From positions 34,204-98,203 of the forward strand of contig VGAL01000002.1 of NCBI GenBank assembly GCA_016870715.1: DNA of 64,000 nt, in the 5' to 3' direction. Under the pieces are notes generated by a model. It was not told where the DNA came from. It worked only from the letters and a program-made list of their open reading frames with translations, and did no database searches. Of the stretch, positions 1 to 64,000 are shown in pieces (position 1 is the stretch's first letter; the number at the start of each line of letters is the position of its first letter). A program made the translations under genes and the position numbers. Source of the DNA: Actinomycetota bacterium. Lineage in GTDB: Bacteria > Actinomycetota > Actinomycetes > Nanopelagicales > Nanopelagicaceae.

Positions 1-186
1 CGCGCTCTTGACTGCCTTTGCACCAACGTGAATCACACCGTTCGTATTTGAATTCCCACTCTTAGCTGGACACACGAATGTTGAAGCGCTCTCTACGAAT
101 TCCCTTTTTTCAGGTTTATTCGGGATTGCAGTCGTAGCTGCAATGAGCCCGATGAAAGTTGCAAGAATGTAGAGTCGTATTCTCAT
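1..186 (-). CDS. N-terminal fragment of a secreted/anchored protein (signal-peptide-like MRIRLYILATFIGLIAATTA...), possibly DUF5719-like; runs off window start
   Basis: Minus-strand ATG at 186 overlaps the stop of the downstream-transcribed glycosyltransferase (ATGA, 183-186); open to the window edge. Family guess from position only. Confidence 0.55.
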   Translation of the reverse strand, partial: MRIRLYILATFIGLIAATTAIPNKPEKREFVESASTFVCPAKSGNSNTNGVIHVGAKAVKSA

Positions 187-3100
187 GCAACTTCCTCATC
201 AGTAAACTCTGACTGCTTACGTCCACGTGGAAGCGCCAAGAAGAGAAGTAGTCCGAGCATGGCAAGTTGTAGTGAAATCCCCGCGCGATGCAGTATTCCA
301 TCATGGAATAACACCGCTCGCCCAGATTCTGGGATTTCAAACTCCATTAGCCCTAACTGCGTCTCCTTTGGCGTGATGATTCGACCAGCATGCAAAATGC
401 GCCATCGCGAATCGAATGCTTCTGCAACATTTACTCTTCCTGCGCTGGGGAGGTCGAATTCCCCACCCACAAGTTCTGATGGCATTTCTATGGCCTCTGT
501 ATCAGACTCAACTTCTTGACCAGTCGGTTGGAAACGAATTCTTGATGTCAATCCTGAAACTTCCCACAAGATTCCATCTGGCGTTGCCGACAGACGAGTA
601 AGCCCGCCAATGCTATCAATCTTTCGCGCTAGCGCTTTGTTTCTTCGACTATCTTCTAAATATAGATATCGAATTCCAAATTGTGCAAGGTTTGCTGCGG
701 GGGCATTACCTGCTCCAGCAGTTATCTCACTTATCGTTCTCGTTAAAATCGGAGACTCGTTGGGTAGTGAACTGATCTCGCCAAAGCGCACATCTCGCTC
801 GCGTAGAACTACATAGGAAAAACTTTGAGCACCAATCGAATTCACGCTACTGCTCGTGCGTAAAATCAGAGTCTTAGGTCGATCCGCATTCTCTGTCACA
901 GTGGCAATGAACGGAGGCAACACTGAAGAATAATTGGCTTTCACCGGAGCGCTTGGTGCACTTGAAATAAACCAGAGCGTATTTGCTACCATGCAATATC
1001 CAGTGAAAATGACTACAGCCACGGTGGCAACGTGACTACGACCAAATGATGAGTTCCGAAGGCGTTCTAAACGACCTTCACTGAGAATTGCCAGGGACCT
1101 TGATGCAAAGAAGATTGCCAAGACCAAGAAGCCGCCTGGCCAAATTCTCTGTGAAAGCGAATTTCCAACTGATGTCACAGCTATAGAACTCACTAGTGCT
1201 GCTAAGAAAATTGAAGAAAGTATCGCAAGAGAATCTATGAACGCCTTGCGAGAAAATAGAGCAACAACGCCTATCAATAGCGTGGCGCTCATAACATAAG
1301 AAGGCGCATGTCCGAATGGTTGAAGATTTCCAAGCAGGGCGCGCAGACCAGACCCGATAGGGGCAGGTGCTCCTTGATCCACGAGAAATTGGCTTGGGTT
1401 GAGAATGTTGGAGAGGTTCCAAGGAGCAAGCATGATGAATGAACCACACACAGTTGCCGCATATATCAGGGCTCGTTTAGTCAGAACATGAGAATCAAAT
1501 CCTTGAACTCGCAAATAGATGAGATGGATAAGAGCAAAGAGAAGAGCGGAAATAAGAATTTGAAAGGAAATCGCAGAGGTCAATCCAAGTGCGATGGTGA
1601 TCACAGATATTCTCCGCCAACTAACCGCGGTTTCAGGCTGAGTAAAAATTGGGAGTGCAACAAGTGCAATCAACGGAAGAAAAATAATCAGAATCACCGT
1701 GCTCACAAAACCCGAATCAAGGGAGGTAAAGAGCAGGGCGGAGGTGGCGTACATCAACCCAGAGAGTGCGGCATTCCACTTTCCCACTCCTGTGCGCCGA
1801 AGGAAGAGATACATGGTTAAGAGCGCAAAAAATGGGGCAGTTGCAAAGGCAATCGCGATAGAGAGCGCAGGATTTCCACCTGTACTCGCCGCAAGTAGGG
1901 CAAGGAGTGCGGTAAACGGATGGCTGCTGCGACCAGACCCAATTCCTAGCGAGTGCCAGGACTGACCATAGAACTCCAAATAATCAAAGGCGCTTGGCCC
2001 AACTTGTGCAAGCGCTCCACCAGATAACGAACCAAAACGTGATCTGCTTGCTACCAATGAAAGAAGGAGGAGGGGTAGGGCTGTAATGACAAGAGGTTTA
2101 GTCAGGCTCTGACGCCAGAATCCTGAATGCACAGGAGCCAGAAGCTCGCCGTCATCCGAATCATCAGTGTCACTAAATACATTGCCGACTACCGGCTCTG
2201 GCACCCGTTCAACTCTCCGCAAGAGCAAATCTCGGATACGAAGTGCTCCCAGTTTGATTTGCTCACTCCAAGGCGCCAGCAATGGTCGAATTACTCTGGC
2301 TGGCAATAGACGATTTTTTCTTCGCATTTGACGAGCTGAACGAAGTCGATCTAACCGCGTAAATAAAAGTGCGACCGCTGCTAATTCATCGAGAGCATAG
2401 CCTGGCAACTTCGCCAACAAATATCCAGCGGCACGCATGATTGCTGAGACAAATATTCGTAGCGTGATCCAAGGCAAAGTCCAGAGCGGCAAATTGGCAA
2501 GAAGCACGAATGCTGCATGTCGCCGATCGAGAAGATGAGGGCGATGAAAGGCGCCACCTGCAACATCGATTGCGCGACGTTCTGTTGCTGCGGCCTCTGC
2601 ATGAAAAAGTTTCGCGCTTGTAACGCAGATTATTGAATACCCCGCCATATGTGCGCGCATTCCAAAATCCACGTCATCACGAAATAGCGGGAGATTTTCG
2701 TCAAAGCCACCAATCTCTTCAAAGAGATCTCGTCTGATGAGCGCGCCGGCTGTGCTCACTGCCAAGACCGGTAAGGCCCCATCACCATCATGTTGACCTT
2801 GATCGCGTTCGTTACGTTCTAATCCAGTCCATCGTGCCCCGTTATGCGCAATCGTCACCCCAATCTCCAATAAATGGGAGCGATCATGCCAACCTAATAT
2901 TTTCGGCCCCGCTACTCCGACATTAGGTCGCGCCGCTACCGCTTCAAGAAGAGCTGCGAGCGCCTCGGGTGCAGGAGCGCAGTCATCATGGAGAAGCCAG
3001 AGCCACTCGACCTCCACCTCTGGCTCAATCGGAGGCAATTGCGAGAGCGCAGCTGAGATTGCGCCTCCAAATCCGCTATCGCCGGCGATCTCCAGAACAT

Positions 3101-3284
3101 CAATTCGAGAGTTTCGAAGTAACTCAACGGAGCCATCGTGAGATCCGGTGTCGACCGCGCAGAGATAGTCAGGAGGACGAACTTGGCTAGAGATCGCTGC
3201 AACTACCTCGGGGAGCCAACGCGCGCCATTGTGGCTCACCACGATGGCGCTCACCCGTGCGGCGGGAGAACTCTCGACAGACAC
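183..3284 (-). CDS. Large membrane glycosyltransferase, N-terminal GT2 domain plus multi-TM C-terminal region
   Basis: 1033 aa; GT2 motifs SAIVVSHNGARWLPEVV, DTGSHDGS, LLHDDCAP; long hydrophobic C-terminal part; adjacent to whiB. Confidence 0.88.
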   Translation of the reverse strand: MSVESSPAARVSAIVVSHNGARWLPEVVAAISSQVRPPDYLCAVDTGSHDGSVELLRNSRIDVLEIAGDSGFGGAISAALSQLPPIEPEVEVEWLWLLHDDCAPAPEALAALLEAVAARPNVGVAGPKILGWHDRSHLLEIGVTIAHNGARWTGLERNERDQGQHDGDGALPVLAVSTAGALIRRDLFEEIGGFDENLPLFRDDVDFGMRAHMAGYSIICVTSAKLFHAEAAATERRAIDVAGGAFHRPHLLDRRHAAFVLLANLPLWTLPWITLRIFVSAIMRAAGYLLAKLPGYALDELAAVALLFTRLDRLRSARQMRRKNRLLPARVIRPLLAPWSEQIKLGALRIRDLLLRRVERVPEPVVGNVFSDTDDSDDGELLAPVHSGFWRQSLTKPLVITALPLLLLSLVASRSRFGSLSGGALAQVGPSAFDYLEFYGQSWHSLGIGSGRSSHPFTALLALLAASTGGNPALSIAIAFATAPFFALLTMYLFLRRTGVGKWNAALSGLMYATSALLFTSLDSGFVSTVILIIFLPLIALVALPIFTQPETAVSWRRISVITIALGLTSAISFQILISALLFALIHLIYLRVQGFDSHVLTKRALIYAATVCGSFIMLAPWNLSNILNPSQFLVDQGAPAPIGSGLRALLGNLQPFGHAPSYVMSATLLIGVVALFSRKAFIDSLAILSSIFLAALVSSIAVTSVGNSLSQRIWPGGFLVLAIFFASRSLAILSEGRLERLRNSSFGRSHVATVAVVIFTGYCMVANTLWFISSAPSAPVKANYSSVLPPFIATVTENADRPKTLILRTSSSVNSIGAQSFSYVVLRERDVRFGEISSLPNESPILTRTISEITAGAGNAPAANLAQFGIRYLYLEDSRRNKALARKIDSIGGLTRLSATPDGILWEVSGLTSRIRFQPTGQEVESDTEAIEMPSELVGGEFDLPSAGRVNVAEAFDSRWRILHAGRIITPKETQLGLMEFEIPESGRAVLFHDGILHRAGISLQLAMLGLLLFLALPRGRKQSEFTDEEVA

Positions 3285-3344
3285 GGCTCTAACCCTAAGG
3301 TCAGTGGGGTAATTGTGGACGGTGGGCCTGGAATTTAGCGGGCT

Positions 3345-3617
3345 TTAGGCGGGGCGACGCTTGAGGCGACGGCGCTCTCGCTCCGAGAGCCCTCCCCAAA
3401 TTCCAAAGCGCTCATCATGAGCCAGCGCATATTCCAAACACTCGCTCCGGACCTCACAGGAGAGGCAGACTCGTTTCGCCTCGCGAGTAGAACCACCTTT
3501 TTCAGGGAAGAAGGCTTCGGGATCTGTTTCGGCACAGAGCGCGCGCTCTTGCCATGAAAGTTCTGCAGGATTTCCACTTGCAAACGGCGCCTCAAATGGC
3601 GTGAGCGGTGCGCTCAT
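3345..3617 (-). CDS. WhiB-family Fe-S transcription factor
   Basis: Four conserved Cys (CAETDPEAFFPEKG..CLSCEVRSEC) and GIWGGLSERERRRLKRR. Confidence 0.95.
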   Translation of the reverse strand: MSAPLTPFEAPFASGNPAELSWQERALCAETDPEAFFPEKGGSTREAKRVCLSCEVRSECLEYALAHDERFGIWGGLSERERRRLKRRPA

Positions 3618-3717
3618 TTATTGCCCCTAACGTCTCGAGTAGGACCTAGGGATAATTACACGCTTGTAACTTAATTTCGTCAAGTTAGGTTAGGAAGAAA
3701 TCTCGAGAAATTGTCGA

Positions 3718-4725
3718 CTATTCGAGTGACTGAGGCGCTCTCTGCAGAGCGCTGCCACCAAGAACGCTCTGGCGAAGAATTGCTCCAGCCCCTACGGTCA
3801 CGCCATCGCCAATGATGGATGCGCGGATCTGCGCACCCACCCCAATCACCACCCCATCCCCAACCATGCTCTCTTCAATGATGGCATCTGCTCCAACGAT
3901 GCTTGCACCAATTGCGCAGCCCATGCCTATCTGCGCGCTTGGATCGATCTTCGCCTGCTCATCCACAAATTTTTTTCTGACGAGCGCTTCTGGTGAGAGC
4001 GCTGGCGAATGAAAAACTCCGTGGAGCAAATCGTGAGATGCCTTCAAAAGCGCCTTTGGGGTGCCAATATCAATCCAATACTCACTGCTCTTGAAACTCC
4101 ATAACTTTCTACCTTCTGAGAGTAATTCCGGAAAAGTTTCGCGCTCCACACTGACCACTTTTCCCTTTGGAATTTCATCGATAACGCTCCGAGTGAATAT
4201 GTAACAGCCAGCATTGATGAAATTAGTCGGTGGGGCATCCGACTTCTCGATGAACTCCAGGATGCGTCCTTCGTTATCGGTAGGGACAGAACCAAAGGCA
4301 CGAGCATCATCTACCTCGATTAGATGCAAAGTCACATCTGCCCCACGCTCTTTGTGCAAGCCAATCTGAGCGCTTATGTTATGGGCGCTTAAGATGTCGC
4401 CATTGAGTATCGCCACTGGTTCGCTGTCACCGCTGGTTAGGTGGGCAGATGCATTGGAAATCGCTCCTCCAGTACCCAGCGGTTCCTCCTCGATTGCATA
4501 AACAATCTCAATTCCGAAAGCGCTTCCATCCCCCAAGTAGTCGAGAAATTGCTCGGTCTTATAAGAGGTTGCCACGACTATTCTGGTAATTCCATGGGCA
4601 GTCGCGTAGCCGATTTGATGGGCGATAAAGGGAACTCCGGCCACTTTGAGCATGGGTTTGGGTCTTTCTAACGTAAGCGGGTGCAGGCGTGTGCCCTTAC
4701 CGCCGACGAGAAAAATTGCTTCCAT
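3718..4725 (-). CDS. Sugar-nucleotidyltransferase (mannose-1-phosphate guanylyltransferase type) with C-terminal hexapeptide repeats
   Basis: MEAIFLVGGKGTRLHPLTLERPKPMLKVAGVPF signature; start placed at the internal Met. Confidence 0.88.
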   Translation of the reverse strand: MEAIFLVGGKGTRLHPLTLERPKPMLKVAGVPFIAHQIGYATAHGITRIVVATSYKTEQFLDYLGDGSAFGIEIVYAIEEEPLGTGGAISNASAHLTSGDSEPVAILNGDILSAHNISAQIGLHKERGADVTLHLIEVDDARAFGSVPTDNEGRILEFIEKSDAPPTNFINAGCYIFTRSVIDEIPKGKVVSVERETFPELLSEGRKLWSFKSSEYWIDIGTPKALLKASHDLLHGVFHSPALSPEALVRKKFVDEQAKIDPSAQIGMGCAIGASIVGADAIIEESMVGDGVVIGVGAQIRASIIGDGVTVGAGAILRQSVLGGSALQRAPQSLE

Positions 4726-4760
4726 AGTTAACCTCGTGAACCTCTCGAACCTAGCCGAAC

Positions 4761-5819
4761 CTACGCGAGTCGTTCGCACGCGCGTCTGATGTCATCGTCG
4801 GTTGCAGTCAATGCGACTCTGATATGCGATGCGCCTTTGGTTCCGTAAAAGATTCCTGGTGTGACCAAGATCCCGCGCTCTGCCGCCCACGCCACCGTCT
4901 TCCAGCACTCTTCACCACGTGTGGACCAGAGATAAAGACCAGCCTCTGAATCTGTTATCTCAAAGCCGGCAGAGTCCAATGCGCTTCGGAGCATGGTGCG
5001 GCGAGCGCGATAACGCTCCTTTTGTTGGCCAATCTCACTTGGTGAATCGAGAGCAGCTGCCAGTGCGCGTTGAATGGGAGCAGGCATGATTAATCCAAGA
5101 TGTTTCCGGACCTCGCGAATTGTTCCGATTATCTCGGGATCACCGGCGATAAATGCGCTGCGATATCCAGCAGCATTAAAACTCTTCGAAAGCGAGTGCG
5201 CGACAAGTAATCCTCTGCAATCTCCATCGGCCATCTGCAAAAGTGAGACTGGATCGCGCTCCCAACCCAACTCAAAGTAACACTCATCACTGACCACTAC
5301 CGTCTCTGTTGCGCGCGCCCACGTGATGATGGCGCGAAGCTGATCGGCGTCGAGTACCCGGCCATGCGGGTTTGCCGGAGAATTAATCCAGACCAGATCG
5401 CCATCTGTTGGCCAACTTTCACAATCATCATTGACGCCAACCCATTGCGCACCCGCCACCAAAGCTCCCACTTGATAGGTGGGATAGGCGACCTCGGGGA
5501 TGAGCACTTTTTTCGCCTGAAGAATGGTCGGGAGTAATCCGACAATCTCCTTTGACCCTATGGTGGGGAGGAAATCGATATCTCCCGTTGGAAAAAACTT
5601 GGTGCGAATCCACCTCGACAAAGATTCGCGCAACTGCGTGCTCCCGATAGTGAGGGGATACCCCGGCGCATTTCCACTCGCTGCAAGCGCCGCCTGCATT
5701 ACCTCAGGAGATGGATCCACCGGTGTACCAATGGAGAGATCAACCAGACCATCAGGGTGAGCGCTGGCTATCTTTTTATAGGGCGCGAGAAGGTCCCACG
5801 GGAAATCTGGGAGTCTCAC
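4761..5819 (-). CDS. dapC: Succinyldiaminopimelate transaminase (class I/II aminotransferase)
   Basis: PLP-lysine motif SLSKSFNAAGYR; adjacent to ferredoxin as in other actinobacteria. Confidence 0.88.
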   Translation of the reverse strand: MRLPDFPWDLLAPYKKIASAHPDGLVDLSIGTPVDPSPEVMQAALAASGNAPGYPLTIGSTQLRESLSRWIRTKFFPTGDIDFLPTIGSKEIVGLLPTILQAKKVLIPEVAYPTYQVGALVAGAQWVGVNDDCESWPTDGDLVWINSPANPHGRVLDADQLRAIITWARATETVVVSDECYFELGWERDPVSLLQMADGDCRGLLVAHSLSKSFNAAGYRSAFIAGDPEIIGTIREVRKHLGLIMPAPIQRALAAALDSPSEIGQQKERYRARRTMLRSALDSAGFEITDSEAGLYLWSTRGEECWKTVAWAAERGILVTPGIFYGTKGASHIRVALTATDDDIRRACERLA

Positions 5820-5836
5820 CTCTAGCTCTGCCGTAA

Positions 5837-6151
5837 CTACCCTTTCGGGTGTGCCGCAACTACTGGATGGTCGTTCTCTTGTGCTCCGACCTTGCTTGCC
5901 CCGCCAGGAGATCCAATCTCTGCAAAGAACTCTTCATTGATGGATTTGTATTCAGTAAATTCACCAGGGACATCATCTTCGTAGTAAATCGCTTCCACGG
6001 GGCAGACTGGCTCACAGGCGCCACAATCCACACACTCATCAGGTTGGATGTAGAGCATTCGGCCACCTTCGTAAATGCAATCCACCGGGCACTCCTCGAT
6101 ACATGACTTATCCTTCACATCGATACATGGCCCCGCGATGATGTACGTCAC
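5837..6151 (-). CDS. fdxA: 7Fe ferredoxin
   Basis: CIDVKDKSCIEECPVDCIYEG and CVDCGACEPVCPVEAI; GTG start, GAGGAG SD. Confidence 0.95.
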   Translation of the reverse strand: MTYIIAGPCIDVKDKSCIEECPVDCIYEGGRMLYIQPDECVDCGACEPVCPVEAIYYEDDVPGEFTEYKSINEEFFAEIGSPGGASKVGAQENDHPVVAAHPKG

Positions 6152-6237
6152 CGTCTACTCCTCACTTTTTGCTCATTACCGTTTCAGCCCCCAATTATGC
6201 TGCCTCTCTGGTTAATTTCCACTCTATGCTGGTGAGC

Positions 6238-6453
6238 ATGGCTGACCACAAGGGAAAATCTGCGCCTGACTCAGGTGATATCGGTACGCGAGTGAGTATC
6301 CGCATCCACGATGAAGAGCCGGGCAAGTTTCGTGACCTCTTGGGGTATTTAGTCGAACCCACCGTAGTTCGAGATAAGAATGGCATTCTCAAGACTTTCG
6401 AGCCAGATCACATCGTGGCATGGAAAAGGTTGCCGGGAGAGATGACGGAATAA
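6238..6453 (+). CDS. Small stand-alone SH3-like domain protein (resembles N-terminal domain of Rv0428c-type GNAT proteins)
   Basis: MADHKGKSAPDSGDIGTRVSIRIHDEEPGKFRDLLGYLVEPTVVRDKNGILKTFEPDHIVAWKRLP; TATGCT-N7-ATG upstream. Confidence 0.7.
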   Translation: MADHKGKSAPDSGDIGTRVSIRIHDEEPGKFRDLLGYLVEPTVVRDKNGILKTFEPDHIVAWKRLPGEMTE

Positions 6454-7839
6454 ATGCGCCTTTATGACACCAAAGCGAAAGAACTTATTGAGGTACTTCC
6501 CGCAGAAAGTGGAAGTGTCGATATCTATTGCTGCGGACCAACTGTCTATCGCTTTGCGCATGTGGGAAACATGCGCACCTTCCTCTTGGGGGATTTAGTC
6601 AGACGAACGTTAAAGGCGGAAGGTGCCAGCTACCGATATATCCAGAACATAACAGATGTGGGACATCTCAATGATGATGTGAACATCGAAATCGAAGAAG
6701 ACAAGATCTTGGCGCAGGCAAAACTCGAGCGAAAAGACCCTTTCGAGATTGCACGTTTCTACGAGCAGACATTTCACGAAGATTTAGAAGCGCTAAACAT
6801 CGAGCCTGCTGATGCATATCCCAAAGCGAGCGATTCAATCGGACTAATCACTGATTTAATCGCGCAATTGATTTATATCGGCGCTGCTTATCAGGGTAAA
6901 GATGGCTCGCTTTACTTCGCTGCGCGAAGCTTTACAGATTACGGCGCAATTAGCCACAACTCGCTCGACCAGTTACAGGCTGGCTATCGATTTGATGCCA
7001 TGAGCGCTGACGTTGAGTCAGGAAAAAGATTCCATGCCGATTGGGCGCTTTGGAAGAGCGCATCGGTCAATCGAGAGATGACCTGGCAAACGCCATGGGG
7101 CGTGGGTTTTCCCGGTTGGCATATCGAATGTTCGGCCATGTCCATTCATTACTTTCCCCATGGAGTCTCGCTTCATCTGGGAGGGATCGACCTGCGATTC
7201 CCTCATCATGAGAATGAACGCGCACAGAGCAATACCGCGACTAACTCAGAATTTGTCCGGCAATGGGTCCATGGCGAGCATCTTCTCTTTGATGGAAAGA
7301 AGATGGCAAAAAGTTCAGGTAATGTCCTGCACGTTGCAGATTTACGTGCACGAGGAATCGATCCGCTCGCACTCAGACTGCTTTTTTTAGAGAACCACTA
7401 TCGCACTCAGATGAACCTCACCTGGGAGAGCATCGAAGCGGCGCACACCACTTTGAAAAGATGGCGGAAGAAAATTGCTTCCTGGCCACAAGAGGGTGTA
7501 GTTGATCCCGAAATACACCGAGAAATCATCAGTCACTTCAGCGATGACTTAGATACCGCTGGAGCAATACTTTTGATTCGAAAAATTGAACGTGATGAAT
7601 CGATACCGGAAGCTAAAAAACGCACAACGCTCCTTGCTGCCGACGCGCTCCTTGGGCTGGAATTAGATCTCAAAGGTGAATTGACAATTACTCCTGAAGT
7701 TCAAAAGCTCCTCGATCAGCGCAAGGTTGCGCGGCAAGAGCGCAATTGGGCTCGAAGCGACCAACTTCGCGATGCCCTCTTGGCGCATGGAATCCGCGTT
7801 ACCGATGGGCCAGAAGGGCAGAGCTGGGAAGCGCTCTAA
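6454..7839 (+). CDS. cysS: Cysteinyl-tRNA synthetase
   Basis: CCGPTVYRFAHVGNMR, HHENERAQS, KMAKSSGN. Confidence 0.95.
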   Translation: MRLYDTKAKELIEVLPAESGSVDIYCCGPTVYRFAHVGNMRTFLLGDLVRRTLKAEGASYRYIQNITDVGHLNDDVNIEIEEDKILAQAKLERKDPFEIARFYEQTFHEDLEALNIEPADAYPKASDSIGLITDLIAQLIYIGAAYQGKDGSLYFAARSFTDYGAISHNSLDQLQAGYRFDAMSADVESGKRFHADWALWKSASVNREMTWQTPWGVGFPGWHIECSAMSIHYFPHGVSLHLGGIDLRFPHHENERAQSNTATNSEFVRQWVHGEHLLFDGKKMAKSSGNVLHVADLRARGIDPLALRLLFLENHYRTQMNLTWESIEAAHTTLKRWRKKIASWPQEGVVDPEIHREIISHFSDDLDTAGAILLIRKIERDESIPEAKKRTTLLAADALLGLELDLKGELTITPEVQKLLDQRKVARQERNWARSDQLRDALLAHGIRVTDGPEGQSWEAL

Positions 7840-9569
7840 CTACTTTTGGCTAGACCCCTTTGTACTTCGATTGGTGGATTCATCCAGCGAGCTTCTGGGT
7901 TTGTGCAGATTATTCGATCCTCGGGGCGATAGCGTGTTCGAAATTTCTCCCGTTTGATCTCCACGCCCTCGCGTTTAAGTATTCGCCACACATCGATGGT
8001 GAAGCCCCCGACTCCCTCTTGGAAAATGCAATCCTTAGAGTCACTCTCTAACACTTTGAACTTCTGAGGATTGGTCCGCGGACCACTTTCGGTCTCCACA
8101 TCTATGAACTTTGTTCCATAAATAGTCACAGTCACTGATTTGTTGGTAAACGAGGTATCGACGAAGATGGGCTTTCCTGAGTTATTTCGAAATTTAACAT
8201 CGACGCTCGGCCATGCAACCGTGGATTCCCGCCCTGCTGGATATCGAGAGATATAGAAACTATGTGGTTTATGTTGGACCAGTTCTAGACCACTAAACCA
8301 CGCTGCATTCCATGTGGTCGTGGCAACTTGAGATACGCCGCCACCCCAATCCTTCTTGAACACTCCTCGGTCAATCATGATTCCTGGCACGAAACCTCGA
8401 GCTTCTGTCCGTTCTCCAACTACCTTGTTATAGCTAAACACTTCGCCAGGCTGGATGATCACGCCATCCATCCAACGCGCAGCTCGTTCGATGTTGATAA
8501 TTCGATACTCCGCATAGGGGAAGAAGGTGGTGAAGGTGCCGATCACCTCTTTGATTCCTAATCCGCCAGCCATCTCTGTGGTGATTTTGGCAGCAACTGG
8601 CTCAGGGGTCAGCGATACCTTTCGCTCCATGCCGCTCTTTCCCAGGGCCTCTATGAGGGCATTGCTTAATTTATCTTCCGGGACATCGAGACCATCACGT
8701 GAAGGTTGCACCCGAGGTTCTCCCTGGCTCATCGTGAATGAGGCATTCACTGGCTCAACGACATGCGCACTCCACTTCTTACCCACCTCGTTGATAAAAG
8801 TTGCTTTGAGCCATTTGGCCTCTAATTTCTCCCCTCGACCAGGTATGAAGGTCAAAGCTTCTGCAATAACTTTAGGAGTCAGCGAAAAAGTTACGGGCTT
8901 ATCGATATCGAGCATCACTTCAACCGGAGCAGAAACTGCGATCTGTGCGAACTCCAGTAACTCGCTCGCTTCTTCATCAGAAATTCGAGCTTGACGCACT
9001 TTAGTGTCAAGGGTGATGGAGTCGATGCGAAGCCAATTCTTTGCCACTTTATTTAGTGCACTATCGCGATCGAGGGCTTTTCCTGCTCGAGCGCTCACCA
9101 ATTTGGGAACTATCCCGTCGAAGACGATATCCGCATTCTTGGGTGCGATATTTACCTCTTGTTCAACCATGCGAATCGCTCTTCCAAAATTCTCTTTATC
9201 TGTCAGAACTACTGGTGCTATCAATTTTTCTCGCAATAACAGAGAAAAGAGTTGGATTGGATTACCGGTACGACTAGGTACAGCGGCCAAACTCGCCGCA
9301 ATATCGAGTTCGACCCCAGAATCTTTCACTGGGAGCGAGAACTTCTTCGAATCCACAACTACATGTAATTCACCTTGAAGTTCGGCGGCTCTTACGCTGG
9401 AGATTTTCTTGGAAGCCTCTGCAATTGAGAGTCGAGAGATGTCAACATCCAGGATTTTAGTCTTAGGTGGAATTGCAGAACCTACAGCCAACCACATTCC
9501 GAGCCAAACAAATGCCAGCGCGGAGAGTGCCAGGCCTGCGATTGCCAGATATTTTCTCCCGTTTTTCAT
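7836..9569 (-). CDS. VanW-family protein with peptidoglycan-binding-like repeats, N-terminal TM
   Basis: TTFFPYAEYRIINIERAARWMDGVIIQPGEVFSYNKVVGERT...GGGVSQVATTTWNAAWFSGLELVQHKPHSFYI. Confidence 0.9.
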   Translation of the reverse strand: MKNGRKYLAIAGLALSALAFVWLGMWLAVGSAIPPKTKILDVDISRLSIAEASKKISSVRAAELQGELHVVVDSKKFSLPVKDSGVELDIAASLAAVPSRTGNPIQLFSLLLREKLIAPVVLTDKENFGRAIRMVEQEVNIAPKNADIVFDGIVPKLVSARAGKALDRDSALNKVAKNWLRIDSITLDTKVRQARISDEEASELLEFAQIAVSAPVEVMLDIDKPVTFSLTPKVIAEALTFIPGRGEKLEAKWLKATFINEVGKKWSAHVVEPVNASFTMSQGEPRVQPSRDGLDVPEDKLSNALIEALGKSGMERKVSLTPEPVAAKITTEMAGGLGIKEVIGTFTTFFPYAEYRIINIERAARWMDGVIIQPGEVFSYNKVVGERTEARGFVPGIMIDRGVFKKDWGGGVSQVATTTWNAAWFSGLELVQHKPHSFYISRYPAGRESTVAWPSVDVKFRNNSGKPIFVDTSFTNKSVTVTIYGTKFIDVETESGPRTNPQKFKVLESDSKDCIFQEGVGGFTIDVWRILKREGVEIKREKFRTRYRPEDRIICTNPEARWMNPPIEVQRGLAKSS

Positions 9570-9590
9570 ATCTGTTTTTGAAAACCCTCG

Positions 9591-9923
9591 CTAACTTCGT
9601 GTCCAGATACTTACTAGGACAAGTAAGAACCCTAGCCCTAAATATGCATCTCCTGCTCCATTAGCCATGATGAGCAATTCATCGCTGTTGCCGAAGACTC
9701 CTCCGCGAAGTGCGATGAGGGTCCACCCAAGGAGAAACCAGAACCGAACTCCACGCCTTCCCCAGTAGATGCCCAGTGCGCTATTCGCAGCAGCGCTACC
9801 TAATAGAGCAATTATCAGTCCAAGTGGAAACCATCCAACAGAAAAATTATGAATCACCACGCCGAAAGTGCCAATTACCACTCCACTTACAAGGCCAGTG
9901 AGATTTTCTAGTACACGCCTCAT
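9591..9923 (-). CDS. Small membrane protein (DUF6113-like), next to mshB
   Basis: 110 aa hydrophobic; position typical of this family; overlaps mshB by 4 nt. Confidence 0.65.
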   Translation of the reverse strand: MRRVLENLTGLVSGVVIGTFGVVIHNFSVGWFPLGLIIALLGSAAANSALGIYWGRRGVRFWFLLGWTLIALRGGVFGNSDELLIMANGAGDAYLGLGFLLVLVSIWTRS

Positions 9924-10792
9924 AGATCGATCCCAGAGAAAAGATCTCTCTCCCTGCCTTGCTCATCGACATCGGGTCCGGCGGCGCCTTTTACTCGGGT
10001 GTAATACTCAAAACCAAATACCTGCATACCCAAAGAATTCGATAGCGCAAAAAAAGGTCCATCTACTGCGATTTGTGTTCGATGTGCCCGCATCGCCTCT
10101 TGCTTGCTCTCCACATAGTTATTTCCATCGATCACTGCACTTACCAATGAGTCATCTTTCACAAATGGCAAATCATCGATTGATCCAACACCAAAGAAAT
10201 CTGACCCAATCTCTTTCATTGCATCCATTCCTTGCTGTACGACAGATCGCGGCATAATGTTCCAATAGATCTTTTGAATTTCCCAACCACGTGCTGCACT
10301 GATTTCAGATGCCTTCATCGCCACTCGATGGGCTTGAATATGATCGGGGTGGCCATATCCACCAAATTCATCGTAGGTAATCAAAACCTGCGGCTTGAAA
10401 TCCACGATGTAGTCGGCGAGCGCATCAGTTGCTTCGAGCAGGTCGGCGCTCCAAAAGACATCAGCACGCGAATTCTGTGGCATTCCCATCATGCCGCTAT
10501 CTCGATATCGAGTTTTTGGTGCGCCTAAGAACCAATGTTTTTCAACTCCCAGCGCAGAAAGCGCGCCAGCTAACTCTTGCTCACGAATCTCCGCCAATCG
10601 ATCCTCTTTATCGCTTGCTGCTTCTGCCAGGTCGGGCACGAGTATCTCGCCCTCTTCGCCACGAGTGCAGGTTACGAGCGCTACTTCAACTCCCTCATCT
10701 GCATATTTCGCCATTGTCGCACCATTATTGATGGTCTCATCGTCAGGATGTGCATGGACCAGCAAAAGGCGTCTAGGTCTCGCCGATTTCAT
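9920..10792 (-). CDS. mshB: N-acetyl-1-D-myo-inositol-2-amino-2-deoxy-alpha-D-glucopyranoside deacetylase (mycothiol biosynthesis)
   Basis: LLLVHAHPDDETINNGATMAKYADEG; GYGHPDHIQAH. Confidence 0.92.
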   Translation of the reverse strand: MKSARPRRLLLVHAHPDDETINNGATMAKYADEGVEVALVTCTRGEEGEILVPDLAEAASDKEDRLAEIREQELAGALSALGVEKHWFLGAPKTRYRDSGMMGMPQNSRADVFWSADLLEATDALADYIVDFKPQVLITYDEFGGYGHPDHIQAHRVAMKASEISAARGWEIQKIYWNIMPRSVVQQGMDAMKEIGSDFFGVGSIDDLPFVKDDSLVSAVIDGNNYVESKQEAMRAHRTQIAVDGPFFALSNSLGMQVFGFEYYTRVKGAAGPDVDEQGRERDLFSGIDL

Positions 10793-10817
10793 GGAGGAAA
10801 GGGTACGGTGATTTCCT
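10793..10817. promoter_or_regulatory. Divergent promoter region mshB(-)/S9 peptidase(+) with -10s sharing TA
   Basis: AGGGTACGGT 10800-10809: TACCCT-N7-ATG on -, TACGGT-N8-ATG on +. Confidence 0.55.
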
Positions 10818-12908
10818 ATGGTCGCCATGTCGCAACTCTCATTCCCACGTCACTCTGCAAAGACACAACGCTTCTCACTTGGAGCGCCGCGAACTTTCAC
10901 CCTCTCCCCAGATGGCCAACGGGTACTTTTTGTGCGAAGCCTGTCAGGCAGTGACCGAATTGGGCGCCTCTATCAATATGACATTCGCACCGATATCGAA
11001 GAGCTTCTTGTGGATCCACTCCACCTCCTGCTTGACGGTGAAGAACATCTCTCTGCGCAGGAACGCGCCCGTCGGGAACGGACTCGAGAGGCTGCCGGAG
11101 GTATCACTTCGTACTCCACAGACCAGAAGTGCCAGACAGTTGCTTTCGTCCTATCGGGAAAACTTTATTCATTTGAGATTTCCATTAAAAAATTAACCGA
11201 ACAGCCGAGTGCGGGAGTGGTAATCGACCCACAACTCTCCCCCGATGGCAAAGCAATCGCGTATATCACTCCGGAAGGGGAACTCCACCTTTCACGTGGT
11301 AGTAAGGTCGAAGTTCTCTGCACGCCAGAGAATGAAGATATCTTTTACGGTACTGCAGAGTTCGTTGCTAGTGAAGAGATGAATCGTCATCATGGTTTCT
11401 GGTGGAGCGCAGATAGCACATCATTATTTGTAGAACGTTTTGATCAATCTCCAGTCACCAAAATTTGGATAAGCGATCCTGCCAATCCAGAGAGCGCTCC
11501 ACGACAGGTGAGGTACCCATTTGTGGGCACGCCAAATGTCAAAACGTCGCTATTTATCCTCGACTTATCTGACCACTCTCGAAAAGAGATTATCTGGAAC
11601 CCCGAGCATGAATATCTCTGCTCGGTTTCACCGGGAGATGGCAAGGTTCCACCGCTGATGCTGACAATGTCTCGAAATCAACGTCACGCCGAGATTCTTG
11701 CAATCGACAACGAGTCAGGCCAGGTGCGAGTAATCGCAGAATTAAAAGATCCAGCATGGATTGACTTGGTAGGAGGTGTTCCTGCTTGGAGTCCGTCAGG
11801 TGAATTAGTTACTCATGTGATCCATGAAAATACTCACGCGATTGCAATAAATGGTGAGGTGGTCACCCCTGTCAATCTGCAAGTTGACGGCATCATTTCA
11901 ATCGATAGAGATGGCATCACCTTCTCGGGAAGTTTCGAGCCAACGCAATCTCATATCTATTGGCGCGGCTGGGGCGGTGAATTCGAAGCTATGACTTCAA
12001 AACCTGGCGTCCACATGGCGCGCACAAGTGGTGGCACTCTGCTCCTAATCTCACGAGATCTTGAAAGCTATGAAATCTCAGTTGTCATCAAGCGTGATGG
12101 AATTACTAAAAGAATTGCAGCCCTCAATGAAAAACCAGAGGTTGATGCGGAACCAGAATTTCTCGTTCTTGGTGAACGTCAACTTAATGCAGCGCTTTTA
12201 CTTCCGCAAAATCGTGCGGCAAAGAACCTGCCGCTATTAGTTGATCCCTATGGTGGACCTGGACATTCCCGCGTGCTCCATGCAAAAAGCGCTTATGCGG
12301 AGGCGCAGTGGATTGCAAACCAAGGTTTTGCCGTACTCATCGCAGATGGTCGTGGCACACCGAACCGAAATCCAGAGTGGGAACGGGCAATTCTCAACGA
12401 TCTTTCATCTGCGCCCGTAACCGATCAAGCAGATGCAGTTCTTGCTTTAATTAAATCTCGCCCTGGTTTAATCGATTCTTCGCGAGTTGCCATTCGCGGT
12501 TGGTCCTTTGGCGGTTATCTTGCTGGGCTTGCCGCCATGCGTCGACCAGAGATCTTCAAGGCGGCGATTATTGGTGCACCAGTCACTGATTTTCGACTTT
12601 ACGATACTTTCTATACCGAGCGGTTCATGGGGCCAGACGATAAACATCCAAACTACGAGAATTCATCGATGCTCAATGATGCTAAGAATCTCTCAGTTCC
12701 TGTGATGATCATTCACGGTATGGTCGATGACAATGTACTGGTCTCGAACTCACTCAAACTCTCTTCGGCCCTCCTTGAAGCCGGTAAGGCGCATGAGGTA
12801 CTTCCTCTTACTGGAGTTACTCATATGACACCACAGGAAGTTGTCGCGGAGAACTTGATGTTGCTCGAGTTAGATTTCTTGACTCGCGCGCTACAAATTA
12901 ATAAGTAG
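10818..12908 (+). CDS. S9-family prolyl oligopeptidase / DPP-IV-like peptidase
   Basis: GWSFGGYLAGLAA nucleophile motif, N-terminal beta-propeller-like region, C-terminal HGMVDDNV. Confidence 0.92.
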   Translation: MVAMSQLSFPRHSAKTQRFSLGAPRTFTLSPDGQRVLFVRSLSGSDRIGRLYQYDIRTDIEELLVDPLHLLLDGEEHLSAQERARRERTREAAGGITSYSTDQKCQTVAFVLSGKLYSFEISIKKLTEQPSAGVVIDPQLSPDGKAIAYITPEGELHLSRGSKVEVLCTPENEDIFYGTAEFVASEEMNRHHGFWWSADSTSLFVERFDQSPVTKIWISDPANPESAPRQVRYPFVGTPNVKTSLFILDLSDHSRKEIIWNPEHEYLCSVSPGDGKVPPLMLTMSRNQRHAEILAIDNESGQVRVIAELKDPAWIDLVGGVPAWSPSGELVTHVIHENTHAIAINGEVVTPVNLQVDGIISIDRDGITFSGSFEPTQSHIYWRGWGGEFEAMTSKPGVHMARTSGGTLLLISRDLESYEISVVIKRDGITKRIAALNEKPEVDAEPEFLVLGERQLNAALLLPQNRAAKNLPLLVDPYGGPGHSRVLHAKSAYAEAQWIANQGFAVLIADGRGTPNRNPEWERAILNDLSSAPVTDQADAVLALIKSRPGLIDSSRVAIRGWSFGGYLAGLAAMRRPEIFKAAIIGAPVTDFRLYDTFYTERFMGPDDKHPNYENSSMLNDAKNLSVPVMIIHGMVDDNVLVSNSLKLSSALLEAGKAHEVLPLTGVTHMTPQEVVAENLMLLELDFLTRALQINK

Positions 12909-14097
12909 GTAGTGAGGTATCAATCTGTTTGGCCCAGGCAAGCACGCCACCGCTGACATGTGTTGCATCAGAGAATCCCGCACCTTTGAGTACCGCTAGA
13001 CATTCAGCAGAGCGAACCCCGCTCTTGCAATGCAAGATGATGGGCTTATCTTGCGGAAGTTTGGCAAGGACTGAACCGTCGAGAAATTCCTGCTTAGGAA
13101 TGAGAACCGACCCAGGAATCCGCACAATCTCAAACTCTGCAGGCTCACGAACATCGATGAGTAGGAAGTTGTCGTGGTGATCCATCTTGCTCTTGAGTTG
13201 GTCAACAGTGATAGTTGACCCTGCAACTGCTTCAGTTGCAGCGGTAGATATCGCACCGCAGAAACCTTCATAATCTTCAAGCAGTTCTCGCTGCGTTGCA
13301 TTGGATCCACATAGGACGCAGTTAGGGTCTTTGCGAATCTTGACCTTCCGATAACTCATCTCAAGTGCGTCATAGATCATCAATTCACCAATGAGGCTCT
13401 TACCAATCCCGGTCAACAACTTGATGGCTTCAGTAACTTGAATGGATCCGATTGATGCGCAGAGAACTCCGAGCACGCCACCTTCGGCGCAACTGGGTAC
13501 CATTCCCGGCGGAGGTGGCTCGGGGTAAAGGCAGCGATAGCAGGGGCCATGCTCTGCCCAGAAGACGCTGGCCTGTCCATCGAAACGATAGATAGAACCC
13601 CAGACATAGGGCTTACCCAAAAGTACTGCTGCATCGTTAACCATGTAGCGGGTCGCAAAGTTATCGGTGCCATCGATGATTAAGTCATATTGTGAGAACA
13701 ACTCCATAACATTGGAGTTATCAAGTCGAGTCTCATGAATGATTACTTTTGTGTAAGGGTTGATTTCGGCGATACTTTCAGCAGCGCTCTGCGCTTTGCT
13801 CTTACCAATATCGCTCTGGCCATGAATAATCTGTCGTTGCAAATTTGATTCGTCAACGACATCAAACTCGACAATTCCCAAAGTACCAACGCCGGCTGCT
13901 GCCAGATACATCAAGGCCGGCGATCCCAATCCCCCAGCGCCAACACAGAGCACCTTCGCCGCCATCAGTCGACGCTGACCGTCCATCGCTACATCGGGGA
14001 TAATCAAATGGCGGCTATACCTACGTACCTGATCGACTGTGAGGGAAGGGCCAGGTTCAACTAGCGCTTTATGGGGCGGATTCATGGGCAGGCTCAC
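12898..14097 (-). CDS. moeZ: MoeB-like adenylyltransferase with C-terminal rhodanese domain
   Basis: VLCVGAGGLGSPALMYLAAAGVGTLGIVEFDVVDESNLQRQ; rhodanese CKSGVRSAE. Confidence 0.93.
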   Translation of the reverse strand: MSLPMNPPHKALVEPGPSLTVDQVRRYSRHLIIPDVAMDGQRRLMAAKVLCVGAGGLGSPALMYLAAAGVGTLGIVEFDVVDESNLQRQIIHGQSDIGKSKAQSAAESIAEINPYTKVIIHETRLDNSNVMELFSQYDLIIDGTDNFATRYMVNDAAVLLGKPYVWGSIYRFDGQASVFWAEHGPCYRCLYPEPPPPGMVPSCAEGGVLGVLCASIGSIQVTEAIKLLTGIGKSLIGELMIYDALEMSYRKVKIRKDPNCVLCGSNATQRELLEDYEGFCGAISTAATEAVAGSTITVDQLKSKMDHHDNFLLIDVREPAEFEIVRIPGSVLIPKQEFLDGSVLAKLPQDKPIILHCKSGVRSAECLAVLKGAGFSDATHVSGGVLAWAKQIDTSLPTY

Positions 14098-14156
14098 ACC
14101 CCTACTCTGCCATGTTTATTTACCCTCGCTCCACTTGAAGGCCTACCATCAACCCC

Positions 14157-14777
14157 ATGAGCGATGCCAAAGCGCGGTTACCTCGCGATGAACGGCGAGC
14201 GCAACTTCTCACCGCCGCCCTTGAAGTCTTCACCGCAGCTGGATATCACGCAGCAGCGATGGATGAGATTGCCGATCGCGCCGGAGTGAGTAAGCCGGTG
14301 CTCTACCAACACTTTCCGAGCAAGCTCGATCTCTATCTAGCAGTCCTTGATCTCCATGTCGATCAATTGGTCTATTCGATTCAGCGGGCCATTGCTTCGA
14401 CTCAAGATAATGCCGATCGCGTCCGCGCCACCGTGGATGCCTACTTCAACTTTATCGAGGAAGAGGGTGAGGCATATCGCCTACTCTTCGAAAGCGATAT
14501 GAGCGTCGAGCCTGCAGTGCGGCAACGACTCACGCGTATGACATATGACTGTGCTGCTGCCGTGAGCGCTGTCATTGCTGCCGATACCGGAATCCCTGAT
14601 GAAGCAGCGATGCTCCTTGGAATCGGCTTAGTGGGAACCGCGCAATTTACTGCGCGCTATTGGTTAGAGCGCGATGGTCGTGTACCCCGTGAGGAAGCTG
14701 CGCGACTAGTTGCCAATCTCCAATGGCGCGGCATCTCTGGATATCCGCGCACCCTTGACGAGCGTGGCAAGCGATAA
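14157..14777 (+). CDS. TetR/AcrR family regulator
   Basis: RRAQLLTAALEVFTAAGYHAAAMDEIADRAGVSKPVLYQHFPSKLDLY. Confidence 0.94.
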   Translation: MSDAKARLPRDERRAQLLTAALEVFTAAGYHAAAMDEIADRAGVSKPVLYQHFPSKLDLYLAVLDLHVDQLVYSIQRAIASTQDNADRVRATVDAYFNFIEEEGEAYRLLFESDMSVEPAVRQRLTRMTYDCAAAVSAVIAADTGIPDEAAMLLGIGLVGTAQFTARYWLERDGRVPREEAARLVANLQWRGISGYPRTLDERGKR

Positions 14778-14794
14778 CTCGATACAGTGGGAAT

Positions 14795-15073
14795 ATGAGT
14801 ACAAAGAAGAGCGCGCCATCAACATCTGCATCAACTTCCAGCAGCAAAGTCGAGGTACGAATCGGAATCACCGACTCTCCTCGCGAGCTCACTATCGAGT
14901 TAAGTAATACTGCAGATGAGATCGAGGCAACGGTTGAGCGTGCGCTCCACGAGGGATCTCATGTCGCGTTCACCGATGAACGTGGTCGACGATTGATTGT
15001 GCCGGCGGCCAAAGTTGGCTTTGTCGAGGTTAGCGCGCGATCAGAGCGAAAAGTTGGCTTCGGAACTAACTAG
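14795..15073 (+). CDS. DUF3107 family protein
   Basis: VEVRIGITDSPRELTIELSNTADEIEATVERAL...; conserved order after moeZ and TetR. Confidence 0.88.
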   Translation: MSTKKSAPSTSASTSSSKVEVRIGITDSPRELTIELSNTADEIEATVERALHEGSHVAFTDERGRRLIVPAAKVGFVEVSARSERKVGFGTN

Positions 15074-15093
15074 AACTAACTAGAACTAACTAG
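15064..15093. repeat. 3 x 10 bp direct repeat AACTAACTAG between convergent genes
   Basis: Read directly; contains the stop codons of DUF3107 and the ParA-like gene. Confidence 0.97.
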
Positions 15094-15794
15094 AGTAAAT
15101 CGTAGGTTATCTCGCGAAAACGCCCCGCTAGTTCGCTCGACTTCTTGAAGTTAAGTAGCGAAGTACCCGCAACCACCGCCTCGGGAATCAAAGGGCTTCG
15201 TGGAATCCCCGGGTCAATGACCTGTTTACCAAACTTTCTCATGAGTTCGCTCATCATCTCAACGCCGCGTTTAGCACGCGGATCAACCATCGTTGGCAAG
15301 ATTGCACGGACCTTTGCCCGAAACTTCTTACTCGCTTCAGCTACGTGAATCGCTCCTCTGACCGACAGAAAATCTAAACGGGTAGGAATGATCAGCTCAT
15401 CGGCGGCAGCGAGCACGCTCTGATTAATGTCGCCCAATCCTGGAGCTGCGTCGATGATGATGATGTCGTATTCAAAATCTTTGAGAGCATGAAAGAGCAC
15501 TTCGCTCCTCTTTAACCGCGAGAGTTCATACAACTTGGGTGAAGATGGGATGAGATCAACTCGCTCGTTTGTCTGATGGATCATGCCAAGGGCACGCTCT
15601 CGCCCAGAGAAGATGTCATGAACGCTCCGATGTGATCTCTCCTTTCCGAGAATGAAAGTGAGCGCGCCTTGCGGGTCGCAATCGACCAGTAATACCCGTC
15701 TGCCATATTCAGAGAAGGCAACTGCGATGGAGAGCGCGCTTGTCGTCCTGCCCGCGCCACCTGCACTGTTCATAAATCCAAGGATGCGACTCAT
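15090..15794 (-). CDS. ParA/MinD-like protein with degenerate Walker A
   Basis: MSRILGFMNSAGGAGRTTSALSIAVAFSEYGRRVLLVDCDPQGALTFILG...YDIIIIDAAPGLG; start at 15794 overlapping upstream stop. Confidence 0.88.
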   Translation of the reverse strand: MSRILGFMNSAGGAGRTTSALSIAVAFSEYGRRVLLVDCDPQGALTFILGKERSHRSVHDIFSGRERALGMIHQTNERVDLIPSSPKLYELSRLKRSEVLFHALKDFEYDIIIIDAAPGLGDINQSVLAAADELIIPTRLDFLSVRGAIHVAEASKKFRAKVRAILPTMVDPRAKRGVEMMSELMRKFGKQVIDPGIPRSPLIPEAVVAGTSLLNFKKSSELAGRFREITYDLL

Positions 15795-16573
15795 GAATTG
15801 CCAATCATCTGAGTGCGCTGCTCTCGAGCGTACGGACTCATCCGCATAACCTCTGGTAGGCGAAGAGCGTTGTTGCGAAAAGCCACCAAGGCGCGATTGG
15901 TCACGCTCTCTTGCCCCGGAAAACTCGGCCAGCCGTACACATCGCGAGCCCAACGCGGTAACGAGGCAGCGGCGAGCGTGGCTACCGATGCCCAAAGTCC
16001 TGTCGCGGGGGTGGCGAAGCGAAGAACCGGTGACATCGGAGGGAAGGTGAGAAAGACGCTGGTGCGCTTGGCTTCTTCCGTTGCCTTAAGTTTTGGTTGT
16101 ATCTCTTCCATATACCGATGCAGTTGCTCATATGAACTCGGCACACTCTCTCGATCTATCCCAACGAGCTCTGCAAAGATCACCATCTGCTCCAAATAAT
16201 CGTCGATATCCATATCTGATAAGGGCATCCCTGACCTCTTTGCGACATCGATAAAGGCATCGACCATCGAGGTATGAACCCAGAGCAACTCCTCTTGAGT
16301 ATCCAAACCCAATCGGCGATGTATCATTCGTACTCGTTCAGCGGCGGGATCGACCTCTTCACGTGAGCCGTACGTCACCAGCGAGACGTACTCTCCGGTG
16401 CGGCGCAATCTGCCCCACGCATCGTCGCGAAAATCTGAGTACTTTGCGACCCCCGCCATCGCTCCAGGGTGTAGAGCTTGTTCCATAAGTGCACGTATTC
16501 CACCAACGATTAACGCTGGATCAGAATGTAGTCGCGCGACAATCGAATCGGGCGCGAAATAACCTCTCTGCAC
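15791..16573 (-). CDS. DUF2236 / MpaB-Lcp-like oxygenase family protein
   Basis: QALHPGAMAGVAKYSDFRDDAWGRLRRTGEYVSLVTYGS...LLWVHTSMVDAFI. Confidence 0.82.
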   Translation of the reverse strand: MQRGYFAPDSIVARLHSDPALIVGGIRALMEQALHPGAMAGVAKYSDFRDDAWGRLRRTGEYVSLVTYGSREEVDPAAERVRMIHRRLGLDTQEELLWVHTSMVDAFIDVAKRSGMPLSDMDIDDYLEQMVIFAELVGIDRESVPSSYEQLHRYMEEIQPKLKATEEAKRTSVFLTFPPMSPVLRFATPATGLWASVATLAAASLPRWARDVYGWPSFPGQESVTNRALVAFRNNALRLPEVMRMSPYAREQRTQMIGNS

Positions 16574-16597
16574 AAGACTCCCCTAAGAAATACTCTT

Positions 16598-17404
16598 TTA
16601 CTGTTCATCAAGGCCCGCCCACGGTTGCGCAGGTGCTCGATCGGCATCGGTACATATCCGAGCGTAATCGCAATATGCGCAAAGCGCTCCCGGAGTAGCT
16701 GGGAAGCGCATTTCGGCAGTGGCTTCTAACGCCTCGACGGCGATACGTTCGGCGCGATTTATATGGCGGGCCAGCGAAGCATCGTCGTGACGGAAAGCAA
16801 CTTTGGTATCAGATGGAAGGTGATGAAGTTCTACCGTGCGACATGGCTTCCGTAACGTGCGCTCGGCCGCGAGCGCATAAATCGCTAGCGCTAACGAACC
16901 ACCAGTCTCCGCCTCATCAGGGGGGCGCTTTCCAGTCTTGTAATCAACAATTACTAATTCACCATCGCGTTCATCGATTCGATCGACACGACCAGAGAGC
17001 GATAGTCGCCCAGTTGTCGTACTCACAGTTCGCTCTATACCTCTAGGCTCTAGATGTGGATCAACATTGGCCAGATATTGTCGTACCCAATTCTCAGCGC
17101 GAAATCGATAGCGATCTGATTGCTCTTCATCACGAAATCCTTCGTTACGCCAATGCTTAATTACTAGCTCTGCTCCTTTTTCCATAGTGCGCTCCTCAAG
17201 CGCAAGTGTGAACCATTCGCGGAGCGCGTTATGAACTGCGCTTCCCATGCTGTTGTGGCCCCACGGTCCGCCTCGTGGAGGTTTTGGGGTATCTATATAT
17301 GTGTAGCGATACTTCTTTGGACAATCCAGCCACGTCTCTAAACGATAAGGCGTACAGGCGAAAAGCCTCTCTGGCATTCCATCAAAAGTTTGTTGATCGC
17401 TCAT
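16598..17404 (-). CDS. RecB-family PD-(D/E)XK exonuclease domain protein
   Basis: GELVIVDYKTGKRPP and C-terminal CAYCDYARIC. Confidence 0.9.
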   Translation of the reverse strand: MSDQQTFDGMPERLFACTPYRLETWLDCPKKYRYTYIDTPKPPRGGPWGHNSMGSAVHNALREWFTLALEERTMEKGAELVIKHWRNEGFRDEEQSDRYRFRAENWVRQYLANVDPHLEPRGIERTVSTTTGRLSLSGRVDRIDERDGELVIVDYKTGKRPPDEAETGGSLALAIYALAAERTLRKPCRTVELHHLPSDTKVAFRHDDASLARHINRAERIAVEALEATAEMRFPATPGALCAYCDYARICTDADRAPAQPWAGLDEQ

Positions 17405-18039
17405 GCGTTGATAAAGGCGCGTACAGAATCAGCAATCATCTGGACCGCGATTGCCGCTAGTAAGAGACCTGCGATTCGAGCAATCAATGTCACCCCAGAT
17501 TTCTTGATGATCTTGATAATCCCAGTGGAATAGGCGAGTACCAAACCAAGAAATAAGTGCAAAATAACAATCGCGACCAGAAGCGCGGCCATCATCGCAA
17601 CTGAACTCGTCGATGAAGATGTTGCCTGTTTAACGAAGATGATCGTGGCAACGATTGCTCCTGGCCCTGCCAGTAATGGAGTTCCTAAAGGAACAAGTGC
17701 AACATTGACATCGCTCTCGTCCGCTGGTTTCCGTTCATTTCCGATGAGGAGGTCGAGCGCCACTAGCAAGAGGAGTAAGCCGCCTGCTCCCTGTAGCGCT
17801 GGAAGGGAAATCTTCAGATAGTCGAGGATCAACTGACCAAAGAGTGCAAAGACAATTATGACTAATAAAGAGACGCTCGCCGTTTTCCATGCCAATCTCC
17901 GTTGCTCTTCCACGGAGTATTTCGAGACTAGAGAGAGAAAAATTGGCATCACTCCTGGCGGGTCGATAATCACAATCAAGGTGACAAAGACCTGAATGCC
18001 AAAGGTGAGCGCGCTGATGGTGCTCATACTCGCGTTCAA
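17401..18039 (-). CDS. MarC-family integral membrane protein
   Basis: FVTLIVIIDPPGVMPIFLSL...VALVPLGTPLLAGPGAI. Confidence 0.92.
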   Translation of the reverse strand: MNASMSTISALTFGIQVFVTLIVIIDPPGVMPIFLSLVSKYSVEEQRRLAWKTASVSLLVIIVFALFGQLILDYLKISLPALQGAGGLLLLLVALDLLIGNERKPADESDVNVALVPLGTPLLAGPGAIVATIIFVKQATSSSTSSVAMMAALLVAIVILHLFLGLVLAYSTGIIKIIKKSGVTLIARIAGLLLAAIAVQMIADSVRAFINA

Positions 18040-18896
18040 ATCGTAAACACCTCACATCCTTTACCTCGGTCGAGGATACCCTCCCAAACTTCCGGCGCAG
18101 TGACTTCCATCGCAAGTCGTTGGCCAACACTGATACCGTGATAATCACTGGAACCGGTTGCGAAGAGTCCGCGAGCATCGGCCAATTCGCGCAAACTCGC
18201 ACGTGCGCTCTCATCATGATCACGATGATCAACTTCGAGGCCATCTAGTCCGCATCTTGCAAGCGATTCAATCTCATCGAGTGAGTAAATGGCCCCGCGC
18301 GAGCCAGCCAAGCCATGAGCAAGGATGCTGACACCACCGGCATTCTTTATCGCAGCGATTGCCTCTTCCGGGCTCGGAGCGAAATGTCCGACATAAAATG
18401 GAGAATCATTATGTAAATACTGAGCAAAGGCTTCGTTACGACTTTCGACTACACCTCTTGCCACCAACGCATCAGCCAGATGCGGCCTCCCAAACGTGAC
18501 CGCGCTACCAGAGTGCGCAACTACATCATCGAAAGAGATATCGATGCCTGCACCATTGAGCAACTCAATGATTTTTCGCATACGAGGAATCCGATCATCA
18601 CGAGTCAGAGACATTATTTCCGCAAGTGCGCTATTGCCTGGATCGAAGAGATATCCGAGCATATGAACGCTCATCCCGGATGGGGTACGACAGGAAATCT
18701 CTGCACCGGGAACAATTGTTAATTTGGATGAGCTATCGAGATTTCGTTGATTCTGTAAACCTTGCCAACCAAGCACCGTGTCATGATCGGTAATAGCAAT
18801 CACGGCTAACTCTGCCAATCGGGCTTGTTGAATTAACTCCTCTGGTGAATCTTGGCCATCACTGATGTTGGTATGAGTATGAAGATCAATCAACAT
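18036..18896 (-). CDS. PHP-domain phosphoesterase
   Basis: MLIDLHTHTNISDGQDSPEEL...ITDHDTV...GSSDYHG. Confidence 0.93.
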   Translation of the reverse strand: MLIDLHTHTNISDGQDSPEELIQQARLAELAVIAITDHDTVLGWQGLQNQRNLDSSSKLTIVPGAEISCRTPSGMSVHMLGYLFDPGNSALAEIMSLTRDDRIPRMRKIIELLNGAGIDISFDDVVAHSGSAVTFGRPHLADALVARGVVESRNEAFAQYLHNDSPFYVGHFAPSPEEAIAAIKNAGGVSILAHGLAGSRGAIYSLDEIESLARCGLDGLEVDHRDHDESARASLRELADARGLFATGSSDYHGISVGQRLAMEVTAPEVWEGILDRGKGCEVFTI

Positions 18897-19821
18897 GTGG
18901 ATGCTCGCCCTCTAGCTCGCCCTGTAGTTGCGAGGTTCGGGTTGCTACTAACCCGCTACCAAAAATTAATAACGCAATCCCAGGAATGATTCCTGCTGGG
19001 GGGACTTGATTTAACCACCATGCAGCTAGTAGCGCGCCGACTGGAACCTCGAAGAAGACAATAAGCGAGACTACAGCAGGATTTACTCGCACCAGCACTT
19101 GATTGAACATCGTGTGGCCAAGTAGTTGGGCGCCCACAATCAAGCCAATAATTAATAGCCACTCCGATTGCGGATAATCTGTAAGCGATGCTCCAGAAGG
19201 AATCACAAATATCAAACATGTGAGGGCGCAGACTAAGTAACAAATTGCAGTGTACGTAGTTGTCGAGACTACCTTTTGAACGTGAGAACCTGCAGTCACA
19301 TACGCTGCCGCAAGTGCGCCACCCAGGAGTGCAATCAAGTCACCGAGAAGCGAGCGGGTTGATAACGACCAATCCACGCCGGTGATAATGAGAACGCCAA
19401 TCATTGAGATTCCCATACCTACCCAGACTCGGTAATCGACTTTTCTTCCCTTATAACGGAGCCAGAGCGCAGCAAAAATTGGTTGCATCGCAGTTAAAGC
19501 AGTGCCGCTTGCCACGCTTGTCATTCGCATCGAGTAGAAGAAGCAGATGAAATGAAGAGCGAGGAATACTCCAGCAAGAATCGACCAGCCCCAGGAAATC
19601 TTCGATAGTCGACGCCACTCTCCCTTTGCAATTGCAAAGGGCAAGGTAATCAAAGAACCGCCGAGATTTCGCCAAAATATTGCTACGGGAACCGCCATGG
19701 TGCCCCATGCGATGAGTGGACCTGAGGTGCCGATGCCGAAGACTCCAATGGTTAAACGAAGTAAATCAGCGCCGGAAATAGGAGATCGCATCCGTGCTGC
19801 GGGACCCTGATGCGAAGTCAT
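18886..19821 (-). CDS. EamA/DMT-family transporter
   Basis: Multi-TM, two EamA-like halves; start placed at MTSHQGPAARMRSP. Confidence 0.88.
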   Translation of the reverse strand: MTSHQGPAARMRSPISGADLLRLTIGVFGIGTSGPLIAWGTMAVPVAIFWRNLGGSLITLPFAIAKGEWRRLSKISWGWSILAGVFLALHFICFFYSMRMTSVASGTALTAMQPIFAALWLRYKGRKVDYRVWVGMGISMIGVLIITGVDWSLSTRSLLGDLIALLGGALAAAYVTAGSHVQKVVSTTTYTAICYLVCALTCLIFVIPSGASLTDYPQSEWLLIIGLIVGAQLLGHTMFNQVLVRVNPAVVSLIVFFEVPVGALLAAWWLNQVPPAGIIPGIALLIFGSGLVATRTSQLQGELEGEHPHVD

Positions 19822-19852
19822 GAGGAAGACCCTAACCGGTACCCTTAGGCTT

Positions 19853-21115
19853 ATGAGCGCTACATTGAATCGAGTCTTTATAGCGCGCCTAGCGGGAACT
19901 GCAGTTTTCGACCCAGCTGGTGACCAAGTGGGCAAGGTGCGCGATGCTCTCGCAACCCTGCAAGCAGGACCATTGGCACCGCGAGTATTAGGTCTGATTG
20001 TTGAGGTACCACCTCGACGAAGGATATTCATACCAATTACTCGAATCACTTCCATCGAACCAGGGACTGTCGTGATCACTGGTTTATTGAATGTACGGCG
20101 CTTTCAACCACGCCCTGGTGAATTTCTCGTCCTCGGTGAATTTCTAGATCGCACAACTACTCTGATTGGAAAGACCGAGCGTGTTGTCATTGAGGATATT
20201 GCGATGGAGCAGAGTCGTCGTGGTGATTGGTTATTAAGCAAAATCCATGTTGCTCCGAAAGGAACTGGTCTGCGTCGTCGCGGCCCAGGTAAGACAGTCG
20301 AATTCTCAGAACTCACTGAATTCATTACAGGTGAAACTGATGATGGTGCGCGGAGTTTGATGGCCACCTTGGCAACTCTCAAAGCAGCCGACCTTGCTGG
20401 AGCTCTTCATGAACTATCTATGGCACGTCGGGTCGAAATCGCACGGTCGCTTGATGATGAGCGCCTTGCTGATGTGTTAGAAGAGATGGAAGAGGGAGAG
20501 CGCGTTGCACTCCTTGCGCAATTAGAAGGTGAGCGCGCCGCAGATGTACTTGGTGAAATGGATCCCGACGATGCTGCTGACTTGCTCCGCGAAGTAGGTA
20601 GCGAAAAGGCCGAATCACTTCTTAACTTGATGGAGCCAGAGGATGCTGAGGATGTCCGTCGGTTGATGGTGTACGAAGATTATTCCGCTGGTGGAATGAT
20701 GACGACTGAGCCAGTAATACTTGCCGCCGATAACACAGTCGCTGAAGCGTTAGCAGCCCTTCGTGCCAGTGAGATTACGCCCGCTCTTGCCGCTCAAGTC
20801 TTTGTGACCAGAGCGCCACATGAGACTCCCACCGGGAAATTCTTGGGAATCGCACATTTCCAACGGCTATTGCGGGAGCCTCCTGCAACTTTGCTCGGTT
20901 CAATCATTGATACCGAATCAGAATCTCTCACCCCCGATAAGAACCTCACGACGATTTCTTCCTACTTTGCCGCGTATAACTTGGTAGCAGTTCCAATCGT
21001 CGATGAGAATGATCGATTACTTGGGGTTGTGACCGTTGACGATGTTCTTGACCACTTGCTACCTGAAAACTGGCGTGCGCGCCATGATGATGACGGCCGG
21101 GAGGTGTTGAAATGA
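19853..21115 (+). CDS. Soluble MgtE N-terminal domain + CBS pair protein with N-terminal PRC-barrel-like region
   Basis: LEEMEEGERVALLAQLEGERAADVLGEMDPDDAADLLREV...YEDYSAGGMMTTEPVIL; no membrane domain. Confidence 0.88.
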   Translation: MSATLNRVFIARLAGTAVFDPAGDQVGKVRDALATLQAGPLAPRVLGLIVEVPPRRRIFIPITRITSIEPGTVVITGLLNVRRFQPRPGEFLVLGEFLDRTTTLIGKTERVVIEDIAMEQSRRGDWLLSKIHVAPKGTGLRRRGPGKTVEFSELTEFITGETDDGARSLMATLATLKAADLAGALHELSMARRVEIARSLDDERLADVLEEMEEGERVALLAQLEGERAADVLGEMDPDDAADLLREVGSEKAESLLNLMEPEDAEDVRRLMVYEDYSAGGMMTTEPVILAADNTVAEALAALRASEITPALAAQVFVTRAPHETPTGKFLGIAHFQRLLREPPATLLGSIIDTESESLTPDKNLTTISSYFAAYNLVAVPIVDENDRLLGVVTVDDVLDHLLPENWRARHDDDGREVLK

Positions 21116-21591
21116 GCAATCGTCTTGATCTTCCACGTCGTGGAAAGCGATCACTGCGACCAACTTACAACTCAGAAGCATTTGGTCGGCTCTCGGAGCG
21201 TTTTGCACGTTTCTTAGGGACCGCTAATTTCTTGGTGTACATGTCGGTATTCGTGCTGACATGGGTGTTATGGAATGCCCTCGCACCGAGCGATCTACGC
21301 TTTGATTCGTTCCCCTTCATCTTCCTAACGCTGATCTTGTCTCTACAAGCCTCTTATGCTGCCCCTCTAATTTTGCTTGCACAGAATCGACAAGCAGACC
21401 GGGACCGAATTCAATCTGCCGAAGACCGATCTCGTGATGAGCGCAATCTTGCCGCGACCGAATATCTGACACGAGAGATTGCAGCGCTCCGTGAGGGACT
21501 TGGCGATGCCGCTACTCGCGATTTCATTCGTGGTGAGCTCCGGGAATTACTTGAAGAGTTGCGAAGCAAAGTGGAGTCGGACTCGGAGTAA
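21112..21591 (+). CDS. DUF1003 membrane protein
   Basis: ARFLGTANFLVYMSVFVLTWVLWN...SYAAPLILLAQNRQADRDR; overlaps upstream stop by 4 nt. Confidence 0.92.
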   Translation: MSNRLDLPRRGKRSLRPTYNSEAFGRLSERFARFLGTANFLVYMSVFVLTWVLWNALAPSDLRFDSFPFIFLTLILSLQASYAAPLILLAQNRQADRDRIQSAEDRSRDERNLAATEYLTREIAALREGLGDAATRDFIRGELRELLEELRSKVESDSE

Positions 21592-21595
21592 GCCC

Positions 21596-22033
21596 TTACT
21601 TTCTCCACTCTTCTCTAAATGTCCACCCAAGTCGCTCACACTTATGAGCAATTTGTTCAATCTCGCGCTCCAATATGTCTGAAGCTCTGTTAAGTTGTGC
21701 GACATCACCCACGTGCTTGTCAACGTGTTGACTCCACGCGCACATTGCAGCCGTAAATTCCCTAAAAATATATGCAGCCTCATGTTCGGCCGGGGAATCT
21801 TGAGGGGCTTGGGCAAGAATTTTTTTGATATATGTCTCAGCACCCGTTCCATCTGATGCCGCCTTCTGCGCTGCAGATTTGTAGTAGCGATATGACTCAA
21901 TAAAGGGGAAGAAGAGTTTCGTGGAGTCACTCCTGCCACCCGGAGAACCTGGCTCATACTCTCTAAAGTGCAACCAGTACCAGCCACTCAAAAGTATTGG
22001 AATGATCAGAAGGACTAAGAATTGAAGTTCCAT
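21596..22033 (-). CDS. Hypothetical protein with one N-terminal TM helix
   Basis: 145 aa ORF filling the gap between DUF1003 and PsiE-like gene; no family recognised. Confidence 0.6.
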   Translation of the reverse strand: MELQFLVLLIIPILLSGWYWLHFREYEPGSPGGRSDSTKLFFPFIESYRYYKSAAQKAASDGTGAETYIKKILAQAPQDSPAEHEAAYIFREFTAAMCAWSQHVDKHVGDVAQLNRASDILEREIEQIAHKCERLGWTFREEWRK

Positions 22034-22082
22034 CGATAAGCACCCCTCTGCTCCGCTTCATAGCTTCTGGAAGGAAGAGCTA

Positions 22083-22547
22083 TCACCCTTGCTCCATGGG
22101 ATCGAAACTTCTTCGTGAGAATTTTGCAATTGCAAGCGCTACTACTAAGAGTAAGCTGATTATGGCGCTTATTCCGAGTTCATAGAGAAGGCGTGTGAAT
22201 TTCTCTTGACTAATGTCACTTCCCAGTGTCAACGTGGCACCAACAGTCAAGATACTTCGAACAGACGCAATCACGCCAATTATCAAGAAGCTCTCTAATT
22301 GATAAGAGCCGTTGGTAAAACGTCCAATAACGGTTCGAAGAATCTCCAGCAAAATAATGACAAAGAGAAGGTCGTTTATTCCGCGAATCGCTCCTTCAGG
22401 GTAAATCCGCTCGGCTTCAATAAGTCGAATAACTCCCTGATAGGTTGAAATAAGCGCAACAATAAAAACGCCTACTCCAAGGAGGGCGTGCATCAAGTCC
22501 TCGGCTATATCGACAATTTTGGGAGGTAACACAGTGCGCTGAGCCAA
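22083..22547 (-). CDS. PsiE-like membrane protein (TTG start)
   Basis: 4-TM pattern, GINDLLFVIILLEILRTVIGRF; AAGGAG SD before TTG at 22547. Confidence 0.75.
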   Translation of the reverse strand: MAQRTVLPPKIVDIAEDLMHALLGVGVFIVALISTYQGVIRLIEAERIYPEGAIRGINDLLFVIILLEILRTVIGRFTNGSYQLESFLIIGVIASVRSILTVGATLTLGSDISQEKFTRLLYELGISAIISLLLVVALAIAKFSRRSFDPMEQG

Positions 22548-22615
22548 CGCTGCTCCTTAAATTACTTTGGTAACTAAAGTGTAGGTACTACTTGCTCAAT
22601 CAGCCAGCCCAAAGG

Positions 22616-23737
22616 TCATGAACGCGGTGAAATTGGCAAGTGTCGCCCAGCCAGCGAGACGCTCCGTTTCAACAGTTGATCGGCAATCTCTTCAAGAGCC
22701 TTTGTGGAGCCCCGACCTTCTGCCATAGGGGCTCCAATATCTCCAGCCTCACGTAGCTCAGGATCAAATGGGATTCGCCCCAATAACGGCACTGGAGCAC
22801 CGGTGAGTTTCTCTAAGCGTGCCACGGTCTCTTCCCCACCACCTGAACCAAAGAGCGAGATCATCTCGCCGCAATGTGGGCAGGCGAATGCAGACATATT
22901 CTCAATGACGCCGGTGAGTTGTTGCTTCAATTGATGGGCAAGGCGTCCAGCGCGCTCAGCCACTTCTGCCGCAGCCACTTGTGGCGTTGTGACAACGATT
23001 AATTCTGACGATGGAATCAATTGACCAAGTGAGATAGCGATATCTCCGGTACCAGGTGGCAGATCGAGTAAGAGGAAATCTAATTCACCCCAGAATGCAT
23101 CGGCTAAGAGCTGTTCTAACACCTTATGAAGAATCGGTCCTCGATAGGCAACTGGGTCTTCACGTTGTGGTTTGAACATCTCCATCGAAGCGACTCTGAT
23201 TCCACGAGTATCCTCAGGAGGAATGAATGTGGTGTTATCAATCGCCGTAGGACGTGCTCCGAGCATGCCAAGAATTCGCGGAATGGAGTGGCCGTAAACA
23301 TCGGCATCCAAGATTCCCACTCGCTGACCTCTAGCAGCCAAAGCGACTGCGAGATTGGCAGTAACTGAGGACTTTCCAACGCCCCCTTTCCCGGATGCGA
23401 TTGCAAAAACACGCGTTAACGAATCTGGACGAGCAAATGGAATCGTTTTTTCATTTCCACCCCGAATGATCCGTTTAATTTCATTTCGCTGTTCATCACT
23501 CATTACATCAAAATCTATTTGCACGCTCTTGATATTTGAAATACCAATTACCGCCTTAGAAATATCTTCTTGCAAGCGATCTTTCATCGGACAACCTGCG
23601 ATGGTTAGGTAGATACCGATTCTGGCGACATCCCCAGAAATATCGATGCTCTTTACCATGCCTAATTCAGTCAGTGGTCGCCGAAGTTCTGGATCGATTA
23701 CTTTAGTAAGAGCCTCTCGAATTAATTCACTGCTCAT
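22616..23737 (-). CDS. mrp: Mrp/NBP35-family Fe-S carrier ATPase
   Basis: ASGKGGVGKSSVTANLA; FACPHCGEMISLFGSGGGEE; N-terminal DUF59. Confidence 0.95.
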   Translation of the reverse strand: MSSELIREALTKVIDPELRRPLTELGMVKSIDISGDVARIGIYLTIAGCPMKDRLQEDISKAVIGISNIKSVQIDFDVMSDEQRNEIKRIIRGGNEKTIPFARPDSLTRVFAIASGKGGVGKSSVTANLAVALAARGQRVGILDADVYGHSIPRILGMLGARPTAIDNTTFIPPEDTRGIRVASMEMFKPQREDPVAYRGPILHKVLEQLLADAFWGELDFLLLDLPPGTGDIAISLGQLIPSSELIVVTTPQVAAAEVAERAGRLAHQLKQQLTGVIENMSAFACPHCGEMISLFGSGGGEETVARLEKLTGAPVPLLGRIPFDPELREAGDIGAPMAEGRGSTKALEEIADQLLKRSVSLAGRHLPISPRS

Positions 23738-24030
23738 GGAAGTTGTGGATCCTGTCGGACCGAGTTCTTATCGAGAGCAGGTTCATCCTCAAGGGCCTGA
23801 CGCATTTGCTTTCTGATGAAACTCTTAGGATTGAGATCACTCACGCTCAAGTCTTCAAAACCTGGACCTAAGTTCTCGCGTAGATCGCTCGTGGCAGATT
23901 GTGTAAAGCCACGGACTTTACGGAGGAAGCGCGCGGCGTCTGCTGCGAAGGTAGGAAGTTTAGATGGACCAACTAAGACCAAGGCAACAAGGGCCAAACC
24001 AAGGAGTTCGCCGGCACCAATATCGAGCAT
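23734..24030 (-). CDS. tatB: Twin-arginine translocase subunit TatB
   Basis: MLDIGAGELLGLALVALVLVGPSKLPTFAADAARFLRKVR. Confidence 0.9.
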   Translation of the reverse strand: MLDIGAGELLGLALVALVLVGPSKLPTFAADAARFLRKVRGFTQSATSDLRENLGPGFEDLSVSDLNPKSFIRKQMRQALEDEPALDKNSVRQDPQLP

Positions 24031-24045
24031 CTAACTATCGTAACG

Positions 24046-25242
24046 CTACTGCTGCGCAGCGACCAAAGTTGCCTTAACTACCTTCGTTACCTCCTCGCGC
24101 TTGACGGTAATGGAAACTCGGTCTCCTGGGGCTCGATTTCGGATTGCAACGATTAATTCATCTGGGTTGGTGATCACGCGTCCATCGAGGTTAATGATGA
24201 TGTCCCCTTCTTGAATACCCGCTGCATCTGCGGGACCTCCTGGTGAGACCGAAGTGATGAGCGCACCACTCTCGCCATAATTGGTATCAACCGAGACCCC
24301 CAAGATTGGATAAGAAGATTTTCCGGTTTTGATTAACTCTTCAGCTGTCCGTCGCGCCTGATTGATAGGGATAGCAAAACCAAGACCTATCGATCCAGTC
24401 TGTCCACTAAAAGATCCCAAAGTTGCGATTGCAGTGTTTACTCCGACTACCGCGCCAGTTCGATCCACGAGCGGACCACCCGAATTACCTGGATTGATCG
24501 CGGCATCGGTCTGTAGCGCATTGATGAAAGAACTCTCCCCTCGATTTGCGCCTGCAGTGACGGCACGATTTTTCGCGCTAATGATTCCCGATGTGACTGT
24601 TCCTGATAAACCAAGAGGCGATCCAATTGCGATTACCGAATCTCCAACTTGGACCGAATCGCTATTGCCAAATTGAAGCGCGGGCACTCCAGTTCGGGTC
24701 ACCTTGATTACTGCAAGATCGTATGCGGGATTTACGCCGACAATCTTTCCTCGTACAACTTTGCCATCATTGAACGAAACGTTAAGTGAGCCACCGCGTG
24801 CCACATTCTCCACCACGTGGTTATTGGTGAGTATGTATCCATCAGAACGAATCACAAATCCCGTACCGGTACCGGCGCCACTACGAGAGCGGGTCGAAAT
24901 GGAGACCACTGATGGCAGAACACGCGAAGCAATGGCTGCAACCGATTCTGGCGCACGTTCAACAGCGTTATTGGTCGCAACTAGATTGACCCGTGAATCA
25001 AAGAGTGCGGAACCATTTGCAAGATTCCCTGCGATGCCACCAATCGCCCCTGCAATCAACGCCATTCCCACCGCAAGACCAACGCTTACCCGCCCACCAT
25101 GTACCCCCCGGTGTCGCTGCGCTGATGCACCTCGATCAGGAAATGGCTGCGCGCTCTGCGGAAGGTAAAAATTTGCAGGCACGTTTGGACGTTGATTATG
25201 GGCATACTGCGCCGCCGGTGACCACCACTCTGGTTGACTCAT
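24046..25242 (-). CDS. HtrA/DegP-type membrane serine protease with PDZ domain
   Basis: TNNHVVENV, YDLAVIKV, NPGNSGGPLVD catalytic motifs; N-terminal TM. Confidence 0.94.
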   Translation of the reverse strand: MSQPEWWSPAAQYAHNQRPNVPANFYLPQSAQPFPDRGASAQRHRGVHGGRVSVGLAVGMALIAGAIGGIAGNLANGSALFDSRVNLVATNNAVERAPESVAAIASRVLPSVVSISTRSRSGAGTGTGFVIRSDGYILTNNHVVENVARGGSLNVSFNDGKVVRGKIVGVNPAYDLAVIKVTRTGVPALQFGNSDSVQVGDSVIAIGSPLGLSGTVTSGIISAKNRAVTAGANRGESSFINALQTDAAINPGNSGGPLVDRTGAVVGVNTAIATLGSFSGQTGSIGLGFAIPINQARRTAEELIKTGKSSYPILGVSVDTNYGESGALITSVSPGGPADAAGIQEGDIIINLDGRVITNPDELIVAIRNRAPGDRVSITVKREEVTKVVKATLVAAQQ

Positions 25243-25356
25243 AGTGAGTAACTCTCCTTGGTTGGTAAGTTGAACTATGGCTCCAGAATTCCAAAGAAAC
25301 CTGAGAGCGCGCTGAAATTCCCCCTAAACCTAAGACAGAAACCGGCCTATCGCCAG

Positions 25357-26007
25357 TTATCGCTTGACCGCCATAAAAAGGCCATCTCCCACACCAACAA
25401 GCGAACAGGTCCACCGCTCGCGATCTGCGCGCAAATTACGGAGCAACTCACGTCGAGCGACGGTGACCTCATCTCGTTGAGCTAAATCTGCGACTTTGTC
25501 ACCATGCAAGGCATGTACCAGGAGACAGACACCACCGCTCCGTAATACACGATGAGCTTGCTCAATAAGATCACCGCTCTCATCTGAATATTCTCGAACA
25601 ACAATCATGTCGTAACCCGAATCGGTGAGTTTTCGCAAGATCTCATATGGCGCGCCATGGATCAATCGAACCCGCTGTGGCGAGATTCCCATCTCATCAC
25701 ATGCTTGTCGAGCTAGATGCACATGCTCTGCCTCTGCATCAATAGATGTAAGCGTGCCACTCTCTTTTATTCCATCTGCGAGCCATAACGTACCTACGCC
25801 CGTTCCAGTCCCTAATTCAACTGCACTGTGAACCTGAATTGCACGTGCAAGCATCTGCAAGAAGGCGCCAGTTCCTTGAGATGGTTCATCGCTTCCTAAT
25901 TCAGAACCTCGACTTCGAGCGCTCTGTATTTCGAGCTCTTCAACAATGAAACTCTCAATGAATTCCCTGACCTTCTCGAGTTGCTCACTCATAAGGTCTG
26001 TAACCAT
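25357..26007 (-). CDS. O-methyltransferase (class I SAM)
   Basis: AVELGTGTGVGTLWLADGI...ITSIDAE-like motifs; position next to htrA as in Rv1220c locus. Confidence 0.88.
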   Translation of the reverse strand: MVTDLMSEQLEKVREFIESFIVEELEIQSARSRGSELGSDEPSQGTGAFLQMLARAIQVHSAVELGTGTGVGTLWLADGIKESGTLTSIDAEAEHVHLARQACDEMGISPQRVRLIHGAPYEILRKLTDSGYDMIVVREYSDESGDLIEQAHRVLRSGGVCLLVHALHGDKVADLAQRDEVTVARRELLRNLRADRERWTCSLVGVGDGLFMAVKR

Positions 26008-27494
26008 TCGGTGAGCAAGCGAACTCCAAATCCTGTCCCGCCTTTCGGGTTCTCCCCTGAATCCGAATCACTCCTACCCACCCCTGCAATATCGAAATGG
26101 ACCCATTTGGTTTTCTTAGTACCACCAACAAATTTCTCAAGGAAGAGCGCTGCGGTGATGGAACCAGCGCCGACGCTTGGCTTTTCGGCAATATTTTTGA
26201 AATCAGCAACATGAGATCGAAGGCTCGTTGCATACTCGTCGACTAAGGGCATGTGCCAGACACGATCTCCCGAACTCTCACCTGCTTTAGAGAACTTGGC
26301 AGCTAAAGTGAAATCTCGGGTGTACATCGCCGCATAATGTCTACTCAATCCAAGAGTCGCTGCCCCAGTTAATGTAGCAAGATCAATGAGATAATCAGGG
26401 TCTAACTTTTCCATCGCATAACCTATGCCGTCCGCGAGCACTAATCGCCCTTCTGCATCAGTATCGATAACCTCGACAGTCTGCCCGTCGTAATGGGTAA
26501 TCACATCAGATGGTCGCTGTGAAGTGGCCGAGAGTAAATTCTCAGCACACATCAATAATCCCGTGATTCGGCAATCTATTCCAAGCTCTGCTGCTGCCTT
26601 GATTGCTCCGAGAATTGCAGCCGCTCCTGCCATATCGCTCTTCATGGCCACCATGTTCTCGTAGGGACGTTTGAGTGAGACCCCTCCGGTGTCGAACATT
26701 ATGCCTTTTCCAACGAGTACTACATGGGGACCCTTACGCTTTCGCGAATTGTAAGAAATCTCAATCATCGCAGGTGGTCGCTTGGGTGAAGAATTTCCCA
26801 CTGCAGTTAAACCGCCAAAGCGCGCCAGCGCCTTTGCACCCTGATGCACGGTGATTTCTACTGGTGACTTGCCTAGCGCTTTGCGCGCTTGGGTTGCCAT
26901 CCACTGTGGACTCTTCATATTTGAAGGCGTATGAATGAGATCTCGCGTTAACAGCGCTCCCTCTAACATCGCCTCTGCTTCTTTCACGTCGTACTCTCGT
27001 AATACAGTAAATGATGGGGCTTGTTTGTTCGAGATAATTTCCTTACTCCCGCTTATCTTGAATTGATACGCCGCCAATGCAAGCGCTAACGCATGGGAGC
27101 GAGTCAACTCGCCTTTGCCGCCACAGAGCGAAGCGCAACTCTGGGAGCTCCCTCGGAGTTTTCTCCCGATAGCGCTCCCGGCTTTCACGAGATCGCTGCG
27201 CGTGCCATCGCCAACTCCCACCAGATAGATGCTCTTTAATGAGGATGCGTTGCCAGAAGTGACAGGGATGTCAAGAAGTTCTCCTGCTTTGCCAGTCAGT
27301 GAATGTCGAACCACCAAGTCATTGAGATTTACATCAAAAGACTTAAGGAAAGTTCGAACCTCGGCACCTGCCTCAAGAAATACTTTGGCAGGCTCACCTT
27401 TTTTTACAGGTATCGCAAGCACATCACTTTTTCGTAAAGTGGAGGAGGTGTACGGAAGAATCCGAGGGTGCTGCTGAGCGGTAGGTCGAGGCAC
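25989..27494 (-). CDS. pepA: Leucyl aminopeptidase (M17)
   Basis: VGKGIMFDTGGVSLKR, NTDAEGRL-type motif VIDTDAEGRLVLADG; GTG start. Confidence 0.94.
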   Translation of the reverse strand: MPRPTAQQHPRILPYTSSTLRKSDVLAIPVKKGEPAKVFLEAGAEVRTFLKSFDVNLNDLVVRHSLTGKAGELLDIPVTSGNASSLKSIYLVGVGDGTRSDLVKAGSAIGRKLRGSSQSCASLCGGKGELTRSHALALALAAYQFKISGSKEIISNKQAPSFTVLREYDVKEAEAMLEGALLTRDLIHTPSNMKSPQWMATQARKALGKSPVEITVHQGAKALARFGGLTAVGNSSPKRPPAMIEISYNSRKRKGPHVVLVGKGIMFDTGGVSLKRPYENMVAMKSDMAGAAAILGAIKAAAELGIDCRITGLLMCAENLLSATSQRPSDVITHYDGQTVEVIDTDAEGRLVLADGIGYAMEKLDPDYLIDLATLTGAATLGLSRHYAAMYTRDFTLAAKFSKAGESSGDRVWHMPLVDEYATSLRSHVADFKNIAEKPSVGAGSITAALFLEKFVGGTKKTKWVHFDIAGVGRSDSDSGENPKGGTGFGVRLLTEWLQTL

Positions 27495-27513
27495 TTGCTA
27501 ACCGTAGCGCCTG

Positions 27514-28704
27514 TCAATGGCGGAGCAAGCGAAAGAACGCTACTCCGATCACGCCACTTATGAGCGAACCGGCCATCACTGCGGTAACCGCGAGATCCTG
27601 AAGCTCCGGCTCGGTAAATGCCAACTTAGCGATAAAAATGGCAACAGTGAATCCGATCCCCGCGGTGCTGCCGACCGCAACAAGAGCGCTATTGGCCGTT
27701 TCTGGTGGAAGTTGCGCCACCCGCGCAGCAACGGCTGCCTTTGCGGTGAGAAAAATACCGAGTGGCTTACCCACCACTAAGCCCAAGACGATTCCCCAAG
27801 CGATGGGTGATGTACGTGCTGCATCTATCGCAGAGGCAGAGATCGCTACGCCAGAGTTTGCGAGTGCAAAAAGTGGCACAACCACAAATGCCGAAAATCC
27901 ATGAAAGTTGCCTTGTAATTTCTCGACAAGTGTCAGTCTGCCATCTTCAATATCTTCAAGTCTTTTATCGGTAATCGTTGTTGCTGGAGTGAGTAAACCC
28001 ATGATTACACCGGCAAGGGTTGGGTGCACTCCTGCCTTATATAGGCTAAACCAGAGTAACAATCCCACAATTGCGTAGACATAACTCTTGATCACTCCGA
28101 TCTTCTGTAAAACCAGAACTGCAAGCGTTGCACCGAGAGCGGCAAGTAACCATGAGAAGAGAGCGCCCGCTGAAAAAACGAAAGCGATGATGATAATCGC
28201 ACCGATATCGTCGATGACTGCCAGAGCTAAAAGAAAAGATTTCAAACCATCTGTAGCCCGCGAACCCATCAATGCAAGAATTCCTACCGCTAATGCAATA
28301 TCTGTTGCTACCGGAATCGCCCATCCTTCCGGAGCGGTTGATCCTGCGATGGCTAGATAAATCAGAGCCGGTATCGCCATGCCACCTATCGCAGCAAAAA
28401 AAGGCGCGGCAGCCGAGCGAATTTCAGATAGGTGTCCAGAGGTAAGTTCCCGTTTGATCTCAAGACCAACGACAAAGAAAAAGATGGTCATCAACCCATA
28501 GTTAATCAATTTGAGAATTGTGAGCTCTAGATCTATCCCAAGGGGTTTGAGCGAGAATGAAAAATCTAAGGTCTTGAAATAAGCATCAGCAAAGGGTGAG
28601 TTTGCAATGAGCAAACCAAGAGTTGCTGCAAAGAGTAAGAGGATTCCAGAGGAGCTCTCTTTTTCGAGGAAATCTCGAAACGGAGCAAATCTATTTTTTG
28701 ACAA
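27514..28704 (-). CDS. nhaA: Na+/H+ antiporter NhaA
   Basis: FFFVVGLEIKRELTSGHLS, ATDIALAVGIL, AVIDDIGAIIII. Confidence 0.95.
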   Translation of the reverse strand: MSKNRFAPFRDFLEKESSSGILLLFAATLGLLIANSPFADAYFKTLDFSFSLKPLGIDLELTILKLINYGLMTIFFFVVGLEIKRELTSGHLSEIRSAAAPFFAAIGGMAIPALIYLAIAGSTAPEGWAIPVATDIALAVGILALMGSRATDGLKSFLLALAVIDDIGAIIIIAFVFSAGALFSWLLAALGATLAVLVLQKIGVIKSYVYAIVGLLLWFSLYKAGVHPTLAGVIMGLLTPATTITDKRLEDIEDGRLTLVEKLQGNFHGFSAFVVVPLFALANSGVAISASAIDAARTSPIAWGIVLGLVVGKPLGIFLTAKAAVAARVAQLPPETANSALVAVGSTAGIGFTVAIFIAKLAFTEPELQDLAVTAVMAGSLISGVIGVAFFRLLRH

Positions 28705-28870
28705 GCGCTACGGCAGCAGAGAGGCACTCGGAGAGTCGGTTCGCTTCATCTGCATTGAGTTCAACTACCAAACGTCCGCCACCCTCGAGCGGTACACGCA
28801 TCACCAGGCTCCGGTTCTCTTTAGTGACCTCCATAGGACCATCACCGGTTCGGGGTTTCATAGCTGCCAT
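28691..28870 (-). CDS. DUF3117 family protein
   Basis: MAAMKPRTGDGPMEVTKENRSLVMRVPLEGGGRLVVELNADEANRL (matches Rv1211-type). Confidence 0.92.
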   Translation of the reverse strand: MAAMKPRTGDGPMEVTKENRSLVMRVPLEGGGRLVVELNADEANRLSECLSAAVALVKK

Positions 28871-28877
28871 TCCCGAA

Positions 28878-29078
28878 TTATCTCGCACTCTCGCCAGCCT
28901 GGGAAATTAGGGCCGCAATCCGAGCCCGCCCCCGCTCCAACACCACCAATACTGCCCGTTCCGGGACAGAGAGGAGCCGGGCAATCTCAGGTATCGAGCG
29001 GCGCTGCAGGTAGACCAGGGTGAGGATTGTTCTCTCCTCCTCCGGCAGGCGCTCGAGCAAGTCGAGAAAGGGGCTCAT
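28878..29078 (-). CDS. Stand-alone sigma-70 region-4-like HTH protein
   Basis: MSPFLDLLERLPEEERTILTLVYLQRRSIPEIARLLSVPERAVLVVLERGRARIAAL; GGAGGT SD 10-12 nt upstream of ATG 29078. Confidence 0.78.
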   Translation of the reverse strand: MSPFLDLLERLPEEERTILTLVYLQRRSIPEIARLLSVPERAVLVVLERGRARIAALISQAGESAR

Positions 29079-29143
29079 ATTGGTGAGATTACCTCCAAAC
29101 CTTGGTAAATCCTTAAGGCGTGATCTTCCAGATGCTGACCAAA

Positions 29144-29542
29144 TCAGCTCCGTATCTGGCGGGCAAAGCGGTGCAAGCTGAGCCAAACCCCCAGAGCAAG
29201 TCCAGGTTTTAACAGGGTTGCTAGCGCTCCAGTTAACTCTTCATTCCATGTAAAACGGGTGTGAGCAGGATCGAGCACTTCTAACTCAAAGTAGCCCGTT
29301 CCTCGAAGCCACCTGCCGTAATGGAGCACATCACAGCGATGTGGCGGCTCCCATCTGCGAACCTCCATGTGATCCCAGATTCCCAACAGAGCGCGACTTG
29401 GAACTACTCCGGTAAATGCCGCAATTTTCGTGCCCACTCCACCGTGATCCTCAAGCACATCCACGCGGGTTGCCAACATCCACTCCCCTTGAGAGGTCCA
29501 ATCGGCAATCGCATCCCAGATTTTTTGGATTGGAGCCTTCAT
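29144..29542 (-). CDS. SRPBCC-family protein
   Basis: MKAPIQKIWDAIADWTSQGEW...; upstream in-frame KLEFTLT suggests the N-terminus may extend. Confidence 0.8.
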   Translation of the reverse strand: MKAPIQKIWDAIADWTSQGEWMLATRVDVLEDHGGVGTKIAAFTGVVPSRALLGIWDHMEVRRWEPPHRCDVLHYGRWLRGTGYFELEVLDPAHTRFTWNEELTGALATLLKPGLALGVWLSLHRFARQIRS

Positions 29543-29555
29543 CGTGAGAGTGAAT

Positions 29556-30785
29556 TCAAGTTTTATTTCGCACCATCCGAACTTCCCGTACCGAGAGAGC
29601 GGTTACTGTTGCAACAAATACTAATGCAGCGAGTATGAAGATCGCATTTTTTGTACCAATCTGCTCAGCTAGTGGGCCGATGAAAATTAGCCCGATTGGC
29701 GCCAATGCATAGGAGCCCAGAGCATCATATGAAACAACGCGTGAATAGGATTCTTCAGGAATGTTATGTTGCATCGAGGTGCTCCATGCGACATAGAAAA
29801 TCTCGATTGCCACACCAGCAAAAAAAGATATCACTATCGGAATCCAGATATTGCTTGCAAATGTTATGGAGAAAATCCAAGCGCTCATGAAGAGCATGGG
29901 AGTGATTCCGTAGATCATCGGCTTACTCAAAGTGAAGCGGAGTAAGGCAAGTCCAGTAACAATCATTCCTGCCGTCGAAACAGCCAAAATCAAAGACCAT
30001 TCCCGGGGTCCATACCCGCTCTCCTTGATTGCCAGCGGTCCTAGAACTCCGAGTGTTGATTCATAGGCGAGATTGATGAAGGTGAAAGAGACGACAACAG
30101 AAACCACCCACTTACGGGCGATGAACTCGCGCCAACCAGCGCGGAGTTGGTGAAACATCGTCCCACTGTCATCTCGAGAGATCCGCAGTAAATCGATTGT
30201 CCATACCAAGACGCCTGCAGTGAAGAAACTAAGCGCATCAACGGCAAGCGCCCACCCTGAACCTGCAACTGCTACAAGCACTCCTCCAAGTAGCGCGCCG
30301 CTGGTATATCCAAAGTTTGTCAGTAATCCGATAACGCTATTTCCCCGTTGAAGCTCCTCTTTGGGGAGAATCTCCGGCAATACTCCTGAAAATGCTGGCC
30401 ACCAGAGAGCATTGAGGATGCCAAAGAGCGCTCCCATCACGCAAAGGAGAGGAATTGAGACGAAACCAAAGATGAAACTCGTTGCGCTCACCATCACGAA
30501 GGCGCTACCCAGAATGTCGGTGCCGCCAACAATCTTATTTCGTTTATAGCGATCGCCTACAACCCCACCAAAAAGCATAAAAAGTAGGAGCGGGATCATT
30601 TGCGAACCTAGGACCAAACTTAGTTGTGAGGCAGTGCCATTTGGCAGACCAAGTACTCCAAAAGATAATGCGATAGGCGTGATTCCATTGCCAAGATTAG
30701 AGATAAATCGCGCGGACGCTAACTTTGTGAACCCGTTATACCGTGTCAGTGCACGGACATCGCTAAGAATTTCGGATGCAGGCAT
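29556..30785 (-). CDS. MFS transporter
   Basis: 12-TM-like; ARFISNLGNGITPIALSFGVL..GVVGDRYKRNKIV. Confidence 0.88.
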   Translation of the reverse strand: MPASEILSDVRALTRYNGFTKLASARFISNLGNGITPIALSFGVLGLPNGTASQLSLVLGSQMIPLLLFMLFGGVVGDRYKRNKIVGGTDILGSAFVMVSATSFIFGFVSIPLLCVMGALFGILNALWWPAFSGVLPEILPKEELQRGNSVIGLLTNFGYTSGALLGGVLVAVAGSGWALAVDALSFFTAGVLVWTIDLLRISRDDSGTMFHQLRAGWREFIARKWVVSVVVSFTFINLAYESTLGVLGPLAIKESGYGPREWSLILAVSTAGMIVTGLALLRFTLSKPMIYGITPMLFMSAWIFSITFASNIWIPIVISFFAGVAIEIFYVAWSTSMQHNIPEESYSRVVSYDALGSYALAPIGLIFIGPLAEQIGTKNAIFILAALVFVATVTALSVREVRMVRNKT

Positions 30786-31302
30786 CGAGCGACTCTTCGA
30801 TAGTGGTAGTCCACACAATATGATCGAGTTGATGTGGCTTGAGGAATCTCTGATTCGCTAAGTGCTCAATAAAGTCACGGAGTGGCGTATAGAATCCAGT
30901 TGGATCGAGAATAATAACTGGCTTCTCATGAAATCCAAGAGAGCGCCCGACCCAAATTTCGAAGAACTCTTCCATCGTTCCGGCGCCGCCAGGTAACGTG
31001 ATGAAGGCATCTGAAAATTGATCGAGTAGCGCCTTTCGTACTCTCATATCATCGACTACATGTAATTCGGTTGCTTGATGATCAGCAAATTCATATTCGG
31101 CTAAGCGCTGCGGAATGACACCGATAGTCTCGCCTCCCAGTTCGCGACATGCTTTCGAGACTGCCCCCATCATCGAAATCTGGCCACCACCCCAGACCAG
31201 GGACCATTGTCTACGTGCGATGGCAGCGCCGAGTTCTCCAGCTAACTCAATATGCTCCGGAGCAATATTTTCTGAAGCCGAACAGTAAACCGCGATATGC
31301 AC
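30763..31302 (-). CDS. LOG-family (TIGR00730) cytokinin riboside 5'-monophosphate phosphoribohydrolase-like protein
   Basis: WGGGQISMMGAVSKA; LPGGAGTMEEFFE. Confidence 0.94.
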   Translation of the reverse strand: MHIAVYCSASENIAPEHIELAGELGAAIARRQWSLVWGGGQISMMGAVSKACRELGGETIGVIPQRLAEYEFADHQATELHVVDDMRVRKALLDQFSDAFITLPGGAGTMEEFFEIWVGRSLGFHEKPVIILDPTGFYTPLRDFIEHLANQRFLKPHQLDHIVWTTTIEESLDACIRNS

Positions 31303-31338
31303 CCGCTCAGGATACGGGTAAAGCGGTACGGTGTACTC

Positions 31339-32253
31339 ATGACGAGCGCCTCCGGTATTGGATTAGTAACAGTGGCATCCAATGGCACAGTCCTGGATGT
31401 CTGGTTCCCGCAGCCACATCTTGGCCCACTGTCCAATGCGGCTAGACCTGAGTTGGCACACCTTTGTGGCGATGAGAGCGAGAGAAAAGTCAGTAAAAAA
31501 GTTATCGAACTTGAAATCGATATCACCAAGGCGCCAACTTCGACAGAGGATGTCTACCTCCGCTTACATTTACTCTCCCATCGACTAGTCAAACCACACG
31601 GGCAATCTTTAGATGGAATATTCGCTTTACTGCCCAATGTTGTATGGACAAATCGAGGGCCGTGCCTTAACGAAAATTTTGAGATGACTCGAGCAGCGCT
31701 CATGAAGCAGGGACATGTGAGCGTTTTTGGCGTGGATAAATTCCCTCGCATGGTCGATTACGTCATCCCCTCAGGGGTAAGAATTGCCGATGCTGATCGG
31801 GTTCGGTTGGGCGCACATTTGGCAAGCGGAACGACAGTGATGCATGAAGGTTTCGTCAATTTCAATGCTGGAACATTGGGTGCATCAATGGTCGAAGGGC
31901 GAATCTCTGCTGGAGTAGTTGTAGGCGATGGTTCAGATATCGGCGGTGGCGCTTCAATCATGGGCACTCTCTCTGGCGGCGGCAAAGAGGTGATTTCAAT
32001 CGGAGAGAAAACGTTGCTTGGCGCTAACTCTGGCTTAGGAATCTCACTCGGTGATAATTGTGTAGTCGAGGCAGGGCTTTATTTAACTGCAGCATCTAAA
32101 GTCGTTCTCCCTGATGGTGAGGTCGTTAAGGCGCGCGCACTTTCCGGAGCGCACAATCTATTGTTCCGCCGGAATTCTCAAAGCGGCGCTATTGAGGCTC
32201 TTCCGAAAGGGGGAGATTGGGGCGGGCTCAATTCCGTTCTGCACGCTAACTAA
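31339..32253 (+). CDS. dapD: 2,3,4,5-tetrahydropyridine-2,6-dicarboxylate N-succinyltransferase
   Basis: Hexapeptide-repeat enzyme, GASMVEGRISAGVVVGDGSDIGGGASIMGTLSGGG; actinobacterial DapD pattern. Confidence 0.92.
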   Translation: MTSASGIGLVTVASNGTVLDVWFPQPHLGPLSNAARPELAHLCGDESERKVSKKVIELEIDITKAPTSTEDVYLRLHLLSHRLVKPHGQSLDGIFALLPNVVWTNRGPCLNENFEMTRAALMKQGHVSVFGVDKFPRMVDYVIPSGVRIADADRVRLGAHLASGTTVMHEGFVNFNAGTLGASMVEGRISAGVVVGDGSDIGGGASIMGTLSGGGKEVISIGEKTLLGANSGLGISLGDNCVVEAGLYLTAASKVVLPDGEVVKARALSGAHNLLFRRNSQSGAIEALPKGGDWGGLNSVLHAN

Positions 32254-34267
32254 AGTTCTGAAAAGGTTCCAAAGTCAGATCTTTATCCATCACGGTAATT
32301 GCCGCGATATTGGGAAATTCTCTGATGATTTCCAGAGTGCGCTCAATCTCCGTTCCATCTGCAATGACAATTGGTGATTGCCAGGTGGAGGCAATGAATG
32401 CCGAAGTTGCAGAACGAGTGATGACGACCCGGGAGGGAAATCTGTACGAGGGAATATCACCGTAAAAGATCCCTGGAACATTACGTTCAACAAGAAGCGC
32501 CTCGACTTTTGATGAGGGCTCATAATCCTTACTCCACAGAATTGGCCGATCTGATGCAATGATCCTGCTGGCATCGGCAAGCATGACATTTCGTTCGCTT
32601 GCGATGAGAATTATTGGCTCGCCAGAGAGTCGTTCAAGCACATTTTCGCTCAATTCAATCTCATTGCGCCCTTCAAATCTCACCTCTTTTAACTTCCGCT
32701 TTGCTAGCGCTGTCCGACTGGGAAGAGCGCTGGTCCTGCCAATAAGCACAACTGATGAGATTTTCCTCCGTGTTAATTCTTTTACCGTTTCCGAACTCAA
32801 ATCCTTAGCGCTGACGTTGAGAACCGGCAGTTGCAACTTATTCCCATATGCCATTCCGACAAGTGCGCCAGAAGGATCTTTATCGAAGTTAACTAAGACG
32901 GCACTTCTTGCGGTTGGAAACATGTTCCTCGCTACTGCAATCGCAATCGAATCCGAGCTCTCTCCGATGACACGATTTACAGAGCGGGATATCCAGGTAG
33001 AGGGTAGTTGTAATCTCGAACGGAACTTTTCTCCGTTTAATTCTGCGCTCTTGCCATTTGAACTATAGGCAACCACCGCCTTTACCCCACCTGCCTTGGT
33101 ACGAGCGGCGACTTCATACCTGAGGACATCGGGTAAAGCGAATGCTTTTGCCATATCTGCTTGTTTGACCTGTCGTACCCACGAACTAAACGTGGGGTTA
33201 ATCAAGGGGTCCAGACTCCATGGATCGGGGACCGGAACGAGATAGGGAATAGGAGTTCCCCATACCTCGGCAACATCTTGAGTGACTCCACCAGTTGAAG
33301 ATGCGTAGTAGGTCGTGACTACTTTTCCGTTGTAGGTGATTGCAAGTCCCCTGCCTGGTTCAGGTTCGGTTGCAGTTATCGCATCAACCCATTTTTGTCC
33401 GTAAATCGGCTCGCTCTCCTTGGAATATCCGACAAAGTTCTGATCTTGCACTGTGGAATAAAGGTTACAGTCGCAACTTTTACGATAAATGCTCGCCTTC
33501 GACAAGGCAAAGGAGCGGGCGGTGATCACCTGCGCCTCCAATGCAGCGCTCGGCCACGAAGATGGAACTTCACCAATTCCTCGTAGGTACTCGCTATGAA
33601 TCCGAAGCGTGGTGGTGGCGATGATTGAACCTTGGATTGCTGGCGAGACTGGTGGAATAAATTTAATTTGAACTTGCCCATACTTATATCTATGAATTAC
33701 TGATCCCTGCCTCATCTTGATGATGTTTTGATCCCCCGGATAAGCGTTGGTACCTGACCACCGCAGAGTCCATATGGTTCCGGATGGAAGAGTTGTCGCT
33801 TCTTTAGTGATTGGATCGAGAATGGAGATAATCATTGTCCCGCTAAGTGCTGAGAAAATTACCTCTCCCCCAATTGGCACTTCTACAAAAGTTTGTTCAT
33901 CAGTGGCGAGCTCAGGTGGTAAATCGCCGCCGTAGATTCTCATCGGTTGTGCGCTACCGCTGGCGGCTTCAACGCTAAATCCTACTGTTGCAACTTTGTC
34001 TGCAATATTGACTCGTACAAAAGATGAATCATCGACTGTCTCAACACTCGTTCCCGGGTAGTAATAGGTGGCAATCTCTGGACCGCTCTTGCCTTCACGT
34101 GCCTGTCCGTATGCCCCAAACTGACTCATGCCCACCCCGTGGCCATACCCAGAGCCACGAAATTCGAAGCGACTGGGAACTTCTGCAGCCTTCGCTTGAA
34201 GAGCTGTGGCTGAAAGAGCAAGCGTTATTGTGATCAGCGACGAAAGTCGCCTCTTATACATCTTCAT
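32246..34267 (-). CDS. SpoIID/LytB-domain protein with C-terminal CWB2-like region
   Basis: FRGSGYGHGVGMSQFGAYGQAREGKS; EYLRGIGEVPSSWPSAALEAQVITARSFAL; STGGVTQDVAEVWG. Confidence 0.88.
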   Translation of the reverse strand: MKMYKRRLSSLITITLALSATALQAKAAEVPSRFEFRGSGYGHGVGMSQFGAYGQAREGKSGPEIATYYYPGTSVETVDDSSFVRVNIADKVATVGFSVEAASGSAQPMRIYGGDLPPELATDEQTFVEVPIGGEVIFSALSGTMIISILDPITKEATTLPSGTIWTLRWSGTNAYPGDQNIIKMRQGSVIHRYKYGQVQIKFIPPVSPAIQGSIIATTTLRIHSEYLRGIGEVPSSWPSAALEAQVITARSFALSKASIYRKSCDCNLYSTVQDQNFVGYSKESEPIYGQKWVDAITATEPEPGRGLAITYNGKVVTTYYASSTGGVTQDVAEVWGTPIPYLVPVPDPWSLDPLINPTFSSWVRQVKQADMAKAFALPDVLRYEVAARTKAGGVKAVVAYSSNGKSAELNGEKFRSRLQLPSTWISRSVNRVIGESSDSIAIAVARNMFPTARSAVLVNFDKDPSGALVGMAYGNKLQLPVLNVSAKDLSSETVKELTRRKISSVVLIGRTSALPSRTALAKRKLKEVRFEGRNEIELSENVLERLSGEPIILIASERNVMLADASRIIASDRPILWSKDYEPSSKVEALLVERNVPGIFYGDIPSYRFPSRVVITRSATSAFIASTWQSPIVIADGTEIERTLEIIREFPNIAAITVMDKDLTLEPFQNFS

Positions 34268-35048
34268 CTGCAGCTGGTGATGCCGCTACTTGCAACGATT
34301 CTTTGTATGCGGTTATGACCTGCCCAGGCGCGCCGCGCATCATCAACTCTCCTTGATTTAACCAGACCACATCGTTGCAGATTTCTTTAACAGTCGCGAG
34401 AGCATGGCTCACGAGAATGATTGCCCGATTATGACTACGTAAAGATTTGATTCGTTCCAGACATTTCTTTTTGAATTTTGCATCACCGGTACTTAAGGCT
34501 TCGTCAATGATAAGAATGTCAGGCTCTACAACTACCGAGACTGCAAATGCCAACCTTGAATACATTCCAGATGAATAAGTTTTCATTGGCGAATCAATTG
34601 CATCACCGATTTCGGCAAATGCCGCTATCTCATCAAATTGCGATTGGATCTCTTCCCGGGTCAAACCAGCTGCCAAACCTCCGAGAATGACATTTTCGCG
34701 ACCGGTCAGACGCGGATTAAATCCGACGCCAAGAGCCAGTAACGTGCTGATCTTTCCCTCCACTTCAACTCTTCCCGAAGTGGGAGGGATGATTCCAGAA
34801 ATTACTCGCATCAATGAGGATTTGCCGGCGCCATTTGCACCGATTACTCCCAAGACGCTCCCATAGGGAATCTCTAGATTGATCCCGCGTAACGCTTTTA
34901 CCTCACGAGTCTTTCGACCGGTCTGAGTAAGGGCTTGCCGGAAAGTGGGTTTACGTTCGACTGTCGTCAGATACGTGAGCGAGAGATCATGAATCGATAT
35001 CGCGCGATCTCCAGAATTATGTTGATCAGATACGGAGAGCAAATTCAC
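34254..35048 (-). CDS. Polysaccharide ABC exporter, ATP-binding subunit (Wzt/TagH-like)
   Basis: GANGAGKSSLMRVISG; YSSGMYSRLAFA; LIIDEALSTGD. Confidence 0.92.
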   Translation of the reverse strand: MNLLSVSDQHNSGDRAISIHDLSLTYLTTVERKPTFRQALTQTGRKTREVKALRGINLEIPYGSVLGVIGANGAGKSSLMRVISGIIPPTSGRVEVEGKISTLLALGVGFNPRLTGRENVILGGLAAGLTREEIQSQFDEIAAFAEIGDAIDSPMKTYSSGMYSRLAFAVSVVVEPDILIIDEALSTGDAKFKKKCLERIKSLRSHNRAIILVSHALATVKEICNDVVWLNQGELMMRGAPGQVITAYKESLQVAASPAADEDV

Positions 35049-35850
35049 GCTCCCTACTTAGGAAGAGATAGCTTGCCAACAGAAATAGTCCGATACTCCA
35101 CGCGAACATAAGAGCCCATGCCGTTAGCGAAGGTGCATTCCCTTCAATAAAGATTCCACTCCAGGAATCGATAAACGGTGATAGTGGATTGAGGTATTTC
35201 AAAGGTGTCAGCGCAGGCTTTAGAGAAGAAGTCTCATAGAGTACTGGCGAAAGATAGAGCCAGGCACGGGTTAGATATGGCAGGAAATTCTTGGTATCTC
35301 GAAAATACACATTAAGCGTGGCAAAAAGGAGCGCGAAGGCAAGCGAAAGTAGGAGCGCCAGAATAAGTATCGCGGGAATGAAGAGCAAAGCTGGACTTAA
35401 CGGCGAGGCGAGCAGTGCGGTGATTATGCCGAGTACCACGAGGGTAGGTATGAATTTGAAGAGTGAAATTACCGTTGCAGATATAGGTAATACAAAACGA
35501 GGGAAGGCAGAGTTGAGAATCAACTTGCCACCGCTAGTAATGGATTTAGCCCCCATCGTTAGAGAGTTTGTCACTAAATAAAAGAGGAATAGCCCGGCAG
35601 TTAAGTGGGCAAAACGCCGGCCATCAGCGCTTCCACCAATCACCATGATCAATAGGAAATAAACCAGTGCGAGTAGAAGCGGATTGATGATGAGCCACAG
35701 TTGGCCAAAGAGCGAGCCAAAATTCTGCGCCCTTAGCTCCGAACGTGAAAACTCCGCGATGAAGGAGCGTCGTCTCCAAACCTGTTTGAAATACTCACCA
35801 AGCTTGGGCATTCCTCGATGAAAAGGTTGATAAACCTGGACTGATGCCAC
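35026..35850 (-). CDS. Polysaccharide ABC exporter, permease (Wzm/TagG-like)
   Basis: ABC-2 type permease; RSELRAQNFGSLFGQLWLIINPLLLALVYFLL. Confidence 0.9.
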   Translation of the reverse strand: MASVQVYQPFHRGMPKLGEYFKQVWRRRSFIAEFSRSELRAQNFGSLFGQLWLIINPLLLALVYFLLIMVIGGSADGRRFAHLTAGLFLFYLVTNSLTMGAKSITSGGKLILNSAFPRFVLPISATVISLFKFIPTLVVLGIITALLASPLSPALLFIPAILILALLLSLAFALLFATLNVYFRDTKNFLPYLTRAWLYLSPVLYETSSLKPALTPLKYLNPLSPFIDSWSGIFIEGNAPSLTAWALMFAWSIGLFLLASYLFLSREREFALRI

Positions 35851-35909
35851 GTCTACCTCTCCCTCATCTCACATGTGAATATGCGCTCACGAATGAGCAA
35901 ATAGTACCG

Positions 35910-36896
35910 CTATCGGTTGGCTGTAACGCGCTTTGTCGAAGTGATGAAGCCCCATGCCCATGAAAAATGCATAGTCGCCAGGATTATTGGCAGCAACATC
36001 ATCTCCCGAGACGGATTTCTCAGTAATAACGAAAATGAACCTAGAAGATTAAAAAGCAGATACATCGTCGGAAGCGCCAAAAACAATGGCGAAATGAATG
36101 CACCAATCAATCCGACCAAGGTTCCGAGTAATGTGATGGGTGGAGCAAGGTACCGCGCATTGATGGTTCCTTTGTGACTGCGCGCCACTTCGCGTCGCCA
36201 TCTTCCATATTCAAAATACTGTTTTGCTAAGGCGCCAATGTTTGGACGCGGTCGGTACGTCACTTCAAGACGAGGGTTGAAATAAACCAGTCCGCCACGC
36301 TCACGAAGGCGAAAGTTGAGTTCCCAATCTTGTGCCCGAATAAATCGTGGATCGAATCCATTGATTGCAGTCACTGCACTTCGCAGAAAAACACCGAGGT
36401 ACACAGTGTCAGCACGTCCTTCCTCTCCACCAACATGGAAACTTGCACCACCTACACCAAACTTGCTGCGCATAGCAGCAGCAACTGCACGTTCGAAGAG
36501 AGTTTCTCCCCGCGCCGCCATGATTCCGCCAACATTTACCGCTCCGGTGCGAGCGAGGGTTGCTACAGCCTCTCGAATGTATCCACTGGGAAGGATGGAG
36601 TGGCCATCAACCCTAACTATGACGGGATATTTGGAGGCAGCAATTGCACGATTAAGTGCGTCAGCTGTCTTGCCGGTCGGATTATCAACCAGAGTGATTC
36701 GCGAATCTTTCTCAGCAATCCTCTCAGCTATGCGATTGGTGTTATCACGTGAAGGTCCGAGCGCCAGAACTATTTCGAGTGGGCCATCATGATTCTGTGA
36801 AGTGATTGCGCTCACCGTCGCCTCGAGATAACGCTCTTCATTCAAGACCGGTAGAATTACGGATACCGGAGTTAGGTTGGTAATTGGCGTGGTCAT
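35910..36896 (-). CDS. GT2-family glycosyltransferase (ExoA-like)
   Basis: VSVILPVLNEERYLEATVSAI...IVRVDGHSILPSGYI; start at MTTPITNLTP. Confidence 0.9.
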   Translation of the reverse strand: MTTPITNLTPVSVILPVLNEERYLEATVSAITSQNHDGPLEIVLALGPSRDNTNRIAERIAEKDSRITLVDNPTGKTADALNRAIAASKYPVIVRVDGHSILPSGYIREAVATLARTGAVNVGGIMAARGETLFERAVAAAMRSKFGVGGASFHVGGEEGRADTVYLGVFLRSAVTAINGFDPRFIRAQDWELNFRLRERGGLVYFNPRLEVTYRPRPNIGALAKQYFEYGRWRREVARSHKGTINARYLAPPITLLGTLVGLIGAFISPLFLALPTMYLLFNLLGSFSLLLRNPSREMMLLPIILATMHFSWAWGFITSTKRVTANR

Positions 36897-36926
36897 TAAG
36901 GACAGAAGGTACTCTCCACTTAGGCT

Positions 36927-38123
36927 ATGGGCGTGATACATCAGTGCTTGGCGCGAATTCTCCCCCGTCAAAACCAAGGACAACGGCGAATTGCCCTCTT
37001 CTCGGTTGGTGTGGTGCTGGTTTCGGGCATCATTTGGGGCGGATTCGGTGCGGCAACTTCGCAAATCAAACGGGTGGATGTCTTTAAAGATCGAACTGAG
37101 CGACCGAAAGTAGTGGCCAGGACAGCGGTCACTTACCTCATCGTTGGTTCAGATACCCGCGAAGGTCTCACGAAAGCGGAGATCAAAGCGCTCAAAGTCG
37201 GCTCTACCAAGGTGGCCGCCGGCAAGAGAGCGGACACAATGTTGTTAGTTCATATAAGTAAGTCTCGAGATCATGCGACTATCGTCTCGATACCTCGCGA
37301 TACCTTCGTATTAATTCCGGAGTGGACAGATAGCAAAGGCAAGGTCCACTCGCCTTCGTATTCAAAAATCAATACAACTTTTGGTCGTGGAGATGCGCCC
37401 CTGCTCGTACAAACTCTTGAAAGCATGACAGACCTTCGGATTGACCATTACATAGAAGTTAGCTTCCTTGGTTTTAAAGAGATGGTGGATGCTCTCGGCG
37501 GAGTGGAGATCTGCACGAGGAAGAAAATCAATGACCCTAAGAGCCACCTTGTATTGCCAGCAGGTACACATCGACTCGATGGAATTACTGCGCTTAAATA
37601 TGTGAGAACTCGATATTTCGATGGCATGGGTGATCTAGGTCGAATGCAACGTCAACAGCAATTCATTGGGGCGATGATTCGGGAGGCAACCAGTGCGGGA
37701 GTTCTACTCAATCCTGTCAAACTCGTGAAATTCATCAATGCTTCACTTGGTTCGGTCACAACCGATCCAGGCTTAAAGCAAGATGATTTAATCACGCTCG
37801 CAGAACAGTTGCGAGGAATTTCTACTAAGAAAGTTCGAACCTTAACTGTCCCGCTCTCGGATGAGAATTACTATGCCAAAGGAGTTACTGCGGCAGTTTT
37901 GTGGGATGAAGAACGAGCGCCAATACTCTGGGATAAATTACGTAATGACCAAGAGGTCTTTGTTGAGCCAACTCCACAGCCCACTACGACCGATAAAAAT
38001 GGCGCAGATGTGCCTGACAAGAAATCACAGAAGGTAAAGGCCTCGCCAACACCGACACCAACTCCGACTGACATCTTCAAGTCAAGAACGGCGGAGGTCG
38101 ATAGCTGCGGAGCCCTCCGCTAG
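36927..38123 (+). CDS. LytR-CpsA-Psr (LCP) family wall-polymer ligase
   Basis: GKRADTMLLVHISKSRDHATIVSIPRDTFV...INTTFGRG; LDGITALKYVRTRY. Confidence 0.94.
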   Translation: MGVIHQCLARILPRQNQGQRRIALFSVGVVLVSGIIWGGFGAATSQIKRVDVFKDRTERPKVVARTAVTYLIVGSDTREGLTKAEIKALKVGSTKVAAGKRADTMLLVHISKSRDHATIVSIPRDTFVLIPEWTDSKGKVHSPSYSKINTTFGRGDAPLLVQTLESMTDLRIDHYIEVSFLGFKEMVDALGGVEICTRKKINDPKSHLVLPAGTHRLDGITALKYVRTRYFDGMGDLGRMQRQQQFIGAMIREATSAGVLLNPVKLVKFINASLGSVTTDPGLKQDDLITLAEQLRGISTKKVRTLTVPLSDENYYAKGVTAAVLWDEERAPILWDKLRNDQEVFVEPTPQPTTTDKNGADVPDKKSQKVKASPTPTPTPTDIFKSRTAEVDSCGALR

Positions 38124-38132
38124 CCTGACGCT

Positions 38133-39431
38133 ATGAAAATCTCGGTCATCGGAGCCGGCTACCTCGGAGCCACCCATGCTCTTTGCATGGCATCTCTTGG
38201 CCATGAGGTAGTCGTTGTAGATGTCGATAGCGAGAAAATAGCGCTACTAAAAAGTGGGATTCTCCCCCTCTTCGAACCAGGTTTGTCGGAGCTCTTTGAC
38301 TCGGTTCGTAATACTAAGAAAATCACCTTCACTACAGATATCTCTTCAATTTCTGAGTGCGAGATCAACTTTCTTTGTATTGGCACCCCGCAGAATCGCG
38401 AGGGAATTGCTGCGGATTTGAGCGCGCTTGAAAGCGCTTTCGATTCGGTTCTCTCGGTTGCGAAATCTGGTTCGATCATTGCCGGAAAATCAACAGTGCC
38501 GGTCGGTACAGCACAACGATTTGCTCGAGAGTTAACCACTACTAGACCAGAGATCACTCTCAATTGGAACCCCGAATTCTTGCGTGAAGGTCATGCCGTC
38601 GCTGATACATTGGAGCCAAATCGGATTGTTATTGGTGCATCTACACCCTCTGATGCAAGAGTGCTCGCAGATTTCTATCGCTCCGTCTCGCCAAACGCAC
38701 CACAATTCATAACTGATTTTCCAACTGCCGAGTTAGTCAAAGTTGCTGCGAACGCTTTTCTGGCAACGAAAATCTCATTCATCAATGCAATGTCTGAAAT
38801 TGCAGATGTAACTGGCGCAGATGTCACAGTGTTGGCCGATGCAATCGGAATCGATGATCGCATAGGGAGAAAATTTCTCGGTGCTGGAATTGGGTTTGGT
38901 GGTGGTTGTCTACCGAAAGATATCCGTGCCTTCTTAGCGCGCGCAGATGAACTTGGGCTTGGAGAGTCACTTGCATTCTTACAAGAATTCGATCTGATCA
39001 ATCAACGAGCCCGCTCGCGTGCGGTTGCAGTTGCAGTAAAAGAGCTAGGAAATCCCAAGGGGAAAAAGGTTGCGATTCTCGGTGCAGCCTTCAAACCAGA
39101 GAGCGATGATGTACGAGATTCTCCTGCGCTTGAGATTGCGCAAACTCTCGCTGCCTTGGGGGCAGATGTCGTGGTCACTGATCCACGCGCTCTGGGTAGC
39201 GCCGGAGAAAAAGTTCCCGATTTGACCTACGAAAAATCAGTTGCCCAGACACTTCAGGGGGCTGAATTGACAATGCTCTTGACTGAGTGGAGTGAGTATC
39301 GCTCACTTGATCCAGAGAGGGTCATCGGTTTAGTCAACACTCCAACGCTCTTTGATGGCCGCAACGTGCTTGATGTAAAGAAATGGCAAAAGGCCGGGTG
39401 GAAATTACTCGCTCTGGGTCGCTCGCTTTAG
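38133..39431 (+). CDS. ugd: UDP-glucose/GDP-mannose dehydrogenase family (UDP-glucose 6-dehydrogenase)
   Basis: [48 protein letters not shown]. Confidence 0.93.
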
Positions 39432-39902
39432 GTTTTCGGCGCGACCGAGAACTTCGGTGTGCATCTGCTCCATCTGATTCTTAATTGCAGCGAGAGCTGA
39501 AAGGTCATGTGCTCCCAGAATTCGTGCGGCGAGCAAACCGGCATTCTTTGCATTTCCTATTCCCACTGTAGCCACGGGAATTCCTGCGGGCATTTGGGCA
39601 ATCGATAGCAATGAATCCATCCCCTCGAGCGCCTTTAACATGATGGGAACTCCAATCACAGGTAGCGGCGTAATCGATGCCAACATTCCTGGTAAGTGTG
39701 CTGCGCCACCGGCACCTGCGATGATTACTTTAAAACCCCTTGCAACCGCGCTTTTCCCAAATTCCATCATCTCTTCGGGCATCCGATGCGCAGAGAGCAG
39801 TGATACTTCATAGGTAATGTTCAACCCTTTGAGAGTGGTGGCAGCGCTCTCCATCGTGGGCCAATCCGAATCTGACCCCATCACTATTGCTACATCTGCC
39901 AT
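39405..39902 (-). CDS. purE: N5-carboxyaminoimidazole ribonucleotide mutase
   Basis: [41 protein letters not shown]. Confidence 0.96.
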
Positions 39903-39926
39903 TACTTCATCCCCTTGTATGAGCCT

Positions 39927-41045
39927 CTACTCGCTGATTTTGCCACTAATGTAATCAACTGCATGCGCTACCCGAGCACGCAACGCATCTAAATTTTCTC
40001 CAATCGCAGACACATGTCCAATTTTCCGCCCTGGTCGCACCTCTTTCCCATAGTTGTGGATCTTCAACTCGGGATCTCGTGCAAAAAGGTGGAGGTATGG
40101 CCGGTAAAGATCGCTCTTTTCGCCACCTAGCACATTACCCATCACCGCCCATTTCGCATTTAATGCGGTGCTACCTAATGGCAGGTCTAGCACCGCGCGA
40201 ATGTGCTGTTCAAATTGCGAGGTAACCGAACCTTCGATTGTCCAATGCCCTGAATTATGCGGACGCAACGCAATCTCATTGATGAAGAGCTCTCCGCCAA
40301 CATCAAATAACTCGACAGCCATCACGCCGATCAATTGAATATGCTCGGCGATAGCAAGTGCAATCTGTTGGGCTAATAAAGCAGTTCTTTCATCAAGGTC
40401 TGGCGCTGGTGAAATCGTCTCAATACATATGCCATCTCGTTGTACTGTTTCAGTTGGCGCCCACGTCGAAATCTGATTATGAGGAGAGCGCGCAACCATA
40501 ATCGCCAGTTCTCGATCGAATGGGATCACCTCCTCGCACAATGCACGTCCCCAGTCGGCAAGTACAGCCTGCGCCTCTGAGATTCCACTTACTAATCGAA
40601 CGCCTCTGCCGTCGTAGCCTCCCGAGACTGCTTTGAGAATCACGGGGAAGTTCTCGATCTCTGATGCATTGAGGATTGATTTCCACGCTGGCTGCGGTAG
40701 CCCCGCATCGCTAAAGCTCGTTCGCATATGTAACTTATCTTGAGCGTGCAGCAAAGCTTTCGATGATGGCCGAACTGCCTTCCCCAACTCCTCGAGGCGA
40801 CGAATGTGGCCATTGGGAACTAATTCATGTTCAAAGGTAATCACATCACATTGATCCGCAAAATGTTGGAGCACTTCAAAATCACGAAAGTCACCAATGG
40901 TTACCGGGAAGAATTGAGCGGCGCTGTCGGTAGCGCTCGTTGCAAGAATTCGTAGATCGATACCAAGGGCCGTTGCTGGCGCCAGCGACATTTGGGCAAG
41001 CTGCCCCGCGCCGATGATTCCCAATCTCGGTGAACCATTAACCAT
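39927..41045 (-). CDS. purK: N5-carboxyaminoimidazole ribonucleotide synthase
   Basis: ATP-grasp; LGIIGAGQLAQMS; EIALRPHNSGHWTIE. Confidence 0.95.
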   Translation of the reverse strand: MVNGSPRLGIIGAGQLAQMSLAPATALGIDLRILATSATDSAAQFFPVTIGDFRDFEVLQHFADQCDVITFEHELVPNGHIRRLEELGKAVRPSSKALLHAQDKLHMRTSFSDAGLPQPAWKSILNASEIENFPVILKAVSGGYDGRGVRLVSGISEAQAVLADWGRALCEEVIPFDRELAIMVARSPHNQISTWAPTETVQRDGICIETISPAPDLDERTALLAQQIALAIAEHIQLIGVMAVELFDVGGELFINEIALRPHNSGHWTIEGSVTSQFEQHIRAVLDLPLGSTALNAKWAVMGNVLGGEKSDLYRPYLHLFARDPELKIHNYGKEVRPGRKIGHVSAIGENLDALRARVAHAVDYISGKISE

Positions 41046-41059
41046 GGAGGAGAGCCTAC

Positions 41060-41821
41060 TTACTTCGCGCGAAGATGGGTGACATCAGCTGCGACGAACT
41101 CTTGCCCATCAGCAAGGACCAAAGAGCCACTTCCAGAGATCGCAGCTGCGCGTCCAAAAACCTCGCTCCCATCAGGAAGGGTGAGTCTGACTTCTTCTTC
41201 GAGAGTGGAACTGAGTTGTCGATACTTATTCTCGATGGGAAATGGTTTGACTTGCCATTCCATGATGGCTCGTGCCAAATCCGTTAGAAAATTAATAACA
41301 AGAAGTTCTCGACTTACTTTTTCACTAGAGTGAATGGTAAGTGAAGTGGAATTCTCGGCCGGCAGATTCGATTGATCCTGAAGGCAGTTTATCCCGATCC
41401 CAATGACGACATTATGATTGACTTTTTCAGCGATAATTCCGCCCACTTTCTTATCATCGATCATTACATCATTAGGCCACTTAAGGCTTGTATTGACCCC
41501 CGTCGTTTTTACAATCGCAGAACATGCTGCAACGCCAACAATCAACGGAATCCAACCCCAGCGGTTCTCGGGTTGGCCAACAGGTGAGAGCGCGGCAGAT
41601 AGCAGCACGCCTTGGCCAGCTTCCGATTCGAAACTCCTGCCTGCGCGCCCACGTCCTGCGCTTTGGAATTCGGTGAGATAGACCTCACCCTCGCTTGCGC
41701 TCCCAGCAGCTAACTCGGATACCAAAGCGCGCTGAGTAGAATCTATTAAATTAAAATGCTGTACTCGCCAGTAACCCGAGTCAAGTGCTGAGATGATTTC
41801 TGCTACATCCAGAGGTTCCAC
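41060..41821 (-). CDS. birA: Biotin--[acetyl-CoA-carboxylase] ligase
   Basis: [38 protein letters not shown] start at 41821 proposed instead of the ORF-track start, which overlaps the carboxylase gene. Confidence 0.9.
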
Positions 41822-41839
41822 GAGGGGTACGGTACGGCT
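41822..41839. promoter_or_regulatory. 18-bp divergent promoter region, birA(-)/carboxylase beta(+), shared -10 TACGGTA (41828-41834)
   Basis: TACGGT-N6-ATG on +, TACCGT-N7-GTG on -, overlapping by 5 bp. Confidence 0.6.
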
Positions 41840-43411
41840 ATGAGCGGTGATATTCATACCACTGCAGGCAAGATCGATGATTTGCGTTCTCGCCTTGACG
41901 AAGCAACCCATGCAGGTTCGCAACGCGCAATTGAAAAACAGCATGCAAAAGGGAAAATGACCGCGCGCGAGCGGATTGCTGCGCTCGTTGATCCTGGTTC
42001 ATTCACCGAGTTCGATGAACTTGCTCGCCATCGCTCTACCGCCTTCGGGATGGAAAAAGAACGCCCCTACGGCGATGGCGTTGTCACAGGCTATGGGAGC
42101 GTTGATGGCAGACAAATTGCGCTCTTCTCTCAAGATTTCACGGTGATGGGCGGCAGTCTGGGCGAAGTGTTCGGCGAAAAAATTCTCAAAGTCATGGACT
42201 TCGCACTCAAAGCGGGAATTCCCCTCGTAGGCATCAATGATTCTGGTGGAGCGCGAATTCAAGAAGGTGTGGTCTCACTCGGGCTTTATGGAGAGATTTT
42301 TCGCCGTAATGCGCGAATGTCTGGAGTCATCCCGCAGATTTCACTCATTCTTGGTCCATGCGCAGGCGGTGCGGTCTACTCACCTGCAATGACGGATTTC
42401 ACCATCATGGTCGAAGGCACTTCGCATATGTTCATCACCGGACCTGAGGTAATCAAGGCAGTCACTGGCGCTGATGTTGAAATGGAGGAACTTGGTGGTG
42501 CTCGTACTCACAACACCAAAACAGGAAACTCGCACTATCACGCAGCAAATGAATTAGATGCAATCGATTACGTAAAGAACCTCTTGGCATTCTTACCAAG
42601 CAACAATCGAGATCGAGCACCAATTTTTCCCGTTGCCCACAGGAATGAAATTCACAGTGCAGATTTAGCGCTCAACTCCATCATCCCTGATAGCCCTAAC
42701 CAGCCATATGACATGAAGAACGTAATTAAGACGATCATGGACGAGGGTGAATTCTTGGAGATTCAAGAGTCTTTCGCGCCAAATATTGTCATTGGATTCG
42801 GACGAATTGAAGGACATGCAATTGGCGTAGTTGCGAATCAACCTCTACAACTGGCGGGAACCCTAGATATCGATGCGAGCGAGAAGGCAGCTCGTTTTGT
42901 CAGAACGTGCGATGCCTTTAACGTTCCCATTCTCACTCTCGTAGATGTGCCTGGATTCTTGCCAGGCACTGATCAGGAGTGGAATGGAATTATTCGTAGA
43001 GGTGCCAAACTTCTTTACGCCTATGGTGAAGCAACTGTTCCGTTGGTTACCCTCATCACTCGCAAGGCTTACGGTGGTGCTTACGATGTTATGGGCTCAA
43101 AGCATCTTGGCGCCGACATTAATTTTGCATGGCCTACTGCACAAATCGCAGTCATGGGAGCGCAAGGTGCGGTCAATCTCTTATACCGCCGAGAACTTGC
43201 CGCAGCAGAGGATGTAGAAACGCTCCGAAAGAATTTGATGACCGAATACGACGATACCCTCGCTAACCCATACCTAGCTGCTGAGCGTGGCTTCATCGAT
43301 GCAGTCATCGAGCCCGCCCAAACTCGCGTGAATATCGCTCGAGCCTTTCGGGCCCTTCGCAACAAACGGGTAGAACTCCCTCCGCGTAAACATGGGAACA
43401 TTCCACTGTGA
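41840..43411 (+). CDS. Acyl-CoA (propionyl-CoA) carboxylase beta subunit
   Basis: [67 protein letters not shown]. Confidence 0.94.
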
Positions 43412-43575
43412 TCAAAATCCTCAAAGGTGCTGGTAACGATTTAGAGATTAAAGCGATTGAGCAAGCGCTCGTGATGCGCACCGCACAATGCGCTACATCT
43501 GATAAAACTCATGGTGAGTACGGCAAACCCATTTTGCGTACCTCCATAGAGCCAGAAAGCGCCGAGCGCTCTTGA
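43408..43575 (+). CDS. Putative acyl-CoA carboxylase epsilon-like small subunit (55 aa)
   Basis: [65 protein letters not shown] overlap with beta subunit stop; absent from supplied ORF track. Confidence 0.65.
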
Positions 43576-44177
43576 TCATGGAAATAATTCTTGCCTCAGC
43601 CTCTAGCGCACGGACCAAGTTGCTGCGCGATGCGAAGATTCCGCACTCTGTTGTAGTGAGTGGAATAGATGAAGAAGCAGGGGTGTTTACCACCCTTTCG
43701 CCGAGTGAAATGGTTCTTGCACTTGCCACTGCAAAAGCGCGAGCTGTTGCTTCCATGAATACTGGAAGGAATGTTCTCGTTATTGGAGCGGACTCGACCT
43801 TGGAATTTGATGGTCGTGCGATGGCTAAACCGGGCAAGGCTGAAGTAGCGATCTCTTGGTGGCAAAATTATCGCGGTCTATCTGGGAAGTTACATACTGG
43901 GCAGAGCGTTATCGATGTGGCTAAAGGAGAGAGTGCGAGCGCGCTTTCGACTACGGAAATTTCTTTCGCCCAACTCACCGATGAAGAGATTCGCTCTTAC
44001 GTCGCCACAGAAGAGCCCTTGTCTCTGGCAGGTGGTGCATCTCTTGATGGAATTGGCTCACCATATATTTCGCATATATCTGGTGATGCCTCAGGAGTTC
44101 TAGGATTAAGCATGAATCACTTACGAGAATTGTTTAGCCAACTTGGTTATCCCTGGCACTCCTTAAGGGCGAAATAA
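43572..44177 (+). CDS. maf: Maf-family nucleotide pyrophosphatase
   Basis: [44 protein letters not shown]. Confidence 0.92.
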
Positions 44178-44179
44178 GC

Positions 44180-45895
44180 ATGCCAGACATCTCACGAGTC
44201 TTAATCGCCAATCGTGGTGAGATTGCAATTCGGATTGCTCGCGCCGCGCGCGATCATGGAATTACCCCTATTGCTGTCTACGCGGATGGCGATCGAAATG
44301 CCCAACATGTTCTCGCATGTGATGAGGCCTACGCACTTAATGGCGCTACTGCAGGCGAGAGTTACCTCAATATTGAGAAGATAATTTCAGTTGCGCGCAC
44401 TGCACAAGCTGACGCTATTCATCCGGGGTATGGATTTCTCTCCGAGAATGCAACTTTCGCTCAAGCGGTATTCGATGCTGGCTTGATCTGGATTGGCCCG
44501 CCACCTCAGGCGATAGCCGCTCTGGGCGACAAGGTCTCGGCGCGGAAGATTGCCGCGAAAGTTGGTGCTCCGCTCGTTGCCGGAACTGCTGATCCTGTCG
44601 AAAGTTCAGCCGAAGTAATTACCTTCGCTCAACAGCGCGGTCTGCCTGTTGCTATCAAAGCAGCGCATGGTGGCGGTGGCCGAGGCCTGAAAGTTGCTCG
44701 AACTCTGGCGGAGATCCCTGAGCTATTTGATTCAGCTGTCCGCGAAGCCGTTGCCGCATTTGGCAGAGGTGAATGTTTCGTCGAACGATATCTCGATCGC
44801 CCCCGCCACGTTGAGACTCAAGTTCTTGCTGATTCCCATGGAAATGTCGTAGTCGTTTCTACTCGCGATTGCTCATTGCAACGACGTCATCAGAAACTAG
44901 TTGAAGAGGCGCCAGCGCCATTTCTGAGTAAGGCTCAGATTGATCAACTCTATTCGGCTAGTAAAGCAATTATCAAAGAGGCGGGTTATGTTGGTGCGGG
45001 TACCTGTGAATTCCTTGTTGGTCTCGATGGAACTATCTCTTTCCTTGAGGTGAATACGCGATTACAAGTGGAGCATCCTGTGAGTGAGGAGGTGACAGGA
45101 CTTGATTTGGTTCGAGAACAGTTCCGAATTGCCGCGGGAGAGAGATTGTCCTTTTCCGATCCAGAGATTCGGGGTCACTCCATAGAGTTTCGAATTAACG
45201 GTGAAGATCCTGGAAAGAATTTCCTTCCTACACCGGGGGTAATTACCGCGTGGAAAACTCCATCAGGACCTGGGGTGCGCGTTGATTCAGGATTTACAAC
45301 TGGAGATGTGATCAGCGGGAATTTCGATTCACTATTAGCGAAATTGATTGTGACAGGTTCAACTCGCGCTCAAGCGCTCGAGCGAGCTCGTCGCGCGCTT
45401 GATGAATTCGTAGTAGATGGAATCGCCACCGCTCTGCCCTTTCATAGAGCAGTTGTCCGTGATGGCGCTTTTACATCAGATCCATTTCGAGTATTCACTG
45501 GCTGGATTGAGAGCGAATTTGATAATCAGATTCCACCATTTACCGGAACGGCTGAAGCTCACGATGATCAAGTGATTGAACGCCTTGTGGTTGAGGTGGA
45601 TGGACATCGATTGGAAGTGGGTTTGGTCAGCGAGCAACCGAAACGTCGCCGCTCACACTCTGTTCAATCTTTCAAAAATCGAGGGGATGCTCTTACCAGT
45701 CCCATGCAGGGCACAGTGGTCAAGATTGCAGTGCATGATGGTGATGAGGTCGCTGAAGGTGATTTGATCGTGGTGTTGGAGGCTATGAAAATGGAGCAAC
45801 CGCTCATCGCTCATAAGTCGGGACGAATCCATGGATTAGTAATGGCGGTCGGTAGCAATATCGCTAGTGGCGCCACCATCTGTGAGATTAAGTAG
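44180..45895 (+). CDS. Acyl-CoA carboxylase alpha subunit (biotin carboxylase + BCCP)
   Basis: [47 protein letters not shown]. Confidence 0.95.
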
Positions 45896-47443
45896 TTACC
45901 AACTCTCTGGAGCGCGGTAACTCCCCCAAGCGCTTCGCAACGCATCTGAAATCTCGCCCACTGTTGCATCTGCAAGTAAAGCCGCTTTGAGTGCAGGAAG
46001 CAGATTCTGATCACTTTGAGCGGTTGCTACTACCGATTTTAGGGAGTTATCAACGCGATCACGATCGCGATTCTTTCGCAACGTAGCCAACTTGGCGCTC
46101 TGTTCATGCGCAACCGATTCATCAACTCGTAAAGGTTTGTAAGGTTCCGCTGGCGATATGTACTCATTAACACCAACAATAAGTCGAGTCTTTGCCTCAA
46201 TTTCTTGCGCAATTCGATAGGAATTCTTTTCAATCTCACTCTTTTGGAATCCTGCTTCCACTCCAGCAACGGCGCCACCCATTTCATCAACTTTATACAT
46301 TAGCGCCTGAATCTCATCAACCAATTCGGTAGTCATACTCTCGACCGCGGCTGATCCAGCAAGCGCATCGACAGTTCGTGCTAAGTCACTCTCATGAGCG
46401 ATCACTTGTTGAGTGCGAAGGGCAAGTAGCGCAGCCTTTTCGGTCGGCAAACCCAGCGCCTCATCAAAAGAGTTGGTATGAAGGGATTGGGTACCACCCA
46501 AAACCGCTGCAACCGCCTGCAGAGTCACGCGTACGAGGTTTAATTCTGGTTGTGCAGCAGTAAGTTGTACACCCGCAGTCTGCGTATGAAATCGAAGGTG
46601 CATTGCACGTTCATTAGTGATGCCATAGCGCTCTTTGATGATTCGAGCCCACACTTGGCGCGCAGCCCGGAATTTTGCAATCTCCTCCAATACAGTTGTT
46701 CGCGCGACGAAGAAAAAACTCATACGCGAGGCGACCTGCTCCACACTCAATCCTCGACTCTGAGCTGCATCGAGATAGGCAATCGCATTGCTGAGTGTAA
46801 ATGCAATCTCTTGAACTGGATTAGCTCCAGCCTCTGCCATGTGATACCCCGAAACTGAAATCGTGTTCCACTTTGGCAATTCACGCGCGCAATAATCAAA
46901 AGTGTCACAAATCAAACGCATCGAAGGCTTTGGTGGATAAATATATGTGCCCCGAGAGATGTATTCCTTCAAAATATCATTTTGAATTGTTCCGCTGATC
47001 TCTGCACCAGGCACACCTTGTTCAGCTGCCACGATCTCATACATCAGTAACAGAATCGCTGCGGGAGCATTGATTGTCATAGACGTTGAAACTTTATCTA
47101 GTGGTATTCCTTTGAAGAGTTGGCGCATATCATCGAGGGAGTCGATTGCCACTCCCACTCGACCTACTTCGCCTAGGGATTGAGGAGCATCAGAGTCAAA
47201 GCCCATCTGTGTTGGCAAATCAAAGGCAACCGAAAGTCCACCAGTTCCAGCGCTTACCAACTGGTGGTAGCGCTCATTCGATTCTTCTGCCGAACCAAAT
47301 CCTGCATATTGGCGCATCGTCCATGGCTTACGTAAATACATCTCTTGATAAATACCGCGAGTGAAGGGAAATTCACCTGGCCGTTCGCCATCTGTGACGT
47401 AATCAGGTTTGATGGGAAGACCCGATTCCGAATTCCAACTCAT
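45896..47443 (-). CDS. B12-dependent acyl-CoA mutase, catalytic subunit (methylmalonyl-CoA mutase type, no B12-binding domain)
   Basis: TMRQYAGFGSAEESNERYHQL; SRGTYIYPPKPSMRLICDTFDYC; ISVSGYHMAEAGA; 515 aa. Confidence 0.9.
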   Translation of the reverse strand: MSWNSESGLPIKPDYVTDGERPGEFPFTRGIYQEMYLRKPWTMRQYAGFGSAEESNERYHQLVSAGTGGLSVAFDLPTQMGFDSDAPQSLGEVGRVGVAIDSLDDMRQLFKGIPLDKVSTSMTINAPAAILLLMYEIVAAEQGVPGAEISGTIQNDILKEYISRGTYIYPPKPSMRLICDTFDYCARELPKWNTISVSGYHMAEAGANPVQEIAFTLSNAIAYLDAAQSRGLSVEQVASRMSFFFVARTTVLEEIAKFRAARQVWARIIKERYGITNERAMHLRFHTQTAGVQLTAAQPELNLVRVTLQAVAAVLGGTQSLHTNSFDEALGLPTEKAALLALRTQQVIAHESDLARTVDALAGSAAVESMTTELVDEIQALMYKVDEMGGAVAGVEAGFQKSEIEKNSYRIAQEIEAKTRLIVGVNEYISPAEPYKPLRVDESVAHEQSAKLATLRKNRDRDRVDNSLKSVVATAQSDQNLLPALKAALLADATVGEISDALRSAWGSYRAPESW

Positions 47444-47512
47444 CTGTGAATCTTATCTCTCTCGGAGTGGCAAAGGGAAAAAATCTATTATCAATCAATA
47501 CTCTCACTCACT

Positions 47513-48460
47513 ATGGCTCGCATTACCTCTGTCAACATGAGAGGCACCCGACGTACCACTCTGGTAGTTGCACTCGCCTCTGCAATGTTTTTAAGCGCGA
47601 TGGCCGGTAGCGCCGATGGCAAGCAGGTGATTGGCGGTGGAAGGTTGGGTGAGAGCGGAGTCATCGTCAATTCAGTCGAAGGTGATGGGGTATCTGCTCC
47701 GCCAAGCACCTCTGCACTCTCCTACGTGATCGCAGACTTCGAAACTGGTGAAGTTCTTGCTGCCAAAAATCCACATAAGAAATTGCCACCAGCTAGTACC
47801 TTAAAAACTTTGACAGCACTTACTTTGATGTCTCGAATAAACATGGATAAGCGCTATAAAGCCTCATGGCGTGAAGCTAGCATAATTGGTAACAAGGTAG
47901 GCATGTGGAAGAACCGCACCTACACCGTGCGAGATATTTGGTACGGATTGATGTTGGGGTCAGGCAATGATGCGGGGGTCGCTTTAGCAACAATGAGTGG
48001 AGGAATTAAGAAAACTTCCGCTCTCATGCTCGCCAAAGCGCGTTCAATTCAAGCATATGACACCATCCCAAAAAGCCCTCATGGTCTAGATACGCCTGGT
48101 CAAGTCTCGAGCGCATACGACCTTGCCTTGATTGCTCGCGCGGCCATGAAAGAGAAGAATTTTAGAAAGATTGTTGCAACTAAGACCTACGTATTCCCGA
48201 AATCTGGTCCACGAAATGTCGATCGTAAGATTAGAAATTTGAATAAATTAATCTTTACTTATCCCGGTGTCATAGGGGTAAAGACTGGTTACACCACTAA
48301 GGGGCGAAATACTTATATTGGAATCGCCGAACATGATGGGCGGACAATCATCATTACCTTTATGCACCTTAGATATGGCCGAGATGCATTGGCGAAAAAG
48401 TTATTTGACTGGGGATTTGAGGCTGTTGGAAAGGTCGAACCAGTCGGTGAATTGGTCTGA
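47513..48460 (+). CDS. D-alanyl-D-alanine carboxypeptidase (S11)
   Basis: PPASTLKTLTAL (SxxK), SGNDAG (SxN), GVKTGYTTKG (KTG). Confidence 0.93.
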   Translation: MARITSVNMRGTRRTTLVVALASAMFLSAMAGSADGKQVIGGGRLGESGVIVNSVEGDGVSAPPSTSALSYVIADFETGEVLAAKNPHKKLPPASTLKTLTALTLMSRINMDKRYKASWREASIIGNKVGMWKNRTYTVRDIWYGLMLGSGNDAGVALATMSGGIKKTSALMLAKARSIQAYDTIPKSPHGLDTPGQVSSAYDLALIARAAMKEKNFRKIVATKTYVFPKSGPRNVDRKIRNLNKLIFTYPGVIGVKTGYTTKGRNTYIGIAEHDGRTIIITFMHLRYGRDALAKKLFDWGFEAVGKVEPVGELV

Positions 48461-48463
48461 TTC

Positions 48464-49465
48464 CTACGATCGGGGAAGTAATCCCAGGGATTTATAAACA
48501 ATTGAAAGCGTCTTCGAGGCCACCGCTTCTGCACGCTGCGCACCTTCGCTCAAAATATCCAGAAGCGCTTGCTCATCGTGGAGGTAGCCAAGCGCAGCCT
48601 CTCGTATTGGCCTGAGAGTCTCTGTCACGATTTCAGCAACATCTTTCTTGAAATCACCGTAACCCTTGCCTACATAGTCGGCTTCAATACTTGCCACAGT
48701 GCGACCAGAGATTGCGCTGCAGATTGAGAGTAAATTGCTAATTCCCGGCTTATTTGCCTCGTCGAAAGTGACATCTCGACCGGTATCAGTGACCGCGCTC
48801 TTGATTTTCTTCACATTTGCCTCGGGGGTATCAAGAAGCTCGATCACTCCAGCCAAACTCGTTGCAGACTTACTCATTTTTGATGTTGGCTCTTGCAAGT
48901 CCATGATTTTTGCAGTGCTTTTAAGAATGTGCGCCCCGGGAACTGTAAAGACCTCGCCAAAACGAGAGTTAAATCGCTGGGCCAAATCCCGCGTAAGTTC
49001 GATATGTTGACGTTGATCTTCTCCAACTGGGACCAATTCAGGTTGATAAAGCAAGATGTCTGCGGCCTGGAGCATGGGATATGTAAATAGTCCCACCACC
49101 GTTCTATCCGTACCACTCTTCTGTGATTTATCTTTAAATTGGGTCATCCGGTTAGCCTCACCAAATCCCGTGATGCACTCAAAAACCCAACCGAGTTGGT
49201 TATGAGCCGGAACGTGAGATTGAATGAAAAGCGTTGATTTTTTCGGGTCTATTCCGATTGCCAGTAATTGGGCCGCTGATGCAAGAATCCGTTTTCGCAA
49301 CAGCGCAGGATCCACTTCGACAGTTAGAGCATGAAGGTCGACGATGCAGTAGTAGGTATCATGAGTGCTTTGCAACTCCACCCACTGGCGGAGCGCACCA
49401 AGATAATTTCCTAAATGAAATGAATCATGTGTTGGTTGAATGCCAGAGAGAACGCGTTCTGTCAT
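48464..49465 (-). CDS. trpS: Tryptophanyl-tRNA synthetase
   Basis: [24 protein letters not shown]. Confidence 0.96.
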
Positions 49466-49472
49466 CGTCTAC

Positions 49473-50795
49473 TTATCTACTCTCTCCAGAAACATTTCCT
49501 GGCGTCTGTGATAAAAGTACCCGAAGCATCGCTGGTCGCTTACCTTCGACGCTCTCAACCAACAACTGACAACCTTCCAATTCAATAGCATCCCCCACTT
49601 CGGCGATTCGCCCCAGTTTATGGGTCACCAATCCACCGATACTTTCATACGGTCCTTCAGGGAATTGATAATTGATTTCATTGCTGGCTTCTGAGAGATT
49701 CGTTAAACCATCAATATGGAACTCGCCAACGTTTCCCTCGCGCACTTCGTCAATTTCATGATGGTCATATTCATCCCTGATATCACCGACAAATTGTTCA
49801 ACTAGATCCTCGAGCGTGATAATGCCATCTGTCCCACCATATTCATCGACCACAATCGCGATATGTGAGCCATCCGCGCGCATTTTTGAGAGCACCGGTA
49901 AGAGTTCACGAGTGCCCGGGATAAATTCAATTGTTCGAACGAGGTCTCCTATTCGAGTTTGGCGCTCATAAAGTTCTGGGTCGAGAAGATCGCGTACGTT
50001 GATAAATCCAATAATGTCATCAAAGGATCCTTTGACTACTGGATACCGTGAATGCCCAGTTTCAATGATAATTTTCACCGCTTGTCCGACAGTCAATTCA
50101 CTATCAAGAAAATCTACTTCTGTGCGAGGAACCATGATCGAATGGATCTGGCGATCGCTTGCTTCAAAGACTTCCTCGACAATCTCCTTCTCGGCGTGTG
50201 TGAATGCATGATGTCCACTAAGCAGGTCAATTAACTCTTCCTCGCTCATTTGTTCTCGGGCAGCTTTAGGATCAACGCCAGCGGCGCGAACGAGAAGGTC
50301 GGTTGATTTTGAGAGTAACCAGATAATTGGTCGGAACAATCTGGCAATAACTTCGACAACCCCTGCACTTGCTAACGAGATTGGCACTGCGCGAACAATC
50401 GCAATTCGTTTCGGAGTCAACTCTCCGATAATCAAAGAGATATACGCGATGATTAACGTCAATCCAATAAGGGAAACCAATTCGGCAGCGCTCGTGCGTA
50501 GCCCTAGATCTTCAAGGAATGGAATGAGGTATCGCCCTAAACGCTCCGCGCCAATGGCGGCAGAGAGAAAACCAAAGACGGTAATTCCCACCTGAATCGC
50601 CGCGAGAAAGCGGTTCGGGCTCGCGGTGAGCGCAGCCACCCGCGCCCCACGCTTACCTGTTCCCGCCATCTGTTTGATCTGAGACTCCCGAAGGGAGATC
50701 AGGGCTATCTCAGCGGCTACCAGGAAGGATGAGAGGGCTATTAAGGCAAGGACGATGGCGATATCGCCAACCAGTTCCCCTACAGAGCCCGCCAC
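49473..50795 (-). CDS. HlyC/CorC (CNNM + CBS) transporter-associated protein
   Basis: DUF21 membrane domain; VPRTEVDFLDSELTVGQAVKIIIETGHSRYPV; VDEYGGTDGIITLEDLVEQFVGDIRDEYD. Confidence 0.94.
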   Translation of the reverse strand: MAGSVGELVGDIAIVLALIALSSFLVAAEIALISLRESQIKQMAGTGKRGARVAALTASPNRFLAAIQVGITVFGFLSAAIGAERLGRYLIPFLEDLGLRTSAAELVSLIGLTLIIAYISLIIGELTPKRIAIVRAVPISLASAGVVEVIARLFRPIIWLLSKSTDLLVRAAGVDPKAAREQMSEEELIDLLSGHHAFTHAEKEIVEEVFEASDRQIHSIMVPRTEVDFLDSELTVGQAVKIIIETGHSRYPVVKGSFDDIIGFINVRDLLDPELYERQTRIGDLVRTIEFIPGTRELLPVLSKMRADGSHIAIVVDEYGGTDGIITLEDLVEQFVGDIRDEYDHHEIDEVREGNVGEFHIDGLTNLSEASNEINYQFPEGPYESIGGLVTHKLGRIAEVGDAIELEGCQLLVESVEGKRPAMLRVLLSQTPGNVSGESR

Positions 50796-50819
50796 CGCTC
50801 AAGGGTAGCGAAATGGAGG

Positions 50820-50945
50820 CGGACGCGCTCTGGAGACTTCCGCAGAGCCCCTATTTCAGGTACTTTCTCCCCGTCCTCATCCGAGGATGACCTATCTCCA
50901 ACGGATCGTCCGGCACGTACCTGCCGGGAGAGGGAGCGAACGCTC
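50820..50945 (+). ncRNA. Structured 5' leader of msiK-like gene; probable msiK RNA motif
   Basis: Four successive inverted repeats GCTCTG..CAGAGC (50827-50848), TCCTC-ATCC-GAGGA (50874-50887), CCGGCA..TGCCGG (50910-50927), GAGCG-AA-CGCTC (50934-50945) ending at the ATG; long intergenic region in an otherwise compact genome. Confidence 0.65.
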
Positions 50946-52034
50946 ATGGCAATTGTTGTATTCGATAAAGCAAGTCGTACCTATCCAGGTACCACCCGTC
51001 CTGCAGTAGACCAACTTGATCTCGTCGTCAATGACGGAGAGTTCCTCGTGCTTGTTGGCCCATCAGGTTGCGGAAAGTCAACATCCCTTCGAATGCTCGC
51101 AGGACTTGAAGATGTTGATACCGGTTCTATCCGTATCGGCGATCGTGATGTCACTCATGTGGCGCCAAAAGATCGCGATATTGCGATGGTCTTCCAGTCT
51201 TATGCGCTTTACCCACACATGACTGTGGCAGAGAACATGGGCTTTGCATTGAAGATCGCCGGAGTAAATAAAGATGAGCGCGCACGTCGCGTTCAAGATG
51301 CGGCAAAGTTGCTCGATCTCGAGCCTTACCTCGCGCGTAAACCAAAGGCGCTCTCTGGTGGACAACGCCAGCGCGTGGCTATGGGTCGCGCAATCGTTCG
51401 CGAACCACAGGTCTTCCTCATGGATGAGCCGCTATCAAACCTCGATGCGAAACTTCGCGTCGCTACCCGTACCCAGATTGCAGCGCTACAGCGCCGCCTC
51501 GGAATCACCACTGTCTATGTGACTCACGATCAAGTCGAAGCTATGACCATGGGTGATCGTGTAGCAGTTCTCAAGGATGGTCTCCTCCAGCAAGTAGATT
51601 CCCCACGTAACCTCTATGACAAGCCAGCAAATGCATTCGTCGCTGGATTCATCGGCTCTCCTGCGATGAACTTGATCACTGCGCCTGTATCCGGTGGCCA
51701 AGCTTCACTTGGTAACTTCAAAGTTAGCGTTCCTGCATCCGCTGGCGCATCGGCAATCGTCGGTGTTCGCCCAGAAGGCTTCAAGCCAACCGGAGCTGGA
51801 CAAGGCTTTGATATCAAGGTCGATGTTGTTGAAGAGCTCGGTTCTGATGCGTTCGTCTATGGAAAGCCTGTCGCATCGGGTATCTCCCTTACCAATGCCA
51901 GTGCAGAAGAGGGTGCTCAAGTCATCGTTCGTTGGGATCCAAAGAATCCACCGAAGGCTGGCGACACTGTCTCGGTCACTGCAGATACATCTGCAGTACA
52001 CGTCTTCGATGCAGCATCAGGCAAGCGCCTCTAA
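50946..52034 (+). CDS. msiK: Multi-sugar ABC transporter ATPase (MsiK/UgpC/MalK type)
   Basis: GPSGCGKSTSLRMLAGLEDVDTGSIRIGDRDVTHVAPKDRDIAMVFQSYALYPHMTVAENM; LSGGQRQRVAMGRAIVR. Confidence 0.92.
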   Translation: MAIVVFDKASRTYPGTTRPAVDQLDLVVNDGEFLVLVGPSGCGKSTSLRMLAGLEDVDTGSIRIGDRDVTHVAPKDRDIAMVFQSYALYPHMTVAENMGFALKIAGVNKDERARRVQDAAKLLDLEPYLARKPKALSGGQRQRVAMGRAIVREPQVFLMDEPLSNLDAKLRVATRTQIAALQRRLGITTVYVTHDQVEAMTMGDRVAVLKDGLLQQVDSPRNLYDKPANAFVAGFIGSPAMNLITAPVSGGQASLGNFKVSVPASAGASAIVGVRPEGFKPTGAGQGFDIKVDVVEELGSDAFVYGKPVASGISLTNASAEEGAQVIVRWDPKNPPKAGDTVSVTADTSAVHVFDAASGKRL

Positions 52035-52042
52035 GTCATCAT

Positions 52043-52080
52043 AAAAAACCCGCCTCTAGTTCACTAGGGGCGGGTTTTTT
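52043..52080. terminator. Intrinsic (bidirectional-capable) terminator between convergent msiK and icd
   Basis: AAAAAACCCGCCTCTAG-TTCA-CTAGGGGCGGGTTTTTT; A-tract/T-tract flanked stem. Confidence 0.95.
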
Positions 52081-52110
52081 CTTGCAACAATCGGGTTATT
52101 AAGCCCCAAG

Positions 52111-53325
52111 TTAAGCCATAGCCTTCTTAAGATTCTCATCAATTGCAGCGAGGAACTCTTGGGTATTGAGCCACGGAGCATCTTTGCTGATCAGTAACGC
52201 TAGATCCTTGGTCATCTTCCCTTGCTCGACGGTCTGCACACATACCTTCTCGAGCGTGTCAGCAAATTGCGCAAGCTCTGGATTGTTATCAAGTTTTGCG
52301 CGATGAGCCAAACCACGTGTCCATGCAAATATTGATGCGATGGGATTAGTAGATGTTGCCTTACCTGCTTGGTGATCGCGGTAGTGGCGAGTGACCGTGC
52401 CGTGAGCCGCTTCAGATTCAACTGTCTTTCCATCGGGAGTCATCAACACCGATGTCATAAGACCGAGTGATCCATACCCTTGTGCGACAGTATCCGATTG
52501 AACATCTCCATCGTAGTTCTTACATGCCCAGACGTAACCACCCTCCCATCGAAGCGAGGTCGCCACCATGTCATCAATCAATCGATGGTCATATTCGATA
52601 CCTGCTGCTTGGAATTGGCTCTTAAATTCACTCTCGTAGATTTCAGCAAAAATATCTTTGAAGCGTCCATCGTATGCCTTCAAAATGGTGTTCTTCGTAG
52701 ATAGATATACCGGATACTTTCGAGCTAAGCCATAGTTCATAGAGGCGCGTGCGAAATCACGGATTGAATCGTCAAGGTTGTACATCGTCATCGCTACACC
52801 AGAGCCTGGGAAATCAAAGACATTGAATTCCATCGGCTTAGAGCCGTCGGCGGGAGTGAAAGTGACCGTCAACTTTCCTGGACCTGGGACTTTGAAGTCA
52901 GTCGCACGATATTGGTCACCGAAAGCGTGGCGGCCAATAACAATTGGCTTAGTCCAATGTGGGATGAGGCGTGGCACGTTGCTGATGATGATCGGTTCGC
53001 GGAAGATGACGCCACCAAGGATGTTACGAATGGTGCCGTTAGGTGATTTCCACATGCTCTTTAAATTAAATTCTTTGACACGAGCCTCATCTGGCGTAAT
53101 AGTCGCGCACTTCACGCCGACGCCATGCTTTTTAATTGCATGAGCGCTATCTACAGTGACCTGATCGTCAGTAGCGTCGCGATGTTCGATACCAAGATCG
53201 TAGTATTCAAGATTGACATCAAGGTAAGGCAGAATAAGTTGATCTTTGATGAATTGCCAAATAATCCTGGTCATCTCATCACCATCAAGTTCGACTACGG
53301 TTCCCGTCACTTTAATTTTTGACAT
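52111..53325 (-). CDS. icd: NADP-dependent isocitrate dehydrogenase
   Basis: [50 protein letters not shown]; start at MSKIK. Confidence 0.96.
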
Positions 53326-53344
53326 TATTTGATTACCTTCCTTA

Positions 53345-54295
53345 TTAAAGATTCTTAACATCTGCTTGTTTGGCGCGGACCGCTTCGGCAGCTACTTTCA
53401 ACTCAGCCAATTCACTATCGGTGAGCTTGGTTTCTACCACGCGCTTAATACCGGTTTTGCCGATCTCAGCTTCGACGCCAAGATATACGCCAGAAATGCC
53501 ATATTCGCCGTTGACCCATGCACATACCGGCATGATCGCACCCGAATCTTCGATAACTGCCTTCGCCATTCGAGCAGCTGCAGCCGATGGTGCGTAATAG
53601 GCAGAACCGGTTTTTAGCAGAGCCACAATTTCGGCGCCGCCATTTCGAGTTTTCACGACTAATTCTTCGATATCAGCTGCAGAGAGTAATTCACTTAACG
53701 GTTTCCCATTGACGCGACAACGACTGGGAACAGGAACCATAGTGTCTCCATGCGATCCAAGAGTAAGAGTCTCGACATCGCTTACTTTTACACCGAGTTT
53801 TGTTGCGACAAAGTTTGTAAAGCGCGCGGTGTCAAGCATTCCTGCTTGGCCCATAACGCGGTTGTAAGGAAAAGCAGATGCAATTTGTGCCAACGCTGTC
53901 ATCTCATCGAGTGGATTGGAGACCACGATAATGACCGCACTAGGGCTATGTTTAGCTACATTCTCCGCAACGCCACGAACGATTCCGGCATTGACTCCGA
54001 GTAAGTCCATTCGACTCATGCCTGGCTTGCGCGGTAAACCCGCGGTAATTACTACGACATCAGAGTTCGCAGTCTTTTCATATCCAGCGCCATCTGGAGT
54101 TGTGGTAGCACCAATCATCAGCGTCTCAAATCCTTCGATGGAACGAGATTGATTGATATCAAGGGCTAGACCCTCAGGCTTTCCCTCAACGATGTCGGTA
54201 AGGATTACCTCATCAAAAATGTTGTACTCGGCTAATCGAAGTGCGGTTGTTGAACCATAAAAACCAGCTCCGACCACTGTGACACGACCTGCCAT
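53345..54295 (-). CDS. mdh: Malate dehydrogenase (LDH-like type)
   Basis: [51 protein letters not shown]. Confidence 0.94.
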
Positions 54296-54297
54296 GC

Positions 54298-54327
54298 TTG
54301 GGGCCCCAATCTCTCTTGATATCAAGA
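54298..54327. promoter_or_regulatory. Two perfect palindromes upstream of mdh: TTGGGGCCCCAA and TCTTGATATCAAGA
   Basis: Read directly at 54298-54309 and 54314-54327. Confidence 0.6.
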
Positions 54328-54352
54328 TAACTCTACCGCTGGCGCGAAGTTG

Positions 54353-54577
54353 CTACGGCAGTACTAATGCCAGCGCCAGCAGCGCCAATGCGAGCGTTGC
54401 GAGAGAGGCAACGTCGCTCAGATCGCTCCGCCAGGGAGTCCGTTTGCCCCGCTGAAGATGGGCCAGAAGCGCCATGAGAGCCAGGCCGGCAGCGAGAACC
54501 AAGGCGCCTACCCGTACAGAGAGGAGCACGCTCATTGTGGTTGAGAGCGCCACCAGAATGAGGGCAACTGTGCTCAT
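54353..54577 (-). CDS. DUF3017 membrane protein
   Basis: 74 aa, 3 hydrophobic segments, immediately downstream of folD as in other actinobacteria. Confidence 0.82.
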
Positions 54578-55416
54578 ATGTGGGATCGCTCCGCCGCCTC
54601 AACCACATTGGTCAACAACATCGCGCGGGTCATCGGACCGACTCCACCCGGCATCGGCGCAAAAAAACCCGCACGATTGCGCACATCTGGATGGACATCA
54701 CCGAGTAATCCAGATTCAGTTCGGGTGATTCCCACATCAAGTACTGCAGCGCCAGCTTTGATATTTTCCGCGGTAATGAAGTGTGCTTTACCTAATGCGG
54801 CGATGACAATATCTGCACGTAGCAAATGTGAATGCAAGTCAACAGTTGCCGAATGGGTAACAGTGACTGTCGCGCTCTCCCGCTTGCGCGATAACAGCAA
54901 TCCCAGCGGCCTACCCACTGTAAGTCCGCGTCCGACCACTACAACCTCGGCGCCGTTGAGTCTGACCCGATATCGCGCAAGGAGTTCGACAATTCCACGT
55001 GGCGTACAGGGCAGCGGCGCAGGTTGATCAAGAACTAATTTCCCAAGATTGAGCGGATGTAATCCATCTGCATCCTTGGCAGGATCAATCTCTTCGAGTA
55101 TCGCGTTGGCATCGATCCCTTTGGGTAGCGGTAACTGCACGATGTATCCGGTGCATTCAGGGGCTCCGTTGAGATCTCGTAGCGCAGCGCGAATATCGTT
55201 GAAGGTTGCGCTCGCTGGTAATTCCACTCGAATCGAATGGATACCAACTTCGGCGCAATCCTTATGTTTACCGCCTACATATGCATGTGATCCTGGATCA
55301 TCACCGACAAGTACTGTTCCCAGTCCTGGCTTTGCCTTGAGAGTTTTAACTCGAGCAGCGAGCTCTTCCTTAATTTCGTGGGCAACCTGCTTGCCATCAA
55401 GGATCATCGCGCTCAT
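54574..55416 (-). CDS. folD: Methylenetetrahydrofolate dehydrogenase/cyclohydrolase
   Basis: [45 protein letters not shown]. Confidence 0.96.
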
Positions 55417-55447
55417 GGCAGAAGTCTAACCGGCTTTTACCTCTCAA

Positions 55448-56989
55448 TTAGGCATGGGCAAAGTGGCGAACGCCGGTGAAATACATGGTTACTCCTGCTT
55501 TTTCGACTGCTGCAATCACCTCTTCGTCGCGAACGCTCCCACCTGGTTGCACAATTGCCGTTACGCCGCCATCAATCAAAATTTCTACACCATCAGCAAA
55601 TGGAAAGAATGCATCGCTTGCTGCATAACTGCCCTTCGAACGTTCGCCAGCTCGGGTGATTGCTAACCGCGCTGAATCAACTCGATTGACTTGTCCCATT
55701 CCTATCCCCACAGCCGCGCCATCTTTGGCTAGCAAGATCGCATTACTCTTCACAGAACGAACGCTCCGCCAGGCAAATTCAAGATCGGCAAGCTCTTGTC
55801 CGGAAAGTGCCCTGCCGGCTACCAATTTCCAATTATCTGCCTTATCGCCTTCGCCATTGACGCGATCGAAATTCTGAACAAGAAGACCGCCGTCGATATG
55901 ACGAAGTTCTCGATCGGCATTGACTGGCTCTACTTTAAGAATTCGAATTGAGGGCTTCTGCTTCAATATCTCAAGCGCTGCATCTTCGAAGTCATGCGCG
56001 GCAATCACTTCGGTGAAGACTTCGGATACTCGCTCTGCCATTTCGCGAGTCACGATGCGATTGGCTGCGATGACACCACCGAAAGCTGAGACGGGATCAC
56101 AACTATGGGCCCGTTGATACGCCTCGCTAATTGATTGGCCGATTGCAATTCCACACGGGTTGGTATGTTTGATGATGGCTACAGCTGGCGCCTGATGATC
56201 ATGAGCTGCTCGCCACGCGGCCTCAATATCCACGTAATTGTTATAGGACATTTCTTTTCCGTGGAGGACAACTGCATTCGCTAGCCCTGAAGTATTTCCG
56301 CTCTCTGAATAAAGAGTTGCGCCTTGATGTGGATTTTCGCCGTACCGTAGCGTCCGAATCTTGGTAAAACTCTCTCCTACCCAATCAGGACTCTCTTCTT
56401 GCGATTGTTCGCCTAGCCATCTCGCCACCGCAATGTCATAACTAGCTGTTGCACGGAATGCAGCAAGCGCTAGGCCTTCTCGCTCTGCCAACGTGGTACC
56501 ACCGCTCTTCAGCGCATCGATAATGATTGGATATTGAGAGATGCTCGAGACCACAGCAACGCTCTGATGGTTTTTGGCTGCGCCACGAATCATGCTCGGA
56601 CCGCCAATATCTATCTGCTCGATACATTGATCAACGCTGGCGCCACTGTGCACTGTTTCAGCAAAGGGATAGAGGCTCACCACTACTAAATCAAATGGGG
56701 CAATGCCAAGATCACGCAATTGTTCACCATGACCGGTTAATCGAAGATCAGCCAATATTCCAGCGTGTATCACCGGATGGAGAGTCTTCACTCTCCCATC
56801 GAGTGACTCAGGAAATCCAGTTAACTCCTCTACTCGCACAACGGGAATTCCACTTTTTTCAATAGTTGATGCGGTGCTGCCGGTGGAGACAATCTCTACT
56901 CCGTTTTGATGCAACTCCCGAGCGAATTCAATCAAGCCACCCTTGTCATACACGCTCACTAGAGCTCGCTTAATGGGCTTTCGCATCAC
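55448..56989 (-). CDS. purH: AICAR transformylase / IMP cyclohydrolase
   Basis: [39 protein letters not shown]. Confidence 0.96.
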
Positions 56990-57597
56990 ATCCCCTTCTC
57001 GGCCAAGACCAGGCTAAGTATGCCAGCGACAATCATTTCTCTCTCAAGCTCCTTGATTCGATTATGGAGCGCCTCTTCACTCTCTCCCGACATAATCGTC
57101 AATCTTCGTTGTGCAATGATCTCTCCAGTATCCACCCCTGCATCGATGTGGTGGAGTGTGCAGCCACTTTCGTGCACCCCAGCAGTAAGGGCATCGCGCA
57201 CCGCATATGCACCGGGAAATGCTGGCAAGAGCGAGGGATGTGTGTTGATGATACGAAAAGTATTTACAAATGTTGGCGAGAGAATTTTCATGAAGCCAGC
57301 GCTGACCACTAACCAGGGATCTACACTTGTAATCGCCCTCTCTAACTCCTTTTCCCATGCGCCGCGTTGGTCTCCACTTCGAAAAGGTACGAGCTCGGTT
57401 GGCACCTTTGCCGCTCTAGCTCTGCGGAAAATGCCAGCCTCTGGAATTTCGCTAATTACTCGTGCGATTTTTATATGTTCGTAGAGAGCGCCAGTTGGTT
57501 CTGTCGCTGCGTCGATGAGAGCTTGCGCGACACTTCCCTCACCCGATGCGAGGATGACAATGGATTTCTTCCCATTAATACTCAGCGGGGCCCCCAT
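56986..57597 (-). CDS. purN: Phosphoribosylglycinamide formyltransferase
   Basis: [50 protein letters not shown]. Confidence 0.95.
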
Positions 57598-58691
57598 TTG
57601 TCATATGCAACCTTAAGACCCATTCCAGCCGAGATTTGCAATAAGAAAAGTGCAGGGAATTGCCAGAGTGATGGACCGATAGTGTTTAGCGAACCTCCTA
57701 ATAAGGTGCCATTGCTCAACCAGGTGAGCAAGAAGATGATGAAAGTGAGGATGAGTGGAAAGATAAGGTAACCAAAGCGCATCTGACTTAATGAAGTTCG
57801 TTTGAGAATGGTCATCACGAAGACCCCAGCACCAATTCCAATGAGCGCTCCGAGATATAAGTAGGGGTGGGTCTGCCTTGGAATCGCCCCCAGTAACGGA
57901 AAGACAGGTATCTCATTGAGTTGATGGAAACCAGGGGAAATTAAGGTGCCACTTCCAAGAGCGAAACCGCTTCCCAACAGATAAGAGAGCGCCGAGATCG
58001 CCATATTTGGCAAGGTGAGAATCGAAAGTACGGTGAGCAAGATGCCACCGATAATTCCGGCATCCAGAACCGCGTAGAGATTGCGAACTACCGAGAAATG
58101 AAAGGCCAAGGAAATCGAATAGAAGAGCGAACCTATCCCTAAGAGTCCACCAATGACGATGATAGAAATTCGTGTCAGATCTCGGAGCAGTGAGGGCGTA
58201 CCTGAAGGGACGACTAAGGTGAACTCTGCGACGACAATAAGTGCAATAACAATTAGTGGAGCCCACCACCAGCGCGGTTGCACATCTGGTGAACGTGAGC
58301 CGAGGCTCGCGATGATCATAATCAACGTATAAGTGAAAAATAACCCAATCAAACTCTGTCGTTGTTTTGCATTTAATGCTCGTGCGCTATCGAATTGACG
58401 ATGTAGTCGATTGAGCGCCCCACGAAAGGCGATAAAGGGAAAAATCAGCGCACCAAGGGGAAGGAAACTCAAAACCCCAGGAATACCGCTGGGTGGTAAG
58501 GCGAGCGAAAAGGTGAGGTGATGTGCTCCTAACCAGACCCAGAAAGCCCCACGTAGCGCATCGCTCATCTCGCCACTGAGCGAACCGGCTGTTGCCCATG
58601 CAATGAGCACAACAAGTGCCAGTGGAAGGAAGGTGGAGAGCGCAGCGCGCACTCCTTCTGAAGCGCCAGCAATGAGCGGGCGCGCCATCAT
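57582..58691 (-). CDS. DUF6350-like multi-TM membrane protein
   Basis: ~9 hydrophobic segments; between purN and sucD as in other actinobacteria. Confidence 0.7.
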   Translation of the reverse strand: MMARPLIAGASEGVRAALSTFLPLALVVLIAWATAGSLSGEMSDALRGAFWVWLGAHHLTFSLALPPSGIPGVLSFLPLGALIFPFIAFRGALNRLHRQFDSARALNAKQRQSLIGLFFTYTLIMIIASLGSRSPDVQPRWWWAPLIVIALIVVAEFTLVVPSGTPSLLRDLTRISIIVIGGLLGIGSLFYSISLAFHFSVVRNLYAVLDAGIIGGILLTVLSILTLPNMAISALSYLLGSGFALGSGTLISPGFHQLNEIPVFPLLGAIPRQTHPYLYLGALIGIGAGVFVMTILKRTSLSQMRFGYLIFPLILTFIIFLLTWLSNGTLLGGSLNTIGPSLWQFPALFLLQISAGMGLKVAYDKWGPR

Positions 58692-59572
58692 TAGCGTCCG
58701 AGGATGGAGCGGAGTAGTTGTGCACTCTCCGATGGCGTTACACCAACGCGAACGCCAACTGCCTCAAGCGCATCTCGCTTTGCCGATGCCGTGCCAGAAG
58801 ATCCCGAGACGATTGCACCTGCATGACCCATCGTCTTGCCCTCCGGAGCAGTGAAGCCAGCAACATATCCAACAACGGGCTTGGTTACATACTCTTTAAT
58901 GAAAGCTGCTGCACGTTCTTCGGCATCGCCACCAATTTCACCAATCATGACGATTGCTTCAGTCTTCGGATCATCTTGGAAGGCGCGAAGAGAATCGATA
59001 TGGGTGGTGCCAATCACTGGATCGCCACCAATACCTACTGCGGTGGAGAATCCGATATCGCGAAGTTCGTACATCATCTGATAGGTGAGGGTTCCTGATT
59101 TGGAAACCAATCCAATCGGCCCACTACCCGTGATATCTGCCGGAATGATTCCCACATTCGATTCACCTGGAGTGATTAAGCCGGGGCAATTCGGACCAAT
59201 AATTCGAGTAGTGCCTTTGCTCTGCGCATAGGCGACAAATTGCGTCGAATCGTGAACGGGAATCCCCTCGGTAATCACCACCGCAAGTGGCACCTGTGCA
59301 TCAACTGCATCGATTACTGCTGCTTTGGTGAACTTTGCAGGGACGAAGATAACGGAGACATTTGCTCCAGTAGCTGCGACCGCTTCCTTAGCAGAATTGA
59401 AGACTGGAAGGCTCGTGCCATCCATATCAACGCTCTGGCCACCCTTACCCGGTGTCACACCACCGACAATGTTGGTACCTGACTTGAGCATTCGCTTTGT
59501 ATGTTTCGTTCCTTCAGAACCCGTCATGCCATGGACGATGACGCGACTATCTTTATTGAGGAAGATGCTCAT
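58691..59572 (-). CDS. sucD: Succinyl-CoA synthetase alpha subunit
   Basis: [38 protein letters not shown]. Confidence 0.96.
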
Positions 59573-60735
59573 TATTTAGCCGCCAATTCTGCGGCGCGTG
59601 CAGCTGCGCCATCCATAGTCTCAGCTTGTTCGACAAGAGGGTGATTGGCCTCTTTCAAAATCCGGCGCCCCTCGAGAACATTATTTCCATCGAGGCGAAC
59701 CACAATGGGTTTCGTTGCTTTGTTGCCCAACATCTCGAGCGCCTGGATAATTCCATTGGCAACTGCATCGCATGCAGTGATGCCACCAAAGACGTTGACG
59801 AAAACGCACTTCACATCTTTATCATTCAAAATAATCGAGAGTCCATCAGCCATGACTTGAGCAGATGCGCCCCCACCGATATCGAGGAAGTTGGCAGGCT
59901 TCATGCCACCAAATTTCTCACCTGCGTATGCCACAACATCGAGCGTGCTCATCACAAGACCGGCGCCATTCCCAATAATTCCCACTTGACCATCTAGTTT
60001 TACGTAATTGAGATCTTTCTCTTTCGCGAGGGCCTCGAGTGGATTTGTTGAAGCGTGATCAACGAGCGCCTCATGATCTGGATGACGAAATCCCGCATTG
60101 TCATCGAGTGTGACCTTGCCATCGAGAGCGATAACCCGACCATCCTCAGTCTTCACTAGCGGGTTCACTTCAACCAACGTTGCATCTTCAGCGACAAAAC
60201 ATGCCCAGAGTTTGACCAAAACATCGGCTACCTGTTTCTGCACATCGCTGGGGAATTGCGCCTGCTGTGCAATGGATTGGGCGAGCGCAGCATCGATGCC
60301 CTTTGCTGGGTCGATATGGACTTTCGCTAATTTCTCAGGGGTTTCGTGCGCTACCTGTTCGATATCCATGCCGCCAGCAACTGATGCCATGACAAGAAAG
60401 GAGCGCGCCGCTCGATCTAGGAGAATCGCTAGGTAGTACTCCTCTTTGATAGGTGCAGCTTGGGCAATCATTACTTTATGTACGGTGTGACCTTTGATAT
60501 CCATTCCAAGGATTGCTTCCGCTTTAGCGAATGCATCATCAGGATCAGTAGCAAGTTTCACGCCGCCTGCTTTCCCGCGGCCACCAATCTTCACCTGCGC
60601 CTTGACGACAACCTTGCCACCCATTCCAGCAGCGGCGCGCTTTGCCTCATGAGGTGTCGTTGCGACTTTGCCTGCAAGAACCGGAATTCCATGTGCCTCG
60701 AATAAATCGCGCGCTTGATACTCGAAAAGATCCAC
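59572..60735 (-). CDS. sucC: Succinyl-CoA synthetase beta subunit
   Basis: [22 protein letters not shown] start at 60735 with GAGGT upstream; ATP-grasp motifs. Confidence 0.95.
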
Positions 60736-60782
60736 TACTTCTACCTCTCGCTTCAGACACCTCTGGAATTGCTCGTGTAATC

Positions 60783-61175
60783 CTAGCGATGACCAACTGC
60801 CTCTTTGACCCAATCGGCAATCTCGTTGGTGGACGCGCCTGAAGTGAAAATCTTGGCTACGCCTAACGCGCTCAATTCCTTAATGTCATCATCGGGAATA
60901 ACCCCACCACCGAAGACGAGAATCTTCCGATCTCCGAGAAGCTCCATGATTCGTCGGAAGAGAGTGAGGTGGGCCCCGGAAAGAATCGAAAGACCAATTG
61001 CATCGGCATCTTCTTGAATGGCGGTGGTGACTATCTCTTCTGGACTCTGGTGAAGACCGGTGTAGATCACCTCGCACCCTGCATCACGGAGGGTTCGCGC
61101 CACTACCTTCGCGCCGCGATCATGGCCATCAAGGCCAGCCTTCGCGACCACTACTCGGATTGGCCTACTTCCCAT
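60783..61175 (-). CDS. Cobalamin-binding small subunit of acyl-CoA mutase (IcmB/MutB C-domain type)
   Basis: [43 protein letters not shown] (DxHxxG), [18 protein letters not shown]. Confidence 0.93.
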
Positions 61176-61212
61176 AGCGCTACCGTGCCACGCACTCAGC
61201 CTTGGCGCCAAA

Positions 61213-63429
61213 TCATAGTTTTTCCACTGGGGCATAGCGGAGTAAAAGGCGGCGCTCGCCGTAATTCCCGAAGTCAATGGTGGCTTCAGCGCGCTCCCCC
61301 TCGCCTGTGAGGGAACGAACGTGGCCGATTCCGAAGGTCTGATGGAGGACGCGATCGCCTACTGCCAAATCGAGAGAGATGACACGTTTACCAGTTGAAC
61401 GTACTGCAGGTGCGCTTTTGATCTTTGGTGTGAAGGTTGGCGATTTTTGTTCCATGAGATGTTCTGGAATCTCGCCGAAGAAACGTGAAGGTGCGTTGTA
61501 GGTTGGAGTGCCGAACATAAAACGGGTTGACGCGCGCGTGAGATAGAGACGTTCGCGAGCGCGAGTGAGGCCAACATATGCAAGACGTCGCTCCTCTTCG
61601 ATCTCATTGGGATCACCTAATGAACGCGAGTGCGGGAAGACGCCCTCCTCCAGTCCAGTGAGGAAGACGGTAGGAAACTCCAATCCCTTGGCGGTGTGCA
61701 AGGTCATCAAGGTAACGACGCCACCGTGATCTTCACCATCGGGGATTTGATCAGAATCTGCAACGAGCGAGACCCGCTCTAAGAATCCGACAAGTGATAT
61801 CTCGGAAAGCGCATCGTCGTCGCCTTGAGGATTTTCGTCCTCTTCATACTCTTGCGCGACTGCTACCAACTCCTCGATATTTTCTAATCGCCCTTCATCT
61901 TGTGGGTCGGTACTGTCGGAGAGTTCAGCGCCCAAACCGCTCTGTTCGATGACTGCCTCAGCAATGACTGATGGCTTAAAACCCTTCTCGACCATGGTGC
62001 GCAAGGTCGCCATGAGATTTGCAAATTGATCGATTGCGGAGATTGCGCGTGCAGACAGGTCCGAGGCTTGGTCGCACCTAAAGAGCGCATCCCAAAGTGG
62101 AAGATCAAGAGCATCGAGGGAGGCAATCGCTTTATCACCGATTCCGCGTTTGGGAGTATTGATGATTCGTCGGAGTGAGATCTCATCGTAGGGATTTGCT
62201 AACACTCGTAAATAAGCGAGTAAATCTCGGACTTCTTTTCGTTCGTAGAAGCGGACTCCCCCAACAACTTTGTAGGGAATAGCGCTACGCATAAAGACCT
62301 CTTCAAAGGGGCGAGATTGATTATTGGTTCGGTAGAAAATCGCAGTCTCCCCCGGTTGGGAGATTCCCTCGCTCTGCAAGCTGCGAATCTCGTTCACGAC
62401 GAACTCGGCTTCATCGCGCTCGTCATCGGCTTCGTAGGTGATGATTGCCGATCCTGCGCCAGAGTCGCTCCAGAGGTTCTTCGCCTTTCGACTCGCGTTA
62501 TTTGTAATTACTGCATTTGCAGCCGAGAGGATGTTTTGGGTCGAACGATAGTTCTGCTCAAGCAAGATGGTGCGCGCAGATGGGTAATCCTCTTCAAATT
62601 GGAGGATATTGCGGATAGTTGCGCCTCGGAAAGCATAGATTGATTGATCGGCATCACCAACAACGCAAAGTTCGGCAAGTGGGAAGCCATCGCTCTCATT
62701 ACCGACTAATTCACGTACTAATACATATTGGGCATGGTTGGTATCTTGATACTCATCGACGAGAACATGTCGAAACCTAGAGCGGTAACGCGCCTTTACC
62801 TCGGGGTGGCGCTGCAGTAACTCGACGGTCTTCATAATCAGATCATCAAAATCAAAAACATTTCCCTCGTGTAATTTCTTCTGGTAGATGGCGTAAGTTT
62901 CAGCGACTATCTCTTCGAAATGGTTCGTTGTTTGATTGGCATAGTCGGCTGGTCCCATCAATTCATTCTTGGCATTGCTGATGAGCGCGTGGATCTGCCG
63001 TGGGTTATATCTTTTCGGATCGAGATTGAGATCCTTGCCGATGAGCGCGACTAAACGTTGCGCATCACTCTGATCGTAAATGGTGAAGTTCTGCTTGTAA
63101 CCAGCAGCGACCGCCTCTTGGCGCAAGATTCGTACACACGCGGAGTGGAAAGTGGAGACCCACATCGATTTGGCGCGCAGCCCGACGAGGGCTTGAACCC
63201 GCTCACGCATCTCGCCCGCTGCTTTATTGGTGAAGGTAATGGCGAGGATTTCGTAAGGAGCGAATGCACGTGCGGCGAGGAGGTAAGCGATTCGATTGGT
63301 GAGGACTCGGGTTTTTCCCGACCCGGCGCCAGCGACGATCAGAAGTGGTGAACCAGCGTGAATGACCGCTTCGCGCTGTGCTGGGTTTAACCCGTCAAGG
63401 AGTGGGTGATTGGACCCGGTTTCACTCAT
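61213..63429 (-). CDS. pcrA: ATP-dependent DNA helicase PcrA/UvrD
   Basis: LNPAQREAVIHAGSPLLIVAGAGSGKTRVLTNRIAYL; VDEYQDTNHAQY; start at MSETGSNHP. Confidence 0.95.
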   Translation of the reverse strand: MSETGSNHPLLDGLNPAQREAVIHAGSPLLIVAGAGSGKTRVLTNRIAYLLAARAFAPYEILAITFTNKAAGEMRERVQALVGLRAKSMWVSTFHSACVRILRQEAVAAGYKQNFTIYDQSDAQRLVALIGKDLNLDPKRYNPRQIHALISNAKNELMGPADYANQTTNHFEEIVAETYAIYQKKLHEGNVFDFDDLIMKTVELLQRHPEVKARYRSRFRHVLVDEYQDTNHAQYVLVRELVGNESDGFPLAELCVVGDADQSIYAFRGATIRNILQFEEDYPSARTILLEQNYRSTQNILSAANAVITNNASRKAKNLWSDSGAGSAIITYEADDERDEAEFVVNEIRSLQSEGISQPGETAIFYRTNNQSRPFEEVFMRSAIPYKVVGGVRFYERKEVRDLLAYLRVLANPYDEISLRRIINTPKRGIGDKAIASLDALDLPLWDALFRCDQASDLSARAISAIDQFANLMATLRTMVEKGFKPSVIAEAVIEQSGLGAELSDSTDPQDEGRLENIEELVAVAQEYEEDENPQGDDDALSEISLVGFLERVSLVADSDQIPDGEDHGGVVTLMTLHTAKGLEFPTVFLTGLEEGVFPHSRSLGDPNEIEEERRLAYVGLTRARERLYLTRASTRFMFGTPTYNAPSRFFGEIPEHLMEQKSPTFTPKIKSAPAVRSTGKRVISLDLAVGDRVLHQTFGIGHVRSLTGEGERAEATIDFGNYGERRLLLRYAPVEKL

Positions 63430-63468
63430 AATGTACGAGCCTAACCTGAGCCACTGATAAGGAGCGCC

Positions 63469-64000
63469 ATGGAGCCGATTGCCGACCATGAGATTTCACG
63501 AATCCTCGCAGTGACCGCGCACCCTGATGACATCGACTTCGGGGCTGGGGGAACTATTGCGCAGTGGACCGCTAAGGGAATCGAGGTTGGCTATTGCATC
63601 GCCACTAATGGTGACCAAGGTGGGGAAGATCCAGATATTCCGCGCGATCAGATGCAAGTAATTAGACAGAAAGAACAACGTGATGCCGGAAAAATTCTTG
63701 GCGTCACGGATATGGAATTCTTGAATTATCGTGATGGCTGGCTCGAACCCACTATTGAATTACGTAAGAAAATCGTCCGCGCAATCCGTCGTTTCCAACC
63801 AGATCGTTTAGTAATCCAAAGTCCAGAGCGAAATTGGGATCGACTCGGTGCAAGCCATCCAGATCACATGGCTGCTGGAGAAGCTGCGATCCAAGCTGTA
63901 TATCCAGATGCGCGTAATCGTTTTGCATTCATGGATTTACTCGATGAAGGTCTCGAACCGTGGCGAGTAAAAGAAGTCTGGGTGATGTCGATGGTTACAC
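63469..64000 (+). CDS. PIG-L/LmbE-family deacetylase, partial (runs off window end)
   Basis: MEPIADHEISRILAVTAHPDDIDFGAGGTIAQWTAKGIEVGYCIATNGDQGG...SHPDHMAAGEAA; AAGGAG SD; missing from ORF track because no stop in window. Confidence 0.93.
   Translation, partial: MEPIADHEISRILAVTAHPDDIDFGAGGTIAQWTAKGIEVGYCIATNGDQGGEDPDIPRDQMQVIRQKEQRDAGKILGVTDMEFLNYRDGWLEPTIELRKKIVRAIRRFQPDRLVIQSPERNWDRLGASHPDHMAAGEAAIQAVYPDARNRFAFMDLLDEGLEPWRVKEVWVMSMVT

Follow-up and report, generated by a model that had tools for sequence, protein, structure and literature searches.

The open reading frame at positions 50946-52034 of the window, the 64,000-nucleotide stretch of DNA that was analysed, was typed as MsiK/UgpC by NF008653, as had been supposed in a sequence-only reading of the same DNA. 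It is preceded by an intergenic gap of 150 nt (50796-50945), beyond which a membrane-protein gene is divergently oriented. The length given for this gap in that reading was correct, but not its description as the longest in the window, since a mechanical call of the open reading frames, crude as it is and with a longest gap that is an artefact of overlapping frames, shows several gaps of more than 150 nt. The source genome is small (1.41 Mb, in 86 contigs), as also presumed, and contains one copy of the msiK RNA. The features of the locus are as follows.

49473-50795, minus strand: gene for a CNNM/CBS (CorC/HlyC-type) membrane protein, divergent
50827-50848, no strand assigned: hairpin 1, an inverted repeat of 6 bp with a loop of 10, upstream of the -10 box and not conserved in sister genomes
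50861-50866, plus strand: likely -10 box TACTTT of the msiK promoter (sequence; clustering of TANNNT in the own family)
50872-50889, plus strand: P0, stem-loop CGTCCTC-ATCC-GAGGATG 5' of P1, not in the Rfam model (fold, positional stability, covariation, distance from the -10 box)
50883-50941, plus strand: msiK RNA, Rfam RF01747 (cmscan, 61.2 bits, E 1.5e-12 for the window)
50891-50898, plus strand: 5' strand of P1, CCUAUCUC (anti-Shine-Dalgarno), with one bulged A (50894) (Rfam structure, pairing by eye, P1 covariation in relatives)
50899-50909, plus strand: 11-nt bulge CAACGGAUCGU, many of its bases near-invariant (conservation in 155 leaders and 80 named loci)
50910-50927, plus strand: P2, hairpin CCGGCA-CGUACC-UGCCGG (strands 50910-50915 and 50922-50927, loop 50916-50921; Rfam structure, covariation)
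50928-50934, plus strand: 3' strand of P1, GAGAGGG, containing the 5' part of the Shine-Dalgarno sequence (Rfam structure, covariation)
50932-50936, plus strand: Shine-Dalgarno sequence GGGAG, 9 nt 5' of ATG 50946 (sequence)
50934-50945, plus strand: P3, small hairpin GAGC-GAAC-GCUC adjoining the ATG (in the centroid fold; weakly supported beyond the own genus)
50946-52034, plus strand: MsiK-type ABC ATPase of 362 amino acids (NCBIfam NF008653, 460 bits, cutoff 432; Pfam OB_MalK and TOBE_2 regulatory domain)

The leader of the ATPase gene is a genuine member of the known msiK RNA family. The RF01747 model was matched over its full length (1-60) with 61.2 bits against a gathering threshold of 33, and no other RNA family reached its Rfam cutoff in the 64-kb window. 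The 3' end of the motif lies 4 nt before ATG 50946, which confirms its position as a leader. As in the family described by Weinberg et al. (2010, PMC2864571, available text), for which there is a sequence and structure model, a hairpin with an 11-nt bulge and covarying basal and apical stems is found in front of an MsiK-type ATPase gene of Actinomycetota, and the 3' strand of the basal stem carries the ribosome binding site (GGGAG at 50932-50936 overlaps the P1 strand at 50928-50934). The core shows no differences from the family. The window leader differs in that P0 is added beside P1, the first nine positions of the Rfam model being unpaired, and in the bulged A that is carried by P1 in the own family; P1 of the window leader consists of seven pairs with A50894 bulged out. 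The locus is mostly explained already by an RNA of known kind, and what is extra is the P0 stem. Both the assignment to this family and the remark that its function was unresolved, made in the sequence-only reading, agree with the model search and with the literature found (PMC2864571, available text).

The motif was present in all 36 own-family relatives of a first draw and in 182 of the 201 genomes of a larger one (96 of the 99 of good quality), covering all 17 genera. No match was seen in the good-quality own-family genomes G498, G510 and G609, which could reflect incomplete assembly, hits removed by the filters or true loss. G552 is the only own-family genome listed with two copies (L150 and L151), which are near-identical, lie at contig ends and are probably an assembly or strain duplication. 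In a sample of the phylum, at least 38 of 397 genomes of at least 90 % completeness contained the motif, a lower bound because strict filters were used. Scanning of named genomes with a sequence pattern yielded 80 records that could be read, from genera that include Streptomyces, Arthrobacter, Microbacterium, Bifidobacterium, Kribbella, Rhodococcus, Micromonospora and Dermabacter. In 79 of these the motif was directly before an MsiK reading frame, and the one remaining record breaks off at this point.

Covariation of the core was assessed in 31 distinct leaders from outside the own family, with shuffled and slid structures as controls. Double changes were found at 8 of the 13 pairs of P1 and P2, and 91.6 % of cells were able to pair. 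The covariation score of the two helices was 0.276, compared with 0.147 after shuffling (reached in 0 of 500 shuffles) and at most 0.149 for slid structures. P2 was 100 % paired in these relatives, with C-G, G-C, U-A and A-U exchanged at its two outer pairs. A candidate pseudoknot between GGA of the bulge and UCC/ACC of the loop involves near-constant bases, which leaves covariation without power there.

The P0 stem, undocumented and common to many relatives, is the one new point and is well supported; the available text of the original description names only the bulged hairpin (PMC2864571). When 30-nt windows along dereplicated leaders were compared with their dinucleotide shuffles, a sharp minimum of the folding z score was found exactly beside P1, with a mean z of -1.51 ± 0.15 in 66 own-family leaders and -0.98 ± 0.13 at the same position in 96 leaders of other Actinomycetota, whereas windows 40 nt or more upstream had z near zero. 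Windows of 36 nt agreed (-1.74 vs -0.04 for the control in the own family, -1.63 vs -0.27 in the others). In tetraloop-type P0 hairpins from own-family genera, held in a fixed alignment, double changes occurred at 5 of 6 pairs and the covariation score was 0.98, compared with 0.23 after shuffling, and in a MAFFT alignment of longer P0 segments the score was 0.71 vs 0.16. The segments with tetraloop-type hairpins were chosen and trimmed by hand and are biased towards structure, so that the positional profile against shuffles is the fair test of P0. A first MAFFT alignment of the P0 regions was not structural and was left out of the counts. P0 is usually separated from P1 by 0-3 nt, and it is not universal, a hairpin of -4 kcal/mol or better being absent from 10 of the 66 own-family and 16 of the 96 other leaders. 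In several genera the loop is often AACC, closed by C-G (e.g. L002, L009, L010 and L022; ATCC at 50879-50882 in the window), and the stem sequence changes completely between genera in which this loop recurs.

The 5' base of P0 lies approximately 7 nt downstream of a TAnnnT box. Of the 58 TANNNT boxes in own-family leaders, 35 have their end 5-10 nt upstream of this base, as would be expected if P0 formed the first bases of the transcript, and another 16 are scattered across a range of 35 positions, 15 to 49 nt upstream. The box TACTTT at 50861-50866 was not recovered by a sigma-70 consensus scan. Judged from these distances, transcription probably starts at about 50872, i.e. upstream rather than downstream of the motif. 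The msiK leader is transcribed in C. glutamicum and C. diphtheriae (PMC3890552, PMC5784534), and in C. glutamicum a leader of 90 nt has been mapped that starts 29 nt upstream of the msiK motif (PMC3890552), a stretch with room for a P0-like stem.

In the sequence-only reading the leader was described as four tandem hairpins, the last of which would block access of the ribosome. All four inverted repeats are present (50827-50848; 50874-50887, 5 bp, extending to 50872-50889; 50910-50927, 6 bp with a loop of 6; 50934-50945), and the region contains eight perfect stems of at least 5 bp, compared with a mean of 2.0 in dinucleotide shuffles (P=0.0075). They do not form one leader, however: hairpin 1 is absent from sister genomes and is probably not transcribed, since it lies upstream of the likely -10 box. 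The second, third and fourth repeats correspond to P0, P2 and P3, and the basal helix P1, which pairs with the Shine-Dalgarno sequence, had been overlooked. The fourth, read as GAGCG-AA-CGCTC, has a stem of 4 rather than 5 bp as RNA (GAGC-GAAC-GCTC), because a loop of 2 nt is impossible. P3 overlaps the last base of P1. It is kept in 5 of 5 own-genus leaders, and similar hairpins of the form GAGN..NCTC-ATG are also seen in some further genera, but they are absent from most own-family spacers. P3-like hairpins were found in 13 of 74 distinct leaders, with 7.0 expected from shuffled spacers, and P3 was rejected as a conserved occluder of the ribosome, being lineage-specific at best; it may add to occlusion of the site in some genera, but is not the mechanism of the family. 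Of the earlier proposal, translational control appears likely, and the checks named for it went in its favour: the model search gave a hit, homologous leaders covary, and the likely start site is upstream of the motif. The family-wide occluder would be P1, which covers most of the Shine-Dalgarno sequence, not the last hairpin.

Single-sequence folding of 207 leaders gave a median pairing probability of approximately 0.5 for P1 and a mean of 0.84 for P2. In the window leader the probability of P1 was 0.36, P1 was absent from the minimum free energy (MFE) fold, in which the Shine-Dalgarno sequence is mostly outside P1, and overall stability was unremarkable (z -1.04). The fold obtained for the entire gap (50796-50960, z 0.05) was dropped as carrying no information, since part of that DNA is probably outside the transcript. 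P1 alone is thus predicted to be only marginally stable, in a calculation which leaves out tertiary contacts and cannot demonstrate switching; a helix poised rather than locked over the ribosome site would be what a switch needs. The same fold, with the Shine-Dalgarno sequence largely out of P1, would also suit a constitutive element of translation or stability that fixes MsiK output and does not switch. Hairpins at the 5' end are well known to stabilise mRNAs, and P0 would fit that role, but the near-invariance of bulge and loop across distant families exceeds what a stabiliser needs, and a leader without any switch appears very improbable.

No intrinsic terminator was found on the plus strand between 50750 and 51000, and terminator-based attenuation was rejected on this ground. 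Taken with the structure and its covariation, this makes it quite probable that P1 occludes the Shine-Dalgarno sequence. We propose, at roughly even confidence, that the leader acts in cis in the translational control of a multi-purpose sugar ATPase, with P1 over the Shine-Dalgarno sequence and free MsiK as the likeliest binder. Transcription would begin at about 50872, P0 being made first and P1, bulge and P2 after it. Closure of P1 would pair most of the Shine-Dalgarno sequence and stop translation. A binder resting on the conserved 11-nt bulge and the hexaloop would close P1, and with no binder the site would be open. When many induced permeases draw MsiK into membrane complexes, the leader would open and more MsiK would be made. 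This direction of the switch is what the arrangement suggests, and that free MsiK is the trigger is a conjecture to which we give slightly less than an even chance.

Feedback by MsiK was proposed in the original description, in the available text of which glucose is reported to have no effect on the msiK RNA (PMC2864571). In a Streptomyces, every proteome data set from xylose, xylobiose or xylan showed enrichment of the MsiK protein (PMC12772271). The level of msiK mRNA was almost unaltered in a cebR mutant with overexpression of cebE and cebF (PMC4890002); coming from different species and conditions, the two together only hint at post-transcriptional control. Feedback by MsiK fits best because msiK is the sole target, the motif marks shared ATPases, glucose was without effect, and the protein was enriched while the mRNA hardly changed. 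A small-molecule riboswitch, whose bulge and hexaloop would bind a sugar, a sugar phosphate or another signal of carbon state so that P1 closes and translation is blocked, would agree with the compact, near-invariant unpaired block and the marginal helix pairing the Shine-Dalgarno sequence, a layout shared by many small riboswitches. It is nevertheless rather unlikely, given the single gene context (79 of 80), with no occurrence here before catabolic or permease genes, the service of the ATPase to many different sugars, and the reported lack of a glucose effect (PMC2864571, available text). The sequence-conserved bulge and loop would suit any RNA-binding partner, and some other protein or a trans-acting RNA might close or open P1 in place of MsiK; no candidate is known, however, and it would have to exist in all Actinomycetota that keep the motif, genomes of 1 Mb included, which makes such a partner quite unlikely.

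Riboswitches that sequester the Shine-Dalgarno sequence include preQ1 and SAM-II. The window leader resembles them as a small conserved element whose closure would hide this sequence, and differs in having no Rfam match to them and a single gene context. Ribosomal-protein leaders are autogenous elements of translational control, in which the free subunit represses its own mRNA over the ribosome site. The logic proposed for MsiK feedback would be analogous, a free subunit of a shared complex repressing its own mRNA, with the difference that the putative binder is an ABC ATPase with an OB_MalK/TOBE domain.

With a profile derived from the 16 permeases of the source genome, eight pairs of ABC sugar-type permeases were located in it (contigs C9, C15, C19, C29, C40, C42, C53 and C54). 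No ABC ATPase frame was found beside them in the stretches taken, of which several are from short contigs where neighbours may have been missed, and the only ATPase over the UgpC/MsiK cutoff was that of the window. A second MalK-like ATPase (G000:C6:32146-33132; 330 bits, below the UgpC/MsiK cutoff) is accompanied by two permeases and a binding protein of its own, and lacks an msiK RNA.

The association of the motif with shared ATPases was assessed in 45 UgpC/MsiK-type ATPases over the cutoff from 29 genomes, those with no same-strand permease within 3.6 kb being counted as free-standing. The motif preceded 18 of the 45, 16 of which were free-standing, whereas 23 of the 27 without it had a permease nearby (Fisher p=1.1e-6). 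Both kinds of ATPase occur within single genomes (G054, G249, G055, G368, G117, G056 and G043). On a protein tree the motif tracks the MsiK clade, with three changes compared with 17.2 after shuffling (24 motif rows), and some motif-less, operon-bound members branch within this clade. Since the motif follows the MsiK clade, the association is strong but comprises few independent events; it is confounded with ancestry and may come down to one or two ancestral events. That the two-part leader, P0 with the bulged P1-P2, senses the pool of free MsiK and matches the shared ATPase to the permeases in use, being retained with a shared ATPase and lost once the ATPase is dedicated to one operon, is offered as a tentative and somewhat doubtful extension of MsiK feedback.

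The question at stake is how cells fix the level of a single motor subunit that many sugar importers share. Since 2010 the msiK RNA has remained an orphan motif, for which P0, the near-restriction to free-standing ATPases in this sample and the predicted marginal P1 give a concrete and testable model. If true, the leader would be a central control point of carbon uptake in actinobacteria whose small genomes combine a single ATPase of this type with numerous sugar permeases.

Free-standing members without the motif were found in G106, G424 and G052. In G106 (L319, 3800-4060) the leader of the free-standing MsiK gene reads CACTCGG followed by TGAAGGGA, the entire P2 hairpin and half of the bulge being gone between two CGG repeats, as if excised by slippage, or as if a stable hairpin had been lost in sequencing. 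The motif is retained in the sister genome, G271.
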